A stretch of DNA of 44,964 nucleotides from Methanomassiliicoccaceae archaeon (lineage in GTDB: Archaea > Thermoplasmatota > Thermoplasmata > Methanomassiliicoccales > Methanomethylophilaceae), in assembly GCA_003550345.1 (NCBI GenBank), contig PUJZ01000047.1, forward strand, positions 1-44,964, written 5' to 3'. Positions 1 through 44,964 of this stretch are shown here, piece after piece (within the stretch, counting starts at the first letter, position 1; each line of letters begins with the position of its first letter). Position numbers and translations under genes: made by a program. Below the pieces are notes generated by a model. The model worked only from the letters and a program-made list of their open reading frames with translations. It had not been told where the DNA came from and did not search any database.

Positions 1-485
1 ACGTCCGCCGGCAGCGCCAGATGCACCGCCCCCGGCCTCTCGGCCGTTGCCAGGTCGAGCGCCCGGAGGCAGCAGGCGTCCGGCCCATCCTCCGTCAATT
101 CGTAGGAGCCCTTGCAGACCGTACGGAAAAGGTCGTTCTGGGGGATCATCTGTTTACGGGGATGGCCGCGCTCGTCAGCGGGAAGCTCGCCGGTGATCGC
201 CAGCAGGGGGGCGAAGTCCAGCGTGGCGGTTCCCGCCCCCATGACCATGTTGCTCGCCCCCGGCCCGATGGTGGCCATGCACACGCCGGGCCGGCCGTCG
301 TGCCGCGCGCCCATCAGGCCCATGAACGCCGCCGAGTTCTCATGCCTGGTCACCACGAGCTCGATGCCGTGCGAAAGCAACGAGTCCACCAGGTGCACGG
401 TCTCTCCGCCCGGGATGCCGTACACCCTTTCCACCCCTCGGGAGCGCAGCGCCCTGGCGACGGCATCGGAACAGCTTTCAGTCAT
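1..485 (-). CDS. Thiamine-pyrophosphate-dependent enzyme, N-terminal part (acetolactate synthase-like); cut by left edge
   Basis: The reverse frame is open from an ATG at 485 to the window edge (about 161 residues) and reads as the PYR domain of the acetolactate synthase/benzoylformate decarboxylase superfamily. Visible hallmarks are the N-terminal YGIPGGETVHLVDSL, the cofactor-activating glutamate in TRHENSAAFMG, the ATIGPGASN turn and LAITGELPADERG. Such enzymes use TPP to join or split 2-keto acids; the substrate cannot be told from this part. The start lies inside the 3' end of nifB with an 8-bp overlap, so the two genes are probably translationally coupled. The TPP-binding C-terminal domain lies outside the window. 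Alternatives are sulfopyruvate or phosphonopyruvate decarboxylase-like proteins. Confidence 0.8.
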   Translation of the reverse strand, partial: MTESCSDAVARALRSRGVERVYGIPGGETVHLVDSLLSHGIELVVTRHENSAAFMGLMGARHDGRPGVCMATIGPGASNMVMGAGTATLDFAPLLAITGELPADERGHPRKQMIPQNDLFRTVCKGSYELTEDGPDACCLRALDLATAERPGAVHLALPAD

Positions 486-1737
486 CGGCATCCAACTCTC
501 GAATCGCTGCCTTCAGACCCTCCTCCACCGTTCCGCGGTGGACGACGACCTTGACGCCGCGGCCCTCCATCATCGACAGCGCCAGATGCCCTATCTCAGA
601 GACAACGACGGCCGCATGCCCGCTGAGCTGGTCGGCCACCAGCTGCAGGCGGCGGCGGTGGGCCTCGCCCACCAGGGGCACGTCCATGTACTGGTTGACC
701 TCCGTGCTCCCGGCTTCCACCGCCTCTCCGCCCCTGATCTCGAACAGACGGAACAGGGCGCTGTTGCCCAGTCCGCCGTCCACGTTGACGCCGTCGCCGC
801 TGGCCACCGCCACGCTGCGGCAGGGCGGCCCGCTCACCTGCATCGCCTTCCCCGGTCCGCAGGACGAGCCGCAGGCGGCCTTCTCGAACTCGGCGGAGCG
901 GTCGTCGCCCAGCAGGCCGATGGCGTCGGCGCGGCACTGCTTGCAGTGGCGCATCATCTTCACGCCGTCGCCGGAGCAGCGGTCCTGCAGCTCCTTCCTC
1001 TCCCTGGCGGTGGGCGCCCGCTGGTCGGCGAAGGCGGTGCCCTCCACCGGTATCAGCGGCAGTATGTTGATTATGTACACGCCGAGCTCCTTCAGCCTCT
1101 CCACCGCCTCCGGTATGTGCTCGCCGTTTATGTCGGGGATGAGGACCATGTTCGCCTTGACGAGTATGTCCCTCTCCACACAGCCCTTGATGCCCTCCAG
1201 CTGCCTCTGCAATAGTACCTCCGCCGCCTCGCGGCCGCGGTAGTTCCTGCCCTTGAAGCTGACGAACTCGTAGATGTCCTTGCCCACGTCAGGATCGACA
1301 GCGTTAATGGTCACCGTCACGAAGCCGATGCCCAGCTCCTTGATGCGGTCGAGATTGTCAGGGAGCATGAGGCCGTTGGTGGACAGGCAGAGGGTGAGAT
1401 CGGGGAACTCCTCCTTCACCATCCTCATGGCGCTGAAGGTCTCCTCGTTGGCCAGCGGGTCGCCGGGCCCGGCGACCGCCACCACGCTCAGCTCCGGTAT
1501 CCTCTCCTTGACCATGCGCACCTTCTCCAAGGCCTCCTGCGGGCTCAGAAGCTCGCTGGTGACGCCTGGCCGCGACTCGTTGCTGCAGTCGTAGCGCCGG
1601 TCGCAGTAGTTGCACTGGATGTTGCAGCGCGGCGCCACCGGCAGATGCATGCGCGCGAAGCTGCGGTGGGCCTTCTCGTTGTAGCAGGGATGGGAGTCTA
1701 GGGCCTCCTGCAGCCATGGCGGTACGTCCCGGGTCAT
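478..1737 (-). CDS. nifB: NifB: radical SAM FeMo-cofactor biosynthesis protein with fused NifX-like domain
   Basis: NifB builds the NifB-co [8Fe-9S-C] cluster, the precursor of nitrogenase cofactors, from [4Fe-4S] clusters and SAM. This 419-residue protein shows the NifB N-terminal signature HPCYNEKAHRSFARMHLPV, followed by the radical SAM motif CNIQCNYC (C38, C42, C45) and CSNESRPGV. A late Cys pair sits in CKQCRADAIGLLGDD (about residues 265-279). Residues from about 305 to the end resemble the NifX/NafY cluster-carrier domain (VASGDGVNVDGGLGNSALF). Many methanogen NifB proteins lack this C-terminal domain, so this is the fused form. The start is the ATG at 1737. No nifHDK genes are in the window; they could lie to the left beyond the coupled TPP enzyme. 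Confidence 0.93.
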   Translation of the reverse strand: MTRDVPPWLQEALDSHPCYNEKAHRSFARMHLPVAPRCNIQCNYCDRRYDCSNESRPGVTSELLSPQEALEKVRMVKERIPELSVVAVAGPGDPLANEETFSAMRMVKEEFPDLTLCLSTNGLMLPDNLDRIKELGIGFVTVTINAVDPDVGKDIYEFVSFKGRNYRGREAAEVLLQRQLEGIKGCVERDILVKANMVLIPDINGEHIPEAVERLKELGVYIINILPLIPVEGTAFADQRAPTARERKELQDRCSGDGVKMMRHCKQCRADAIGLLGDDRSAEFEKAACGSSCGPGKAMQVSGPPCRSVAVASGDGVNVDGGLGNSALFRLFEIRGGEAVEAGSTEVNQYMDVPLVGEAHRRRLQLVADQLSGHAAVVVSEIGHLALSMMEGRGVKVVVHRGTVEEGLKAAIRELDADD

Positions 1738-1870
1738 GTTCAGGAGGACATCCCATTACCCTTATGTAAATCCTTCAAGCCCACCAGTCCGCCGGAGGCA
1801 TGAGCCAGCTCCGTTCCGGAGCTCAGGCGGCGGGGAATCACTTATCTGCCCTGCCGCCCCTCTCGTGGTC

Positions 1871-2269
1871 GTGCAGGACAGGTTCGACGTCGAGAAGATC
1901 ATCCAGACCATGAACAGCCACATGCCCCGGCAGAGGCTGTCCATCGAAGAGCTCCTGGAGGAGGAGTCGCCGGGATACACCACCCGGGACGGCAGCGAGG
2001 TGCCCATCTCCAAGGAGGAGCTGAGTAGGCTCCGCGCCTTCGTCGAGGACAACGAGGCCCGCCGGCTGCGGGTGCCCATATACGTGAGCACCGACACCGC
2101 GTCGCAGAGCGGGGCCTGGAGGGTGGACGGCAGGCTGGAGTCCGAGGTCGTCGCCCGCATACTGGGCCGCAAGAAGCACCTCGAGGACTCGCTGCGCTTC
2201 TACCATCCGCACCTGCGGGAGCTGAGGAAAAGGTTCCCTTCATGCTTCACCGTCCTCTACATGCCATGA
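1871..2269 (+). CDS. UPF0216 (DUF61) family protein
   Basis: A conserved archaeal family of unknown function. The core reads MNSHMPRQRLSIEELLEEE, then TRDGSEVPISKEEL and LRVPIYVSTD, which is the usual order in UPF0216. The open frame extends back to 1736, but the upstream part is low-complexity and unlike the family. I choose the GTG at 1871 (GTG at 1865 is the alternative) because a TATA-like acttatct at 1840-1847 sits about 25-30 bp upstream, implying a leaderless mRNA. The resulting protein is about 132 residues, near family size. It is divergent from nifB and precedes the rRNA promoter region. Function is not known. Confidence 0.78.
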   Translation: MQDRFDVEKIIQTMNSHMPRQRLSIEELLEEESPGYTTRDGSEVPISKEELSRLRAFVEDNEARRLRVPIYVSTDTASQSGAWRVDGRLESEVVARILGRKKHLEDSLRFYHPHLRELRKRFPSCFTVLYMP

Positions 2270-2302
2270 GATGCGGCGGGGTGGCCAGGTCACCTAAGAA
2301 AC

Positions 2303-2403
2303 TTTATATACCAATTGCCATGTAATGGGGTTGCGCGATGGAGAGCATCGCGTTGTCCGGTATGTTCCGGGCGATGGGACCGGTGTTGGGAAAGGGTTAT
2401 ATA
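2303..2403 (+). promoter_or_regulatory. Tandem TATA boxes of the 23S rRNA gene
   Basis: Two near-identical TATA elements precede the 23S gene: actttatatacca, with the box at 2303-2310, and gggttatatacca, with the box at 2397-2403. They are 94 bp apart and share the core TTATATACCA. Start sites would fall near 2335 and 2428. The same core (TTATATAC) recurs before ribosomal protein L10e at 28987. Tandem promoters are common for highly expressed stable RNA genes. Confidence 0.75.
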
Positions 2404-2562
2404 CCACCCCGATAATCGGGACATTCGCCGGTGGCCCAGTAAGATGGGCCGCGAATACTGGCTAACGATTAAAAGTCGTGCACCCGCGAAGCAGCATGTT
2501 TCCCGGGGAAGAGGTATAGAACCCCGATTCAAGGAAGAGGTCGGGTGTTTCGATGATTACCG

Positions 2563-2577
2563 TTCATACGCAACCTG
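2563..2577 (+). other. 5' arm of the pre-23S processing stem
   Basis: The 15 bases ttcatacgcaacctg pair with cgggttgcgtatgaa at 5541-5555 with a single G-U pair. The helix encloses the mature 23S and is the expected site for excision of pre-23S rRNA by the archaeal splicing endonuclease. I did not verify a full bulge-helix-bulge. Confidence 0.75.
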
Positions 2578-2579
2578 GA

Positions 2580-5538
<2,959 letters not shown>

Positions 5539-5540
5539 AA

Positions 5541-5555
5541 CGGGTTGCGTATGAA
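5541..5555 (+). other. 3' arm of the pre-23S processing stem
   Basis: Complement of 2563-2577. It lies directly after the terminal helix strand at 5525-5534. The palindromic gaagatcttc follows immediately. Confidence 0.75.
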
Positions 5556-5638
5556 GAAGATCTTCCTGAACAAACACCTTAAACACCCCACCCTGGCAAG
5601 GGTACCGTTTCTTTGGTTGCGAGCGTTGCGTCCAGAGC

Positions 5639-5659
5639 GTCAGCGCTGACTTGCTTTTT
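5639..5659 (+). terminator. Probable terminator of the 23S transcript
   Basis: A perfect 12-base palindrome, gtcagcgctgac (5639-5650), is followed by ttgcttttt with a T5 run at 5655-5659. It lies about 100 bp after the mature 23S end and just before the promoter of the next gene. The stretch between 5556 and 5638 shows no 5S rRNA or tRNA. Confidence 0.5.
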
Positions 5660-5702
5660 CACTCAGTAGCAGTTAAATAATTGTTCTCAATACCTTCAAG
5701 CG

Positions 5703-6350
5703 ATGTCGTTCAGAATCCTGGAGCAGACACTCCTGTTCGATGCGAACAGGATACTCATCGACGGCGAGCGCCCGATACTGGTGGACGCCGGCACCGGTTT
5801 CAAGATAGAGGACGCCATCGCCGAGCTCAAGGCCCTGCTGGACGGCAGGGAGCTGGAGCGCATAGTGCTCACCCACCGCCACTTCGACCATGTCGGCGGC
5901 GCCAAGAGGATCGCCGACGAGTTCTCCTCCGAGCTGCTGATGGCCCCTGCGGACGCCGAGGTGCTGCGGAGGGGGGACTCCGAGGCCACCCTGGGCACCG
6001 ACTTCGGCGGCCGCATCGAGCCCATGGAGGTGGGCGATCTCGCCGAGGGCGAGACGCTTTCCACCGGGGAGCACGACATGGAGGTCATCTACACGCCGGG
6101 CCACAGCGCCGGCAGCATCTGCCTCTACGAGGAGAGCAGCGCCACGCTGGTGTCGGGGGACACGGTCTTCGTGGGCGGCATCGGCCGCTATGACACCCCC
6201 TCCGCGTCCCGCGACGAGCTGGAGGCCTCCCTCCGCAAGCTCTCCGCCCTCAAGGTGGAGGCGCTCTACCCCGGCCATGGGCCGGAGGCCAAGAGCGGCG
6301 GCAGCAGGCACATCATCAACGGCCTGAGGATGCTGGAGGATTATCCATGA
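5703..6350 (+). CDS. Metallo-beta-lactamase-fold hydrolase (glyoxalase II-like)
   Basis: The 215-residue protein has the di-metal signature THRHFDHVGG (H58, H60, D62, H63), then a later histidine in YTPGHSAGSICLY, the bridging aspartate in LVSGDTVFVGG and the final histidine in YPGHGP. This is the full ligand set of a small MBL-fold hydrolase such as glyoxalase II or a thioester hydrolase. The substrate is not predictable. A TATA-like ttaaataat near 5674 sits about 28 bp before the ATG, so the mRNA is probably leaderless. It overlaps the next gene by 4 bp (ATGA), opening a three-gene cluster with sua5/tsaC and map. Confidence 0.88.
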   Translation: MSFRILEQTLLFDANRILIDGERPILVDAGTGFKIEDAIAELKALLDGRELERIVLTHRHFDHVGGAKRIADEFSSELLMAPADAEVLRRGDSEATLGTDFGGRIEPMEVGDLAEGETLSTGEHDMEVIYTPGHSAGSICLYEESSATLVSGDTVFVGGIGRYDTPSASRDELEASLRKLSALKVEALYPGHGPEAKSGGSRHIINGLRMLEDYP

Positions 6351-6985
6351 GGGTGATCGACTGCGGCGCTAACGTCGATGAGGCCGGCCTTTCCGAGGCG
6401 CAGCTGCGCGAGGTCGCCGAGGAGCTGCGCGAGGGGAAGCTCGTCGTATACCCGACCGAGACCGTCTACGGCATCGGGGCGAACATCTACGACGAGAACG
6501 CCGTCAAGAAGGTGTACGTGGCCAAGAGGAGGCCTTTCGACATGCCGCTATCGGTGGCGGTCTCCGACGTGGCCATGATGGAGGAGATAGCGTTCATAGA
6601 CGACAAGGCCCAGCGCCTGGTGGAGCGTTTCCTCCCCGGGCCGCTGACCATCATAATCAAGAAGCGCCCCGGTGTCCCGGACATAGTCACCGCCATGTCG
6701 CAGAAGGTGGGCATCAGGATGCCCGACCATCCGCTGGCGCTGCGACTGGTGCGGGAGTTCGGACCGATGGTGGCCACCTCGGCCAACCTGCATTCCAAGC
6801 CCGACGCCGTCACCGCCGAAGAGGCGGTCAGGGACCTCGGCGACCATGTCAGCACCTATCTGGACAACGGCCCCTGCCAGCTCGGCGAGCCATCCACCAT
6901 AGTCTGGCTGATGGACGGCGAGGTGGAGATCGTCCGCCAGGGCGCGATATCCCGCGAGGAGATCGAGGCTGTTCTAAATGAATGA
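6347..6985 (+). CDS. Threonylcarbamoyl-AMP synthase (Sua5/YrdC/TsaC family)
   Basis: This enzyme makes threonylcarbamoyl-AMP from threonine, bicarbonate and ATP, the first step toward t6A37 in ANN-decoding tRNAs. The 212-residue protein shows the YrdC core: KLVVYPTETVYGIGANIYD, the KxR-type element AKRRPFDMPLSV, FLPGPLTIIIKKR, VGIRMPDHPLAL and VATSANLHSKPDA. It is the short, single-domain version without the C-terminal Sua5 extension. The start ATG overlaps the MBL gene's stop, and its end overlaps map by 8 bp. This points to translational coupling of a small translation-related operon. Confidence 0.92.
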   Translation: MRVIDCGANVDEAGLSEAQLREVAEELREGKLVVYPTETVYGIGANIYDENAVKKVYVAKRRPFDMPLSVAVSDVAMMEEIAFIDDKAQRLVERFLPGPLTIIIKKRPGVPDIVTAMSQKVGIRMPDHPLALRLVREFGPMVATSANLHSKPDAVTAEEAVRDLGDHVSTYLDNGPCQLGEPSTIVWLMDGEVEIVRQGAISREEIEAVLNE

Positions 6986-7871
6986 GGAGGACCTGAGGAA
7001 GCTCCGCCTCGCCGGCGGCATCGCCGCCCGCGCCCTGCGCAAAGGCCAGGACATGGTCGACGAGGGCGTCAGGCTCCTGGATGTGGCCGAGGAGGTCGAG
7101 GCCTACATAATCTCCAACGGCGCCAGGCCCGCCTTCCCCGTCAACATAAGCATAAACGAGGTCGCCGCCCATTACACCCCCAAGGCGGGGGAGCGCGGCG
7201 TCTTCGACGCCGGGGACGTGGTGAAGATAGACGTGGGGGCGCACATCGACGGCCTCATCGGCGACACCGCCGCCACCGTCGAGGTGTCCAGCCGCCGCAA
7301 CCAGGACATGATAGCATCCGCCGAGAGGGCGCGGGACATCGTGATGGAGATCATCGGCGAGGGGATGCCCATCAACACCCTGGGCCAGGCGGTGGAGTCC
7401 AGCATAAAGGCCGACGGCTTCCTCCCGGTGGCGAACCTCACCGGTCATGAGGTCAAGCGGTACGACCTCCACGCCGGACTCACCATCCCCAGCGTCGACG
7501 ACGGCAACAGCGAGCGCATCGAGGACGGCATGGTCCTGGCGATCGAGCCGTTCGTCACCAACGGCGAGGGCCTCATCAAGCCGGGGAGGCAGGGCAACAT
7601 ATTCCGCCTCCGCGATGGCGGCAAGGTGCGCGACGAGTCCGCCCGCGAGCTCCACCGCCTCATCAGAGAGGAGTTCGGCACCCTGCCGTTCTGCGACCGC
7701 TGGGTCCAGGACCTGATGCCGCGGGCGAACATCCACCTCAACAAGCTGGTACGCCATGGGCTGGTGTCCGGCTACGCCACCCTGGTCGAGGTGAAGCGGG
7801 GCTGCGTGACGCAGTCCGAGCACACCGTCATTATCCGCGGCCGCAAGGGCGAGGTCAGCACCCTCCCGTGA
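6978..7871 (+). CDS. map: Type II methionine aminopeptidase
   Basis: It removes the initiator methionine from nascent proteins. The 297-residue length and insert are those of archaeal type II enzymes. Metal ligands are visible in KIDVGAHIDGLIGDTAATV (two aspartates), LTGHEVKRYDLHAG (histidine), AIEPFVTNGEG (glutamate) and TQSEHTVII (glutamate near the C terminus). The open frame starts at ATG 6978 inside the end of the tsaC-like gene. It is the last gene before tRNA-Leu. Confidence 0.95.
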   Translation: MNEEDLRKLRLAGGIAARALRKGQDMVDEGVRLLDVAEEVEAYIISNGARPAFPVNISINEVAAHYTPKAGERGVFDAGDVVKIDVGAHIDGLIGDTAATVEVSSRRNQDMIASAERARDIVMEIIGEGMPINTLGQAVESSIKADGFLPVANLTGHEVKRYDLHAGLTIPSVDDGNSERIEDGMVLAIEPFVTNGEGLIKPGRQGNIFRLRDGGKVRDESARELHRLIREEFGTLPFCDRWVQDLMPRANIHLNKLVRHGLVSGYATLVEVKRGCVTQSEHTVIIRGRKGEVSTLP

Positions 7872-7882
7872 CCGCGGACAAC

Positions 7883-7890
7883 TTTATCTA
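7883..7890 (+). promoter_or_regulatory. TATA box of tRNA-Leu
   Basis: The box tttatcta lies in aactttatctatgg, about 26-33 bp before the tRNA 5' end and directly after the map stop codon. Spacing and sequence fit an archaeal TATA element. Confidence 0.65.
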
Positions 7891-7915
7891 TGGACTTCGG
7901 CATGCTGGTTCTCAC

Positions 7916-8003
7916 GCGAGGGTTGCCGAGCCTGGTCAAAGGCGACAGACTCAAGATCTGTTCCTGTAGGGGTTCGCCGGTTCGAATCCGGCCCCTCGCA
8001 CCA
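7916..8003 (+). tRNA. tRNA-Leu (anticodon CAA)
   Basis: The acceptor stem gcgaggg (7916-7922) pairs with ccctcgc (7993-7999), followed by discriminator A and an encoded CCA. The anticodon arm acaga-ctcaaga-tctgt gives anticodon CAA, which reads UUG. The long variable arm marks a class II tRNA, consistent with leucine. The T arm ccggttcgaatccgg is canonical. No intron is present. Confidence 0.95.
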
Positions 8004-8085
8004 CCCTCCTCCTCATCTCCCTCGTTCTGAGAATTTCTGCACCATCGGTCAGCGCGGGGCCGATCGGCACGGTCGAGGGAAGCAC

Positions 8086-9015
8086 TCAAACGAACAGCAG
8101 CGCCAAGAAGACCGCCATGAGCGCGACCGAGAAGGCCACGAGTGCCGCGAAGTTCAGGGTCGCGCCCCTGTAGAGGGCATCGGCGTCATGGAGGCCCTCC
8201 CGCATGCTGCGGAAGGCCAGCGGCAGCAGCGGCAGGTAGACCAATAGTGAGAATAGCAGTATCCAGCCTCCGGAGAAGATGGCCGCGGCAAGGAGCAGGT
8301 TGGCCGTTGCCGCCAGGTGCAGCAGCGCCATGAGCCGCAGGGACCTCCGCAGCCCGATCCTCAGCACGATGCCCACCTTCCCCGCCCTGGCATCGAAAGG
8401 CAGGTCCACCATCTGCCCGTTCAACGCCACCATCAGGGTGACGATGCCGCAGAGGGGCATCACCGCCACGACGTGCTCGTGGAAGGGGAGGCCTTGGGCC
8501 GCGGCGGCCAGAAGGACCGCCATCGGGCCGAACGCCAGCCATACGAAGAACTCGCCCGCCCCCCGGTACGCCAGCTTGACGGGCCCGGCGCTGTAGTACT
8601 TGCTGAGGAAGGCGCTGAGGGCGTAGATGCCGATGAACAACGGCCACAGCGAGACATCGCTGATCCACATAAGCCCCAGCGTGCCAACGGCGGCCACGGC
8701 CAGGCCTCCGCGGGCGATCGAGAGCATGGTGCCCTCCATCTCAGGGTTCTCCAGCAGGGCCCCGGAGCCGCCGCTGAACATGCTCCTGCTGGACTCTATG
8801 CTGTCAGAACCCTGCCTGGTGTCGTAAACGTCATTGTAGACGTTCATGGATACATGCAGGCTGAACCCCACCAGCGCCGCCAGGGCCAAAGCGGCGGGCA
8901 GGAGCTCACCGGTCACGGTGACCGCTGCCACCGTGCCCACAACAAGGGGGGAAACGGTAGCCAAGAGGCCCTGGAGCCTCATGGCCTTGATGACGATGGA
9001 GATATCAGAGGCCAT
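8086..9015 (-). CDS. UbiA-family prenyltransferase, MenA-like
   Basis: A 309-residue protein with about eight or nine hydrophobic segments. The first Asp-rich motif NVYNDVYDTRQGSD is the prenyl-diphosphate/Mg site of UbiA enzymes; the second is DLPFDARAGK. The run SRSMFSGGSGALLE resembles MenA-type (1,4-dihydroxy-2-naphthoate) prenyltransferases more than archaeal digeranylgeranylglyceryl-phosphate synthase. It should attach a polyprenyl chain to an aromatic or other acceptor at the membrane. No quinone-pathway genes are in the window. The annotated ATG at 9015 directly abuts a strong hairpin at 9016-9043, so the start could be further in, for example the Met of MRLQGLLATVSP. Confidence 0.85.
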   Translation of the reverse strand: MASDISIVIKAMRLQGLLATVSPLVVGTVAAVTVTGELLPAALALAALVGFSLHVSMNVYNDVYDTRQGSDSIESSRSMFSGGSGALLENPEMEGTMLSIARGGLAVAAVGTLGLMWISDVSLWPLFIGIYALSAFLSKYYSAGPVKLAYRGAGEFFVWLAFGPMAVLLAAAAQGLPFHEHVVAVMPLCGIVTLMVALNGQMVDLPFDARAGKVGIVLRIGLRRSLRLMALLHLAATANLLLAAAIFSGGWILLFSLLVYLPLLPLAFRSMREGLHDADALYRGATLNFAALVAFSVALMAVFLALLFV

Positions 9016-9043
9016 CCGCCCTCCCCAAGCGGGGAAAGGGCGG
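9016..9043 (-). other. Hairpin abutting the UbiA start codon
   Basis: On the minus strand, ccgccct-tt-cccc-gctt-gggg-agggcgg forms an 11-bp stem with a small internal bulge and a four-base loop, ending one base before the ATG. In mRNA it would hide the start region. It may be regulatory or may mean the true start is downstream. Confidence 0.5.
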
Positions 9044-9336
9044 TTCCAGGCCCTCTTCCCTCCAGCATCTTAGGCCCACGACCGGCATCAGGAGGCCGAC
9101 CTCTGAGCGAATGGCGTGCACGGGGATCTGCTCTGGCGGCGATGACTCGGCCATCTTAGACTTCAACACGATTGTAACGCGTCGGTGTTTGTTATCATTT
9201 TCTGTGACGGCCAGGAACTGAGGCTCAGGGCCTGAAGGCATGGTCCGGCCCTCGCTCCTATCTGAGCTCGCATCGGAACTACCCGTTTCCCGCTGGCGCG
9301 TCAAGTTTAATTACGCCGCCATGCCATCATAAGGGC
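9044..9336. other. Intergenic region between the UbiA gene and the cobalamin-binding gene
   Basis: No convincing gene is seen. A 99-codon minus-strand frame (9005-9304) has no family resemblance and overlaps the hairpin. There is a minor inverted repeat agggcc/ggccct at 9227-9252. A TATA-like tttaatta at 9305-9312 precedes the cobalamin-protein ATG at 9337 by about 27 bp. Confidence 0.5.
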
Positions 9337-10386
9337 ATGGACGTCTACCGCTCGGAGGCCGCCGCCCCCTCCCATAGGGAGTGGACCGTTGCCGAGGCGA
9401 CGGAGATGGCGATGCGGATGTTGGAGGCCGAGGGCGTTGCCGGGGGCACGGAGAGGGGCCATATCGCTTACAGCCAGGAGGACATGGAAAGTCATATCCG
9501 CCATGCCGCCGAGGCGCTGCGCTCCGATTCCCCCCGCCTATTCTCCGATTACCTGCAATGGAACAAGGTGTTCTTCGAGAGCATCGGAATGGGGCACATC
9601 GTTGAGCCGACGTTCAGGGTCATCGCCGAGGTCATGACCGAGTTGGGAATGGGGGATCGCGTCGACGCGGTGATGAGGCCTGTGTTGGCCTCATTCGAAT
9701 CCGTCTCCGGTCGGGAGGAAGCCCTCGACAAGGACGCCCCCTTGCACGGAACTGCCGCGCTATACACCGAGAGGCTTCTGAAGGGGGACAAGGAGGCCGC
9801 CCTGCGAACGGTCAAGGACGCGATGGCGGACGGCGCCACGGTGGCGGACATATACAAGCACGTGTTCCAGCCATCGCTGCGGAGGGTGGGCCATCTCTGG
9901 CAGACGGGGGAGATAAGTGTGGCCAAGGAGCATTTCTTCACATCGGCGACGCAGACGGTCATGGCCAGCCTCTATCCGGAGATATTCGCCACCCCTCCCC
10001 ACAAGGACAAGGTGGTGGCGGTATGCGTTTCCGGAGAGCTGCATGAGATGGGCATCCGCATGATATCCGACCTGCTGGAGATGGACGGCTACGACACCAC
10101 CTATCTGGGGGCAAACACCCCCGCCGATGCGGTGGTGGATGCTGTCAAAGAGCTGGGGGCAAAGGTTCTGCTTGTCTCCACCACCATGACCTACCATCTC
10201 GACCGGCTCAGGACGCTCATAGGCCTGCTGAGGGCGGACGATCGCAGCAAGAAGACCAAGGTCTTCGTGGGGGGGAGGCCCTTCATCATCGACAGCGGCC
10301 TGTGGGCCTCGGTGGGCGCCGACGGGATGAGCAAGGACATGGATGAGGCGGTCATGCTGGTGAAGCAGACCCTGGGAGACGGCTGA
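9337..10386 (+). CDS. Cobalamin-binding protein with MetH-cap/CarH-like WxxxEH region; probable sensor
   Basis: The 349-residue protein has three parts. Residues 1-130 form a helical region of unknown type. Residues about 135-215 match the B12-binding helical cap, with LWQTGEISVAKEHFF carrying W188 and E198-H199, as in MetH, MtbC and CarH. Residues about 224-345 are a Rossmann-like B12 domain with GELHEMGIRMISDLLEMDGY; this is the DxHxxG motif with Glu for Asp, so the Co-ligating histidine (H236) remains. TYLGAN and FVGGRPF follow the usual pattern. The stop overlaps the kinase start by one base. No methyltransferase is adjacent, so a sensor role, for light or corrinoid state, is favoured over methyl transfer. 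A TATA-like box lies at 9305-9312. Confidence 0.82.
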   Translation: MDVYRSEAAAPSHREWTVAEATEMAMRMLEAEGVAGGTERGHIAYSQEDMESHIRHAAEALRSDSPRLFSDYLQWNKVFFESIGMGHIVEPTFRVIAEVMTELGMGDRVDAVMRPVLASFESVSGREEALDKDAPLHGTAALYTERLLKGDKEAALRTVKDAMADGATVADIYKHVFQPSLRRVGHLWQTGEISVAKEHFFTSATQTVMASLYPEIFATPPHKDKVVAVCVSGELHEMGIRMISDLLEMDGYDTTYLGANTPADAVVDAVKELGAKVLLVSTTMTYHLDRLRTLIGLLRADDRSKKTKVFVGGRPFIIDSGLWASVGADGMSKDMDEAVMLVKQTLGDG

Positions 10387-11762
10387 TGCCCGTCCACTTC
10401 AGCGTGGTCGTGGACGGGGACGGCCGGATACTGCACGTTCTCAGCGGCGACAGCACCGTGAGGGCGGCACGGAACATCAGCGAGCTGGTGTCGGGCGATG
10501 CGCAGGCGCTGCTGGACAGGGCCCGTGTCCTCGGGTCGGATTTCAGCGCCGAGCTGGAGCTCGCCGGTAGCGATGAGCGGGCGGCCATGGCCGCGGTCGG
10601 ATCAGCGGAGAGCATACTGGCGATATGCGCCGCCAACGCCCAGGAGCTGACATCGCATCTGCGTTGCATCAGGAGCCCGAACGATCCGGTGCTGGGCACC
10701 GGGGACGGCGATGCTGATTCCCATGACCGGATGACCCGCCTCAACAACGAGCTCATCAACGCCCAGAGGGAATTGGCCAAGCTGAACGCCCGCTACTCCC
10801 GCGACCTAGAAAAGCTGGGAGAGACGCTCGCCAGGATCGGCAGCGGCATAATCGTGCTCAACAGCGAGGCCGAGGTGGAGATGATGAACGAAGCCGCCGC
10901 CGCCAAGCTCGGAGTGGCGGATGACCCCGCGGGCAAGCGCCTGGAGCAGCTGCTGCGGCTCTCCGCCGGCACCGCGTTCCATGATGCGGAGGAGGACAAA
11001 CTGCACCGATGGAGGGTGGAGGCGCTCCACGGCGGCACCCTGGAGCTCTACGGCAGCGTCAACCGGATCGGAGCCAACAACAAGGTGATAGCCTTCCAGG
11101 ACATCAGCGAAATCCTCCGTCTGGAGAAGGAGCTCATGGATAGCAACGAGCTGCTGCGGCTCATACTCAAGGTCACCAGGCACGACCTTTTGAACCATCT
11201 CACCGTGGCCCAGGGCTACATCGAACTGTCCGGTTCCTATGAGGGGGACGAGCGCCTCCAACGTTCCAGCGAGGCCTTGTCCAAGGCCGAGGGGATAATC
11301 CGGCAAATGAGGGACCTGGAGTCCCTGGTCCTGGAGAAGGGCGACAAGGAGAGGACCGGGCTCGCCGCCACCGTGGAGACGGCCATGCAAGGGCATCCCA
11401 TGGACTGGACCATCGAAGGGGACGCAACGGTCTTGGCCGACCCCGCTCTGCCCTCCGTCATCGACAACATCGTGGACAACGCCGTGAAGCACGGGGATGC
11501 GGACCGCTTGGACTTCCGGGTCCGCAACGAGGGGGACCGCTCGGTGCTGAGCATAGCCGACAACGGCAGCGGGATACCGCCGGAGATCAAAGAAAGGCTC
11601 TTCCAGGAGGGCTTCTCCCACGGGAAGGCCGCCAACACCGGCCTCGGCCTCTACCTGGCGGACCAGGTCATGCGCCGCTACGGCGGCTCCATATCGGTGG
11701 AGGACAACCGCCCCTCAGGCGCCCTCTTCCATCTCAGCTTTCCCCGCTTGGATCCCTCTTGA
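10386..11762 (+). CDS. Sensor histidine kinase with PAS domain, coupled to the cobalamin-binding protein
   Basis: This 458-residue protein has no transmembrane segment, so it is probably cytosolic. Residues 1-95 look like a degenerate PAS-like domain (VVVDGDGRILHVLSGD). A coiled-coil linker (about 115-145) and a PAS domain (about 146-245, SGIIVLNSEAEVEMMNEAA) follow. The phosphoacceptor box VTRHDLLNHLTVAQGY has H266. The ATPase domain shows the N box DNIVDNAVKHG, G1 DNGSGIP and G2 NTGLGLYLADQV. Its ATG overlaps the stop of the cobalamin protein (TGATG), implying equimolar synthesis and interaction. No response regulator is adjacent; a lone receiver is at 33497. The 3' end overlaps the convergent HEAT-repeat gene by 29 bp. 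Confidence 0.93.
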   Translation: MPVHFSVVVDGDGRILHVLSGDSTVRAARNISELVSGDAQALLDRARVLGSDFSAELELAGSDERAAMAAVGSAESILAICAANAQELTSHLRCIRSPNDPVLGTGDGDADSHDRMTRLNNELINAQRELAKLNARYSRDLEKLGETLARIGSGIIVLNSEAEVEMMNEAAAAKLGVADDPAGKRLEQLLRLSAGTAFHDAEEDKLHRWRVEALHGGTLELYGSVNRIGANNKVIAFQDISEILRLEKELMDSNELLRLILKVTRHDLLNHLTVAQGYIELSGSYEGDERLQRSSEALSKAEGIIRQMRDLESLVLEKGDKERTGLAATVETAMQGHPMDWTIEGDATVLADPALPSVIDNIVDNAVKHGDADRLDFRVRNEGDRSVLSIADNGSGIPPEIKERLFQEGFSHGKAANTGLGLYLADQVMRRYGGSISVEDNRPSGALFHLSFPRLDPS

Positions 11763-12273
11763 TGAGCTCAAGGGCGAAACCGGCGCTCTTGGCCAGATAG
11801 GTCGACGGCGATGAGCTCATCGCCTCGAGGGGCCCTAAGCAGCGCGGGTCGCGGATCCCCAGCTTCTGCACGTACCTGCCCAGCGACCAGGCCGCCATCG
11901 CTTTGACGTGGTCGTCAGGGTCCTCGAGCATGTCGACCAGGGCGCCCAGGGCTTCTTCGCTGCCGACCCCCGCTCCCGCCAGCTCCCCCAGGGCCCAAGC
12001 GGTGTTCTCACGGTTCTCCGCCGATGGATGAGCGGCGGATTCGAGTAGCGGCGGGATCGCCGCGGGGTCGCCCACCTTGTTCTGCCCCAGCTTGCCCAGG
12101 CACCATATCGCCCGTCTCCTCTCCTCTTCCTGGCCATGGCCCATGATCTCGCATAGGGGCCCTATGGCCTCGGTGCCGGCCGCGGAGCGGCGGAGGAGGG
12201 CCTCCAGTTCATCCATCGAGGCCAGCACCGTCGCCCTGTCCTTCGAGCGAAGGCCTTCGATGACGCCCTTCAT
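11734..12273 (-). CDS. HEAT-repeat protein (PBS-lyase type)
   Basis: The 179-residue protein is built from about four helical repeats, seen as RRAIWCLGKLGQNKVGDPAA, NRENTAWALGELAG and VKAMAAWSLGRYVQ. These are typical HEAT/PBS-lyase repeats that form a protein-binding solenoid. No catalytic residues are evident. It follows a 55-codon Cys-rich gene by 3 bp and is likely co-transcribed with it. Its end overlaps the histidine kinase end convergently. The partner protein is unknown. Confidence 0.85.
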   Translation of the reverse strand: MKGVIEGLRSKDRATVLASMDELEALLRRSAAGTEAIGPLCEIMGHGQEEERRRAIWCLGKLGQNKVGDPAAIPPLLESAAHPSAENRENTAWALGELAGAGVGSEEALGALVDMLEDPDDHVKAMAAWSLGRYVQKLGIRDPRCLGPLEAMSSSPSTYLAKSAGFALELIKRDPSGES

Positions 12274-12276
12274 GCC

Positions 12277-12444
12277 TCATCCCCCGGGAACCGGCTTTTC
12301 GATGAAGAACTCGCAATCCTCATAGTCCCTCTCCGGGTCGCATATCTCGTAGTCCGGTATCTTGAGCACATCGAGCCTGATGCGCTTGGCCTTGCAGTTC
12401 GAGCATCTTCCGTCCGCGGCCCTCCAAAGGCATCTGGTCCTCAT
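12277..12444 (-). CDS. Small Cys-rich protein, possible zinc or Fe-S binder
   Basis: A 55-codon frame from ATG 12444. It begins MRTRCLWRAADGRCSNCKAK and ends with FFIEKPVPGG. Cysteines are C5, C14, C17, C35 and C44; the spacing CxxC plus two later cysteines fits a small zinc ribbon or metal site. It is 3 bp upstream of the HEAT-repeat gene. A TATA-like cctataata on the minus strand near 12471-12479 supports a leaderless start at 12444. I do not recognise the family. The four-cysteine pattern and the operon position make it likely to be real. Confidence 0.62.
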   Translation of the reverse strand: MRTRCLWRAADGRCSNCKAKRIRLDVLKIPDYEICDPERDYEDCEFFIEKPVPGG

Positions 12445-12533
12445 GATGGTCCCAATCCTGTCCCGTTATTCGCCTATAATAGCTTTCAAAATTGTTATAT
12501 GCTCCGTGAAACCAATAGATTAGCAGCTAGGGA

Positions 12534-12595
12534 AGGTATAAATGAAACGCTTTACAATAGAATGTGCATAACCGTGATAATCCGTAAGGAGGCGT
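12534..12595 (+). promoter_or_regulatory. Promoter and Shine-Dalgarno of the sulfur-relay operon
   Basis: The TATA-like aggtataaatga lies at about 12534-12545 and a strong Shine-Dalgarno aaggaggcg at 12587-12595, just before the ATG at 12600. A second AT-rich element, attgttatatgc, lies near 12491. Unlike many neighbours this transcript would have a short leader with a ribosome binding site. Confidence 0.65.
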
Positions 12596-12599
12596 AAGG

Positions 12600-12824
12600 A
12601 TGGTCGATGAGAAATTGGACTGCAAAGGGATGATGTGCCCCATGCCCATCGTCCATATTACGAAGAGGATCAAGGCCATGGAGCCCGGCCAGGTGCTGGA
12701 GGTCCTCGCCGATGACGAAGGCTCCCTGGAGGACGTGCCCGCCTGGGCGGGGCGCACCGGGAACGTCCTCATGGAGCAGACCGAGGAGGGCGGCGTCTAC
12801 CGCTTCATGATAAGGAAGAGTTGA
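12600..12824 (+). CDS. tusA: TusA/SirA-family sulfur carrier protein
   Basis: TusA proteins carry sulfur as a persulfide on a single cysteine. The 74-residue protein contains the diagnostic CPMP motif in LDCKGMMCPMPIVHITKRI, with the alpha-beta pattern and EVLADDEGSLEDVPAWAGRTG that follow it in the family. It is the first gene of a compact operon with DsrE2-, TusB-, TusD- and TusC-like proteins. This makes a sulfur-transfer role likely, for example in tRNA thiolation or sulfur-cofactor formation. The acceptor is unknown. Confidence 0.93.
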   Translation: MVDEKLDCKGMMCPMPIVHITKRIKAMEPGQVLEVLADDEGSLEDVPAWAGRTGNVLMEQTEEGGVYRFMIRKS

Positions 12825-12829
12825 TAAAG

Positions 12830-13249
12830 ATGACAGGCAACGATGCTGACGACAAGGTGGCGATAGTGGTCTCAGAGGGCTCGTACGACAAGGCGATGGC
12901 CTCGGTGTTCCTCGGATCCACCGCCGCCGGCCTGGGGATGGAGGTCCACCTGTTCTTCACCTTCTTCGGCCTGGAGCTGTTGAAGAAGGACAAGAGGCCC
13001 AAGCTGAAGGGAATGTACCGGCCGTTCACCGGCATGTTCGAGAAGAAGATGAAAGGTATCGGGGTGGAGTCCTTCCAGGGCATGATGGACACCTGCTCGG
13101 AGCTGGGGGTCAGGCTCTACGCCTGCAGCACGTCCATGGAGGCCATGGGCCTGAAGAAGGAGCAGCTGCGGGACGGGGTCGACGTGCTGGGGGCGTCGAA
13201 GTTCCTGGACATCGCCGCCGGCTCGAAGGTGCAGCTTTTCATCGGGTGA
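12830..13249 (+). CDS. DsrE2-like (DsrE/DsrF/DrsH-like) sulfur-transfer protein
   Basis: The protein has about 139 residues and the DsrE2 signature: DDKVAIVVSEGSYDKAMAS, then MEVHLFFTFFGLELLKKDK and the Cys-bearing LYACSTSMEAMGLKKEQL, ending SKFLDIAAGSKVQLFIG. The cysteine is the expected persulfide site. DsrE2 genes commonly lie beside tusA in sulfur-metabolising microbes, as here. The ATG at 12830 is preferred; a TTG at 12821 overlapping the tusA stop is the alternative. Confidence 0.88.
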   Translation: MTGNDADDKVAIVVSEGSYDKAMASVFLGSTAAGLGMEVHLFFTFFGLELLKKDKRPKLKGMYRPFTGMFEKKMKGIGVESFQGMMDTCSELGVRLYACSTSMEAMGLKKEQLRDGVDVLGASKFLDIAAGSKVQLFIG

Positions 13250-13253
13250 TAAA

Positions 13254-13550
13254 TTGCGGTCGAAGCTATTCCTCCTGCTGAAATCCCCCCGTGAGTTCCA
13301 CGCCCTCGAGGAGATGGAGGCCATCGCCGGCGAGGCTGACCGGGCGGCGGTGCTGCTTAACGACGCGGCGCTTTTCGCGACCCAGGAGGGCAGGCTCGAG
13401 GAGCTTCTACAGGTCTGCCCCGAGGTCTTCGTCATGAAGGACGACCTTCAGGCCCGCGGCCTGGACCCCTGCCCGGGAGTGGTGGAGATCGACTACCATC
13501 AGCTGGTGGAGCTGATAATGGACGAGTACGACCAGACGGTCACGCTGTAG
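13254..13550 (+). CDS. TusB/DsrH-like protein
   Basis: A 98-residue protein starting at TTG 13254, 4 bp after the DsrE2-like stop. It begins MRSKLFLLLKSP and contains AAVLLNDAALFA and VFVMKDDLQARGLD, the pattern of TusB/DsrH, whose family members often read LxxDLxARG. TusB forms a heterohexamer with TusC and TusD. The usual TusB cysteine near the C terminus is not obvious: the C-terminal stretch is DEYDQTVTL, and the cysteines lie in LQVCPEVF and LDPCPGVV. Gene order supports the call. Confidence 0.78.
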   Translation: MRSKLFLLLKSPREFHALEEMEAIAGEADRAAVLLNDAALFATQEGRLEELLQVCPEVFVMKDDLQARGLDPCPGVVEIDYHQLVELIMDEYDQTVTL

Positions 13551-13558
13551 GTGATGGC

Positions 13559-13915
13559 ATGTCCACGATGTTGATACAGATACGCTCGGGAACGATGATG
13601 AACATGGACACCAATGTGCTGGTGAAGCTGGCGCAGGCCGCATTGGACCGGGGGCATGCGGTGAAGGTCTTCGCCTACGGGGAGGGGATAAGCGCCCTCA
13701 AGGACGGCCAGGACCCCAAGAGGTTCCCTAACGTGGGCGGGATCCTGCGTGAGCAGATCTCCCAAGGCCTGACGCTGGTGGCCTGCGAGACCTGCTGCCA
13801 CGCCCGCGGCATGAGAAGGGGCGAGGAGTTCGAAGGCTCGAAGATAGGCAGCATGACCAACGACCTCTCCGTTTTCGTGTCCGAATGCGACCGCATGGTA
13901 ACTCTGGCGAGGTGA
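13559..13915 (+). CDS. TusD/DsrE-like sulfur-transfer protein
   Basis: This 118-residue protein shows the DsrE fold pattern TMLIQIRSGTMMNMDTNVLV, DRGHAVKVFAYGEGISALKD, and the reactive region LVACETCCHARGM. The cysteines lie where TusD/DsrE carries its persulfide, but here three cysteines cluster (CETCC), which is unusual. It is 8 bp after the TusB-like gene and 1 bp before the TusC-like gene. The trio presumably forms a TusBCD-type complex that takes sulfur from TusA. Confidence 0.82.
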   Translation: MSTMLIQIRSGTMMNMDTNVLVKLAQAALDRGHAVKVFAYGEGISALKDGQDPKRFPNVGGILREQISQGLTLVACETCCHARGMRRGEEFEGSKIGSMTNDLSVFVSECDRMVTLAR

Positions 13916-13916
13916 G

Positions 13917-14279
13917 ATGATGGCCGAGAGCATCGCTGTACTGATAACCAAGCCGCCTTACGGCACCGAGGACGCCTTCGCCGGCATGAGGCAGGCGCTG
14001 GCGCTGCAGGTCTCCGGCCTCATGGAGAGGACGGCCGTCCTGATGATGGGCGAGGGGGCCCTGAACGCTCTGGCGACGCAGCAGCCCCGGGCCCTGTCCA
14101 TGCCCTCCAACGCCGAGGCGGTGGAGGACCTGGTCGCATTGGAGGCCGAGGTCTATGTGATCTCCGAGGACCTGGATGCGCTATGCGCCGACGCACGGCT
14201 TATTGAAGGGGTGCGCAGACTGGACTGGGAGGACGCCCAGGACATGCTGTCCGCTATGGACGTCGTCACAACCTTCTGA
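13917..14279 (+). CDS. TusC/DsrF-like protein
   Basis: The 120-residue protein starts MAESIAVLITKPPYGTEDAF, the conserved opening of TusC/DsrF (PPYGxxxAxxGLxxAL), and continues GMRQALALQVSGL and TAVLMMGEGALNAL. TusC is a structural subunit of the TusBCD sulfur-transfer complex and lacks the key persulfide cysteine, consistent with the sequence. The start is either of two consecutive ATG codons (13917 or 13920). It is the last gene of the operon. Confidence 0.86.
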   Translation: MMAESIAVLITKPPYGTEDAFAGMRQALALQVSGLMERTAVLMMGEGALNALATQQPRALSMPSNAEAVEDLVALEAEVYVISEDLDALCADARLIEGVRRLDWEDAQDMLSAMDVVTTF

Positions 14280-14286
14280 CCAAAGT

Positions 14287-14293
14287 AAAAAAA
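14287..14293 (-). terminator. Oligo-T terminator of the small alanine/lysine-rich protein gene
   Basis: A run of seven A on the plus strand is T7 on the minus strand, about 31 bp after the stop of the gene at 14324. Oligo-T tracts terminate archaeal transcription. Confidence 0.45.
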
Positions 14294-14323
14294 TGAAAGA
14301 GTGTTGTAAGGTATCCTGCGAGG

Positions 14324-14626
14324 TCAGGCCCTCGTTATGCCTCCTATCAGCTGGCTGACGGAGACCAAGGCGTCCTCCTCGTCCTTGCCAACATGCTCCG
14401 CATAATTGGCTATCTTCGACCTGAACATCTCTATCTCAGCGTTGGTTAGCTTGTCCTGCTTCTCGGCCAGCTTGGTCTCGGCGAAGGTCAATGCCTTGCC
14501 GAGGGGGGTGCTTCCGTAGTCCTTCACAGCCACTTTGGCCGGCGCCGCGGCCTTGCCGGGCTTGTCAGCTGCCGCGGCAGCAGGCTTCTTTTTGAACAGA
14601 GCCTTAATCTTGTCTAGAATTCCCAT
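14324..14626 (-). CDS. Small basic-amphipathic protein of unknown function
   Basis: A 100-residue protein. It opens with an amphipathic, Lys-rich helix (MGILDKIKALFKKKP), then an Ala/Pro/Lys linker (residues about 16-34), then a charged helical domain with AETKLAEKQDKLTNAEIEMF and ending SQLIGGITRA. It has no cysteine and no signal peptide. A good Shine-Dalgarno (aggaggg) and a TATA-like tttataaac (minus strand, near 14696-14704) support expression. I do not recognise the family. The N-terminal helix suggests membrane-surface or nucleic-acid contact, which is inference. Confidence 0.72.
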   Translation of the reverse strand: MGILDKIKALFKKKPAAAAADKPGKAAAPAKVAVKDYGSTPLGKALTFAETKLAEKQDKLTNAEIEMFRSKIANYAEHVGKDEEDALVSVSQLIGGITRA

Positions 14627-14879
14627 TTATATTCCCTCCTGTTCGGATAGTGGTTTAGCCGATATTCCACCCATGTATCCTGTGTTGAATTATTAGTTTA
14701 TAAACATTATCAAATTGAAATCATTTTCGCACGATTCGGGGGGGATCGTTGCAAATACATGGCCAACGCCCTGAGATACAACACCTATCAAAGAACAACT
14801 ATCAGCAATTATTTATATGATGTGCGTCTGGATAGTATATTGCACAATCGATATTAAATCCCCGGTGGGAAAGATAGAT

Positions 14880-16028
14880 ATGATGGCCACGCCATCACCA
14901 AGCGTGCGGCCGTCAGAGAGATTGAGTTCAGTCCCGCTTTCGGGGATACGCAAGCTTTTCGACCTGGTGACCCCTGAGACCGTCAACCTCGGCATCGGAG
15001 AGCCAGACTTCCAGCCGCCGGCGGAGGCGATGGAGGGCCTGCGCCAAGCCTGCGCCGATGGGCGCAACAAGTACGGGCCCACCAACGGGGTCCCGGCGCT
15101 GAGGGAGGCCATCGCCGAGTACTCGTCCCGCTACAACGAGGGGATCGGCGCGGAGAACGTCATCGTCACCCCCAGCGGCACCGCCGCCCTCATGACCATA
15201 ATGCAGGCCTTCATCGACCCGGGCGACGAGGTCCTGCTTCCCGACCCCGGCTTCGTCGTCTACCGCCCCCACATAATGCTGGCGGGAGGGGTGCCGAGGG
15301 AGTACGGCCTGACGCCCGGGGATTTCCAGCCGTCGCTGGACTCCATCCAGGAATCGTTGGGGCCCAGGACCAAGGCCATCATCGTCAACAGCCCCTCCAA
15401 CCCGACCGGGGGGGTCATGGACCTCGAGAGCCGCCGGGCGATCGGGGACATCGCCGCCGACAAGGGGATAATGGTCGTTTCCGATGAGGTATACGACCGT
15501 TTCGTCTACGAAGGGCAGCACCATTCCTTCCTCGATGACCTGGAGAACTGCATCGTGGTCAACGCCTTCTCCAAATCGATGGCGGCCACGGGATGGAGGC
15601 TGGGTTACGCCATGTCGAACTCCGCCGCCATCGACGAGATAGGCAAGATGCAGTACCACATGACCGCCTGCCCCAACACCCCGATGCAGTTCGGCCTCCT
15701 TCAGGCGATGCCCTGCATCGAGAGGTTCATATCGGAGATGGTGCCGGCGTTCGACGCCCGCCGGCGGTTGATAACGGAGCGTCTGAAGGACATCGAGGGA
15801 TTCCACCTGGAGCCGCCCCGCGGCTCTTTCTACGCCTTCCCGTCCTATGAGGCGGACATCGCCTCCGCGGACCTGGCGATGATGCTGGTCAAGGAAGGCC
15901 TCGTCTGCACCCCCGGGTCGGCCTTCGGCGCCGCCGGCGAGGGGCACCTCCGCTTCTCCTACGCCACCAGCGAGGAGATGATAGGGAAGGGCATGGACAT
16001 CCTCGAGAGGGTGGCCGCCAAACTTTGA
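14880..16028 (+). CDS. PLP-dependent class I/II aminotransferase
   Basis: The protein belongs to the aspartate/aromatic aminotransferase group (fold type I). It shows NLGIGEPDFQPP, the cofactor-contact NSPSNPTGGVMD, the aspartate-tyrosine pair in VVSDEVYDRFVYEG, the Schiff-base lysine in NAFSKSMAATGWRLGY and the C-terminal substrate-binding arginine in GHLRFSYATS. The open frame extends back to 14817, but that part lies in the TATA region (atttatatga, 14808-14817). I start at ATG 14880 (or 14883), about 11 bp after a GGTGGG Shine-Dalgarno-like element. The amino-acid substrate cannot be assigned. Confidence 0.9.
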   Translation: MMATPSPSVRPSERLSSVPLSGIRKLFDLVTPETVNLGIGEPDFQPPAEAMEGLRQACADGRNKYGPTNGVPALREAIAEYSSRYNEGIGAENVIVTPSGTAALMTIMQAFIDPGDEVLLPDPGFVVYRPHIMLAGGVPREYGLTPGDFQPSLDSIQESLGPRTKAIIVNSPSNPTGGVMDLESRRAIGDIAADKGIMVVSDEVYDRFVYEGQHHSFLDDLENCIVVNAFSKSMAATGWRLGYAMSNSAAIDEIGKMQYHMTACPNTPMQFGLLQAMPCIERFISEMVPAFDARRRLITERLKDIEGFHLEPPRGSFYAFPSYEADIASADLAMMLVKEGLVCTPGSAFGAAGEGHLRFSYATSEEMIGKGMDILERVAAKL

Positions 16029-16050
16029 CACTCAGAAGGAGAAAGACGCA

Positions 16051-16551
16051 ATGGATGAAGAGAGCACGATAAACGACATGTTCGATGAGCAGGAGGAGAT
16101 GGACATAGAGGCCCAGGTCTGGGGGAAGAACCCCAAGCGGTCGCGCGCCCTCAAGGACCTCTGGTTCGATCTCATGAACGAGACCGTGGACCAGGACGAC
16201 AAACCGGAGGAGGCCAAGAGGGAGATGATATTCCTGATGACCGCCAACAACGTCCTGGACATGGTCATGGAGACCATGCCCGAGGAGCTGGCGGTGGAGC
16301 TGAGCGCCAGCCTCGACAGCCTCATCGGCCTCTCGATGGTGAACCGCCGCTTCGACGTCGACCTGCTGGAGGCCAACTACAAGACCCTCACCAACGTGAA
16401 GCGCGAGGACTACTCCAGCGACGAGGAGTTCGAGGAGGCGGTGCGGGAGATCGACGAGCGCTGGTGGACCGTGGGCAAGCAGCCGCTGGGCGGCAGGACC
16501 CCCAACGACGCCATTTTCGAGGAGATGTCGAAGTACGGGCTCACCAGGTAG
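16051..16551 (+). CDS. Acidic helical protein of unknown function
   Basis: The 166-residue protein starts at ATG 16051 after an aaggag Shine-Dalgarno, 22 bp after the aminotransferase. It is rich in Glu and Asp and mostly helical (ALKDLWFDLMNETVDQDD, MIFLMTANNVLDMVMETM), with a Trp-rich late segment IDERWWTVGKQPLGGRTP. It has no cysteine and no transmembrane segment. I do not recognise a family. It lies between the aminotransferase and mevalonate kinase and ends 9 bp before the latter, so it is probably part of the same operon. Confidence 0.78.
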   Translation: MDEESTINDMFDEQEEMDIEAQVWGKNPKRSRALKDLWFDLMNETVDQDDKPEEAKREMIFLMTANNVLDMVMETMPEELAVELSASLDSLIGLSMVNRRFDVDLLEANYKTLTNVKREDYSSDEEFEEAVREIDERWWTVGKQPLGGRTPNDAIFEEMSKYGLTR

Positions 16552-16560
16552 GTCCCGGCC

Positions 16561-17490
16561 ATGGCCATAACGACATCAGCGCCCGGGAAGCTCATACTCC
16601 TGGGCGAGCATGCTGTGGTCTTCGGGAAGCCTGCCATCGCCCTGGCGATCAACCGGCGTTTCCGCTGCCGCGTGGAGCCCTCCGAGGCCATGCGCGTCAA
16701 CGGCCGCGAGATCGATCCAGCCAAACACCCTTACACCCGTTTCATAATCGACGAGCAATGGGAGGGGGGCCCTCTGGACATCTCCATGGACAGCGAGATA
16801 CCATCCGGCTCAGGCCTCGGCTCGTCGGCGGCGCTCTGCGCCTCGTTGAGCGGCGCCCTGATGGCCATGTCCGGCGGCCTGGACCTGGCGGAGTGCGCAC
16901 GCCGTTCGTTCTCCGCCGAGCTGGGGGTGCAGGGCTCGGCCAGCCCCATCGACACCTCCGCGGCGGTGAGCGGCGGGGGGATCGCGGTCAACCTCGAGGG
17001 CCAGGACCCTCTGTGGGAGATCTCCCGCGGGGAGAGGAGCTGGAGCATCGGGGCAATAGAGGTGCCGGAGATGACGTTGGTAGTGGGATACACCGGCGTC
17101 AACGCCCCCACCGGCCCCTTGGTCGCCAAAGTCGCCCGCTATCGGGAGAGCAACATCTTCGCCCGCGACGTCATCGACGAGATAGGAGACCTGACCCTCG
17201 AAGGCGCCAAGGCGCTGGAGGCCGGCGACCTCCCCCGGCTGGGGGAGCTGATGACCGCCAACCACAAGCTCCTGTCGATACTGGGCGTGTCCTGCCGCGA
17301 GCTGGACCGCCTGGTGCAGGCCGCCCTGCCCCACTCCCTGGGGGCGAAGCTCACCGGCGCCGGGGGCGGCGGGAGCATGGTGGCCCTCACCGAGAGCCCG
17401 CAGCAGGCCTGCGAGGCCATAAGGAGGCAGGGCGGGGTGCCCTTCATCGTCAGGACCGGAGAGCCCGGCGTGACGGTGGACGAGGCCTGA
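16561..17490 (+). CDS. mvk: Mevalonate kinase
   Basis: It phosphorylates mevalonate for isoprenoid and thus ether-lipid synthesis. The 309-residue GHMP kinase shows the N-terminal SAPGKLILLGEHAVVFGKPA, the ATP loop IPSGSGLGSSAALCASLSG, the substrate region SPIDTSAAVSGGGIAV and the C-terminal motif AKLTGAGGGGSMVAL. HAVV near the start is typical of mevalonate kinase rather than phosphomevalonate or mevalonate-3-kinase. It is the last gene of the plus-strand run and converges on the geranylgeranyl reductase cluster. Confidence 0.93.
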   Translation: MAITTSAPGKLILLGEHAVVFGKPAIALAINRRFRCRVEPSEAMRVNGREIDPAKHPYTRFIIDEQWEGGPLDISMDSEIPSGSGLGSSAALCASLSGALMAMSGGLDLAECARRSFSAELGVQGSASPIDTSAAVSGGGIAVNLEGQDPLWEISRGERSWSIGAIEVPEMTLVVGYTGVNAPTGPLVAKVARYRESNIFARDVIDEIGDLTLEGAKALEAGDLPRLGELMTANHKLLSILGVSCRELDRLVQAALPHSLGAKLTGAGGGGSMVALTESPQQACEAIRRQGGVPFIVRTGEPGVTVDEA

Positions 17491-17496
17491 GGCGGC

Positions 17497-18696
17497 TCAG
17501 ATGAACGACTCGAACTCCTCGATGAGCTCCGGGTACCTCTCCTTGATGACCTTGAGGAGGTTGTAGACGTTGACCTCCTCGATGTCGGAGTCCTTTATGG
17601 CGAGGACCAGTTTGTCCAGGGTCTCATCGCTGAGCTCGGCGAACTTCTCCTTCGCCATCCAGTTGCGGTAGAGCTTGTCCTCCATGCGGTCCCTCCACAT
17701 CTCCTCGTAGTCCTGGAGGGCCTCCTTGCTGAAGTCGCCCTTCTTGGCGCATTCGCTGAGGACCTTGCCGGCGTACATCCCCGCCCGGCAGGCGTGGCAG
17801 ATGCCGCCGCCGGTGATGGGGTCTATCATCCGCGCCGCGTCCCCCACTATCACGAGGTTGTCCGCCACCGCCTCATCGATCCCCGGGCAGGTGGAGACAC
17901 CGCCGCCCACTATCTCCAGCACGGTGCCCTTGCTGAGGCGGGGGTCGGCGGCTATGAACTTGTCGAGGTAGTGCTTGGGGTCCGCGCCCAGCTTGCACTT
18001 GGTCCCTTGGACGCCGATGCCCACGTTGGCCTTGCCCTCGCCCTTGGGGAAAATCCACAGGTAGCCTCCAGGGGCGGCGCTGCCGAGCACGAACTCGCAG
18101 TAGTTGGGATCGACGTCGATGTTGGCCATGCGGTACTGCAGGCAGGTGTCCATGTCCTTGAGGTCGAGGCTGGTGTCTATCCCGGCCCAGCGGGCGACCT
18201 GCGATTCGAAGCCGTCGGCGGCGACCACGCACTTGGCGCGGATCTCGAGCTCATCGCCCATGCGGTTGGCGCGAACGCCGGCGACCTTGCCGTCCTCGAA
18301 TATGACGCCGATGGCGGCGGTGCGCATCCATATCCTCGCGCCCGCCTTGCCCGCCTGCTCGGCCAGGGCCTTGTCGAAAAGATGCCTCTCCAGCACGTAT
18401 CCGACCTCGTTGCCCGCGTGGCTCTCGTCGAGCTTGAAGGTGTGGCCGCTGGGGGACACGATGATGGCACCGTCCATGTCGGCGGATATCCAGGCAGGGT
18501 CCGGAGCAACGTCTATCTCCTCCAGCCATTTCTTGGACACCCCCTCGGCGCAGCGCAGCGGCGAACCTATCTCCGCCCTCTTCTCGAGCAGGATCACGTC
18601 CAGGCCGCCCAGCGCCGCGTACTTGGCGGCCATGCTGCCGCCGGGGCCGGCGCCCACAACCACAACGTCGCACTCATGGGTCTCCATCTCACTCAT
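17497..18696 (-). CDS. Digeranylgeranylglycerophospholipid reductase (geranylgeranyl reductase)
   Basis: This flavoprotein saturates the isoprenoid chains of archaeal lipids. The 399-residue protein has the FAD motif VVVVGAGPGGSMAA, the family stretch GSPLRCAEGVS with its conserved Cys, GYLWIFPKGEGKANVGIGV and the second FAD motif VIVGDAARMIDPITGGGI. Its ATG overlaps the stop of an upstream ferredoxin gene by 8 bp, so the two are coupled. In Methanosarcina a ferredoxin next to this reductase supplies its electrons. The following upstream gene is tetraether synthase, giving a lipid-modifying operon. Confidence 0.94.
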   Translation of the reverse strand: MSEMETHECDVVVVGAGPGGSMAAKYAALGGLDVILLEKRAEIGSPLRCAEGVSKKWLEEIDVAPDPAWISADMDGAIIVSPSGHTFKLDESHAGNEVGYVLERHLFDKALAEQAGKAGARIWMRTAAIGVIFEDGKVAGVRANRMGDELEIRAKCVVAADGFESQVARWAGIDTSLDLKDMDTCLQYRMANIDVDPNYCEFVLGSAAPGGYLWIFPKGEGKANVGIGVQGTKCKLGADPKHYLDKFIAADPRLSKGTVLEIVGGGVSTCPGIDEAVADNLVIVGDAARMIDPITGGGICHACRAGMYAGKVLSECAKKGDFSKEALQDYEEMWRDRMEDKLYRNWMAKEKFAELSDETLDKLVLAIKDSDIEEVNVYNLLKVIKERYPELIEEFESFI

Positions 18697-18859
18697 CCTC
18701 CATCGACAGGGCCCCCACGGGGCAGATCTTTATGCATCGGCGGCAGCGGTTGCAGCTGTCGCTGAACTCCAGCACGTAGTCGTTCAGGTATATGGCGTTC
18801 TGCTTGCAGGAGCCCACGCAGCAGCCGCAGTGCAGGCATCTCTCAAAGACCACTTTCAT
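18689..18859 (-). CDS. 2[4Fe-4S] ferredoxin, likely electron donor to GGR/Tes
   Basis: A 56-residue protein from ATG 18859. The first cluster motif is CLHCGCCVGSC (C8, C11, C14, C18) and the second CNRCRRCIKICP, followed by VGALSMEDE. This is a complete bacterial-type 2[4Fe-4S] ferredoxin. It overlaps the reductase start by 8 bp and lies 12 bp after the tetraether synthase stop. It probably feeds electrons to the reductase, and perhaps to Tes, which also needs low-potential electrons. Its first motif has an extra Cys (C13). Confidence 0.9.
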   Translation of the reverse strand: MKVVFERCLHCGCCVGSCKQNAIYLNDYVLEFSDSCNRCRRCIKICPVGALSMEDE

Positions 18860-18871
18860 CTCAATAACCTC

Positions 18872-20434
18872 TCAGCAATGCTCATCCCCATGCCTGGCCT
18901 TCCATTCATCCAGGGGCACGGAGTGCTCGCTCTCCACCCGCGAACGGTAGTCCGGTCCGCCGTTGTAGGCGCAGAACGGCACCACCTCCATGTCGGGGGT
19001 CGCGTAGTGGACGGCGCAGCGGCGCAACCGCTCCACATCGTAGTTGTAATCGTCCTGGAAGTGCATGCCCCCCACGAACATCATCTTCCAGGAGAACTCC
19101 TTCAACGAGTCCCTACCCTTGTCCTTGACCACGCCGGCGATGATGCCGGCGATGTCGATGTCCTTGAGCCCCTCAGGGATCCTCTCCGGTATTATGGACC
19201 TCCGGATCAGCCTCAGCCCGCGGTACTTGTACCATGTCTTGAACCTCGACCTCTTCGCCTTCTCCGAGAGACGGTACATGCCCTTGCAGAAGCTGTCCAC
19301 GTCCATGAAGCGCGGGATGGGCGTGACGCTCCCGTCCTGGTCCTTGAAGAGGTAGGTGGCGATGCCGCAGTGGGGGTGGGTGGTGAATGTGACCTTCTTC
19401 TCCCCCATTATGGCGGAGGCGAACTTGGATATGGGGGCGACCACCGGAACGGGGTACCAGTCATTCTTCGAGGCGTAACCGGTCTGCGCGTCTATGTCGA
19501 AGACCAGGTCGCTGAGGGTGTAGCGCTCCTTCTCCCGCTTCTCCTGGTCGATGCGTCCGGTGAAGGCCACCGGCTGGTAGTTCACGCCGCGGACGACATC
19601 GCTGTTGTCGAAGGCGAAATCGAGTATCGCCCCCACCTGGTGCTCGTTGACGCCCCTCACCACGGTGGGTACGAGCACCACCGAGGGAGGGGTCTCCATC
19701 TTGCGCAGGTTCTCCAACAGGCGGAGCTTCACATCGAACATCTTGCGGTCCCTCGCCTGCAGGTAGATGTCGTCGCTGACCCCGTCGAAGGAGAGGTAGA
19801 TGGTGTTCATCCCCGCGGCCTCGGCGTCCTGCAGCAGCTGGAAGTTGTTTGCGAAGGAGAGGCCGTTGGTGGCCACCTGTATCTGGGCGAATCCCAGCTC
19901 CTTCGCTTTGCGCAGCACGTCCAGGAAACGGGGGTATATGGTCGGCTCGCCTCCGGAGAACTGAACGGCGGTGCAGGGTATGGGCCTCTCCTCGCGGAGC
20001 ATCACCAGCATATCCACTATGCTTTCGTAGTCAGGCTCGTAAACGTAACCGGCCGCATTGGCGTTGGCGAAGCATATGGGGCATCGCATGTTGCACCGGT
20101 TGGTCAGGTCTATGTTGGCCAAGGAGGTGCCGCTAAGCATCTGGAAGTCCTTGCCGCCGATGTTCACGGTGGCGTTGCAGTCCTCGGCCCCGCAATCGTT
20201 GTTCGGCTTGATCAGGCCGATGCCGTCGTAGGCGTAGTCCTCGGCCCTAAGGAACATCCCCGCATCGGACCAGTATATGTCGTTGAACTGCCCGTGCTCG
20301 GGACACTCCTTCTCCATCACCGCGGCGCCGTCCTTCTGGACGATCCGCGCTTCCACAAGCTTCTTGCACTCCGGGCAGATGGACGTGGTCTCTTTGGGGA
20401 GCCCCTTCTTTATCTCGTAATCCCTGGCAGTCAT
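18872..20434 (-). CDS. tes: Radical SAM tetraether lipid synthase (Tes/GDGT-MAS family)
   Basis: Tes joins two archaeol tails to give membrane-spanning tetraethers through radical SAM chemistry. The 520-residue protein matches the MJ0619-type layout: an N-terminal rubredoxin-like site (SICPECKKLV, then KECPEHGQF), extra cysteines around residues 81-86, the radical SAM motif CNMRCPICF (C114, C118, C121) followed by FSGGEPTIYPRFLD, and a C-terminal domain with HPHCGIATYLF and further cysteines for auxiliary clusters. It leads an operon with ferredoxin and geranylgeranyl reductase. The ATG at 20434 has an aaggagaagg Shine-Dalgarno. The divergent TrmB gene shares its promoter region. Confidence 0.9.
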   Translation of the reverse strand: MTARDYEIKKGLPKETTSICPECKKLVEARIVQKDGAAVMEKECPEHGQFNDIYWSDAGMFLRAEDYAYDGIGLIKPNNDCGAEDCNATVNIGGKDFQMLSGTSLANIDLTNRCNMRCPICFANANAAGYVYEPDYESIVDMLVMLREERPIPCTAVQFSGGEPTIYPRFLDVLRKAKELGFAQIQVATNGLSFANNFQLLQDAEAAGMNTIYLSFDGVSDDIYLQARDRKMFDVKLRLLENLRKMETPPSVVLVPTVVRGVNEHQVGAILDFAFDNSDVVRGVNYQPVAFTGRIDQEKREKERYTLSDLVFDIDAQTGYASKNDWYPVPVVAPISKFASAIMGEKKVTFTTHPHCGIATYLFKDQDGSVTPIPRFMDVDSFCKGMYRLSEKAKRSRFKTWYKYRGLRLIRRSIIPERIPEGLKDIDIAGIIAGVVKDKGRDSLKEFSWKMMFVGGMHFQDDYNYDVERLRRCAVHYATPDMEVVPFCAYNGGPDYRSRVESEHSVPLDEWKARHGDEHC

Positions 20435-20521
20435 TTAAGACATCCTTCTCCTTTATAATCCATCAAGATTTAATATTTGTGTAGCGTTGATAGCTACATC
20501 ACATTGAAGAACTTGTTGGGA
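20435..20521. promoter_or_regulatory. Shared divergent promoter between tes and the TrmB-type regulator
   Basis: In 87 bp there is one AT element, gatttaatatttg (about 20467-20479), readable as a TATA box in both directions (minus: aatattaaatc). On the minus strand a Shine-Dalgarno and a second AT stretch, ggattataaagg, precede the tes ATG. One regulator bound at this box could control both genes. Confidence 0.55.
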
Positions 20522-21235
20522 ATGGCCGGCCTCGACCCCGGCGAGGTGCGGGAGGAGCTCGGCAGGCTGTTGAACCTGCTCAGCAACCTTGGTCTGTCCG
20601 ATTATGAGGCCAGGGCCTATGTGGCCCTGATAGCCCTGGGGGGCGGGAACGCCCATGACGTAGCCTCGTTGTCCAAAGTGCCGCGCACGTCCATATACAA
20701 GGTCATGAGGGGGCTTGAGGCAAGGGACCTGGTGAGCCAGAGCGATGGTAAGCCGAAGACCTTCATCGTCAAAAGCCTGGATGAGGTAGAGGGCCAGATA
20801 ATATCCGATGTCCGTGAGGGCTTTTCCATCCTAAAACGGCTGGAAGGGATTCTCTCCGAGGGCGGCACTCCGCAACTGGTCTACACCATCGCCGGCAGGG
20901 AGCGCATAGTGGAGAAGATCGGCGAGATGATCGACGGGTCCAGGAGCACGCTGTTCCTGTCATCGCCGGAGATGAAGCTGCTGCGGCTCGAGCACGGCGA
21001 CCGGTTCAAGGCCGCCGCCGACCGCGGGGTCGAGGTGACTCTGGTCATGGACCCCTTCATCAAGGCCCCGGAATGCAGCCAGGCTGTCCGCAAGGAAGGT
21101 CTGATGGTCACGGACCTGGTCGTGGACGGGGAGACGACCCTCATCGCCACCCCTGGCCTGGAGATCTGCGGCTTCATCGACAACCCCTTCATAACCAAAC
21201 ACCTCCTCTCGATAATGAGCTCCAACCTGGAATAA
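20522..21235 (+). CDS. TrmB-family transcriptional regulator
   Basis: The protein has about 237 residues. The N-terminal winged helix (LSNLGLSDYEARAYVALIAL, then VASLSKVPRTSIYKVMRGLE) is the TrmB signature, followed by a linker helix and a C-terminal effector/PLD-like domain (STLFLSSPEMKLL, VTLVMDPFI, ETTLIATPGLE). TrmB proteins repress or activate in response to sugars or other ligands. Here it is divergent from the tetraether/GGR operon, which suggests it controls lipid maturation. The open frame goes back to GTG 20477, but that overlaps the TATA region. I prefer ATG 20522. Confidence 0.88.
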   Translation: MAGLDPGEVREELGRLLNLLSNLGLSDYEARAYVALIALGGGNAHDVASLSKVPRTSIYKVMRGLEARDLVSQSDGKPKTFIVKSLDEVEGQIISDVREGFSILKRLEGILSEGGTPQLVYTIAGRERIVEKIGEMIDGSRSTLFLSSPEMKLLRLEHGDRFKAAADRGVEVTLVMDPFIKAPECSQAVRKEGLMVTDLVVDGETTLIATPGLEICGFIDNPFITKHLLSIMSSNLE

Positions 21236-21286
21236 GGCTGCAGGTAGCTGGCGCCGTTAATTACCCCCGGCCCTCTCGGTGCATCG

Positions 21287-24200
21287 ATGCTCGTAGCCCT
21301 TAGTCCGCGGCGCGACCGCAGCGGGCAGATGCCCTTCGCCCTCGTGGCCGTGGTGCTCCTCATACTAACCAGCTATTCGGTGGTGGCCCTGGCGGAGGCG
21401 GAGAGGGCCGGATCCGAGCTGGAGGCCTCCCAGGAGCTGCTGCGCACCTTGGAGGAAGGCGCCCAGGAGACGGCCGGGCATGTCCGGGCCATCTCCCTGG
21501 CGCTGCTGCACTCCATGTCCCGGGAGGGAGAGCCATTGGACCCCCAGGGCCTGCAGGCCCTCTTCCAGCAGAGGTTGGGCGAGGTCCTTGATGACAACTA
21601 TCCCCGGGAAGAGGCCGGAGTGCTCAGGTCCATAGAAAGCCACGACGTGGAGGCGCGCACGGTGTTCCTCTCCCTCTCCCCCGGGGAGCCCCATGCCTCC
21701 TCGCTGCCGTCCTTCGCCAAGGTGCACGGGACCATCGCGGTGAACGTCTCCGCCCACGGGGCCGAGCTCGGCAGGGAGATTTCCGTGGATGCCGAGGCCC
21801 CGGTCCCGCTGCCCCTCCTCTCCGGCCTCCTCGGGGACCACGCATCCTCCCTGGAGGGCAGCAGGTCCGAGCTGGGCAGGCTGATGGCCTATCAGCTGGG
21901 CTCTCTGGCGCAGATGAGGGCACTGTCCGGGGCCTCCGCCCTGGGCAGCCCGGAGCTGCTGCTGGGCGAGGAGGACGCCCGGAATTCGCTGGAGTCCTCG
22001 CTGGACATCCTCGAGCGCGGCACCTTCCGCGCCCATGCCGGGGAAACCGAGTTTCCCGTCGAGGCGTCGCTGCTCGATGCCGCCGAGCTCTTCCTCCCCG
22101 CCGAGGCCCTGGAGATAGACCTGAACGAGCTGCTGGCGCAGTCTTTGTACGCCATCGTGGACAGCACCGTCCTGAGATGGATGGAGTACCTCGACATGAT
22201 AAGGCTCCCCCTCGAGCTCCTGGACCGCGTCGCCCACGACATCTCCCATGTGGTGGAGACCTTCGCCACCGCCCTCGGCAGGGGCCCTCCCGCCGTGAAA
22301 TACCTGGAGGAGAGGATGGCGGACGCGGGCCACGGTCACGACGAGTACCGGCATCTTCACGCGGGCGGCGTCGCCGCGCTGCATCTCCCTCCTCTGCCTG
22401 TCCCGCTCGCGGGCGGGATCTCCGTGGGGGGCGGCGCCGTCACAGCGGAGGTGCCGGAGGTGGACATATACGACAGCGAAGGCTGGGAGGCCTTCATGCC
22501 CAAATACCGGGAGGGCCTCTCGGGCACCAGCAGCATGCTTCAGGGCATACTGAGGGACGCTGCGGCGCATGCGGCGGGCATGCGTGGGCTGCCGGTGATC
22601 GAGGTGGCCGCGGACCCCTATGACGACGTCCCCTTCCCCCAGGCGCTGATGGGGGCGGTCAAGGAAGCGGCACCTCTTGCCAAGAAGGCCTTGGGGGCTG
22701 CGCTGGACGATAGCGTGGGGGCGAGCGCGTCCGCCGACCCCATGGGGCTTGAGCTGGCCTCCTACCTCGAAAGGTACCGGACCCCGCTGCTCCAGGAGGA
22801 CGAGGTCTACGATGCCATGCTTGACGCGGCCATCGAACATTACTTCGAAGCGCTGCTCATCTCCGATGCGGCGGCGGAGCTGGACCTCGCCGATCCAGCC
22901 GTGGTCGGGGCATTGCGCAGCGATGTGGAGATGAGCATGGAATCCTCGGGGGTCCGTTCGCAGATATGGCAGGACAGCCGCGCCGCCGGCGACGCCGCGA
23001 TAGGGGCCATCACCGGCACCCTTCGCAGCGAGGGCAGGGAGCCGGGGGCCCTCTCGCGGACCCTGGGGGACCTCGTGTCCGGGGCGATGGAGGGGGTGCC
23101 CGCCATCGCTGACGAGGTCATCTCGTCGATGCTCTCGGTGGCGGAGTCGATGGCCGAAGGCAACGGCCTCGTCAGCGGGAAGGGCGTGGAGCTGCTGCCC
23201 GGCGAGGGCATGAGGCTGCATGACGGGGCGGGCGGTGCGTACCTCCAAAACCTGGAAGTGGAACGAGAGGGCGAGGTCGATGTATGGGTGCTGCCGCCGC
23301 AGGAAGTCAGGGGCGGGGCGGTCCGCTACATCGGCCTGGACCATTGGAGCATGGCGCCCTACATGAGCACGGCCATCGTCAGGGTCCAGGGGGAGATGCT
23401 CTACATCATATCTACCGCCGAGGGCGACGGACCCCTCCCCGCCAGCGAGGCGAGGGAGGCGGTGGAGATCGACCTGGAGGTCAGGGTCCCCGTGCACACC
23501 GCTTGGCCTTTGCAGGGGGTCGAGTACCGCAACAGCAACACCCTGGGCAGCGACATGGCCGCCATGGTGCTGCGGGGCGCCATGCCCATGATGGAGCATC
23601 TCCGCGGGGCCTTCAGCGCCTGCGACTCCATCTTCGCCTTCGTGGCCGAGGCGGGCATGAAGCTAAACTCCTTCGCCACCGATTCGATGCTGGCGGTCAC
23701 CAAGGCGGTCATGGCCCCGGTCCTGGCTCTGCAGGAGTACCTGGAGGAGGGCTTCTCCACCCTGATGAAGGGGCTGTTCGAGAGCTTCCTCGACGATGCG
23801 GGGAGGATGCGGGTCTCCACCGACCTTTTCGGCATGCGCCTGGAGCTGGAGACCAACCCGATGGACATCGCCTTGGGCCTCACACGGGACCTGCTGCGCA
23901 TGACATTGAGCGTCAACATCAGCGATGTGCACCTGTCGGCATCCCTGCGCCTGCTGCGCATGGACGCGGGCGACTACTACGTGCTGGGAACGGGGAACAT
24001 GGGGATGAACGACTGGTACGTCTCCCTCACCATCGACCCCTCCATGAGGGTCTACCGCCACCTCGTCGAGGTCAAGGGCACGGTGGGCGATAACGGATTC
24101 CAGATAAAGTTCCCCCAGGTGAGGCAGTATGAGACCTTCAGCCTGCGGCTCTCCCACATCCCCGCCCTCGCCCCTTTCATCTCCAGCATACCCCTTCCCT

Positions 24201-25315
24201 TCCCCGGCCTGCGGGGAAGCGTGGACGCGGGCATGGAGCTCAAGTACGACATACCCCAGGCCACCAACGTGGTGATCAACGAGGTGGAGACCAACCCTCC
24301 CGGCCCCGACTCGGGGAACGAATGGATCGAGCTCTTCAACCCTCTCAATAGGGAGGTGGACATCAGCGGGTGGACCGTCAGCACCGGGCACGGGAACGGC
24401 CGCCACCATCAGCTTCCGTCCTTGGTGCTCGGTCCAGGGGAGTTCCATGTGCACGTCTTCCCGGTGCGCACGCTCTACAACGGCGACAGCCTGGCCATCC
24501 CCCGCGGCGAGTGCGTGATGCTCTGGAACGCCGACGGCGAGATGGTAGATTCCACACCTTGGATTGTGGACACCGACGACGATTCCCGGACCTGGCAGCG
24601 GGAGTACGACGGCTCGGAGCGATGGGTCTTCGCCGAGGGCACCCGCGGGGTGAGCAACGGCCCCCGCACCGCCGCCGCCGACCTGGGGCAGTGGTTCGTG
24701 TCGGAGCTGAGGGAGTCGGCGCTGACGGCCATGACCCGGGTGGTGAAGGCAGATGCGGACCTCAGCATATTCGCCGATTTCCTCCATGAGACCTTGGAGA
24801 TACTGATCGACAGGGTGATGAAGCGCCTGGCGAGCTGCATCGTCGAGATGAGGCTGTTCGTGTATCTGGGGGTGAGCGACCTGAGCTCCTCGCTCGAAGG
24901 GGGGATGGAGCTGTCGCTGGTGGCCGGGAGGGACTTCGCCCTGGAGGGGCTGAGATGGATTATGGCCTCGGTGAAAAGCGCCGTGGACGACATCCTCAAC
25001 CCCGGCAACGCCATAGGCCACCGGCCCGGCTTCCTGCTGGAGGAGTCCCACCTCCGTCTGAGCTTCGTCACCGGCATGGGCCCCCCCGGCTTCATCGGCC
25101 GCATCACCGAGAACGACCGCTACGAGGCCAGGGCGATGGTGCAGATGAACCTGGCGGCCCTGGCGTCCTTGGGCGGGAGCTCCGAGGATGAGAGGAGCAT
25201 CGGCTTCGGCGTCCTCATATCCGGGGTGCCCGGGAGCCTCCTGCCGCCGATGTTCAGGGCCGACCCCGGCAACACGGCCGACGTGTGGATCATGAAGGGG
25301 AGGATAAGCTACTGA
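21287..25315 (+). CDS. 1342-residue membrane-anchored extracellular protein with lamin-tail domain
   Basis: The N terminus RRDRSGQMPFALVAVVLLIL followed by TSYSVVAL is a single transmembrane anchor, similar to haloarchaeal large membrane proteins that begin with a PFALVGVLLL-like segment. The long remainder is mostly acidic, Ala- and Leu-rich and presumably extracellular. At residues about 1000-1130 a lamin-tail domain is clear (VVINEVETNPPGPDSGNEWIELFNP is its core, with DISGWTVS and VMLWNADGEMVD). Cysteines are very few. A TATA-like gttaattac at 21256-21264 supports the ATG at 21287. A structural envelope or attachment role is inference. This is the largest gene in the window. Confidence 0.85.
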   Translation: MLVALSPRRDRSGQMPFALVAVVLLILTSYSVVALAEAERAGSELEASQELLRTLEEGAQETAGHVRAISLALLHSMSREGEPLDPQGLQALFQQRLGEVLDDNYPREEAGVLRSIESHDVEARTVFLSLSPGEPHASSLPSFAKVHGTIAVNVSAHGAELGREISVDAEAPVPLPLLSGLLGDHASSLEGSRSELGRLMAYQLGSLAQMRALSGASALGSPELLLGEEDARNSLESSLDILERGTFRAHAGETEFPVEASLLDAAELFLPAEALEIDLNELLAQSLYAIVDSTVLRWMEYLDMIRLPLELLDRVAHDISHVVETFATALGRGPPAVKYLEERMADAGHGHDEYRHLHAGGVAALHLPPLPVPLAGGISVGGGAVTAEVPEVDIYDSEGWEAFMPKYREGLSGTSSMLQGILRDAAAHAAGMRGLPVIEVAADPYDDVPFPQALMGAVKEAAPLAKKALGAALDDSVGASASADPMGLELASYLERYRTPLLQEDEVYDAMLDAAIEHYFEALLISDAAAELDLADPAVVGALRSDVEMSMESSGVRSQIWQDSRAAGDAAIGAITGTLRSEGREPGALSRTLGDLVSGAMEGVPAIADEVISSMLSVAESMAEGNGLVSGKGVELLPGEGMRLHDGAGGAYLQNLEVEREGEVDVWVLPPQEVRGGAVRYIGLDHWSMAPYMSTAIVRVQGEMLYIISTAEGDGPLPASEAREAVEIDLEVRVPVHTAWPLQGVEYRNSNTLGSDMAAMVLRGAMPMMEHLRGAFSACDSIFAFVAEAGMKLNSFATDSMLAVTKAVMAPVLALQEYLEEGFSTLMKGLFESFLDDAGRMRVSTDLFGMRLELETNPMDIALGLTRDLLRMTLSVNISDVHLSASLRLLRMDAGDYYVLGTGNMGMNDWYVSLTIDPSMRVYRHLVEVKGTVGDNGFQIKFPQVRQYETFSLRLSHIPALAPFISSIPLPFPGLRGSVDAGMELKYDIPQATNVVINEVETNPPGPDSGNEWIELFNPLNREVDISGWTVSTGHGNGRHHQLPSLVLGPGEFHVHVFPVRTLYNGDSLAIPRGECVMLWNADGEMVDSTPWIVDTDDDSRTWQREYDGSERWVFAEGTRGVSNGPRTAAADLGQWFVSELRESALTAMTRVVKADADLSIFADFLHETLEILIDRVMKRLASCIVEMRLFVYLGVSDLSSSLEGGMELSLVAGRDFALEGLRWIMASVKSAVDDILNPGNAIGHRPGFLLEESHLRLSFVTGMGPPGFIGRITENDRYEARAMVQMNLAALASLGGSSEDERSIGFGVLISGVPGSLLPPMFRADPGNTADVWIMKGRISY

Positions 25316-25356
25316 GCGGGAAAAGGTTAAGCTTCCGCACTCACTAGAAGGGACGT

Positions 25357-25710
25357 ATGCCCGACGGGAGTCCCGCAGGACCGGCCGGGGAAGGCCGGCA
25401 GGATAGGCTGGCCATGCTGGAGCGCACACTGCTGGCTCTGCTGGGCCTGCACGTGGTCGAGGAGACTGTGGGCCCGGGGGCGGCGCTGAAGAGCTTCTCC
25501 GGACCGGCGGAGGCCAGCAGGGAGGAGGGCCGTTGCCCCATATGCCTGGAGTTCGTCGACGCTGGCGAAGAGAGCTACCGCCTGACCACCATGGACCGGG
25601 AGCACCATCATTTCCACCGCGCCTGCCTGGACGATTACATGGAGTCCCAGGTCCGCAGCCACGGCCGCAGCTCGACAAACAATTTAATCCTAGGAAGGCC
25701 TGGTCGTTGA
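25357..25710 (+). CDS. Small half-RING-like zinc-finger protein
   Basis: A 117-residue protein with a Gly/Pro-rich start, a hydrophobic helix (LAMLERTLLALLGLHVVEET) and a short metal site: CPICLEFVDAGEESYRLTTM followed by HHHFHRACLDDYME. The CPIC...HxxHxxC pattern strongly resembles the first half and middle of a RING-H2 finger, but the third ligand and the closing CxxC are missing. One zinc could be bound by C, C, H and C. A ubiquitin-ligase role cannot be claimed. It lies between the lamin-tail protein and an HD hydrolase, and a TATA-like ggttaagc near 25325 fits a leaderless ATG. Confidence 0.7.
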   Translation: MPDGSPAGPAGEGRQDRLAMLERTLLALLGLHVVEETVGPGAALKSFSGPAEASREEGRCPICLEFVDAGEESYRLTTMDREHHHFHRACLDDYMESQVRSHGRSSTNNLILGRPGR

Positions 25711-25715
25711 AGAGG

Positions 25716-26915
25716 ATGAGCGCCCTCAACATAGACCTGATACATCATTTCTTCCAGGCGGCGCACATGCGGCGCTGGAACGACCACCTGCGGCCGGTGG
25801 AGCTCATCGAGCTCGACAAGCAGGCCCACAAGGCGGTGATAGCCTGGACCCTGGCCAAGTTCGAGGAGAGCGAGAAGAACCAGCCCATCGATTGGACTAC
25901 GGTGATTGAGGGCGGGATGTTCGAGTTCCTGCAGAGGGTGATACTCACCGACCTGAAGCCCCCGGTCTTCCACCGCATCAAGAGGCAGAAGGGAGAGGAG
26001 CTGCAGCGTTTCGTTCTGGGCGAGGTGTCCAGCATCGAAGGCATCGACGACGCCATGCTCCGTAGGTTCGAGGATTATTTCCAGCGCGACTGCTCCAGCG
26101 TGGAGAGGAGGGTGCTGAACGCCGCCCATTATCTCGCCACCGATTGGGAGTTCAAGATAATCTACGGCGCCAACCCGCGCATGTACGGCATCGAGGAGAC
26201 CAAGAGGGAGATCGGCCTTCAGATAGAGGACCATTACGACCTCATCGGCGTGCAGAGGATACTGCTGGAGAAGAAATCGTTCGGTTTCATCGACTTCTGC
26301 GGCCAGCTGCGCTTCCAGAGCCGCTGGGCCCGTTCGCCGCGGGTGCCCATGACCTCGGTGCTCGGGCACTCGATGATGGTGGCCCTGATGTCGTTCCTGC
26401 TGTCCAGCGGCATGGGCGACTGTCCCCGCCGCATTTACAACAACTACTACACCGCGCTCTTCCACGACCTGCCAGAGGTGCTCACCAAGGACATCATCTC
26501 CCCCGTTAAGCGCAACATCGGCGGCCTGCAGGAGATACTCGACGACCTGGAGAGGGAGCTGGTGGAGGAGAGGCTGCTGCCGCTGCTGCCCTCCCGCTGG
26601 CATGGCGAGATGCGTTACCTGCTCTTCGAGCCGGGGAGCAACAAGGTGCGGATCGACGGCGAGGAGGTCCGCGTGGAAGGCGACATCCCTCCGGAGCGCA
26701 ACAACGACGGCAGCGACCCGCGCGACGGGTCGATGGTGAAGATGTGCGACCTCCTCTCCGCCTACCTGGAGGCGACGGTGTCCATCAAGCACGGCATGGC
26801 GTCGCGGACCCTCCGCGAGGGCCAGAGGGACATGGAGGAGCGGCTGTCCAGCATAAGGCCCCGGGGCATCGACGCCGCCTCCCTGGCGGAGATGGTGTCC
26901 CGCATCGACGTCTGA
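25716..26915 (+). CDS. HD-domain phosphohydrolase
   Basis: The protein has 399 residues from ATG 25716, which follows a TATA-like caatttaatcc (25680-25690). The HD site is split as in YfbR/HDDC2-type nucleotidases: LGHSMMVALMSFLL (first His), ALFHDLPEVLTKDIISPVK (the HD pair), and a late aspartate in MVKMCDLLSAYLEATV. YfbR-like enzymes act on deoxynucleoside monophosphates, but this protein has a large N-terminal extension (about 200 residues) of unknown role. The open frame continues upstream to 25533 through the preceding gene; that part is not likely to be coding. It converges on serS with no gap. Confidence 0.85.
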   Translation: MSALNIDLIHHFFQAAHMRRWNDHLRPVELIELDKQAHKAVIAWTLAKFEESEKNQPIDWTTVIEGGMFEFLQRVILTDLKPPVFHRIKRQKGEELQRFVLGEVSSIEGIDDAMLRRFEDYFQRDCSSVERRVLNAAHYLATDWEFKIIYGANPRMYGIEETKREIGLQIEDHYDLIGVQRILLEKKSFGFIDFCGQLRFQSRWARSPRVPMTSVLGHSMMVALMSFLLSSGMGDCPRRIYNNYYTALFHDLPEVLTKDIISPVKRNIGGLQEILDDLERELVEERLLPLLPSRWHGEMRYLLFEPGSNKVRIDGEEVRVEGDIPPERNNDGSDPRDGSMVKMCDLLSAYLEATVSIKHGMASRTLREGQRDMEERLSSIRPRGIDAASLAEMVSRIDV

Positions 26916-28190
26916 TCAGCCGATGGTCCGCTGGCCCTGCATGTAGGGCCGGAGCACCTCGGGCACGGTGACGCTGCCGTCCTCGTTCTGATAGTTCTCC
27001 AGGATGGCCACCATGGTGCGGGGCAGCGCCACGCCAGAGCCGTTGAGGGTGTGGACGAACTCGCTCTTGAGATGGGGCTCGGGGCGGTACTTGATCATCG
27101 CCCTCCGCGCCTGGAAGTCGGTGAAGTTGCTGCACGAAGACGTCTCCAGCCAACGGCCGCCGGCGGGCGCGTGCAGCTCGATGTCGTAGCACTTGGAGGC
27201 ATGGAAGCTCATGTCCCCGCTGCAGAGGAGCAGGACCCTATAGGGGAGCTCCAGCGCCCTTATCACCGCCTCGGCGTCCGTCAGCAGCGACTCCAGCTCG
27301 TCGAAGGAACCCTCCGGCCTAACGAATTTGACCATCTCCACCTTGTTGAACTGGTGCACCCGGGCGATGCCGCGGGTGTCGGAATGCCTCCCCGCCTCCC
27401 TCCGGAAAGAGGGCAGGTAGGCGGTGTAGCGCAGCGGCAGCTCGGAGGCGTCGAGGATCTCATCGCGGTGCAGGTTGGTCACCGGCACCTCGGCGGTGGG
27501 GTTCAGCCACAGGCCGTCCCTCTCCATCTGGTACATGTCGTCGGCCATCTTGGGTAGCTGCCCGGTGCCGACGGCGGAATCGTCGTTGACCACGATGGGG
27601 GGGAAGACCTCGCGGTAGCCCTGCTGGCGGTGGAGGTCGAGCATGAAGTTGATGAGGGCCCTCTCCAGCCGGGCGCCGTCCCCCTTCAGCACGTAGAACC
27701 CTGAGCCCGCCACCTTGGCCCCGCGGGCGAAATCGATGATGTCCAGCTCCTCGCCTATGACGAAGTGCTCCTTCGGCTCGAATCCGAAATCCCGCTCCTT
27801 CATCCAGGTCTTGACGATGATGTTGTCGGCCTCGTCGGCCCCCACCGGTACGCTGTGGTGAGGGATGTTGGGCATGTTGAGCAGCGATTCCTGGCGCAGC
27901 GCGTCCAATTCCGATATCCGCGCATCCAGGGACTTGATCTCCTCGGAGACCTGGCGCATCTCCTCTATCTTGGCGGCCTTCTCATCGCCGCCGAGGGCCG
28001 GTATCTGCTGGGAAACGCGGTTCCTCTCCCGCTTCAGACGGTTGGCGGCGTCCACCGCCTGGCGCCACTCACCATCGGCGGCGAGGAACGCGTCCAGCAA
28101 TGAGACGTCATAGAAACGGTCCATGATGGCGCGGCGGACCCTCTCGGGGTCCTCCCTTATGAGATTGGCGTCCAGCACGTAAACACCCAC
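26916..28190 (-). CDS. serS: Seryl-tRNA synthetase
   Basis: The 424-residue protein is a standard class II SerRS. It has an N-terminal coiled-coil arm (about residues 40-105, ERNRVSQQIPALGGDEKAAK), motif 2 around LPSFRREAGRHSDTRGIARVHQF, and motif 3 SGVALPRTMVAILENYQ. It is the common bacterial/eukaryotic/archaeal type, not the rare methanogen-specific type. The GTG at 28190 overlaps the TAG of the upstream CRM gene by one base, indicating coupling; a GTG at 28178 (VLDANLIREDPE) is an alternative. Confidence 0.95.
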   Translation of the reverse strand: MGVYVLDANLIREDPERVRRAIMDRFYDVSLLDAFLAADGEWRQAVDAANRLKRERNRVSQQIPALGGDEKAAKIEEMRQVSEEIKSLDARISELDALRQESLLNMPNIPHHSVPVGADEADNIIVKTWMKERDFGFEPKEHFVIGEELDIIDFARGAKVAGSGFYVLKGDGARLERALINFMLDLHRQQGYREVFPPIVVNDDSAVGTGQLPKMADDMYQMERDGLWLNPTAEVPVTNLHRDEILDASELPLRYTAYLPSFRREAGRHSDTRGIARVHQFNKVEMVKFVRPEGSFDELESLLTDAEAVIRALELPYRVLLLCSGDMSFHASKCYDIELHAPAGGRWLETSSCSNFTDFQARRAMIKYRPEPHLKSEFVHTLNGSGVALPRTMVAILENYQNEDGSVTVPEVLRPYMQGQRTIG

Positions 28191-28480
28191 TATTTCCTAT
28201 CCGAGAGCTGCTGATGGGTCCTCTTGTCGCTGAAAATGAGCACCGAGCCCCGCGAGTCCACCAGCACGGTGCCGGAGCGGGCGCTGAGCTCCTCCCCCAG
28301 CTCGGTGACGTCCTTCTCCGCCGCGGGCAGGACCTTCACCTTCACCAGCTTGTTGGCCTTGACCTGTTTTACGAGCTCATCGACCAGGGGGTCGCTGAGC
28401 CCCTCCTTGCCGATATGCACGGTGGGCTTGATCTCGGCCCCTCTCCTAAGCAGTTCCCTTCTCGCTTCCTTCACGGTCAT
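28190..28480 (-). CDS. CRM-domain (YhbY-like) RNA-binding protein
   Basis: The 96-residue protein is a single CRM/YhbY domain: MTVKEARRELLRRGAEIKPT, the GxxG loop HIGKEGLSDPLVDEL and VKVKVLPAAEKDVTELGEEL. Bacterial YhbY binds pre-50S particles, so a ribosome-assembly role is likely. It overlaps the upstream RNP4 gene by 35 bp and is coupled to serS by one base, giving a tight three-gene RNA-related operon. Confidence 0.9.
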   Translation of the reverse strand: MTVKEARRELLRRGAEIKPTVHIGKEGLSDPLVDELVKQVKANKLVKVKVLPAAEKDVTELGEELSARSGTVLVDSRGSVLIFSDKRTHQQLSDRK

Positions 28481-28799
28481 TGGCTCGCTTCTCCTTTATG
28501 TACGGCGTCCGGCGCACCGCCCCGCAGTCGAGGCAATGCACGGCCACCCTCCCCCGCCCTATCCGGACCCTGCAGTTCATGCCAGGGACCATCGGCGACA
28601 GGCAGCCCTTGCAGTGGCGGACCGTCCTCGGCACGGGGGTGCGCGTGCGCATCCCGATGCGCCTGGCCAGGTCCACGTACCTTCTGGCCCTCTCAGGGCG
28701 GCCTTCGGCCGCCTCGCGGTAGGCCATCGCCAGGAGGGTGTCCATCCTCCTCTCGGCGATCTCCCTCATCCTCTGCTTGGAGATCCTCCGCTTGGCCAT
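28446..28799 (-). CDS. rnp4: RNase P protein component 4 (Rpp21/RNP4)
   Basis: RNP4 helps RNase P remove 5' leaders from tRNA precursors. The 117-residue protein has the family order: a helical N terminus MAKRRISKQRMREIAERRMD, ARRYVDLARRIGMRTRTPVP, and a zinc ribbon with HCKGCLSPMVPG and VHCLDCGAVRRTPY. I choose ATG 28799 because the TATA-like agatatatat at 28831-28840 (minus strand) is about 35 bp upstream; a longer start at 28823 would be too close to it. The 3' end overlaps the YhbY-like gene by 35 bp. Confidence 0.93.
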   Translation of the reverse strand: MAKRRISKQRMREIAERRMDTLLAMAYREAAEGRPERARRYVDLARRIGMRTRTPVPRTVRHCKGCLSPMVPGMNCRVRIGRGRVAVHCLDCGAVRRTPYIKEKRANDREGSEKGTA

Positions 28800-28925
28800 G
28801 GGCGCCCTCCGTTCACCATTCATGTATCCGATATATATCTTTCCTGGAACGGCGGGCTCCGATGGCGGCCCTGAATCCCTGGCAGCGCCGCCCCGCCGCC
28901 GCACGGACTGCGGAAGGCGCAGAAA

Positions 28926-28996
28926 CATTTATATCCGTTCTCTAAATCCAAGGTGATAGACAGCGCCTCCTGCAGTGACACAGGCCTTATATACTA
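28926..28996 (+). promoter_or_regulatory. Tandem promoters before the L10e gene
   Basis: Two TATA boxes are in plus orientation: catttatatcc (28926-28936) and ttatatacta (28987-28996). The second resembles the 23S promoters (TTATATAC core). The leader to the ATG at 29050 has no Shine-Dalgarno of note. The 60-bp spacing suggests two start sites for this ribosomal gene. Confidence 0.6.
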
Positions 28997-29049
28997 TACT
29001 GGGTTTGTAGGCACCGCTCGCGCATTCAAGCTTAAAATCGGTGATACAG

Positions 29050-29568
29050 ATGGCAAGGAAGCCCGCAGTGATGTACAGGCAGATAAAGGGACAGGCCTTC
29101 ACCCGCAGGAAGTACATGGGAGGGGTCCCCAACTCGAGGATCAACCAGTTCGACATGGGCAATGCCAAGGAGGAGTTCCCTGTCCAGGTCTCATTGAGGG
29201 TCAAGACCCGTGTCCAGATAAGGCACACCGCCTTGGAGGCATGCCGCATCGCCGCCAACAGGGTCATGAGCAAGCGCGTGGGCACCGCCAACTATCATCT
29301 CAAGGTCAAGCCCTACCCCCACCAGGTTCTTAGGGAGAACAAGCTGGCCACCGGCGCCGGCGCCGACCGTGTCTCCAGCGGGATGAGGAACTCGTTCGGC
29401 AAGAACGTCAGCATCGCCGCCCGGGTGGAGAACGACCAGGAGGTCCTCACCATCCGCTGCAACCCCCAGAGCTTCAACCAGGCCAAGAGGGCCCTGTGGA
29501 AGGCCTCCATGAAGATACCCTCCACCTGCTACATCGAGATAGACAAGGGCAGGGAGCTCCTGAACTGA
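29050..29568 (+). CDS. rpl10e: Large-subunit ribosomal protein L10e (uL16)
   Basis: The 172-residue protein matches archaeal L10e: MARKPAVMYRQIKGQAFTRR, GGVPNSRINQFDMGN, EACRIAANRVMSKRVGTANY, LKVKPYPHQVLRENKLATGA, DRVSSGMRNSFGK and AKRALWKASMKIPSTC. It sits at the subunit interface near the tRNA sites. The ATG at 29050 is chosen over the in-frame GTG at 29041 because MARKPA is the family start. dph2 follows 3 bp after the stop. Confidence 0.96.
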   Translation: MARKPAVMYRQIKGQAFTRRKYMGGVPNSRINQFDMGNAKEEFPVQVSLRVKTRVQIRHTALEACRIAANRVMSKRVGTANYHLKVKPYPHQVLRENKLATGAGADRVSSGMRNSFGKNVSIAARVENDQEVLTIRCNPQSFNQAKRALWKASMKIPSTCYIEIDKGRELLN

Positions 29569-29571
29569 GAG

Positions 29572-30564
29572 ATGTTCGACCTGTCTTTGGACGAGCTGGC
29601 GGCGTGGATAACGTCCAAAGGCTGGTCCAGGGTGGCGCTGCAGATGCCTGAGGGCGTCAAGTCCAGCGCCACTTCCGTCATCGACGAGCTCTCCCGCCGC
29701 ACCGGTGCGTCCTTCATCATGATGGGGGACCCCTGCTACGGCGCCTGCGACCTGAGCCGCGACCATCGTGAGTACGCGGACGCTCTGCTTCATTTCGGTC
29801 ACTCGCCCATGCCCTCCCTGCCCGTGGGCGACGACGTGCTCTTCGTGGAGATGAGGGCGGAGGTGGGCCTGGGCTCGCTTGTGGAAGAGGCCCTCCCTCT
29901 CCTGGGGGAGAGGGTGGGCATCCTGGCCACCCTTCAGTACCTCGACCTCGTACCGGAGGCGGCGGAAAGGCTGGAGGCATCGGGGAGGAGCGCCGCCGTC
30001 GGCATCGGCGACAGCAGGATCGCCCACCCGGGCCAGGTCCTGGGCTGCAACCACAGCAGCGCCGCCGCCGTCGCCGACCAGGTGGATTCGTTCCTCTTCA
30101 TCGGCGAGGGGGACTTCCATGCCCTGGCGGCGTCCTTGGGCACCGGCAGGGACGTGGTGCTGCTCGATCCGCTGCGCCGGGAGCTTCGGTCCACATCCGA
30201 GAGGCGCGAGCGGCTGCTGCGGCAGAGGTTCGCCGCCATAACCGCCGCCGCCGCTGCCGAGGAGTTCATCGTGATAGTTTCATCCAAGACGGGGCAGAGG
30301 AGGATGCGGGCCGCCGAGGATGCGGCGGCGCTCATACGCTCCAAGGGGCGGAAGGCCTACCTGGCGGTGATGGAGGAGATAAGCCCCGCCGCCCTGGCGC
30401 ATTACCGGGTCGGCGCCTTCGTCAGCACCGCCTGCCCTCGGGTGGCCATCGATGACGCGGGCATGCATCCGAGGCCGGTGCTCACCCCTCCGGAGCTGGA
30501 GATAGCCCTGGGGGAGCGCGATTGGGAGGACTACGAGTTCGATGCCATCATCGGCGTCGATTGA
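29572..30564 (+). CDS. dph2: Diphthamide biosynthesis protein Dph2 (3-amino-3-carboxypropyl transferase)
   Basis: Archaeal Dph2 is an unusual radical-SAM-like enzyme that cleaves SAM to give a 3-amino-3-carboxypropyl radical and attaches it to a histidine of EF-2. The 330-residue protein keeps the three scattered cysteines that bind the [4Fe-4S] cluster: DPCYGACD, VLGCNHSS and VSTACPRVAIDDA. QMPEGVKS near the N terminus is also typical. It is 3 bp downstream of rpl10e, fitting a translation-linked operon. Confidence 0.94.
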   Translation: MFDLSLDELAAWITSKGWSRVALQMPEGVKSSATSVIDELSRRTGASFIMMGDPCYGACDLSRDHREYADALLHFGHSPMPSLPVGDDVLFVEMRAEVGLGSLVEEALPLLGERVGILATLQYLDLVPEAAERLEASGRSAAVGIGDSRIAHPGQVLGCNHSSAAAVADQVDSFLFIGEGDFHALAASLGTGRDVVLLDPLRRELRSTSERRERLLRQRFAAITAAAAAEEFIVIVSSKTGQRRMRAAEDAAALIRSKGRKAYLAVMEEISPAALAHYRVGAFVSTACPRVAIDDAGMHPRPVLTPPELEIALGERDWEDYEFDAIIGVD

Positions 30565-30581
30565 GCCCCGAAGGCAAGATT

Positions 30582-30590
30582 TTTTATAAT
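30582..30590 (+). promoter_or_regulatory. TATA box of purC
   Basis: The box ttttataat lies about 25 bp before the purC ATG at 30611, indicating a leaderless transcript. The T-rich tract cattcttttt (30591-30600) just downstream may also terminate the dph2 transcript. Confidence 0.65.
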
Positions 30591-30610
30591 CATTCTTTTT
30601 AGCATCTCCG

Positions 30611-31519
30611 ATGAATCTGCTACGCGCCGGCAAGGTGAAGGAAGTTTACGAGGTGGACCATAGCACCTTGGAGTTCGTTTTCTCGGACAAGATATCCGTT
30701 TTCGACAAGGTGATCCCTTCCGAGATCCCCCACAAGGGGGAGACCCTGTGCCGCAGCGCCGCCTTCTGGTTCCAGTTGCTGAAGAGCAAAGGGATCAAGA
30801 CGCATTTCACCGAGTACATCCCCCCCAACCGGATGCGGGTCAAGCGGTTCGAGGTGATCGAGGACTACGATAAGATAGGCCCGGACACCCGCAACTACCT
30901 CATCCCGCTGGAGATCATCACCCGCCACTACGCCGCCGGCTCGCTCATGGACCGCCTCAAGAAGGGCAAGGTGTCCCCCGAGGACCTCGGATTCGAGCCG
31001 GGCCATGAGGTCGTCTACGGCGAGAAGCTGCCCCGCCCCCATGTGGAGGTGACCACCAAGCTGGAGGCCCACGACCGCCTCCTCGACCTCGACGAGGCCC
31101 TGGACATCTCCGGGCTGAGCATGGCCGAGTACGAGGAGATGGTCTCCACCGCCCTCAGGATAGACTCCATCATCGACCATGAGGCCATGGAGAGGCTCCT
31201 GATACACGTAGACGGCAAGAAGGAGTTCGGTTACGATGAGAACCGCCAGCTGGTCGTCATAGACACGTTCGGGACCATGGACGAGGACCGCTGGTGGGAC
31301 TCGGACTCCTATGGCTCCGGCGGGGGATCGGAGGAGCTCAGCAAGGAGTTCGTCCGCCGCCATTACCGGGACACCGGCTATTTCGACGAGCTCATGGCCG
31401 CGCGCGAGAAGGGAGGGCCCGAGCCGGACATACCTCCGTTGCCGGATGAGCTGGTGAAGCGGGTGAGCGACCTCTATGTGGAGATGTTCGAGAGGATAAC
31501 CGGCGAGAGCTTCCGTTGA
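30611..31519 (+). CDS. purC: Phosphoribosylaminoimidazole-succinocarboxamide synthase (SAICAR synthetase)
   Basis: It makes SAICAR from CAIR, aspartate and ATP in purine synthesis. The 302-residue protein has the PurC N terminus GKVKEVYEVDHSTLEFVFSD, then KISVFDKVIPSEIPHKGE, TRNYLIPLEIITRHYAAGS, the substrate region EVTTKLEAHDRLLD and the catalytic stretch LVVIDTFGTMDEDRWW followed by ELSKEFVRRHYRD. Length is within the longer archaeal range. It converges on the UPF0179 gene with a 3-bp gap. Confidence 0.95.
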   Translation: MNLLRAGKVKEVYEVDHSTLEFVFSDKISVFDKVIPSEIPHKGETLCRSAAFWFQLLKSKGIKTHFTEYIPPNRMRVKRFEVIEDYDKIGPDTRNYLIPLEIITRHYAAGSLMDRLKKGKVSPEDLGFEPGHEVVYGEKLPRPHVEVTTKLEAHDRLLDLDEALDISGLSMAEYEEMVSTALRIDSIIDHEAMERLLIHVDGKKEFGYDENRQLVVIDTFGTMDEDRWWDSDSYGSGGGSEELSKEFVRRHYRDTGYFDELMAAREKGGPEPDIPPLPDELVKRVSDLYVEMFERITGESFR

Positions 31520-31522
31520 GGC

Positions 31523-31948
31523 TCAGGCCACTTTGGCGAACACCAGCCGCAGCCCCTGGGGGCATTCGACGTCCCCCTCCAGCGATGTGATGGTTATCTT
31601 GCAGCCCTGCCTCATCCCCACGGGATGGCAGTTCCTGCGGTTGGCGCAGCCGAGGTCGTCGCATTTCGGCTCCTCGTAGGTGATGGTGCTCCCCTCCAGG
31701 GCCACCTTCACCGGCACGGTGAGCATCTGCGGCCTCTTCTCCACCTCCACCACCTGCACCCCCTCCTCGTGCACGGGGCAGTCGTGGCCGACCGGCCTCA
31801 GGCCTGTCACCTCATAGAGGGTGCCCTGCTCAAGATTCAGGCAGACGCCCTTGAGCCGGCATTCCTTGCAATCGCTCAAAGGCCCCAGGTAGATGAAGCG
31901 CGACCCTGGGGCGGCCTGCTTCTTTCCGATGAGTGTGATCAAAACCAT
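31523..31948 (-). CDS. UPF0179 family protein, multi-cysteine
   Basis: The 141-residue protein matches UPF0179: MVLITLIGKKQAAPGSRFIY, GPLSDCKECRLKGVCLNLEQ, GHDCPVHEEGVQVVEVEKRP and PKCDDLGCANRRNCHPVGM. At least eight cysteines appear in spacings able to hold Fe-S clusters or zinc. Function is unknown; the family is archaeal. The start is the ATG at 31948. It follows egsA by 11 bp and is probably co-transcribed, which hints at a link to lipid or central metabolism. Confidence 0.88.
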   Translation of the reverse strand: MVLITLIGKKQAAPGSRFIYLGPLSDCKECRLKGVCLNLEQGTLYEVTGLRPVGHDCPVHEEGVQVVEVEKRPQMLTVPVKVALEGSTITYEEPKCDDLGCANRRNCHPVGMRQGCKITITSLEGDVECPQGLRLVFAKVA

Positions 31949-31959
31949 GTTCAGCCTCC

Positions 31960-33027
31960 TCAGATGACCTTGGTCAGGGCCGCCACCTGCTCGGCGGCCT
32001 CGTAGGTCAGACCGTTGTCGCCCAGTATGGTGAAACGGTCCTGGCGTATGCGATGGGACTCGGTGAGCGCGTGCACCACCTGGTCCGCCTTGAGCCCCAG
32101 GTCCTTGGCGTTGGTGGGGGCCCCGATGAGCCGGAGGGCCTCGCGTATGCGCTGCCAGTCTCCGCCGTGAAGGTACATCATCATTATCGAGCCGACCCCG
32201 CACTGCTCTCCGTGCAGGGACTCGTTGGGATACAGTATGTCGAGGGCGTGGGAGAACATGTGCTCGGCGCCGCTGGTGGGCCGGGAGCTGCCGGCCACGC
32301 TCATGGCCACCCCGGATATTATGATGGGGCGTATCGCGATCCACACGCTCTCCTCGAAGCTGGGCCTGATGAACTCCGCGTTGTCTATGATCGTCTGGGC
32401 GGAGTATTGCGCCAGGGCGTAGGCCGAGCGGCTGAATTCGATGTTGCGCAGGCGCCTGGCGAACTCCCAGTCCATCAGCGCCGTGGAGTTGGACACCACG
32501 TCGGCGCAGCCTGACGCCAGCAGCCGATAGGGCGATTTGACGATGACGGCGGAGTCGGCTATCACCGCCATGGGCACGCTGGCGTCAACGGACTTGGGCC
32601 CGAGGTCCCCTTTCATCGAGGCCCTCCCCGAGGCGATCCCGTCATGGGCGGCGGATGTGGGGATGCTGATGAAGGGCTTCCCCAGCTCCTTGGCGGCCAT
32701 CTTGCAGAGGTCTATCTTGCTTCCGCCCCCCACCGCCAACAGGAAGCCGGCGTCCATCTCGCGCGCGTGCTCCAGCAGAGGCTCCAGGTTCTTGAACGTG
32801 GCACCGCCGGTCTCATGCGCCTGGATTTCGAAACCGGCGTCCACCATCAGGTCCCTGACCTTGTCCCCCGCCACCCTCATGGTGGCCGGACCGCTGACGA
32901 TGAGGCCCTGTCCCGAAAGGTCGAAGTCCCTGCAGACCTGGGGGACCTCCTCAATGACGCCATGGCCCGCGATGACGTTGCGAGGGAAAACCATGGCCTT
33001 GGCGCGCTTGAAAACATGCTTGTTCAT
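31960..33027 (-). CDS. egsA: Glycerol-1-phosphate dehydrogenase [NAD(P)+]
   Basis: The enzyme reduces DHAP to sn-glycerol-1-phosphate, the defining backbone of archaeal membrane lipids. The protein has about 355 residues and shows FPRNVIAGHGVIEEVP, the nucleotide-binding LLAVGGGSKIDLCKMAA, ISIPTSAAHDGIASGRAS, and metal-ligand region histidines in RPTSGAEHMFSHALD and ESLHGEQCGVGSI. I start at ATG 33027 (MNKHVFKRAKAM); an upstream in-frame ATG at 33063 adds 12 unlikely residues. A strong TATA on the minus strand at 33286-33295 would give a long structured leader. Confidence 0.95.
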   Translation of the reverse strand: MNKHVFKRAKAMVFPRNVIAGHGVIEEVPQVCRDFDLSGQGLIVSGPATMRVAGDKVRDLMVDAGFEIQAHETGGATFKNLEPLLEHAREMDAGFLLAVGGGSKIDLCKMAAKELGKPFISIPTSAAHDGIASGRASMKGDLGPKSVDASVPMAVIADSAVIVKSPYRLLASGCADVVSNSTALMDWEFARRLRNIEFSRSAYALAQYSAQTIIDNAEFIRPSFEESVWIAIRPIIISGVAMSVAGSSRPTSGAEHMFSHALDILYPNESLHGEQCGVGSIMMMYLHGGDWQRIREALRLIGAPTNAKDLGLKADQVVHALTESHRIRQDRFTILGDNGLTYEAAEQVAALTKVI

Positions 33028-33186
33028 GGGTCTAGACCGCCGCAGAGCCATCAACATCATCACTATTCAAACTATCGGTAATCCAGAAGCCAGGGTCATG
33101 CCGGGATCGAAGGTCAGCGGGCATTGCAAAGGACTCACGGCCGGGCGGGGAAATGTCTCCGGCGCTGCCGCCCGATGATAAGAACT

Positions 33187-33262
33187 CTTCCGGGGAGGGG
33201 CGATTGCAAGGTGGAACATGTACGGTTCTTAGGAGGAGAACTGTGTAACCTCTCCCCGGAAG
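33187..33262 (-). ncRNA. Candidate small structured RNA or 5' leader element upstream of egsA
   Basis: A 14-bp terminal stem pairs 33187-33200 with 33249-33262 (one G-U pair on the plus strand). Inside it a second hairpin of 8-10 bp (33220-33229 with 33237-33246) has a seven-base loop, CCTCCTA on the minus strand. The minus-strand TATA, TTATATACTA (33295-33286), is identical to the L10e promoter box and lies about 25-30 bp before the stem. The RNA would thus begin with its own closing stem. It could be an independent RNA or the start of the egsA leader. No search or folding run was made. Confidence 0.5.
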
Positions 33263-33285
33263 GATGGTCACTAGCAATATCGAAC

Positions 33286-33295
33286 TAGTATATAA
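33286..33295 (-). promoter_or_regulatory. Strong minus-strand TATA box upstream of the structured element and egsA
   Basis: The ten-base TTATATACTA on the minus strand equals the box at 28987-28996 before L10e. The predicted start is near 33262-33268, at the edge of the 14-bp stem. The same bases read agtatataac on the plus strand, so a divergent role is possible but matches less well. Confidence 0.55.
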
Positions 33296-33315
33296 CAATT
33301 GTTTTATTACAATTG
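33296..33315. repeat. CAATTG palindrome pair, possible operator
   Basis: Two CAATTG hexamers (33296-33301 and 33310-33315), flanked as ACAATTGT and ACAATTGA, are separated by 8 bp, so their centres are 14 bp apart. They directly abut the minus-strand TATA box. The arrangement could bind a dimeric regulator; a chance AT-rich origin is possible. Confidence 0.3.
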
Positions 33316-33496
33316 ATAACAGGAAGATATCGCAATTAGATTTAAATATACAAATCATCGAACCATGCGAAAGCGATGGAAAGCAACTGCATCGCCTTCA
33401 CCCAGCGAGCCCGCCTATCCGGAGGGGAAGGCATGCATGGAGCAATCCATTATTTAACTGATTAACATAACAATAACCGAGAGGAGGTCCGAGGAG

Positions 33497-33868
33497 ATGA
33501 GCGAGAAGTACAGGCTGCTTCTGATCGAGGATAATCCAGAGCATCTCAAGCTCATGGTAGATCACCTTCCCTCGGACATATTCGACATCGACACCGCCAC
33601 CACCAAGGCGGAGGCGCTGGACAAGGCGCTGAAGAAGGACTACGACCTCATCACCATCGACTACTTCCTGCCGGACGGCAACGGGCTGGAGGTCTTCACC
33701 GCCATCCACGACCGCAATCCCGAGCAGAAGACGATCATGGTGACCGCCGCCGACGACCCCGAGCTCAGCTTCTCGGTCATGAAGGGCGGCGCCTTGGACT
33801 ACATAGTGAAGTCCTTCAAGTACTACACCCACTTGAAGGAGAGGATCATCGAGAACCTGGAGGAATGA
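33497..33868 (+). CDS. Single-domain response regulator (receiver only)
   Basis: The 123-residue REC domain has the acidic pair in LLLIEDNPEH, the phospho-accepting aspartate in LITIDYFLPDG, the threonine of IMVTAADDP and the lysine in DYIVKSFKYY. It has no output domain, so it must act through protein contacts or phosphorelay. The ATG follows a strong gaggagg Shine-Dalgarno. Its stop overlaps the start of a flavodoxin-like gene by 4 bp (ATGA), suggesting that the two act together. A candidate kinase is the cobalamin-linked histidine kinase at 10386, but that is inference. Confidence 0.93.
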   Translation: MSEKYRLLLIEDNPEHLKLMVDHLPSDIFDIDTATTKAEALDKALKKDYDLITIDYFLPDGNGLEVFTAIHDRNPEQKTIMVTAADDPELSFSVMKGGALDYIVKSFKYYTHLKERIIENLEE

Positions 33869-34452
33869 GCATAGTCAAGGTTCTGGGCATTTCAGGGAGC
33901 CCGCGGGCGGGAGGGAACAGCGAGACCCTGCTGGCCGAGGCGCTTAAGGGCGCGTCCTCGCGAGGGGCGGAGGCCAGGATGGTGGAGCTCAGGGCCTCTG
34001 ATATAGGCCACTGCCAAGGCTGCAACGCCTGCTTCTCCGACGGGGAATGCCGCATCGAGGACGGCATGTCACCGCTCTATGAGCTGGTGGCCGAGGCCGA
34101 CGTCATAATACTCGCATCCCCTGTCTATTTCTCGGGGATGTCATCGGTGATGAAGCAGTTCATCGACCGCTGCCAAAGCCTCTGGGCGAGGAAGGAGGTC
34201 CTGGGGCAGAGGGTGGGGGGCCCCGGCAGGAGGGGGGCGCTGATCAGCGTCGGCGGCCAGGGTTCGCCGGTCTTCCGCAACTCGATATCGGTGGCCAAGT
34301 CGCTGTTCAACAGCATCGACGTGGAGTACCAGGGAGAGCTGACGGCCGCGGATGTGGACTCCAAGGGGGAGGTATTCGACAAGCCGTGGCTGCTGCGCGA
34401 GGCCCGGGAGCTCGGCGAGCGCCTGGTGGACCGGTCAGACGCCGCTCCATGA
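33865..34452 (+). CDS. Flavodoxin-fold NAD(P)H-FMN reductase/iron-sulfur flavoprotein-like
   Basis: The 195-residue protein has the FMN phosphate loop GISGSPRAGGNSETL and a Cys cluster HCQGCNACFSDGECRIEDG typical of archaeal iron-sulfur flavoproteins and NADPH-dependent FMN reductases, then ILASPVYFSGMSSVMKQFID. It transfers electrons using FMN and possibly an Fe-S cluster. The start overlaps the receiver stop. The end overlaps the convergent HisA-like gene by 18 bp. Confidence 0.87.
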   Translation: MSIVKVLGISGSPRAGGNSETLLAEALKGASSRGAEARMVELRASDIGHCQGCNACFSDGECRIEDGMSPLYELVAEADVIILASPVYFSGMSSVMKQFIDRCQSLWARKEVLGQRVGGPGRRGALISVGGQGSPVFRNSISVAKSLFNSIDVEYQGELTAADVDSKGEVFDKPWLLREARELGERLVDRSDAAP

Positions 34453-35232
34453 CCCGGATGGCGCTGGCGACTTGAAGCTGAACTCGGTCTCCAGCGGCCT
34501 CAGGCCCTCGTCGTGGGGCCTCCGTGAGGGTATGTATGGGTCAATCGCCGCCCCCGCATAGCCCTCCCGGGAGAGGAACGGGATGTCGGTCTCCGTTATG
34601 CCCCCGGCGGCGAAGGCCTCCCAATCCCCCCTGTGCAAGGTCCGCCAAAGGTCGCGGTCGATGCTCCTGCCCGCCGATGCGGCGTCGAAAAGGACGCAGC
34701 GCTCGTAGCCCATGCCCCTCAGCTCCGAGGATGCCGCAAGGACGTCCATGCGGCGCCGGCGGAACCTCACCCTCCCTCCCTCGATGTAGAGGACGGGGAC
34801 GCAAATCTCCGAGACCTCTATGGCATCAGCGTAGAGGTCCATGCCATCAAGCCTGAGCGTCCCTATGAGGGCGACATCAGGGTCGAGGGTCAGCACGTCG
34901 AAGACGTCCTCCACGTCCGCGGCGCCCGCCTCCAGCCAGTAAGGCCCGCCCCGCCGCAATGACCTCTTCAGGCCGGCGAAGTCGGCCTCGCCGCCGTTAA
35001 CGCCGGCGACGTCGAGTATGAACTTGGGCCTCCTTTCACCGTCCCGCTCGGCGATGGCAGCGAGGAACTCCTGCCTCTCCGCCATGTCCCCCGTCGTGAT
35101 GAAGCGCCCCTCGTTCCAGGCTATCTCCGCTACCCGCTCGCCGCCGCCTGGGACGCCAGAACGCGCCGGGTTCGACAGCAGGGGCATCAGCCTGACGGTC
35201 TCGAAGCCTTCTTCCTCCATCGCCACGCTCAC
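34435..35232 (-). CDS. HisA/HisF-related TIM-barrel protein
   Basis: The 265-residue protein reads as a (beta/alpha)8 barrel related to HisA: FILDVAGVNGGEADFAGLKR, WLEAGAADVEDVFDVL, VALIGTLRLDGMDLYADAIE, VLYIEGGRVRFRRR and AAGGITETDIPFLSREGYAG. Archaea have a HisA-related family (COG1411-like) of unknown role, which this fits best. True histidine biosynthesis HisA is less likely. The GTG at 35232 overlaps the stop of the upstream flavoprotein (GTGA), so they are co-translated; ATG 35220 is an alternative start. Confidence 0.62.
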   Translation of the reverse strand: MSVAMEEEGFETVRLMPLLSNPARSGVPGGGERVAEIAWNEGRFITTGDMAERQEFLAAIAERDGERRPKFILDVAGVNGGEADFAGLKRSLRRGGPYWLEAGAADVEDVFDVLTLDPDVALIGTLRLDGMDLYADAIEVSEICVPVLYIEGGRVRFRRRRMDVLAASSELRGMGYERCVLFDAASAGRSIDRDLWRTLHRGDWEAFAAGGITETDIPFLSREGYAGAAIDPYIPSRRPHDEGLRPLETEFSFKSPAPSGSWSGV

Positions 35233-35795
35233 AACCTTTCCCTGACCGTCTCGAGGTTCTGCTGCAGGCTGGAGGACTCCTCCACCGAATCCAGCCTGGA
35301 GGTCCCTGGGACGATGAAGGCGCTCAGGTCCTCGATGCCGAGGAGCCCCTTCATTATGCTGGTGTAGCGGTTGGTCAGGTAATGGTACACGATATGCCCT
35401 TCCGGGGACCCGCAGACCAGCATCACGGTGGCCGCCTTCCCCGGAGGGAGCCGGCTCTCGAAGCCGCCCCCCTCCACCGGCGATAGCAGTGAGTACAGCC
35501 GGTCGATGAAGCATTTGAACAAGCCGGTCTCCGAGCCCATGTATATGGGGCTGGCCATGATGACGTGGTCCGACCCCTCCATCGAAGACAGCAGCCCGCC
35601 CATGTCGTCGTCGAGCACACAGGCTCCGGCCTGGTGGCATTGCCGGCAGCCGCGGCAGTCCTCGAAACTGAGGTCGGCGAGGCGGGCCAGCTCCACATCG
35701 TGCCCCCTGCTCCGGGCCTCCTCGAGCACCACGTCCAAGGCCTGGGACGTGTATCCCCCGCGGCGGGTGCTTCCGTCAATGGCTAGGATCTTCAT
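35229..35795 (-). CDS. Flavodoxin-fold FMN reductase-like protein, Cys-cluster type
   Basis: The 188-residue protein starts MKILAIDGSTRRGGYTSQAL, the FMN loop. The Cys cluster DCRGCRQCHQAGACVLDDDM and IMASPIYMGSETGLFKCFID follow, as in the two paralogs at 33865 and 42990. A TATA-like ccatttatcg (minus strand, near 35818-35828) lies about 25 bp before ATG 35795. It is coupled to the HisA-like gene and divergent from the superoxide reductase operon, so a redox-defence link is possible. Confidence 0.86.
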   Translation of the reverse strand: MKILAIDGSTRRGGYTSQALDVVLEEARSRGHDVELARLADLSFEDCRGCRQCHQAGACVLDDDMGGLLSSMEGSDHVIMASPIYMGSETGLFKCFIDRLYSLLSPVEGGGFESRLPPGKAATVMLVCGSPEGHIVYHYLTNRYTSIMKGLLGIEDLSAFIVPGTSRLDSVEESSSLQQNLETVRERL

Positions 35796-35850
35796 GCCCG
35801 GGAATAACAGCAATGCGATAAATGGTTTATGAAAGGTTGTTGCAAGGTCA

Positions 35851-35859
35851 TTTATTTAT
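35851..35859 (+). promoter_or_regulatory. TATA-like box of the superoxide reductase operon
   Basis: The tttatttat box is followed about 25 bp later by the folded leader at 35875, and then by an aaggagg Shine-Dalgarno at 35951-35957 before the ATG at 35966. Confidence 0.6.
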
Positions 35860-35874
35860 GCCGTCAACCACAAT

Positions 35875-35942
35875 CTGTCCGCAGCGATCCTTTGAGGGGC
35901 TGAGGGCCAGTCTTGTGCCCCAACAGGATCGCCCGAGGACAG
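35875..35942 (+). promoter_or_regulatory. Folded 5' leader upstream of superoxide reductase
   Basis: Three nested stems are seen: 35875-35880 with 35937-35942 (6 bp), 35884-35891 with 35925-35932 (8 bp, gcgatcct/aggatcgc) and 35896-35900 with 35917-35921 (5 bp, ggggc/gcccc). They are separated by small asymmetric internal loops (gca/ccga and ttga/aac), with a 16-base apical loop. It begins at the expected transcription start and ends 8 bases before the Shine-Dalgarno, so it could act as a riboswitch, thermosensor or protein-binding leader. Confidence 0.55.
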
Positions 35943-35965
35943 TCATACATAAGGAGGCAGACGAT

Positions 35966-36343
35966 ATGGCAACTAGGAACGAGATATACCTATGCGAGAA
36001 GTGCGGCAACCTGGTCGAAGTGCTCGACGGGGGGCCGGGGAAGATGAGCTGCTGCGACATCGAGATGGCCCTGATGGAGGAGAAGACCTCTGACAAGGGC
36101 TTGGAGAAGCACGTTCCAGTGATCGAGGAGAAGGACGGAGGCGCCCTGGTCAAGGTCGGCGACGTCCCCCATCCGATGGAGGACGAGCACTACATCATGA
36201 TGGTAGAGATACTCGACGGCGACGACTCCTGCAAGAAGTTCCTGGAGCCCGGACAGGACCCGGAGGCCTTCTTCGATTGCGCCGACGCCAAGAAGGTCAG
36301 CGCCCGGGAGTACTGCAACATCCACGGCCTGTGGAGGGCATGA
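35966..36343 (+). CDS. dfx: Desulfoferrodoxin (superoxide reductase)
   Basis: It reduces superoxide to hydrogen peroxide in anaerobes. The 125-residue protein has the N-terminal desulforedoxin-like centre I ([15 protein letters not shown], then MSCCDIEM) and the full centre II ligand set: [19 protein letters not shown] and the axial Cys-His in YCNIHGLW. It is thus the two-centre (1Fe plus 1Fe) type. ATG 35966 follows an aaggagg Shine-Dalgarno. Its stop overlaps the start of the HdrA/MvhD fusion (ATGA). A structured leader precedes it. Confidence 0.96.
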
Positions 36344-37467
36344 ACCCTCCCGGGGAGTCACCGGCCCCCGGTGACAGGGTCGGCGTGTACCTATGCGAAT
36401 GCCACAGCAGCGGCCTCTGCGACAGGTTCGACTTCGATGACCTGGCCGCCTTCGCCGAGGAGTTCCCGGAGACGGTCCTGCTGCGCAGGGACCCCAAGCT
36501 CTGCGGCGAAGGCTCCCTCCAGCAGCTGAAGGACGACATCGCGGACCACGACCTCGACAGGATCCTGCTGGCCACCTGCGCCCCCGACAAGCATCTCGAG
36601 GAGTTCAGGGAGGCCGCCGGTGAGGCCGGCATCAACCGCTACCTGGTAAACGCGGTGAACATCCGCGAGCAGATCTCGTCCATACATGAGGGGGACCCCG
36701 CCAAGGCCCGCGCCAAGGCGAGGGACCAGTTCGCCATGGGGATGGCCGACATATTGGCCACCCGGGCCTCCAGCAAGGTCTATGCGCTGGTGGACGAGAC
36801 CAGATGCAGCGGCTGCGAGATATGCTACACGGTATGCGACAAGGACACCATCAGCATGGTGCCCGACCCCTACGGGCAGGTGAAGAATGTCGCCTACATC
36901 GACCCGGAGAAGTGCTGGGGATGCGGCGTATGCGTGACGTCCTGCCCGGTGGACGCCATGGACATGACGGTGTACTCCAACGACCAGATGGAGGCCCAGC
37001 TGCAGGCGTTCCTGGACCGCATATCCCCCGACCGGACCAACGCCCTGGTGTTCGCATGCCACTGGTGCGCCTATCAGGCGGCCGATGCCGCCGGCGCGGC
37101 GGGGATCCCCATAGACCCGGACTTCCGCATCATCAGGACCCTGTGCTCGGGCAGGGTCGACCCCAACTGGGTGTTGAAAGCGGTGAGCAGGGGCGCCGAC
37201 GGGGTGCTGCTGATGGGGGGCAAGCCCACCAAATGCCACTTCAAGAGCGGCAACCTGCGCACCATGACCCGCATGAAGCTTATCAAGCTGCTCCTGGACC
37301 AGATGGGGCTCGATGGCCACCGCTTCCGGGTGGAATGGGTGAACCCCGAGGAGCCGGAGGCCTATGCCCAGGTGGTGAACGAGTTCATATCCGACCTGCG
37401 CCAGCTCGGGCCCAACCCGCTGATGTCCCGGGACACTGACTACTCCCACGCCAAGTACAAGGGCTAG
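36340..37467 (+). CDS. HdrA-like N-domain / 2[4Fe-4S] ferredoxin / MvhD fusion (no FAD domain)
   Basis: The 375-residue protein fuses three parts. Residues about 10-140 match the HdrA N-terminal Fe-S domain ([54 protein letters not shown]) but the FAD/thioredoxin-reductase part is absent. Residues about 150-215 hold two ferredoxin clusters ([11 protein letters not shown], then [18 protein letters not shown]). From about 230 there is a MvhD domain with [23 protein letters not shown] and [11 protein letters not shown], a [2Fe-2S] site. It could wire electrons between flavin- or hydrogenase-linked partners and superoxide reductase, whose gene stop it overlaps. The function is inferred. Confidence 0.9.
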
Positions 37468-37478
37468 TCCAGACCAAA

Positions 37479-37500
37479 AGGGGGCCGCAGGCCCCCTCCT
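37479..37500 (+). terminator. Hairpin terminator after the HdrA/MvhD fusion
   Basis: The inverted repeat agggggcc-gca-ggccccct (37479-37497) with a following pyrimidine-rich tract lies 12 bp after the stop. It may also block read-through from the convergent MFS gene. Confidence 0.5.
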
Positions 37501-37541
37501 TCCCTTTCCCTTCTGAACAGTACCGCGTTCCGCGCTCCGGC

Positions 37542-38810
37542 TCATTCAGGCTCGGCCTGCGGAGGCCAGAGCATGGTGTAGACCACCGCTATGCCGACGA
37601 CCCCCAGCAACGCCACCACGATGAAGAAGGGCTGGAACGAGGCCAGCAGGTCCCGGGCCTGGGCGGAGATTATGCCGCCGATTATCGCCCCGGCGCCGTA
37701 GGCGGTGAACACCAGGCCGTAGTTCTTGGCGCTCTCCTTGGCGCCGAACAGGGTCGCCGTCGCCGCCGGCGCGATTGCCAGCCATCCGCCCAGGCAGCCC
37801 CAGAGTATGCTGAACGCGAATATGTACGCCCAGACGCTGCTGTAGCCCAGGTACATTACCAGGCAGGCGGTTATTATGAGGAGGAAGGTCACGGCCGCGG
37901 TGTTCCTCACCGAGAACTTGTCGGTGAGGGCGCCGAATATGGGCCTGCCGATGCCGTTGAATATGGCGAAGGGCAGGATGAGCGTGAATATCAGGGCGCT
38001 GGAGGACTCCGGGCTCAGGCCGGCGTTGGCGAAGACCTCCTCCCCCACCGGGCCGGAGATGCCTATCGCGGTCAGGCCGGCCAGGGCGCCGATGGTGTAG
38101 CATATCCACAGGCCCTTGAACGCGGTGGTCTTCACCATCTTGTCGCGGGTGAGGCTGGGGCCTACAGGCCCGGCCGCGGCCATGGTCCCGCCCGCCGGTT
38201 TCCATCCCGACGGGGGGAACTTCAGTTTTAGGGACAGCAGAATGCTGGCCAATATGAAGACCACGCCGAAGAGCTGGAGTATGCTCATTATCTCCCAGCC
38301 GCTGTCCAGCAGGAACCTGCTGGAATAGGTGATGGCGGCGGAGGAGAATCCGAAGCCGAGGACGGTCAGTCCCACCGCCAGGCCTCGCCTGTCGGGGAAC
38401 CACAACCCCGATGCGGCGATGGGGGCGCCGTAGGCGATGCCGACCCCTATGCCGCCGATCATCCCGTACAGCGGTATGAGCATAAGCGGGGAGGTGGCGA
38501 AGGAGGCCGCGATCCAGCCGAGGCCGCAGAGGGTGCCGCCGATCATCGTCACCTTCATGGGCCCCAGCTTCTGGATGTAGGGGCCCGCCAACGGCATGGT
38601 TATCGAGAAGAAGGCCAGGAAGACGATGAAGGGCCAGGTCATCTCCATGGCGCTGGGCTGCAGGCCCAGGGACACGAAGTGATCCTGCAGCGGGTTCCTC
38701 AGCACCCCGTAGGCGTATATGGAGCCCAAGCAGAGGTGGATGAGTATCCCCGCGATGACGATCGTCCACCTGCCCCCGGCCGGTTCTTTGAAAGAAGTCC
38801 CTTCATCCAT
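37542..38810 (-). CDS. MFS transporter, OFA (oxalate/formate antiporter) family
   Basis: About 422 residues with 12 hydrophobic segments. The N terminus WTIVIAGILIHLCLGSIYAY and GVLRNPLQDHF, then GGIGVGIAYGAPIAASGLWF with PDRRGLAVGLTVLGFG, are typical of the OFA family, which moves small organic acids or formate. The C-terminal half contains SPESSSALIFTLILPFAIFN with GIGRPIFGALTDKF. The start ATG 38810 is preferred; a GTG at 38822 adds four residues. The substrate is unknown. It is separated from the upstream nifX-like gene by 265 bp and appears to be a separate transcript. Confidence 0.88.
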   Translation of the reverse strand: MDEGTSFKEPAGGRWTIVIAGILIHLCLGSIYAYGVLRNPLQDHFVSLGLQPSAMEMTWPFIVFLAFFSITMPLAGPYIQKLGPMKVTMIGGTLCGLGWIAASFATSPLMLIPLYGMIGGIGVGIAYGAPIAASGLWFPDRRGLAVGLTVLGFGFSSAAITYSSRFLLDSGWEIMSILQLFGVVFILASILLSLKLKFPPSGWKPAGGTMAAAGPVGPSLTRDKMVKTTAFKGLWICYTIGALAGLTAIGISGPVGEEVFANAGLSPESSSALIFTLILPFAIFNGIGRPIFGALTDKFSVRNTAAVTFLLIITACLVMYLGYSSVWAYIFAFSILWGCLGGWLAIAPAATATLFGAKESAKNYGLVFTAYGAGAIIGGIISAQARDLLASFQPFFIVVALLGVVGIAVVYTMLWPPQAEPE

Positions 38811-39075
38811 GGCTCTTCTCACCTGCTAAGCGTCTCTGAGTTGCGGAATCCATGAGCTTGAACCGAGCCCGTCAACCGACGGCGCGCCCTCGGGTGGCTG
38901 CCGGCATCCCATCATCGGTGGCCGAAATCATCAATCCAAGGCTCCAGCATCCCCCCCGGCTGCGGGGTTAACCTGGGAAAGCGCTGATTGTAAAAAAAAC
39001 TATCCACTTCGGCGTTAAGCCTTTCCAGCCGCCTGCGGACCGCCCGATGTGGACGCTTCGACGGAAGCCCGCCCG
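38811..39075. other. Intergenic region between the MFS gene and the NifX-like gene
   Basis: No gene is seen. It contains nested small stems (38863-38867 with 38889-38893; 38869-38873 with 38878-38882) in the MFS leader orientation, and on the minus strand a T8 tract (38992-38999) that likely terminates the Mrp/NifX transcript. Confidence 0.5.
38992..38999 (-). terminator. Oligo-T terminator of the Mrp-NifX transcript
   Basis: Eight A on the plus strand read as T8 on the minus strand, about 76 bp after the NifX-like stop codon. Confidence 0.45.
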
Positions 39076-39414
39076 TCACTGACGCTTCCTCATCCTCTCA
39101 CGTCTTCTGAGGAAATCGGACAGGGCCCTCTCAGCGGGGCCGTCCTCGTCGAAGGAGACGGTGATGCCCGCCTGTGTCAGGCGGTCGTAGCCATGGGGCC
39201 CGATGCCGCCCACGATCACCGCATCCAGCCCCAGGCCGATGATGGCATCGGCCACCAGCATCCCAGCGCCCTCGGCGGCGTCCTTGTACTCGTTCTCCAC
39301 CACCTCGTAGTCCATGGTCTCGGCGTCGACGATGAGGAAATAGGGCGCGCGTCCGAAGTCCTCGGCCACGAAGGACGTCAGGTCGTCCCCCTCGGTGACA
39401 ATTCCCACCTTCAT
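39076..39414 (-). CDS. NifX/NafY-family iron-molybdenum cluster-binding protein
   Basis: The 112-residue protein starts MKVGIVTEGDDLTSFVAEDF with GRAPYFLIVD, then VVENEYKDAAEGAGMLVADA and VIVGGIGPHGYDRLTQAGIT. This is the dinitrogenase cofactor-carrier fold (COG1433), found widely beside Mrp ATPases outside nitrogen fixation. It ends near a T8 terminator and follows the Mrp gene by 41 bp. It lacks an obvious cysteine. It probably handles Fe-S or molybdenum clusters. The window also has a NifB with a fused domain of this family. Confidence 0.88.
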   Translation of the reverse strand: MKVGIVTEGDDLTSFVAEDFGRAPYFLIVDAETMDYEVVENEYKDAAEGAGMLVADAIIGLGLDAVIVGGIGPHGYDRLTQAGITVSFDEDGPAERALSDFLRRRERMRKRQ

Positions 39415-39455
39415 GCCTTCTGGAGGGACGTCGACGCAGAAATAATGTTCTGTGC

Positions 39456-40271
39456 CTAGAAGAGCTGCTGGCGCAGGCGGTCGACGATGGCCGTCATCGC
39501 CTTGCCGCCCGATCCGCCGCCGTCGGTGACCAGGGGCTGGCCGCTGTCGCCCCGCTGGGCGATATCAGCGTCCAGAGGCAGCCTGCCCAGGAAGGGGACG
39601 CCCATCTCGGCGGCGGCCCTCTCCCCTCCGCCCTGCTTGAACACCTCCACCGCCCCGCCGCAATGGGGACAGGCCATGCCGCTCATGTTCTCCACCACCC
39701 CCAGCACGGGGACCCCCATCTGCTTGCAGAAGTTGATGGACTTGCGGCTGTCGAGCAGGGCCACATCCTGCGGGGTGGTGACCACCACCGCGCCGTCGGC
39801 CCGGGGGATGAGCTGCATGATGGTCAGCGGCTCGTCCCCCGTGCCGGGGGGGAGGTCCACGACCAGGAAGTCCAAATCGCCCCAGCGAACGTCACCCAAG
39901 AACTGCCGTATGGCGCCCATCTTCACCGGGCCCCTCCATATCACCGGGGAGTCCTCGTCCTTGAGGAGGAATGCCATGGACATAACCTTGAGGCGCGGGG
40001 GCAGCTCCACCGGGATGAGGGCGCCGTCCTCGCTGACCAGCCTCTCCCCCTCCAGGCCCAGCATCTTGGGGACGTTGGGCCCGTGGATGTCCAGGTCCAT
40101 GATGCCGGTGGGATGCCCGGCCATCGCCAGGCCCAGGGCCAGGTTGCTGGCGACGGTGCTCTTGCCCACGCCCCCCTTGCCGCTCATGACGATGATCACA
40201 TGCTTGATCCTGTCCAGGCTCTCGTTTAGCTTGAAGTCCTCGCTCTTCACCATGGGCTTGGCGGGTGTCAT
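39456..40271 (-). CDS. Mrp/NBP35 family P-loop Fe-S carrier ATPase
   Basis: The 271-residue protein has the deviant Walker A in [20 protein letters not shown], switch-like [18 protein letters not shown], the Walker B region [20 protein letters not shown] and the paired cysteines in [12 protein letters not shown] that hold a bridging [4Fe-4S]. It loads Fe-S clusters onto apo-proteins. A TATA-like gtaaatatcat on the minus strand lies near 40302-40312, so the ATG at 40271 is probably leaderless. The downstream partner is the NifX-like gene. Confidence 0.94.
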
Positions 40272-40402
40272 GTCGAACGGTGGTGTATCGGCATCGAGGA
40301 TATGATATTTACGGCGTTAATGTACCACCGCGGGGCCAGGGATGCCCTTCCGGGGGGAAGAGGGCAGAAAACGGTATATCGGCCTGGGCCGATGCATACC
40401 GC

Positions 40403-40792
40403 ATGCCTCTAGGAGACCCGCAGGGGGGCGAGTTCTACTACACCGACGAGGGGAGGCCCACCGGCCTGGTGATGGGCACGGTGAGGGTGTCCGACCTGGA
40501 AGCGGCCATCGAGTTCTACCGCGACACCCTGCTGATGGAGCCGCTGAGCGAGACGGAGGACAAAGCGATGCTGCGCTGCGGCGGGCAGTTCATCATGCTC
40601 AAGCTCTCCCCGGAGGAATGGGCAGGAGGGGACACCGGACTGTACATCAGCACCTCCAGCATCTACGACCTACACCGCCGCCTCGTCGACGAGGCGGTGG
40701 TCTTCGTGCAGCCTCCGGAGAGGGGGGAGCTGGGGCTGACGGCGGTGCTCAGCGATGACGACGGCAACCTTCTGACATTCATCGAGCTATGA
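40403..40792 (+). CDS. VOC-superfamily (glyoxalase/bleomycin-resistance) protein
   Basis: The 129-residue protein has the double beta-alpha-beta-beta-beta pattern: VMGTVRVSDLEAAIEFYRDT, LRCGGQFIMLKLSPEE, ISTSSIYDLHRRLVDEAVVF and VLSDDDGNLLTFIEL. The usual first metal histidine is not obvious, so metal use is uncertain. The open frame extends back to 40265, but a TATA-like ggtatatc at 40374-40381 places the start at ATG 40403, leaderless. It abuts the convergent sufB stop with no gap. The substrate is unknown. Confidence 0.82.
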   Translation: MPLGDPQGGEFYYTDEGRPTGLVMGTVRVSDLEAAIEFYRDTLLMEPLSETEDKAMLRCGGQFIMLKLSPEEWAGGDTGLYISTSSIYDLHRRLVDEAVVFVQPPERGELGLTAVLSDDDGNLLTFIEL

Positions 40793-42013
40793 TCAATTGC
40801 CCAGGTTGGCCATGCTCACCGCGTCGTCTATCTCCTGGCGCAGGCTCTCCGGGAGGCCGCGTATGCTCCCTTCGAGGAAGCCCCGGACTATCATGCCCAC
40901 CGCCTCGTCCTCGTCGAGGCCGCGGGCCATCAGGTACTCCACCTGCTCGCGGGCTATCTTGCCCACCGCCGCCTCGTGGGTCATCTCCACGTCAGGGTAC
41001 ATTGCCTCGAGCTCGGGTATGGCCAGGGTCCTGCCCTCCTCCGACATTATCAGCGAGCGGCACTCCAGGTGGGCGCGGATGTCCGGGGCGTTGCCCACCA
41101 GCCTGCCGCGGGCGATCATCTCCCCTCCCAGGGTGATGCTGCGGGAGAGTATCTCCGCCGCGCTGTGAGGCGCGTTCATGATCACCTGCGAGCCGAGGTC
41201 TATCTCCGACCCGGGATGGGATATCGCTATGCTGTTGAACTTGGCCGCCGCCCCCTCGCCGTTGAGCTGGCAGGTGGGGTAGCTCTGCACCGAGCCGGCC
41301 GGTTTCATGATCACGTAGTTGTTCACGAAGCTGGCCTCCTTGCCCAGCTCCACCCCGGTACGGGGCCTGACGCCGGTCTTCTCGCCCCAGTTGTGGATCA
41401 TGGAGAAGCTGAGCGAGCCGCCGTCGAGCACGTAGATCTCCGACATCCCCAGGTGCAGGGACTCGTTGGCATGGGAGCTGGTGGCGCAGCCGGTGATGAT
41501 GTCCAGCGACGCCCCCTCCTCCACTATGATTATGTTGTGCGTGTGCTGGGTGCGCTTCTCGGTGTCGATCATCATGCAGGTCTGCACCGGGAACTCCACC
41601 TTCCTCCCCGCCTTCACGCGGATGAAGTACCCGTTGGCGCCCTCCAGGTATGCGCGGGCGGTGTACTTGTCCTTGTCCACCGGCACCGCCCTCCAGGAGT
41701 AGTCCGAAAGCCAATCGTACCTCTCCATGGCGTCCAGGGTGGGCAGGAGCTCCATGCCCTGGTCGGCGGAGCTCTGGTGGACCACGGCGTTGTCCACGTA
41801 GACCAGGCTGCCGGAGCGCTCCTCCGCGCTGGGCAGCACGCCCACGTTCATCATGGTCTGCTTCTGCTCGGGGGTGATGTCCTCCAGGGTCTCGTAGGTG
41901 TCCCCCTCGCTGCTGCCGGGCTCGAACTCGTCCAGGTCGTAGTCCCTTCCGAAGGCGCCCTTCCTCTTCAGCGCCTCCTCCGCCCTCCTCCTCAAAGCTT
42001 GACCATCCGGCAT
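40793..42013 (-). CDS. sufB: SufB-type Fe-S cluster scaffold subunit
   Basis: The 406-residue protein is the archaeal SufB/SufD-type scaffold: a short N-terminal helical region, a beta-helix core (YFIRVKAGRKVEFPVQTCMM, HNIIIVEEGASLDIITGCAT), and the C-terminal stretch SQVIMNAPHSAAEILSRSIT, ARGRLVGNAPDIRAHLECRS, then MYPDVEMTHEAAVGKIAREQ. It assembles Fe-S clusters with SufC. The ATG at 42013 overlaps the end of sufC by 22 bp; no separate SufD is present, typical for archaeal minimal SufBC. Confidence 0.93.
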   Translation of the reverse strand: MPDGQALRRRAEEALKRKGAFGRDYDLDEFEPGSSEGDTYETLEDITPEQKQTMMNVGVLPSAEERSGSLVYVDNAVVHQSSADQGMELLPTLDAMERYDWLSDYSWRAVPVDKDKYTARAYLEGANGYFIRVKAGRKVEFPVQTCMMIDTEKRTQHTHNIIIVEEGASLDIITGCATSSHANESLHLGMSEIYVLDGGSLSFSMIHNWGEKTGVRPRTGVELGKEASFVNNYVIMKPAGSVQSYPTCQLNGEGAAAKFNSIAISHPGSEIDLGSQVIMNAPHSAAEILSRSITLGGEMIARGRLVGNAPDIRAHLECRSLIMSEEGRTLAIPELEAMYPDVEMTHEAAVGKIAREQVEYLMARGLDEDEAVGMIVRGFLEGSIRGLPESLRQEIDDAVSMANLGN

Positions 42014-42738
42014 TTTATGCACTCCCCGTAGCCCCTCTCCTGGATGTCCCTCAGTATGTCCCGCGGCCTGCCGGAGCACATGATCCTGCCCCCTCTTATC
42101 ACATAGGCGCAGTCCGCGTCGATGTAGTCGAGCACCTTGCCGGTGTGGGTGATCACCAACGCCGACTTGCTGCGGTCGCCCTTCTCCCAGCCGCAGCCCT
42201 TCTTGTCGTAGAGCATGCTGTGGATCTTCCTGCCCACCAGGTCGATGCTCTCCATGTCCACGCCCGACTCCGGCTCGTCGAGCAGGAAGAAGCAGGGCTC
42301 CTGCATGCTCAGCTGCAGCAGCTCGGAGCGCTTTATCTCCCCCCCGGAGAAGCCCACGTTGATGTCCCTCTCCAGGAACCTGTCCATGTTCAGCGCCTTG
42401 GCGGTCTCCTCGGTGTCGAGGTGGCCATCGCCGGCGGCGACCACCAGGTCGTTGAGCCTCAGGCCGACGATGTTGGGGGGCCTCTGCAGCATTATCCCCA
42501 TCCCCATCCTCGCCCTCTCGTGTATCGGCAAGTGGGTGACATCGCGGCCGAGGAAGAGGATCCTGCCTTTGGTAACCTCGTACTGGCCGAAGCCCATGAT
42601 GGTGTGCAGCAGCGTCGACTTCCCCGAGCCGTTGGGCCCGAACAGCACACAGGTGTGCCCAGCGGGGACCTCCAGGTCCACGCCGGAGAGCACCTCCCTG
42701 CCATCGACCTCAACATGCAGGTCTTCAATTCGCAGCAA
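41992..42738 (-). CDS. sufC: SufC Fe-S assembly ATPase
   Basis: The ABC ATPase partner of SufB. Motifs are Walker A LFGPNGSGKSTLLHTI, the Q-loop region MLQRPPNIVGLRL, the ABC signature NVGFSGGEIKRSELLQL, Walker B PCFFLLDEPESGVD and the H-loop VITHTGK. I start at TTG 42738 because a gaggggagg Shine-Dalgarno (about 42747-42755) lies just upstream; the longer frame to 42768 would run into the TATA region attttaataaa (42769-42780). The next gene, sufB, overlaps its end. Confidence 0.94.
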   Translation of the reverse strand: MLRIEDLHVEVDGREVLSGVDLEVPAGHTCVLFGPNGSGKSTLLHTIMGFGQYEVTKGRILFLGRDVTHLPIHERARMGMGIMLQRPPNIVGLRLNDLVVAAGDGHLDTEETAKALNMDRFLERDINVGFSGGEIKRSELLQLSMQEPCFFLLDEPESGVDMESIDLVGRKIHSMLYDKKGCGWEKGDRSKSALVITHTGKVLDYIDADCAYVIRGGRIMCSGRPRDILRDIQERGYGECIKCRMVKL

Positions 42739-42768
42739 TTGTAACGCCTCCCCTCTTAATGGGGACAA

Positions 42769-42780
42769 CGTTTATTAAAA
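42769..42780 (-). promoter_or_regulatory. TATA box of the sufCB operon
   Basis: The minus-strand attttaataaac lies about 30-40 bp before the proposed TTG start and upstream of the gaggggagg Shine-Dalgarno. It supports a short-leader transcript. Confidence 0.6.
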
Positions 42781-42864
42781 TTACATCCCGGCGGCGGACG
42801 CCTGTGGCGAGAGGGCTTCAGAGCGGCTCGGAGGGCAAGGGGACGACGGCGAAGGCGCCCCTCA

Positions 42865-42934
42865 AGGCATGACCCGCAGGCACGCGCCCACTCCTTTGCG
42901 GATCGATTGCCGAAGGGCGGCCCCGGTCATGCCT
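42865..42934 (-). ncRNA. Candidate structured RNA between sufC and the flavodoxin-like gene
   Basis: A perfect 10-bp inverted repeat, aggcatgacc (42865-42874) and ggtcatgcct (42925-42934), encloses 50 bp with an inner hairpin gccg-ccctt-cggc and a second small stem ccgca/tgcgg, giving a three-way-junction-like layout. On the minus strand the TATA-like ttatttaat (42958-42966) lies about 25 bp before it. It could be an RNA gene, a leader or a DNA inverted repeat. GC-rich sequence makes weak stems common, so this is tentative. Confidence 0.4.
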
Positions 42935-42956
42935 CAGATGATGCTGATGAAGCCCT

Positions 42957-42967
42957 CAATTAAATAA
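42957..42967. promoter_or_regulatory. AT box readable in both directions
   Basis: On the plus strand caattaaataa lies about 27 bp before the flavodoxin-like ATG at 42990, fitting a leaderless mRNA. On the minus strand ttatttaattg would drive the structured element at 42934-42865. Confidence 0.55.
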
Positions 42968-42989
42968 GCGGAAACCGTTCACCGCCCGG

Positions 42990-43565
42990 ATGAAGATAGT
43001 AGCCGTTAACGGCAGCCCGAGGCTCATCGGCAACACCTCCTCCGCCCTCAGCACCCTGCTCGATGAGCTGGAGAAGAGCGGCTACGAGACCGAGCAGCTG
43101 CAGATATACGACGATGAGCTGCTGCCCTGCAACGCCTGCATGTCCTGCCGCCTGCGCAAGGACGGCCGCTGCATCAACGAGAACGACCGCTTCAACGATT
43201 ACCTGCAGAGCATGTACGACGCCGACGCCGTAATTCTCGCCTCGCCGGTCTACTTCGGGTCGGTGACATCGCAGATGAAGATATTCATGGAGAGGGCCGG
43301 CCTCTGCTCCCGCTACGGGGGGCAGCGGCTGAGGAGGAAGGCGGGCGCGGTGATGGTGGTGCAGGGCTCCAGAGGCGGGATGATGGCGCATGCCGAGCTG
43401 GTCAACTTCCTGCTCGACTGCCAGATGGTGGTCTGCCCGTCCTCGGAATGCGCGGTGCTCACCGCCGAGGGCCCCTCCGACCTTGAGGGCGAACCCCGGA
43501 ACCTGAGCATCATCAAGGACCTGGGGCGGGAGCTCGCTTGGCTGACAGCCCGCTTGCGAGAATGA
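42990..43565 (+). CDS. Flavodoxin-fold NAD(P)H-FMN reductase/iron-sulfur flavoprotein-like
   Basis: This 191-residue paralog of the proteins at 33865 and 35229 starts MKIVAVNGSPRLIGNTSSAL (FMN loop) and has the Cys cluster LPCNACMSCRLRKDGRCIND-like stretch (actual ending CINEND), then ILASPVYFGSVTSQMKIFME. It is a stand-alone redox flavoprotein. The electron partner is unknown. It lies upstream of the pilin genes, with 73 bp between. Confidence 0.86.
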   Translation: MKIVAVNGSPRLIGNTSSALSTLLDELEKSGYETEQLQIYDDELLPCNACMSCRLRKDGRCINENDRFNDYLQSMYDADAVILASPVYFGSVTSQMKIFMERAGLCSRYGGQRLRRKAGAVMVVQGSRGGMMAHAELVNFLLDCQMVVCPSSECAVLTAEGPSDLEGEPRNLSIIKDLGRELAWLTARLRE

Positions 43566-43854
43566 CTGGATACCGGGTCCTGACGATAGTTCTATATAAA
43601 GACAGAAAGCTGAATATCCAAGCGTTGACGGAGTGTCGATGAAAGGCTTTCATTCGAGGCCCGAGAGGAAGGGCAGGGACCGGAGAGGCGTATCCGAGAT
43701 ACTGGCGAACATACTCGTAATAGGAATAACAGTGGTCTTCTTCGCCGGAGTGCTGGCCTTCGTGGTCAGCATCGGGCCCGACGACTCGGCCAATGTGCAG
43801 ATGAGCGCCTCCCTCGACGATGACCTGCTGCGGATAAAGCACGGCGGCGGGAGC
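43561..43854 (+). repeat. Tandem duplication unit, copy 1 (second copy 44672-44964)
   Basis: The promoter and 5' part of the first pilin gene recur about 1.11 kb downstream with high similarity: gatgactgga-type lead, tctatataaa, ggagtgtcgatgaaaggc and long identical runs in the signal and the ASLDDDLL region. The repeat spacing equals one pilin gene plus its intergenic region. Confidence 0.7.
43591..43600 (+). promoter_or_regulatory. TATA box of the first pilin gene
   Basis: The tctatataaa element lies about 40 bp before the ATG at 43639. A near copy, tctatataa, precedes the second pilin gene at 44702-44710. The two pilin upstream regions are duplicates. Confidence 0.65.
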
Positions 43855-44445
43855 ACGCTGCCTGACGATGATGAGATGACGCGGATCAAGATCGTGGCCG
43901 ACGGCCTCACCAGGTTCGTGCCTTTGTCCTACGGCACCCAGTCACCGGGAGGCGCCCAATGGAGCGGCCCCTGGTCTGTGGGGTCGTCCTGGTACTTCAA
44001 CTTCAGCGCGAACGCAGGGCTCTTCGATGAGACCTCACCGTACCAGCCCTCCGCACTGAAGGTGGGCATAGCCTACATCGACCAGAGCAACGTAATATGG
44101 TCGATCACGCTGCGCACCGACGCCAACATCCCGCCCACGATAATCAACTTCAAGGTCGAAGGGGAGAACAGCGGCGACGGCAGGATAGCGAGCGGCGACC
44201 TCGTCACGTTCACGGTCAGGGTCATGGACAAGGATGTCGAATCCGTGGTGGGCAACTTCACCGAGCTTTTCGTTGCCGGAGGCCATGAAGATGAGGAATT
44301 CGATGGCGAAGCCGGGAGTGAGACATGGACGGTCGAGCTCACTCCCGATGCCAGCGACGGCCTCAGAACAGTGGTGATCACCGCCACGGACGCGGCAGGG
44401 AACCAGGTCAGCGAGACCTATCAGCTCACCATATTCACGCCCTGA
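43639..44445 (+). CDS. Type IV pilin-like protein with class III signal peptide and Ig-like domain
   Basis: The protein has 268 residues from ATG 43639. The N terminus KGRDRRGVSEILANILVIGI is a class III signal: the prepilin peptidase would cleave after RRG, leaving VSEILANILV as the hydrophobic assembly helix. Residues about 170-265 form an Ig-like fold (TFTVRVMDKDVESVVGNFTE to VVITATDAAGNQVSETYQLT). The protein is probably a pilus or adhesion subunit. Its start and upstream region are repeated at 44702-44964. The in-frame GTG at 43633 is a less likely start. Confidence 0.88.
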   Translation: MKGFHSRPERKGRDRRGVSEILANILVIGITVVFFAGVLAFVVSIGPDDSANVQMSASLDDDLLRIKHGGGSTLPDDDEMTRIKIVADGLTRFVPLSYGTQSPGGAQWSGPWSVGSSWYFNFSANAGLFDETSPYQPSALKVGIAYIDQSNVIWSITLRTDANIPPTIINFKVEGENSGDGRIASGDLVTFTVRVMDKDVESVVGNFTELFVAGGHEDEEFDGEAGSETWTVELTPDASDGLRTVVITATDAAGNQVSETYQLTIFTP

Positions 44446-44749
44446 TGATCGACCGCGAATCCCCCTTGCCCCCACGAAGATGCTTTTCCTGCCTGGAGTT
44501 TACGAGGTCGCATCACGGGGCGGGACGCTCACCGCTCCACTGCCTGATGGCCGCCCCGGGATGCGGGCCGATAAACGAAGAAGGCCTTCGGCCAGGAGGG
44601 GCAAGCTCGTGAACCGGGCATCATCGGGCGCCCTCGCCGCGGGACCGCTCTTCTCACCGGACGACCGCGTAGATGACTGGACTCCGGGTTCAAACGATAG
44701 GTCTATATAAAAGCAAAAAGCTAGTTAATCAGATGTAGACGGAGTGTCG
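44446..44749 (+). other. Intergenic region between the two pilin genes
   Basis: No gene is seen; a 76-codon frame at 44480-44710 lacks recognisable features and runs through the TATA box. The last 80 bp repeat the upstream region of the first pilin, including tctatataa at 44702-44710. Confidence 0.6.
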
Positions 44750-44964
44750 ATGAAAGGCCTTCATACTAAGCCCAAGCGGAAGGGCAGGGACCGGAGAGGC
44801 GTATCCGAGATATTGGCGAACGTACTCATCCTGGGGATTACGGTTACTTTGTTCACCGGGGTCCTGGCGTTCGTCGGAAACGTCCCGGAGCCCGATGACC
44901 CTGTGAGGGTTGATATGAGGGCCTCCCTCGACGATGACCTGCTGCGGATAAAGCACAGCGGCGG
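44750..44964 (+). CDS. Second type IV pilin-like protein, 5' part; cut by right edge
   Basis: From ATG 44750 the frame is open to the window edge (71 codons). It reads MKGLHTKPKRKGRDRRGVSE, then ILANVLILGITVTLFTGVLA and RASLDDDLLRIKHSGG, a close paralog of the pilin at 43639 (GRDRRGVSEILAN identical; ASLDDDLLRIKH identical). The prepilin cleavage site RRG|VSE is kept. A 35-base stretch around the signal and a 38-base stretch further on are identical between the copies, indicating a recent tandem duplication. The C-terminal part is outside the window. Confidence 0.85.
   Translation, partial: MKGLHTKPKRKGRDRRGVSEILANVLILGITVTLFTGVLAFVGNVPEPDDPVRVDMRASLDDDLLRIKHSG

Follow-up and report, generated by a model that had tools for sequence, protein, structure and literature searches.

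Two genes on the forward strand of contig PUJZ01000047.1 from a Methanomassiliicoccaceae archaeon encode a photocobilin-like B12 protein, P0001, and a soluble histidine kinase, P0002 (Table 1). Positions refer to the window, i.e. the whole stretch of 44,964 nucleotides that was analyzed. The P0001 reading frame opens with an ATG at 9337 and closes with a TGA at 10384-10386, and the ATG of P0002 lies at 10386, one base being common to both genes (TGATG). An earlier note on this DNA gave both frames and their one-base overlap exactly. Its title, which called the pair translationally fused, is wrong, as these are two separate reading frames. P0001 and P0002 are separate genes and are likely coupled in translation. 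The possible TATA box close to the P0001 start codon suggests a transcript with little or no leader.

Table 1. Features of the P0001/P0002 locus (positions in the window).
Feature	Position	Strand	Basis
TTTAATTA, possible archaeal TATA box, about 24-31 bases 5' of the P0001 start codon	9306..9313	+	sequence only, inferred
P0001, photocobilin-like B12 protein, 349 aa	9337..10386	+	ORF, Pfam, best PDB sequences
P0001 bilin-type globin, about residues 14-125; predicted helices 18-31, 40-62, 66-82, 86-118	9376..9711	+	family profile, PF00502 in relatives, models, Foldseek
P0001 Asp49, aligns with SasPcob Asp270 (key biliverdin contact)	9481..9483	+	ungapped profile alignment, conservation
P0001 Trp75, aligns with SasPcob Trp296 (corrin ring and bilin ring D contact)	9559..9561	+	profile alignment, conservation
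P0001 four-helix B12 cap, residues about 136-218; GHLW 185-188, EH 198-199	9742..9990	+	Pfam B12-binding_2, motifs
P0001 Rossmann B12-binding domain; Co-ligand H236 in GELH 233-236; GANTP 258-262	10000..10383	+	Pfam B12-binding, motifs
P0002, soluble histidine kinase, 458 aa	10386..11762	+	ORF, Pfam, hydropathy
Helical segment HDRMTRLNNELINAQRELAKLNARYSRDLEKLGETLA, common to partners, candidate coupling/docking helix	10722..10832	+	cross-locus comparison
PAS-like domain of P0002, sub-threshold here, supported in L053	10800..11135	+	Pfam
His266, predicted phosphoacceptor in RHD	11181..11183	+	motif, sequence
HATPase_c catalytic domain of P0002; DNIVDNAV and TGLGL motifs intact	11448..11747	+	Pfam, motifs

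P0002 has the features of an orthodox sensor kinase: a phosphoacceptor histidine, N and G boxes, and a HATPase_c domain (Pfam, 8e-22), the match to the dimerisation/phosphoacceptor helix being weaker. It is free of transmembrane-like stretches (maximum KD19 1.4), as previously proposed. The PAS domain also proposed for it is only partly borne out: in P0002 itself the match stays under the Pfam cut-off, whereas the homologue in locus L053 matches PAS_9 at 9.8e-8. In another kinase homologue (L051), PAS_7 falls just below threshold (26.7 bits versus a cut-off of 27). A second kinase gene (GAF-PAS-kinase, L053 3216-6395) lies 3' of the paired kinase in genome G026.

A HEAT-repeat gene is convergent to P0002 (11734-12273, minus strand; HEAT_2 1.2e-34, with a weaker PBS-lyase-type HEAT match). 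An equivalently placed ORF, also on the minus strand, is its likely counterpart in the two closest relatives, L006 (6203-6808) and L007 (3678-4274), probably reflecting genus-level synteny. TusA and DsrE-type sulfur-transfer genes are located 3' of the pair (12600-14279, plus strand), and the DsrE gene is present after the kinase region in L006 and L007 too. Nine receiver domains were counted in the genome. Two are short stand-alone receivers, including one of 123 aa in the window (33497-33868, plus strand), which is a candidate partner of an orphan kinase; the other is at C31:583-915. A PHROGs search gave no match.

The B12 domain and its light motifs

In Pfam, P0001 matches B12-binding (3.5e-19) and B12-binding_2 (4.6e-17). 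Light-responsive B12 domains are defined by four motifs, GxxW, EH, GxxH and GxxxP (PMC11796333), and all four are found in P0001 as GHLW, EH, GELH and GANTP. The earlier note had correctly placed W188, E198, H199 and the Co-ligand, H236 within GELHEMG. The spacing between tryptophan and EH, then described as WxxxEH, is in fact W-x9-EH. The replacement of Asp by Glu in DxHxxG had been taken as a distinguishing mark; it is not distinctive, because E/DxH is normal in CarH-like photoreceptors (PMC10979010). Across 13 family members the cap Trp and Glu and the Co-ligating His never vary, and 12 of the 13 keep the His of EH. The best PDB sequence matches are the CarH-like CtMerR (8jbs, 4e-22) and a photocobilin (8j2w, 2e-20). 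CtMerR and the photocobilins 8j2w, 8j2x and 8j2y make up the four best, above methyltransferase corrinoid proteins. Foldseek with the AF2 model of P0001 (pLDDT 84.5) likewise retrieved 8jbs (6e-11) and 8j2y (1e-9).

P0001 could in principle be a corrinoid protein serving a methyltransferase, with the kinase a chance neighbour. The B12-binding fold is shared, and there are weak NCBIfam matches to MtgC/MtbC. These matches are far under the cut-offs, however (73.5 bits versus 370 for the methyltransferase-corrinoid model). As controls we used 27 methyltransfer-type corrinoid proteins from the same order as the host. GxxH and GxxxP alone are present in many of them; GxxW-x9-EH is found in none (0/27) and distinguishes P0001 from them all. 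That no methyltransferase gene lies beside P0001 had already been noticed, and none adjoins the relatives examined either, while across phyla the neighbour is repeatedly a kinase or cyclase. Motifs, model scores and neighbours thus all speak against this explanation, which is extremely improbable, and we reject it.

In the alignment, Q189 follows W188 at the position of His132 in CarH. With Gln in place of this His, a water- or hydroxide-ligated light state would be expected, as in SasPcob, rather than a bis-His state. The Tenericutes homologue (L009 5875-6942), whose partner is a diguanylate cyclase, has WH instead of WQ at the cap Trp. As this is the arrangement in CarH, this homologue could have a bis-His light state. 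A distant archaeal relative (L049 5824-6837) carries EY in the cap instead of EH and has no same-strand kinase directly after it; it is possibly a light-blind variant.

The N-terminal globin and cofactor supply

The N-terminal 130 residues had been described as an extra helical domain setting P0001 apart. Predicted structures are indeed helical, and the domain alone has no significant match in Pfam. With the isolated domain, Foldseek ranks 8j2w first at a non-significant E of 0.3, and in the PDB sequence search a weak second alignment places residues 47-101 on that structure's bilin-binding domain. The domain was identified with an N-domain profile built from 11 relatives and searched against the PDB. 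The three photocobilin structures came out on top (8j2w, 8j2x and 8j2y; E 3.6e-6 to 7.9e-6), and nearly all matches ranked below them were phycobiliproteins. PF00502 (Phycobilisome) is matched by three relatives (best 4.9e-10). A novel helical domain is therefore rejected: the profile identifies a bilin-type globin, which makes P0001 a member of the photocobilin/photoglobin family.

Asp occupies the D49 position in 10 of 13 family members, P0001 among them, and W75 is invariant in the 13 (in the SasPcob numbering used here, PDB chain index + 6 gives the published residue, W55 being Trp61 and W290 Trp296). AbDPcob has a His at the Asp position and is yet a photocobilin, with weak bilin binding (PMC10979010). 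The globin of P0001 is devoid of Cys, C230 being the sole Cys of the protein.

Searches for a canonical heme oxygenase found none in the host's own genome or in any of six genus members, nor in the genomes with the Ginsengibacter and Tenericutes relatives, nor for L043, L044 and L045, where the search covered the plasmid only. The HutW model for anaerobic radical-SAM heme opening gave matches only far under the cut-off, the same as in control genomes. The lack of heme oxygenase in genome and genus makes native biliverdin doubtful, and the globin probably operates without self-made biliverdin. It may either be biliverdin-independent, like AbDPcob, which is a poor biliverdin binder and needs only AdoCbl for its light response (PMC10979010), or use a scavenged bilin. 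A full two-chromophore photocobilin, with a scavenged bilin in the globin extending the response to red light, seems to us rather unlikely. The biliverdin-contact Asp, shared with 9 of the 12 other aligned relatives, and W75, present in all, would fit such a protein, and cyanobacteria in light-penetrated soda-lake sediments could supply community bilins (PMC6146748). However, contact with the corrin ring accounts for the conservation of Trp75, no bilin uptake route was identified, and the genus and the Ginsengibacter and Tenericutes relatives' genomes offer no heme oxygenase.

As for adenosylcobalamin, the genus member with the most complete genome encodes a CobA/BtuR adenosyltransferase; neither PduO nor CobA was found in the host's own genome (89% complete). 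The close relatives at L006 and L007 come from MAGs with CS-Sed10/CSBr16 names. CSSed10 is a soda-lake sediment dataset, and light penetrates the surface of such sediment (PMC6146748). Judging solely from these named relatives, the host may be exposed to light.

P0001 might instead be a sensor of cobalamin state or redox. It would then tell the kinase how much adenosyl- or methyl-corrinoid is present or in which form, or convey oxygen or redox signals through Co, with light incidental. The host lineage is rich in corrinoid-dependent methyl transfer, with corrinoid proteins across the whole order, constant light sensing is less obvious for anaerobic life, and the failure to find heme oxygenase in the host, its genus or the relatives' genomes searched agrees with such a role. 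We nevertheless regard it as unlikely. The GxxxP loop of P0001 and its cap residues W, E and H are those responsible for adenosyl holding and photo-release in CarH and photocobilins, and they are retained across phyla of quite different corrinoid metabolism. Moreover, swapping other cobalamins into a published fusion gave no rise in cyclase activity (PMC10979010).

Relatives, partner genes and the shared helix

Full-length relatives of P0001 (25-52% identity) occur in four bacterial phyla and in other archaea, their hosts being Bacteroidota, Tenericutes, Fusobacteriota, Alphaproteobacteria and other Thermoplasmatota. Within the order they were found in just 6 of 147 genomes, one of the six ending at a contig edge. 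Most deep branches are unresolved in a 13-row tree of the family, and its patchy spread makes lateral transfer likely. A kinase gene lies directly 3' of the relative in seven loci (L006, L007, L015, L008, L042, L043 and L047) and a GGDEF (diguanylate cyclase) gene in two (L009 and L045). L016, L044, L046 and L049 have no adjacent kinase or cyclase partner. Across the kinase and cyclase loci, sensor and partner overlap or are a few tens of bases apart. The pairing of a CarH-like sensor with a kinase, already suspected from the window, thus gains comparative support, since the gene pair is kept across phyla.

A helix, MTxLNNELxNxQRxLAK, is common to all kinase partners and clearly to one cyclase; in P0002 this LNNEL helix corresponds to residues 113-149. 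A motif model made from the kinases only retrieves the cyclase partner in L009 (E 1.8e-5 among 1767 ORFs), and the Ilyobacter cyclase scores a merely suggestive E of 0.62. Searched against 390 genomes of the phylum, the model matches only the source genome and one SMC-like coiled coil, in G327, which was discounted. In a plasmid collection, 8 of 12 matches adjoin P0001 relatives, in the Azospirillum replicons carrying them. The helix is thus largely specific to these sensor/output cassettes and is a reasonable coupling element, which may contact P0001.

Proposed mechanism and comparison with known systems

Domain make-up, motifs, gene coupling and the conserved partner helix can all be read directly from the sequences of the pair. 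We think it probable that P0001 is a photocobilin-family sensor (globin plus CarH-type B12 domain) that switches the downstream kinase in trans. Most likely it would do so as an AdoCbl-dependent light sensor; AdoCbl binding, light as the signal, the contact with the kinase and the direction of the effect are what we infer. In the dark, adenosylcobalamin would be bound base-off on H236, W188, E198, H199 and a second subunit would pack around its adenosyl group, and P0001 would be a compact dimer. Green light would cleave the Co-C bond, the adenosyl group would depart, the cap helix would move and the dimer would loosen, giving a light state that is water- or hydroxide-ligated. The change could reach P0002 via the N-terminal region of the kinase and the LNNEL helix, and the outcome would be altered phosphorylation of H266 and of a response regulator. 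In vitro measurements have shown light-activated regulation in trans by a separate, standalone photocobilin (PMC10979010). More tentatively, and with the balance of our judgement slightly against it, the pair may represent a mobile two-gene B12 light switch. Here a conserved sensor would drive either a kinase or a diguanylate cyclase as interchangeable outputs by way of the LNNEL docking helix, with cobalamin alone as the hosts make no biliverdin, and would bring light-controlled two-component signalling to a methanogen lineage.

If the light-sensor reading holds, a methanogen-lineage anaerobe senses light via vitamin B12, the methyl-transfer cofactor of its relatives, and this would be a green-light switch in an anaerobic archaeon. 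The P0001/P0002 pair is small and soluble, and is suited to direct testing.

Among known systems, MtbC/MtgC share with P0001 the B12-binding module and the Co-ligand His. They lack GxxW-x9-EH and the globin, whereas P0001 lacks a methyltransferase neighbour. CarH and CtMerR (MerR-type B12 photoreceptors; 5C8D, 8JBS) carry the four light signatures in their B12 domain, as P0001 does. P0001 differs from CarH in having a globin in place of the MerR-type DNA-binding domain and no equivalent of His132. The photoglobins (Schneider et al. 2022), as described in papers that cite them, and bilin-associated globins (PMC10151467) also combine non-heme, phycobiliprotein-related globins with B12 domains. 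The genomes with B12-partnered related globins in PMC10151467 encode heme oxygenase, in contrast to the P0001 host, where none was found.

The closest likeness is with the photocobilins SasPcob and AbDPcob (PDB 8J2W, 8J2X, 8J2Y; PMC10979010), which likewise unite a bilin-type globin and a CarH-type B12 domain. They resemble P0001 in the W, EH and E-x-H motifs and in the bilin Asp and Trp positions, and SasPcob also has Gln after the cap Trp. In P0001 the globin comes first, while in the solved photocobilins it comes last. Photocobilins with a C-terminal AdoCbl domain are a reported group (PMC10979010), and as both the globin-first layout and activation in trans by a standalone protein have been reported there, P0001 belongs to a known family. 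It differs in its host, an archaeon of a methanogen lineage with no heme oxygenase found, and in its output, a separate histidine kinase gene. In the literature examined, a scope outside which the founding photoglobin survey falls, we found no description of a split sensor/output cassette whose output partners share a helix, nor of such a cassette in a methanogen lineage or without heme oxygenase. The natural targets of stand-alone photocobilins are unclear (PMC10979010). If our reading is true, these proteins locate their output proteins through a conserved helix on the product of the next gene.
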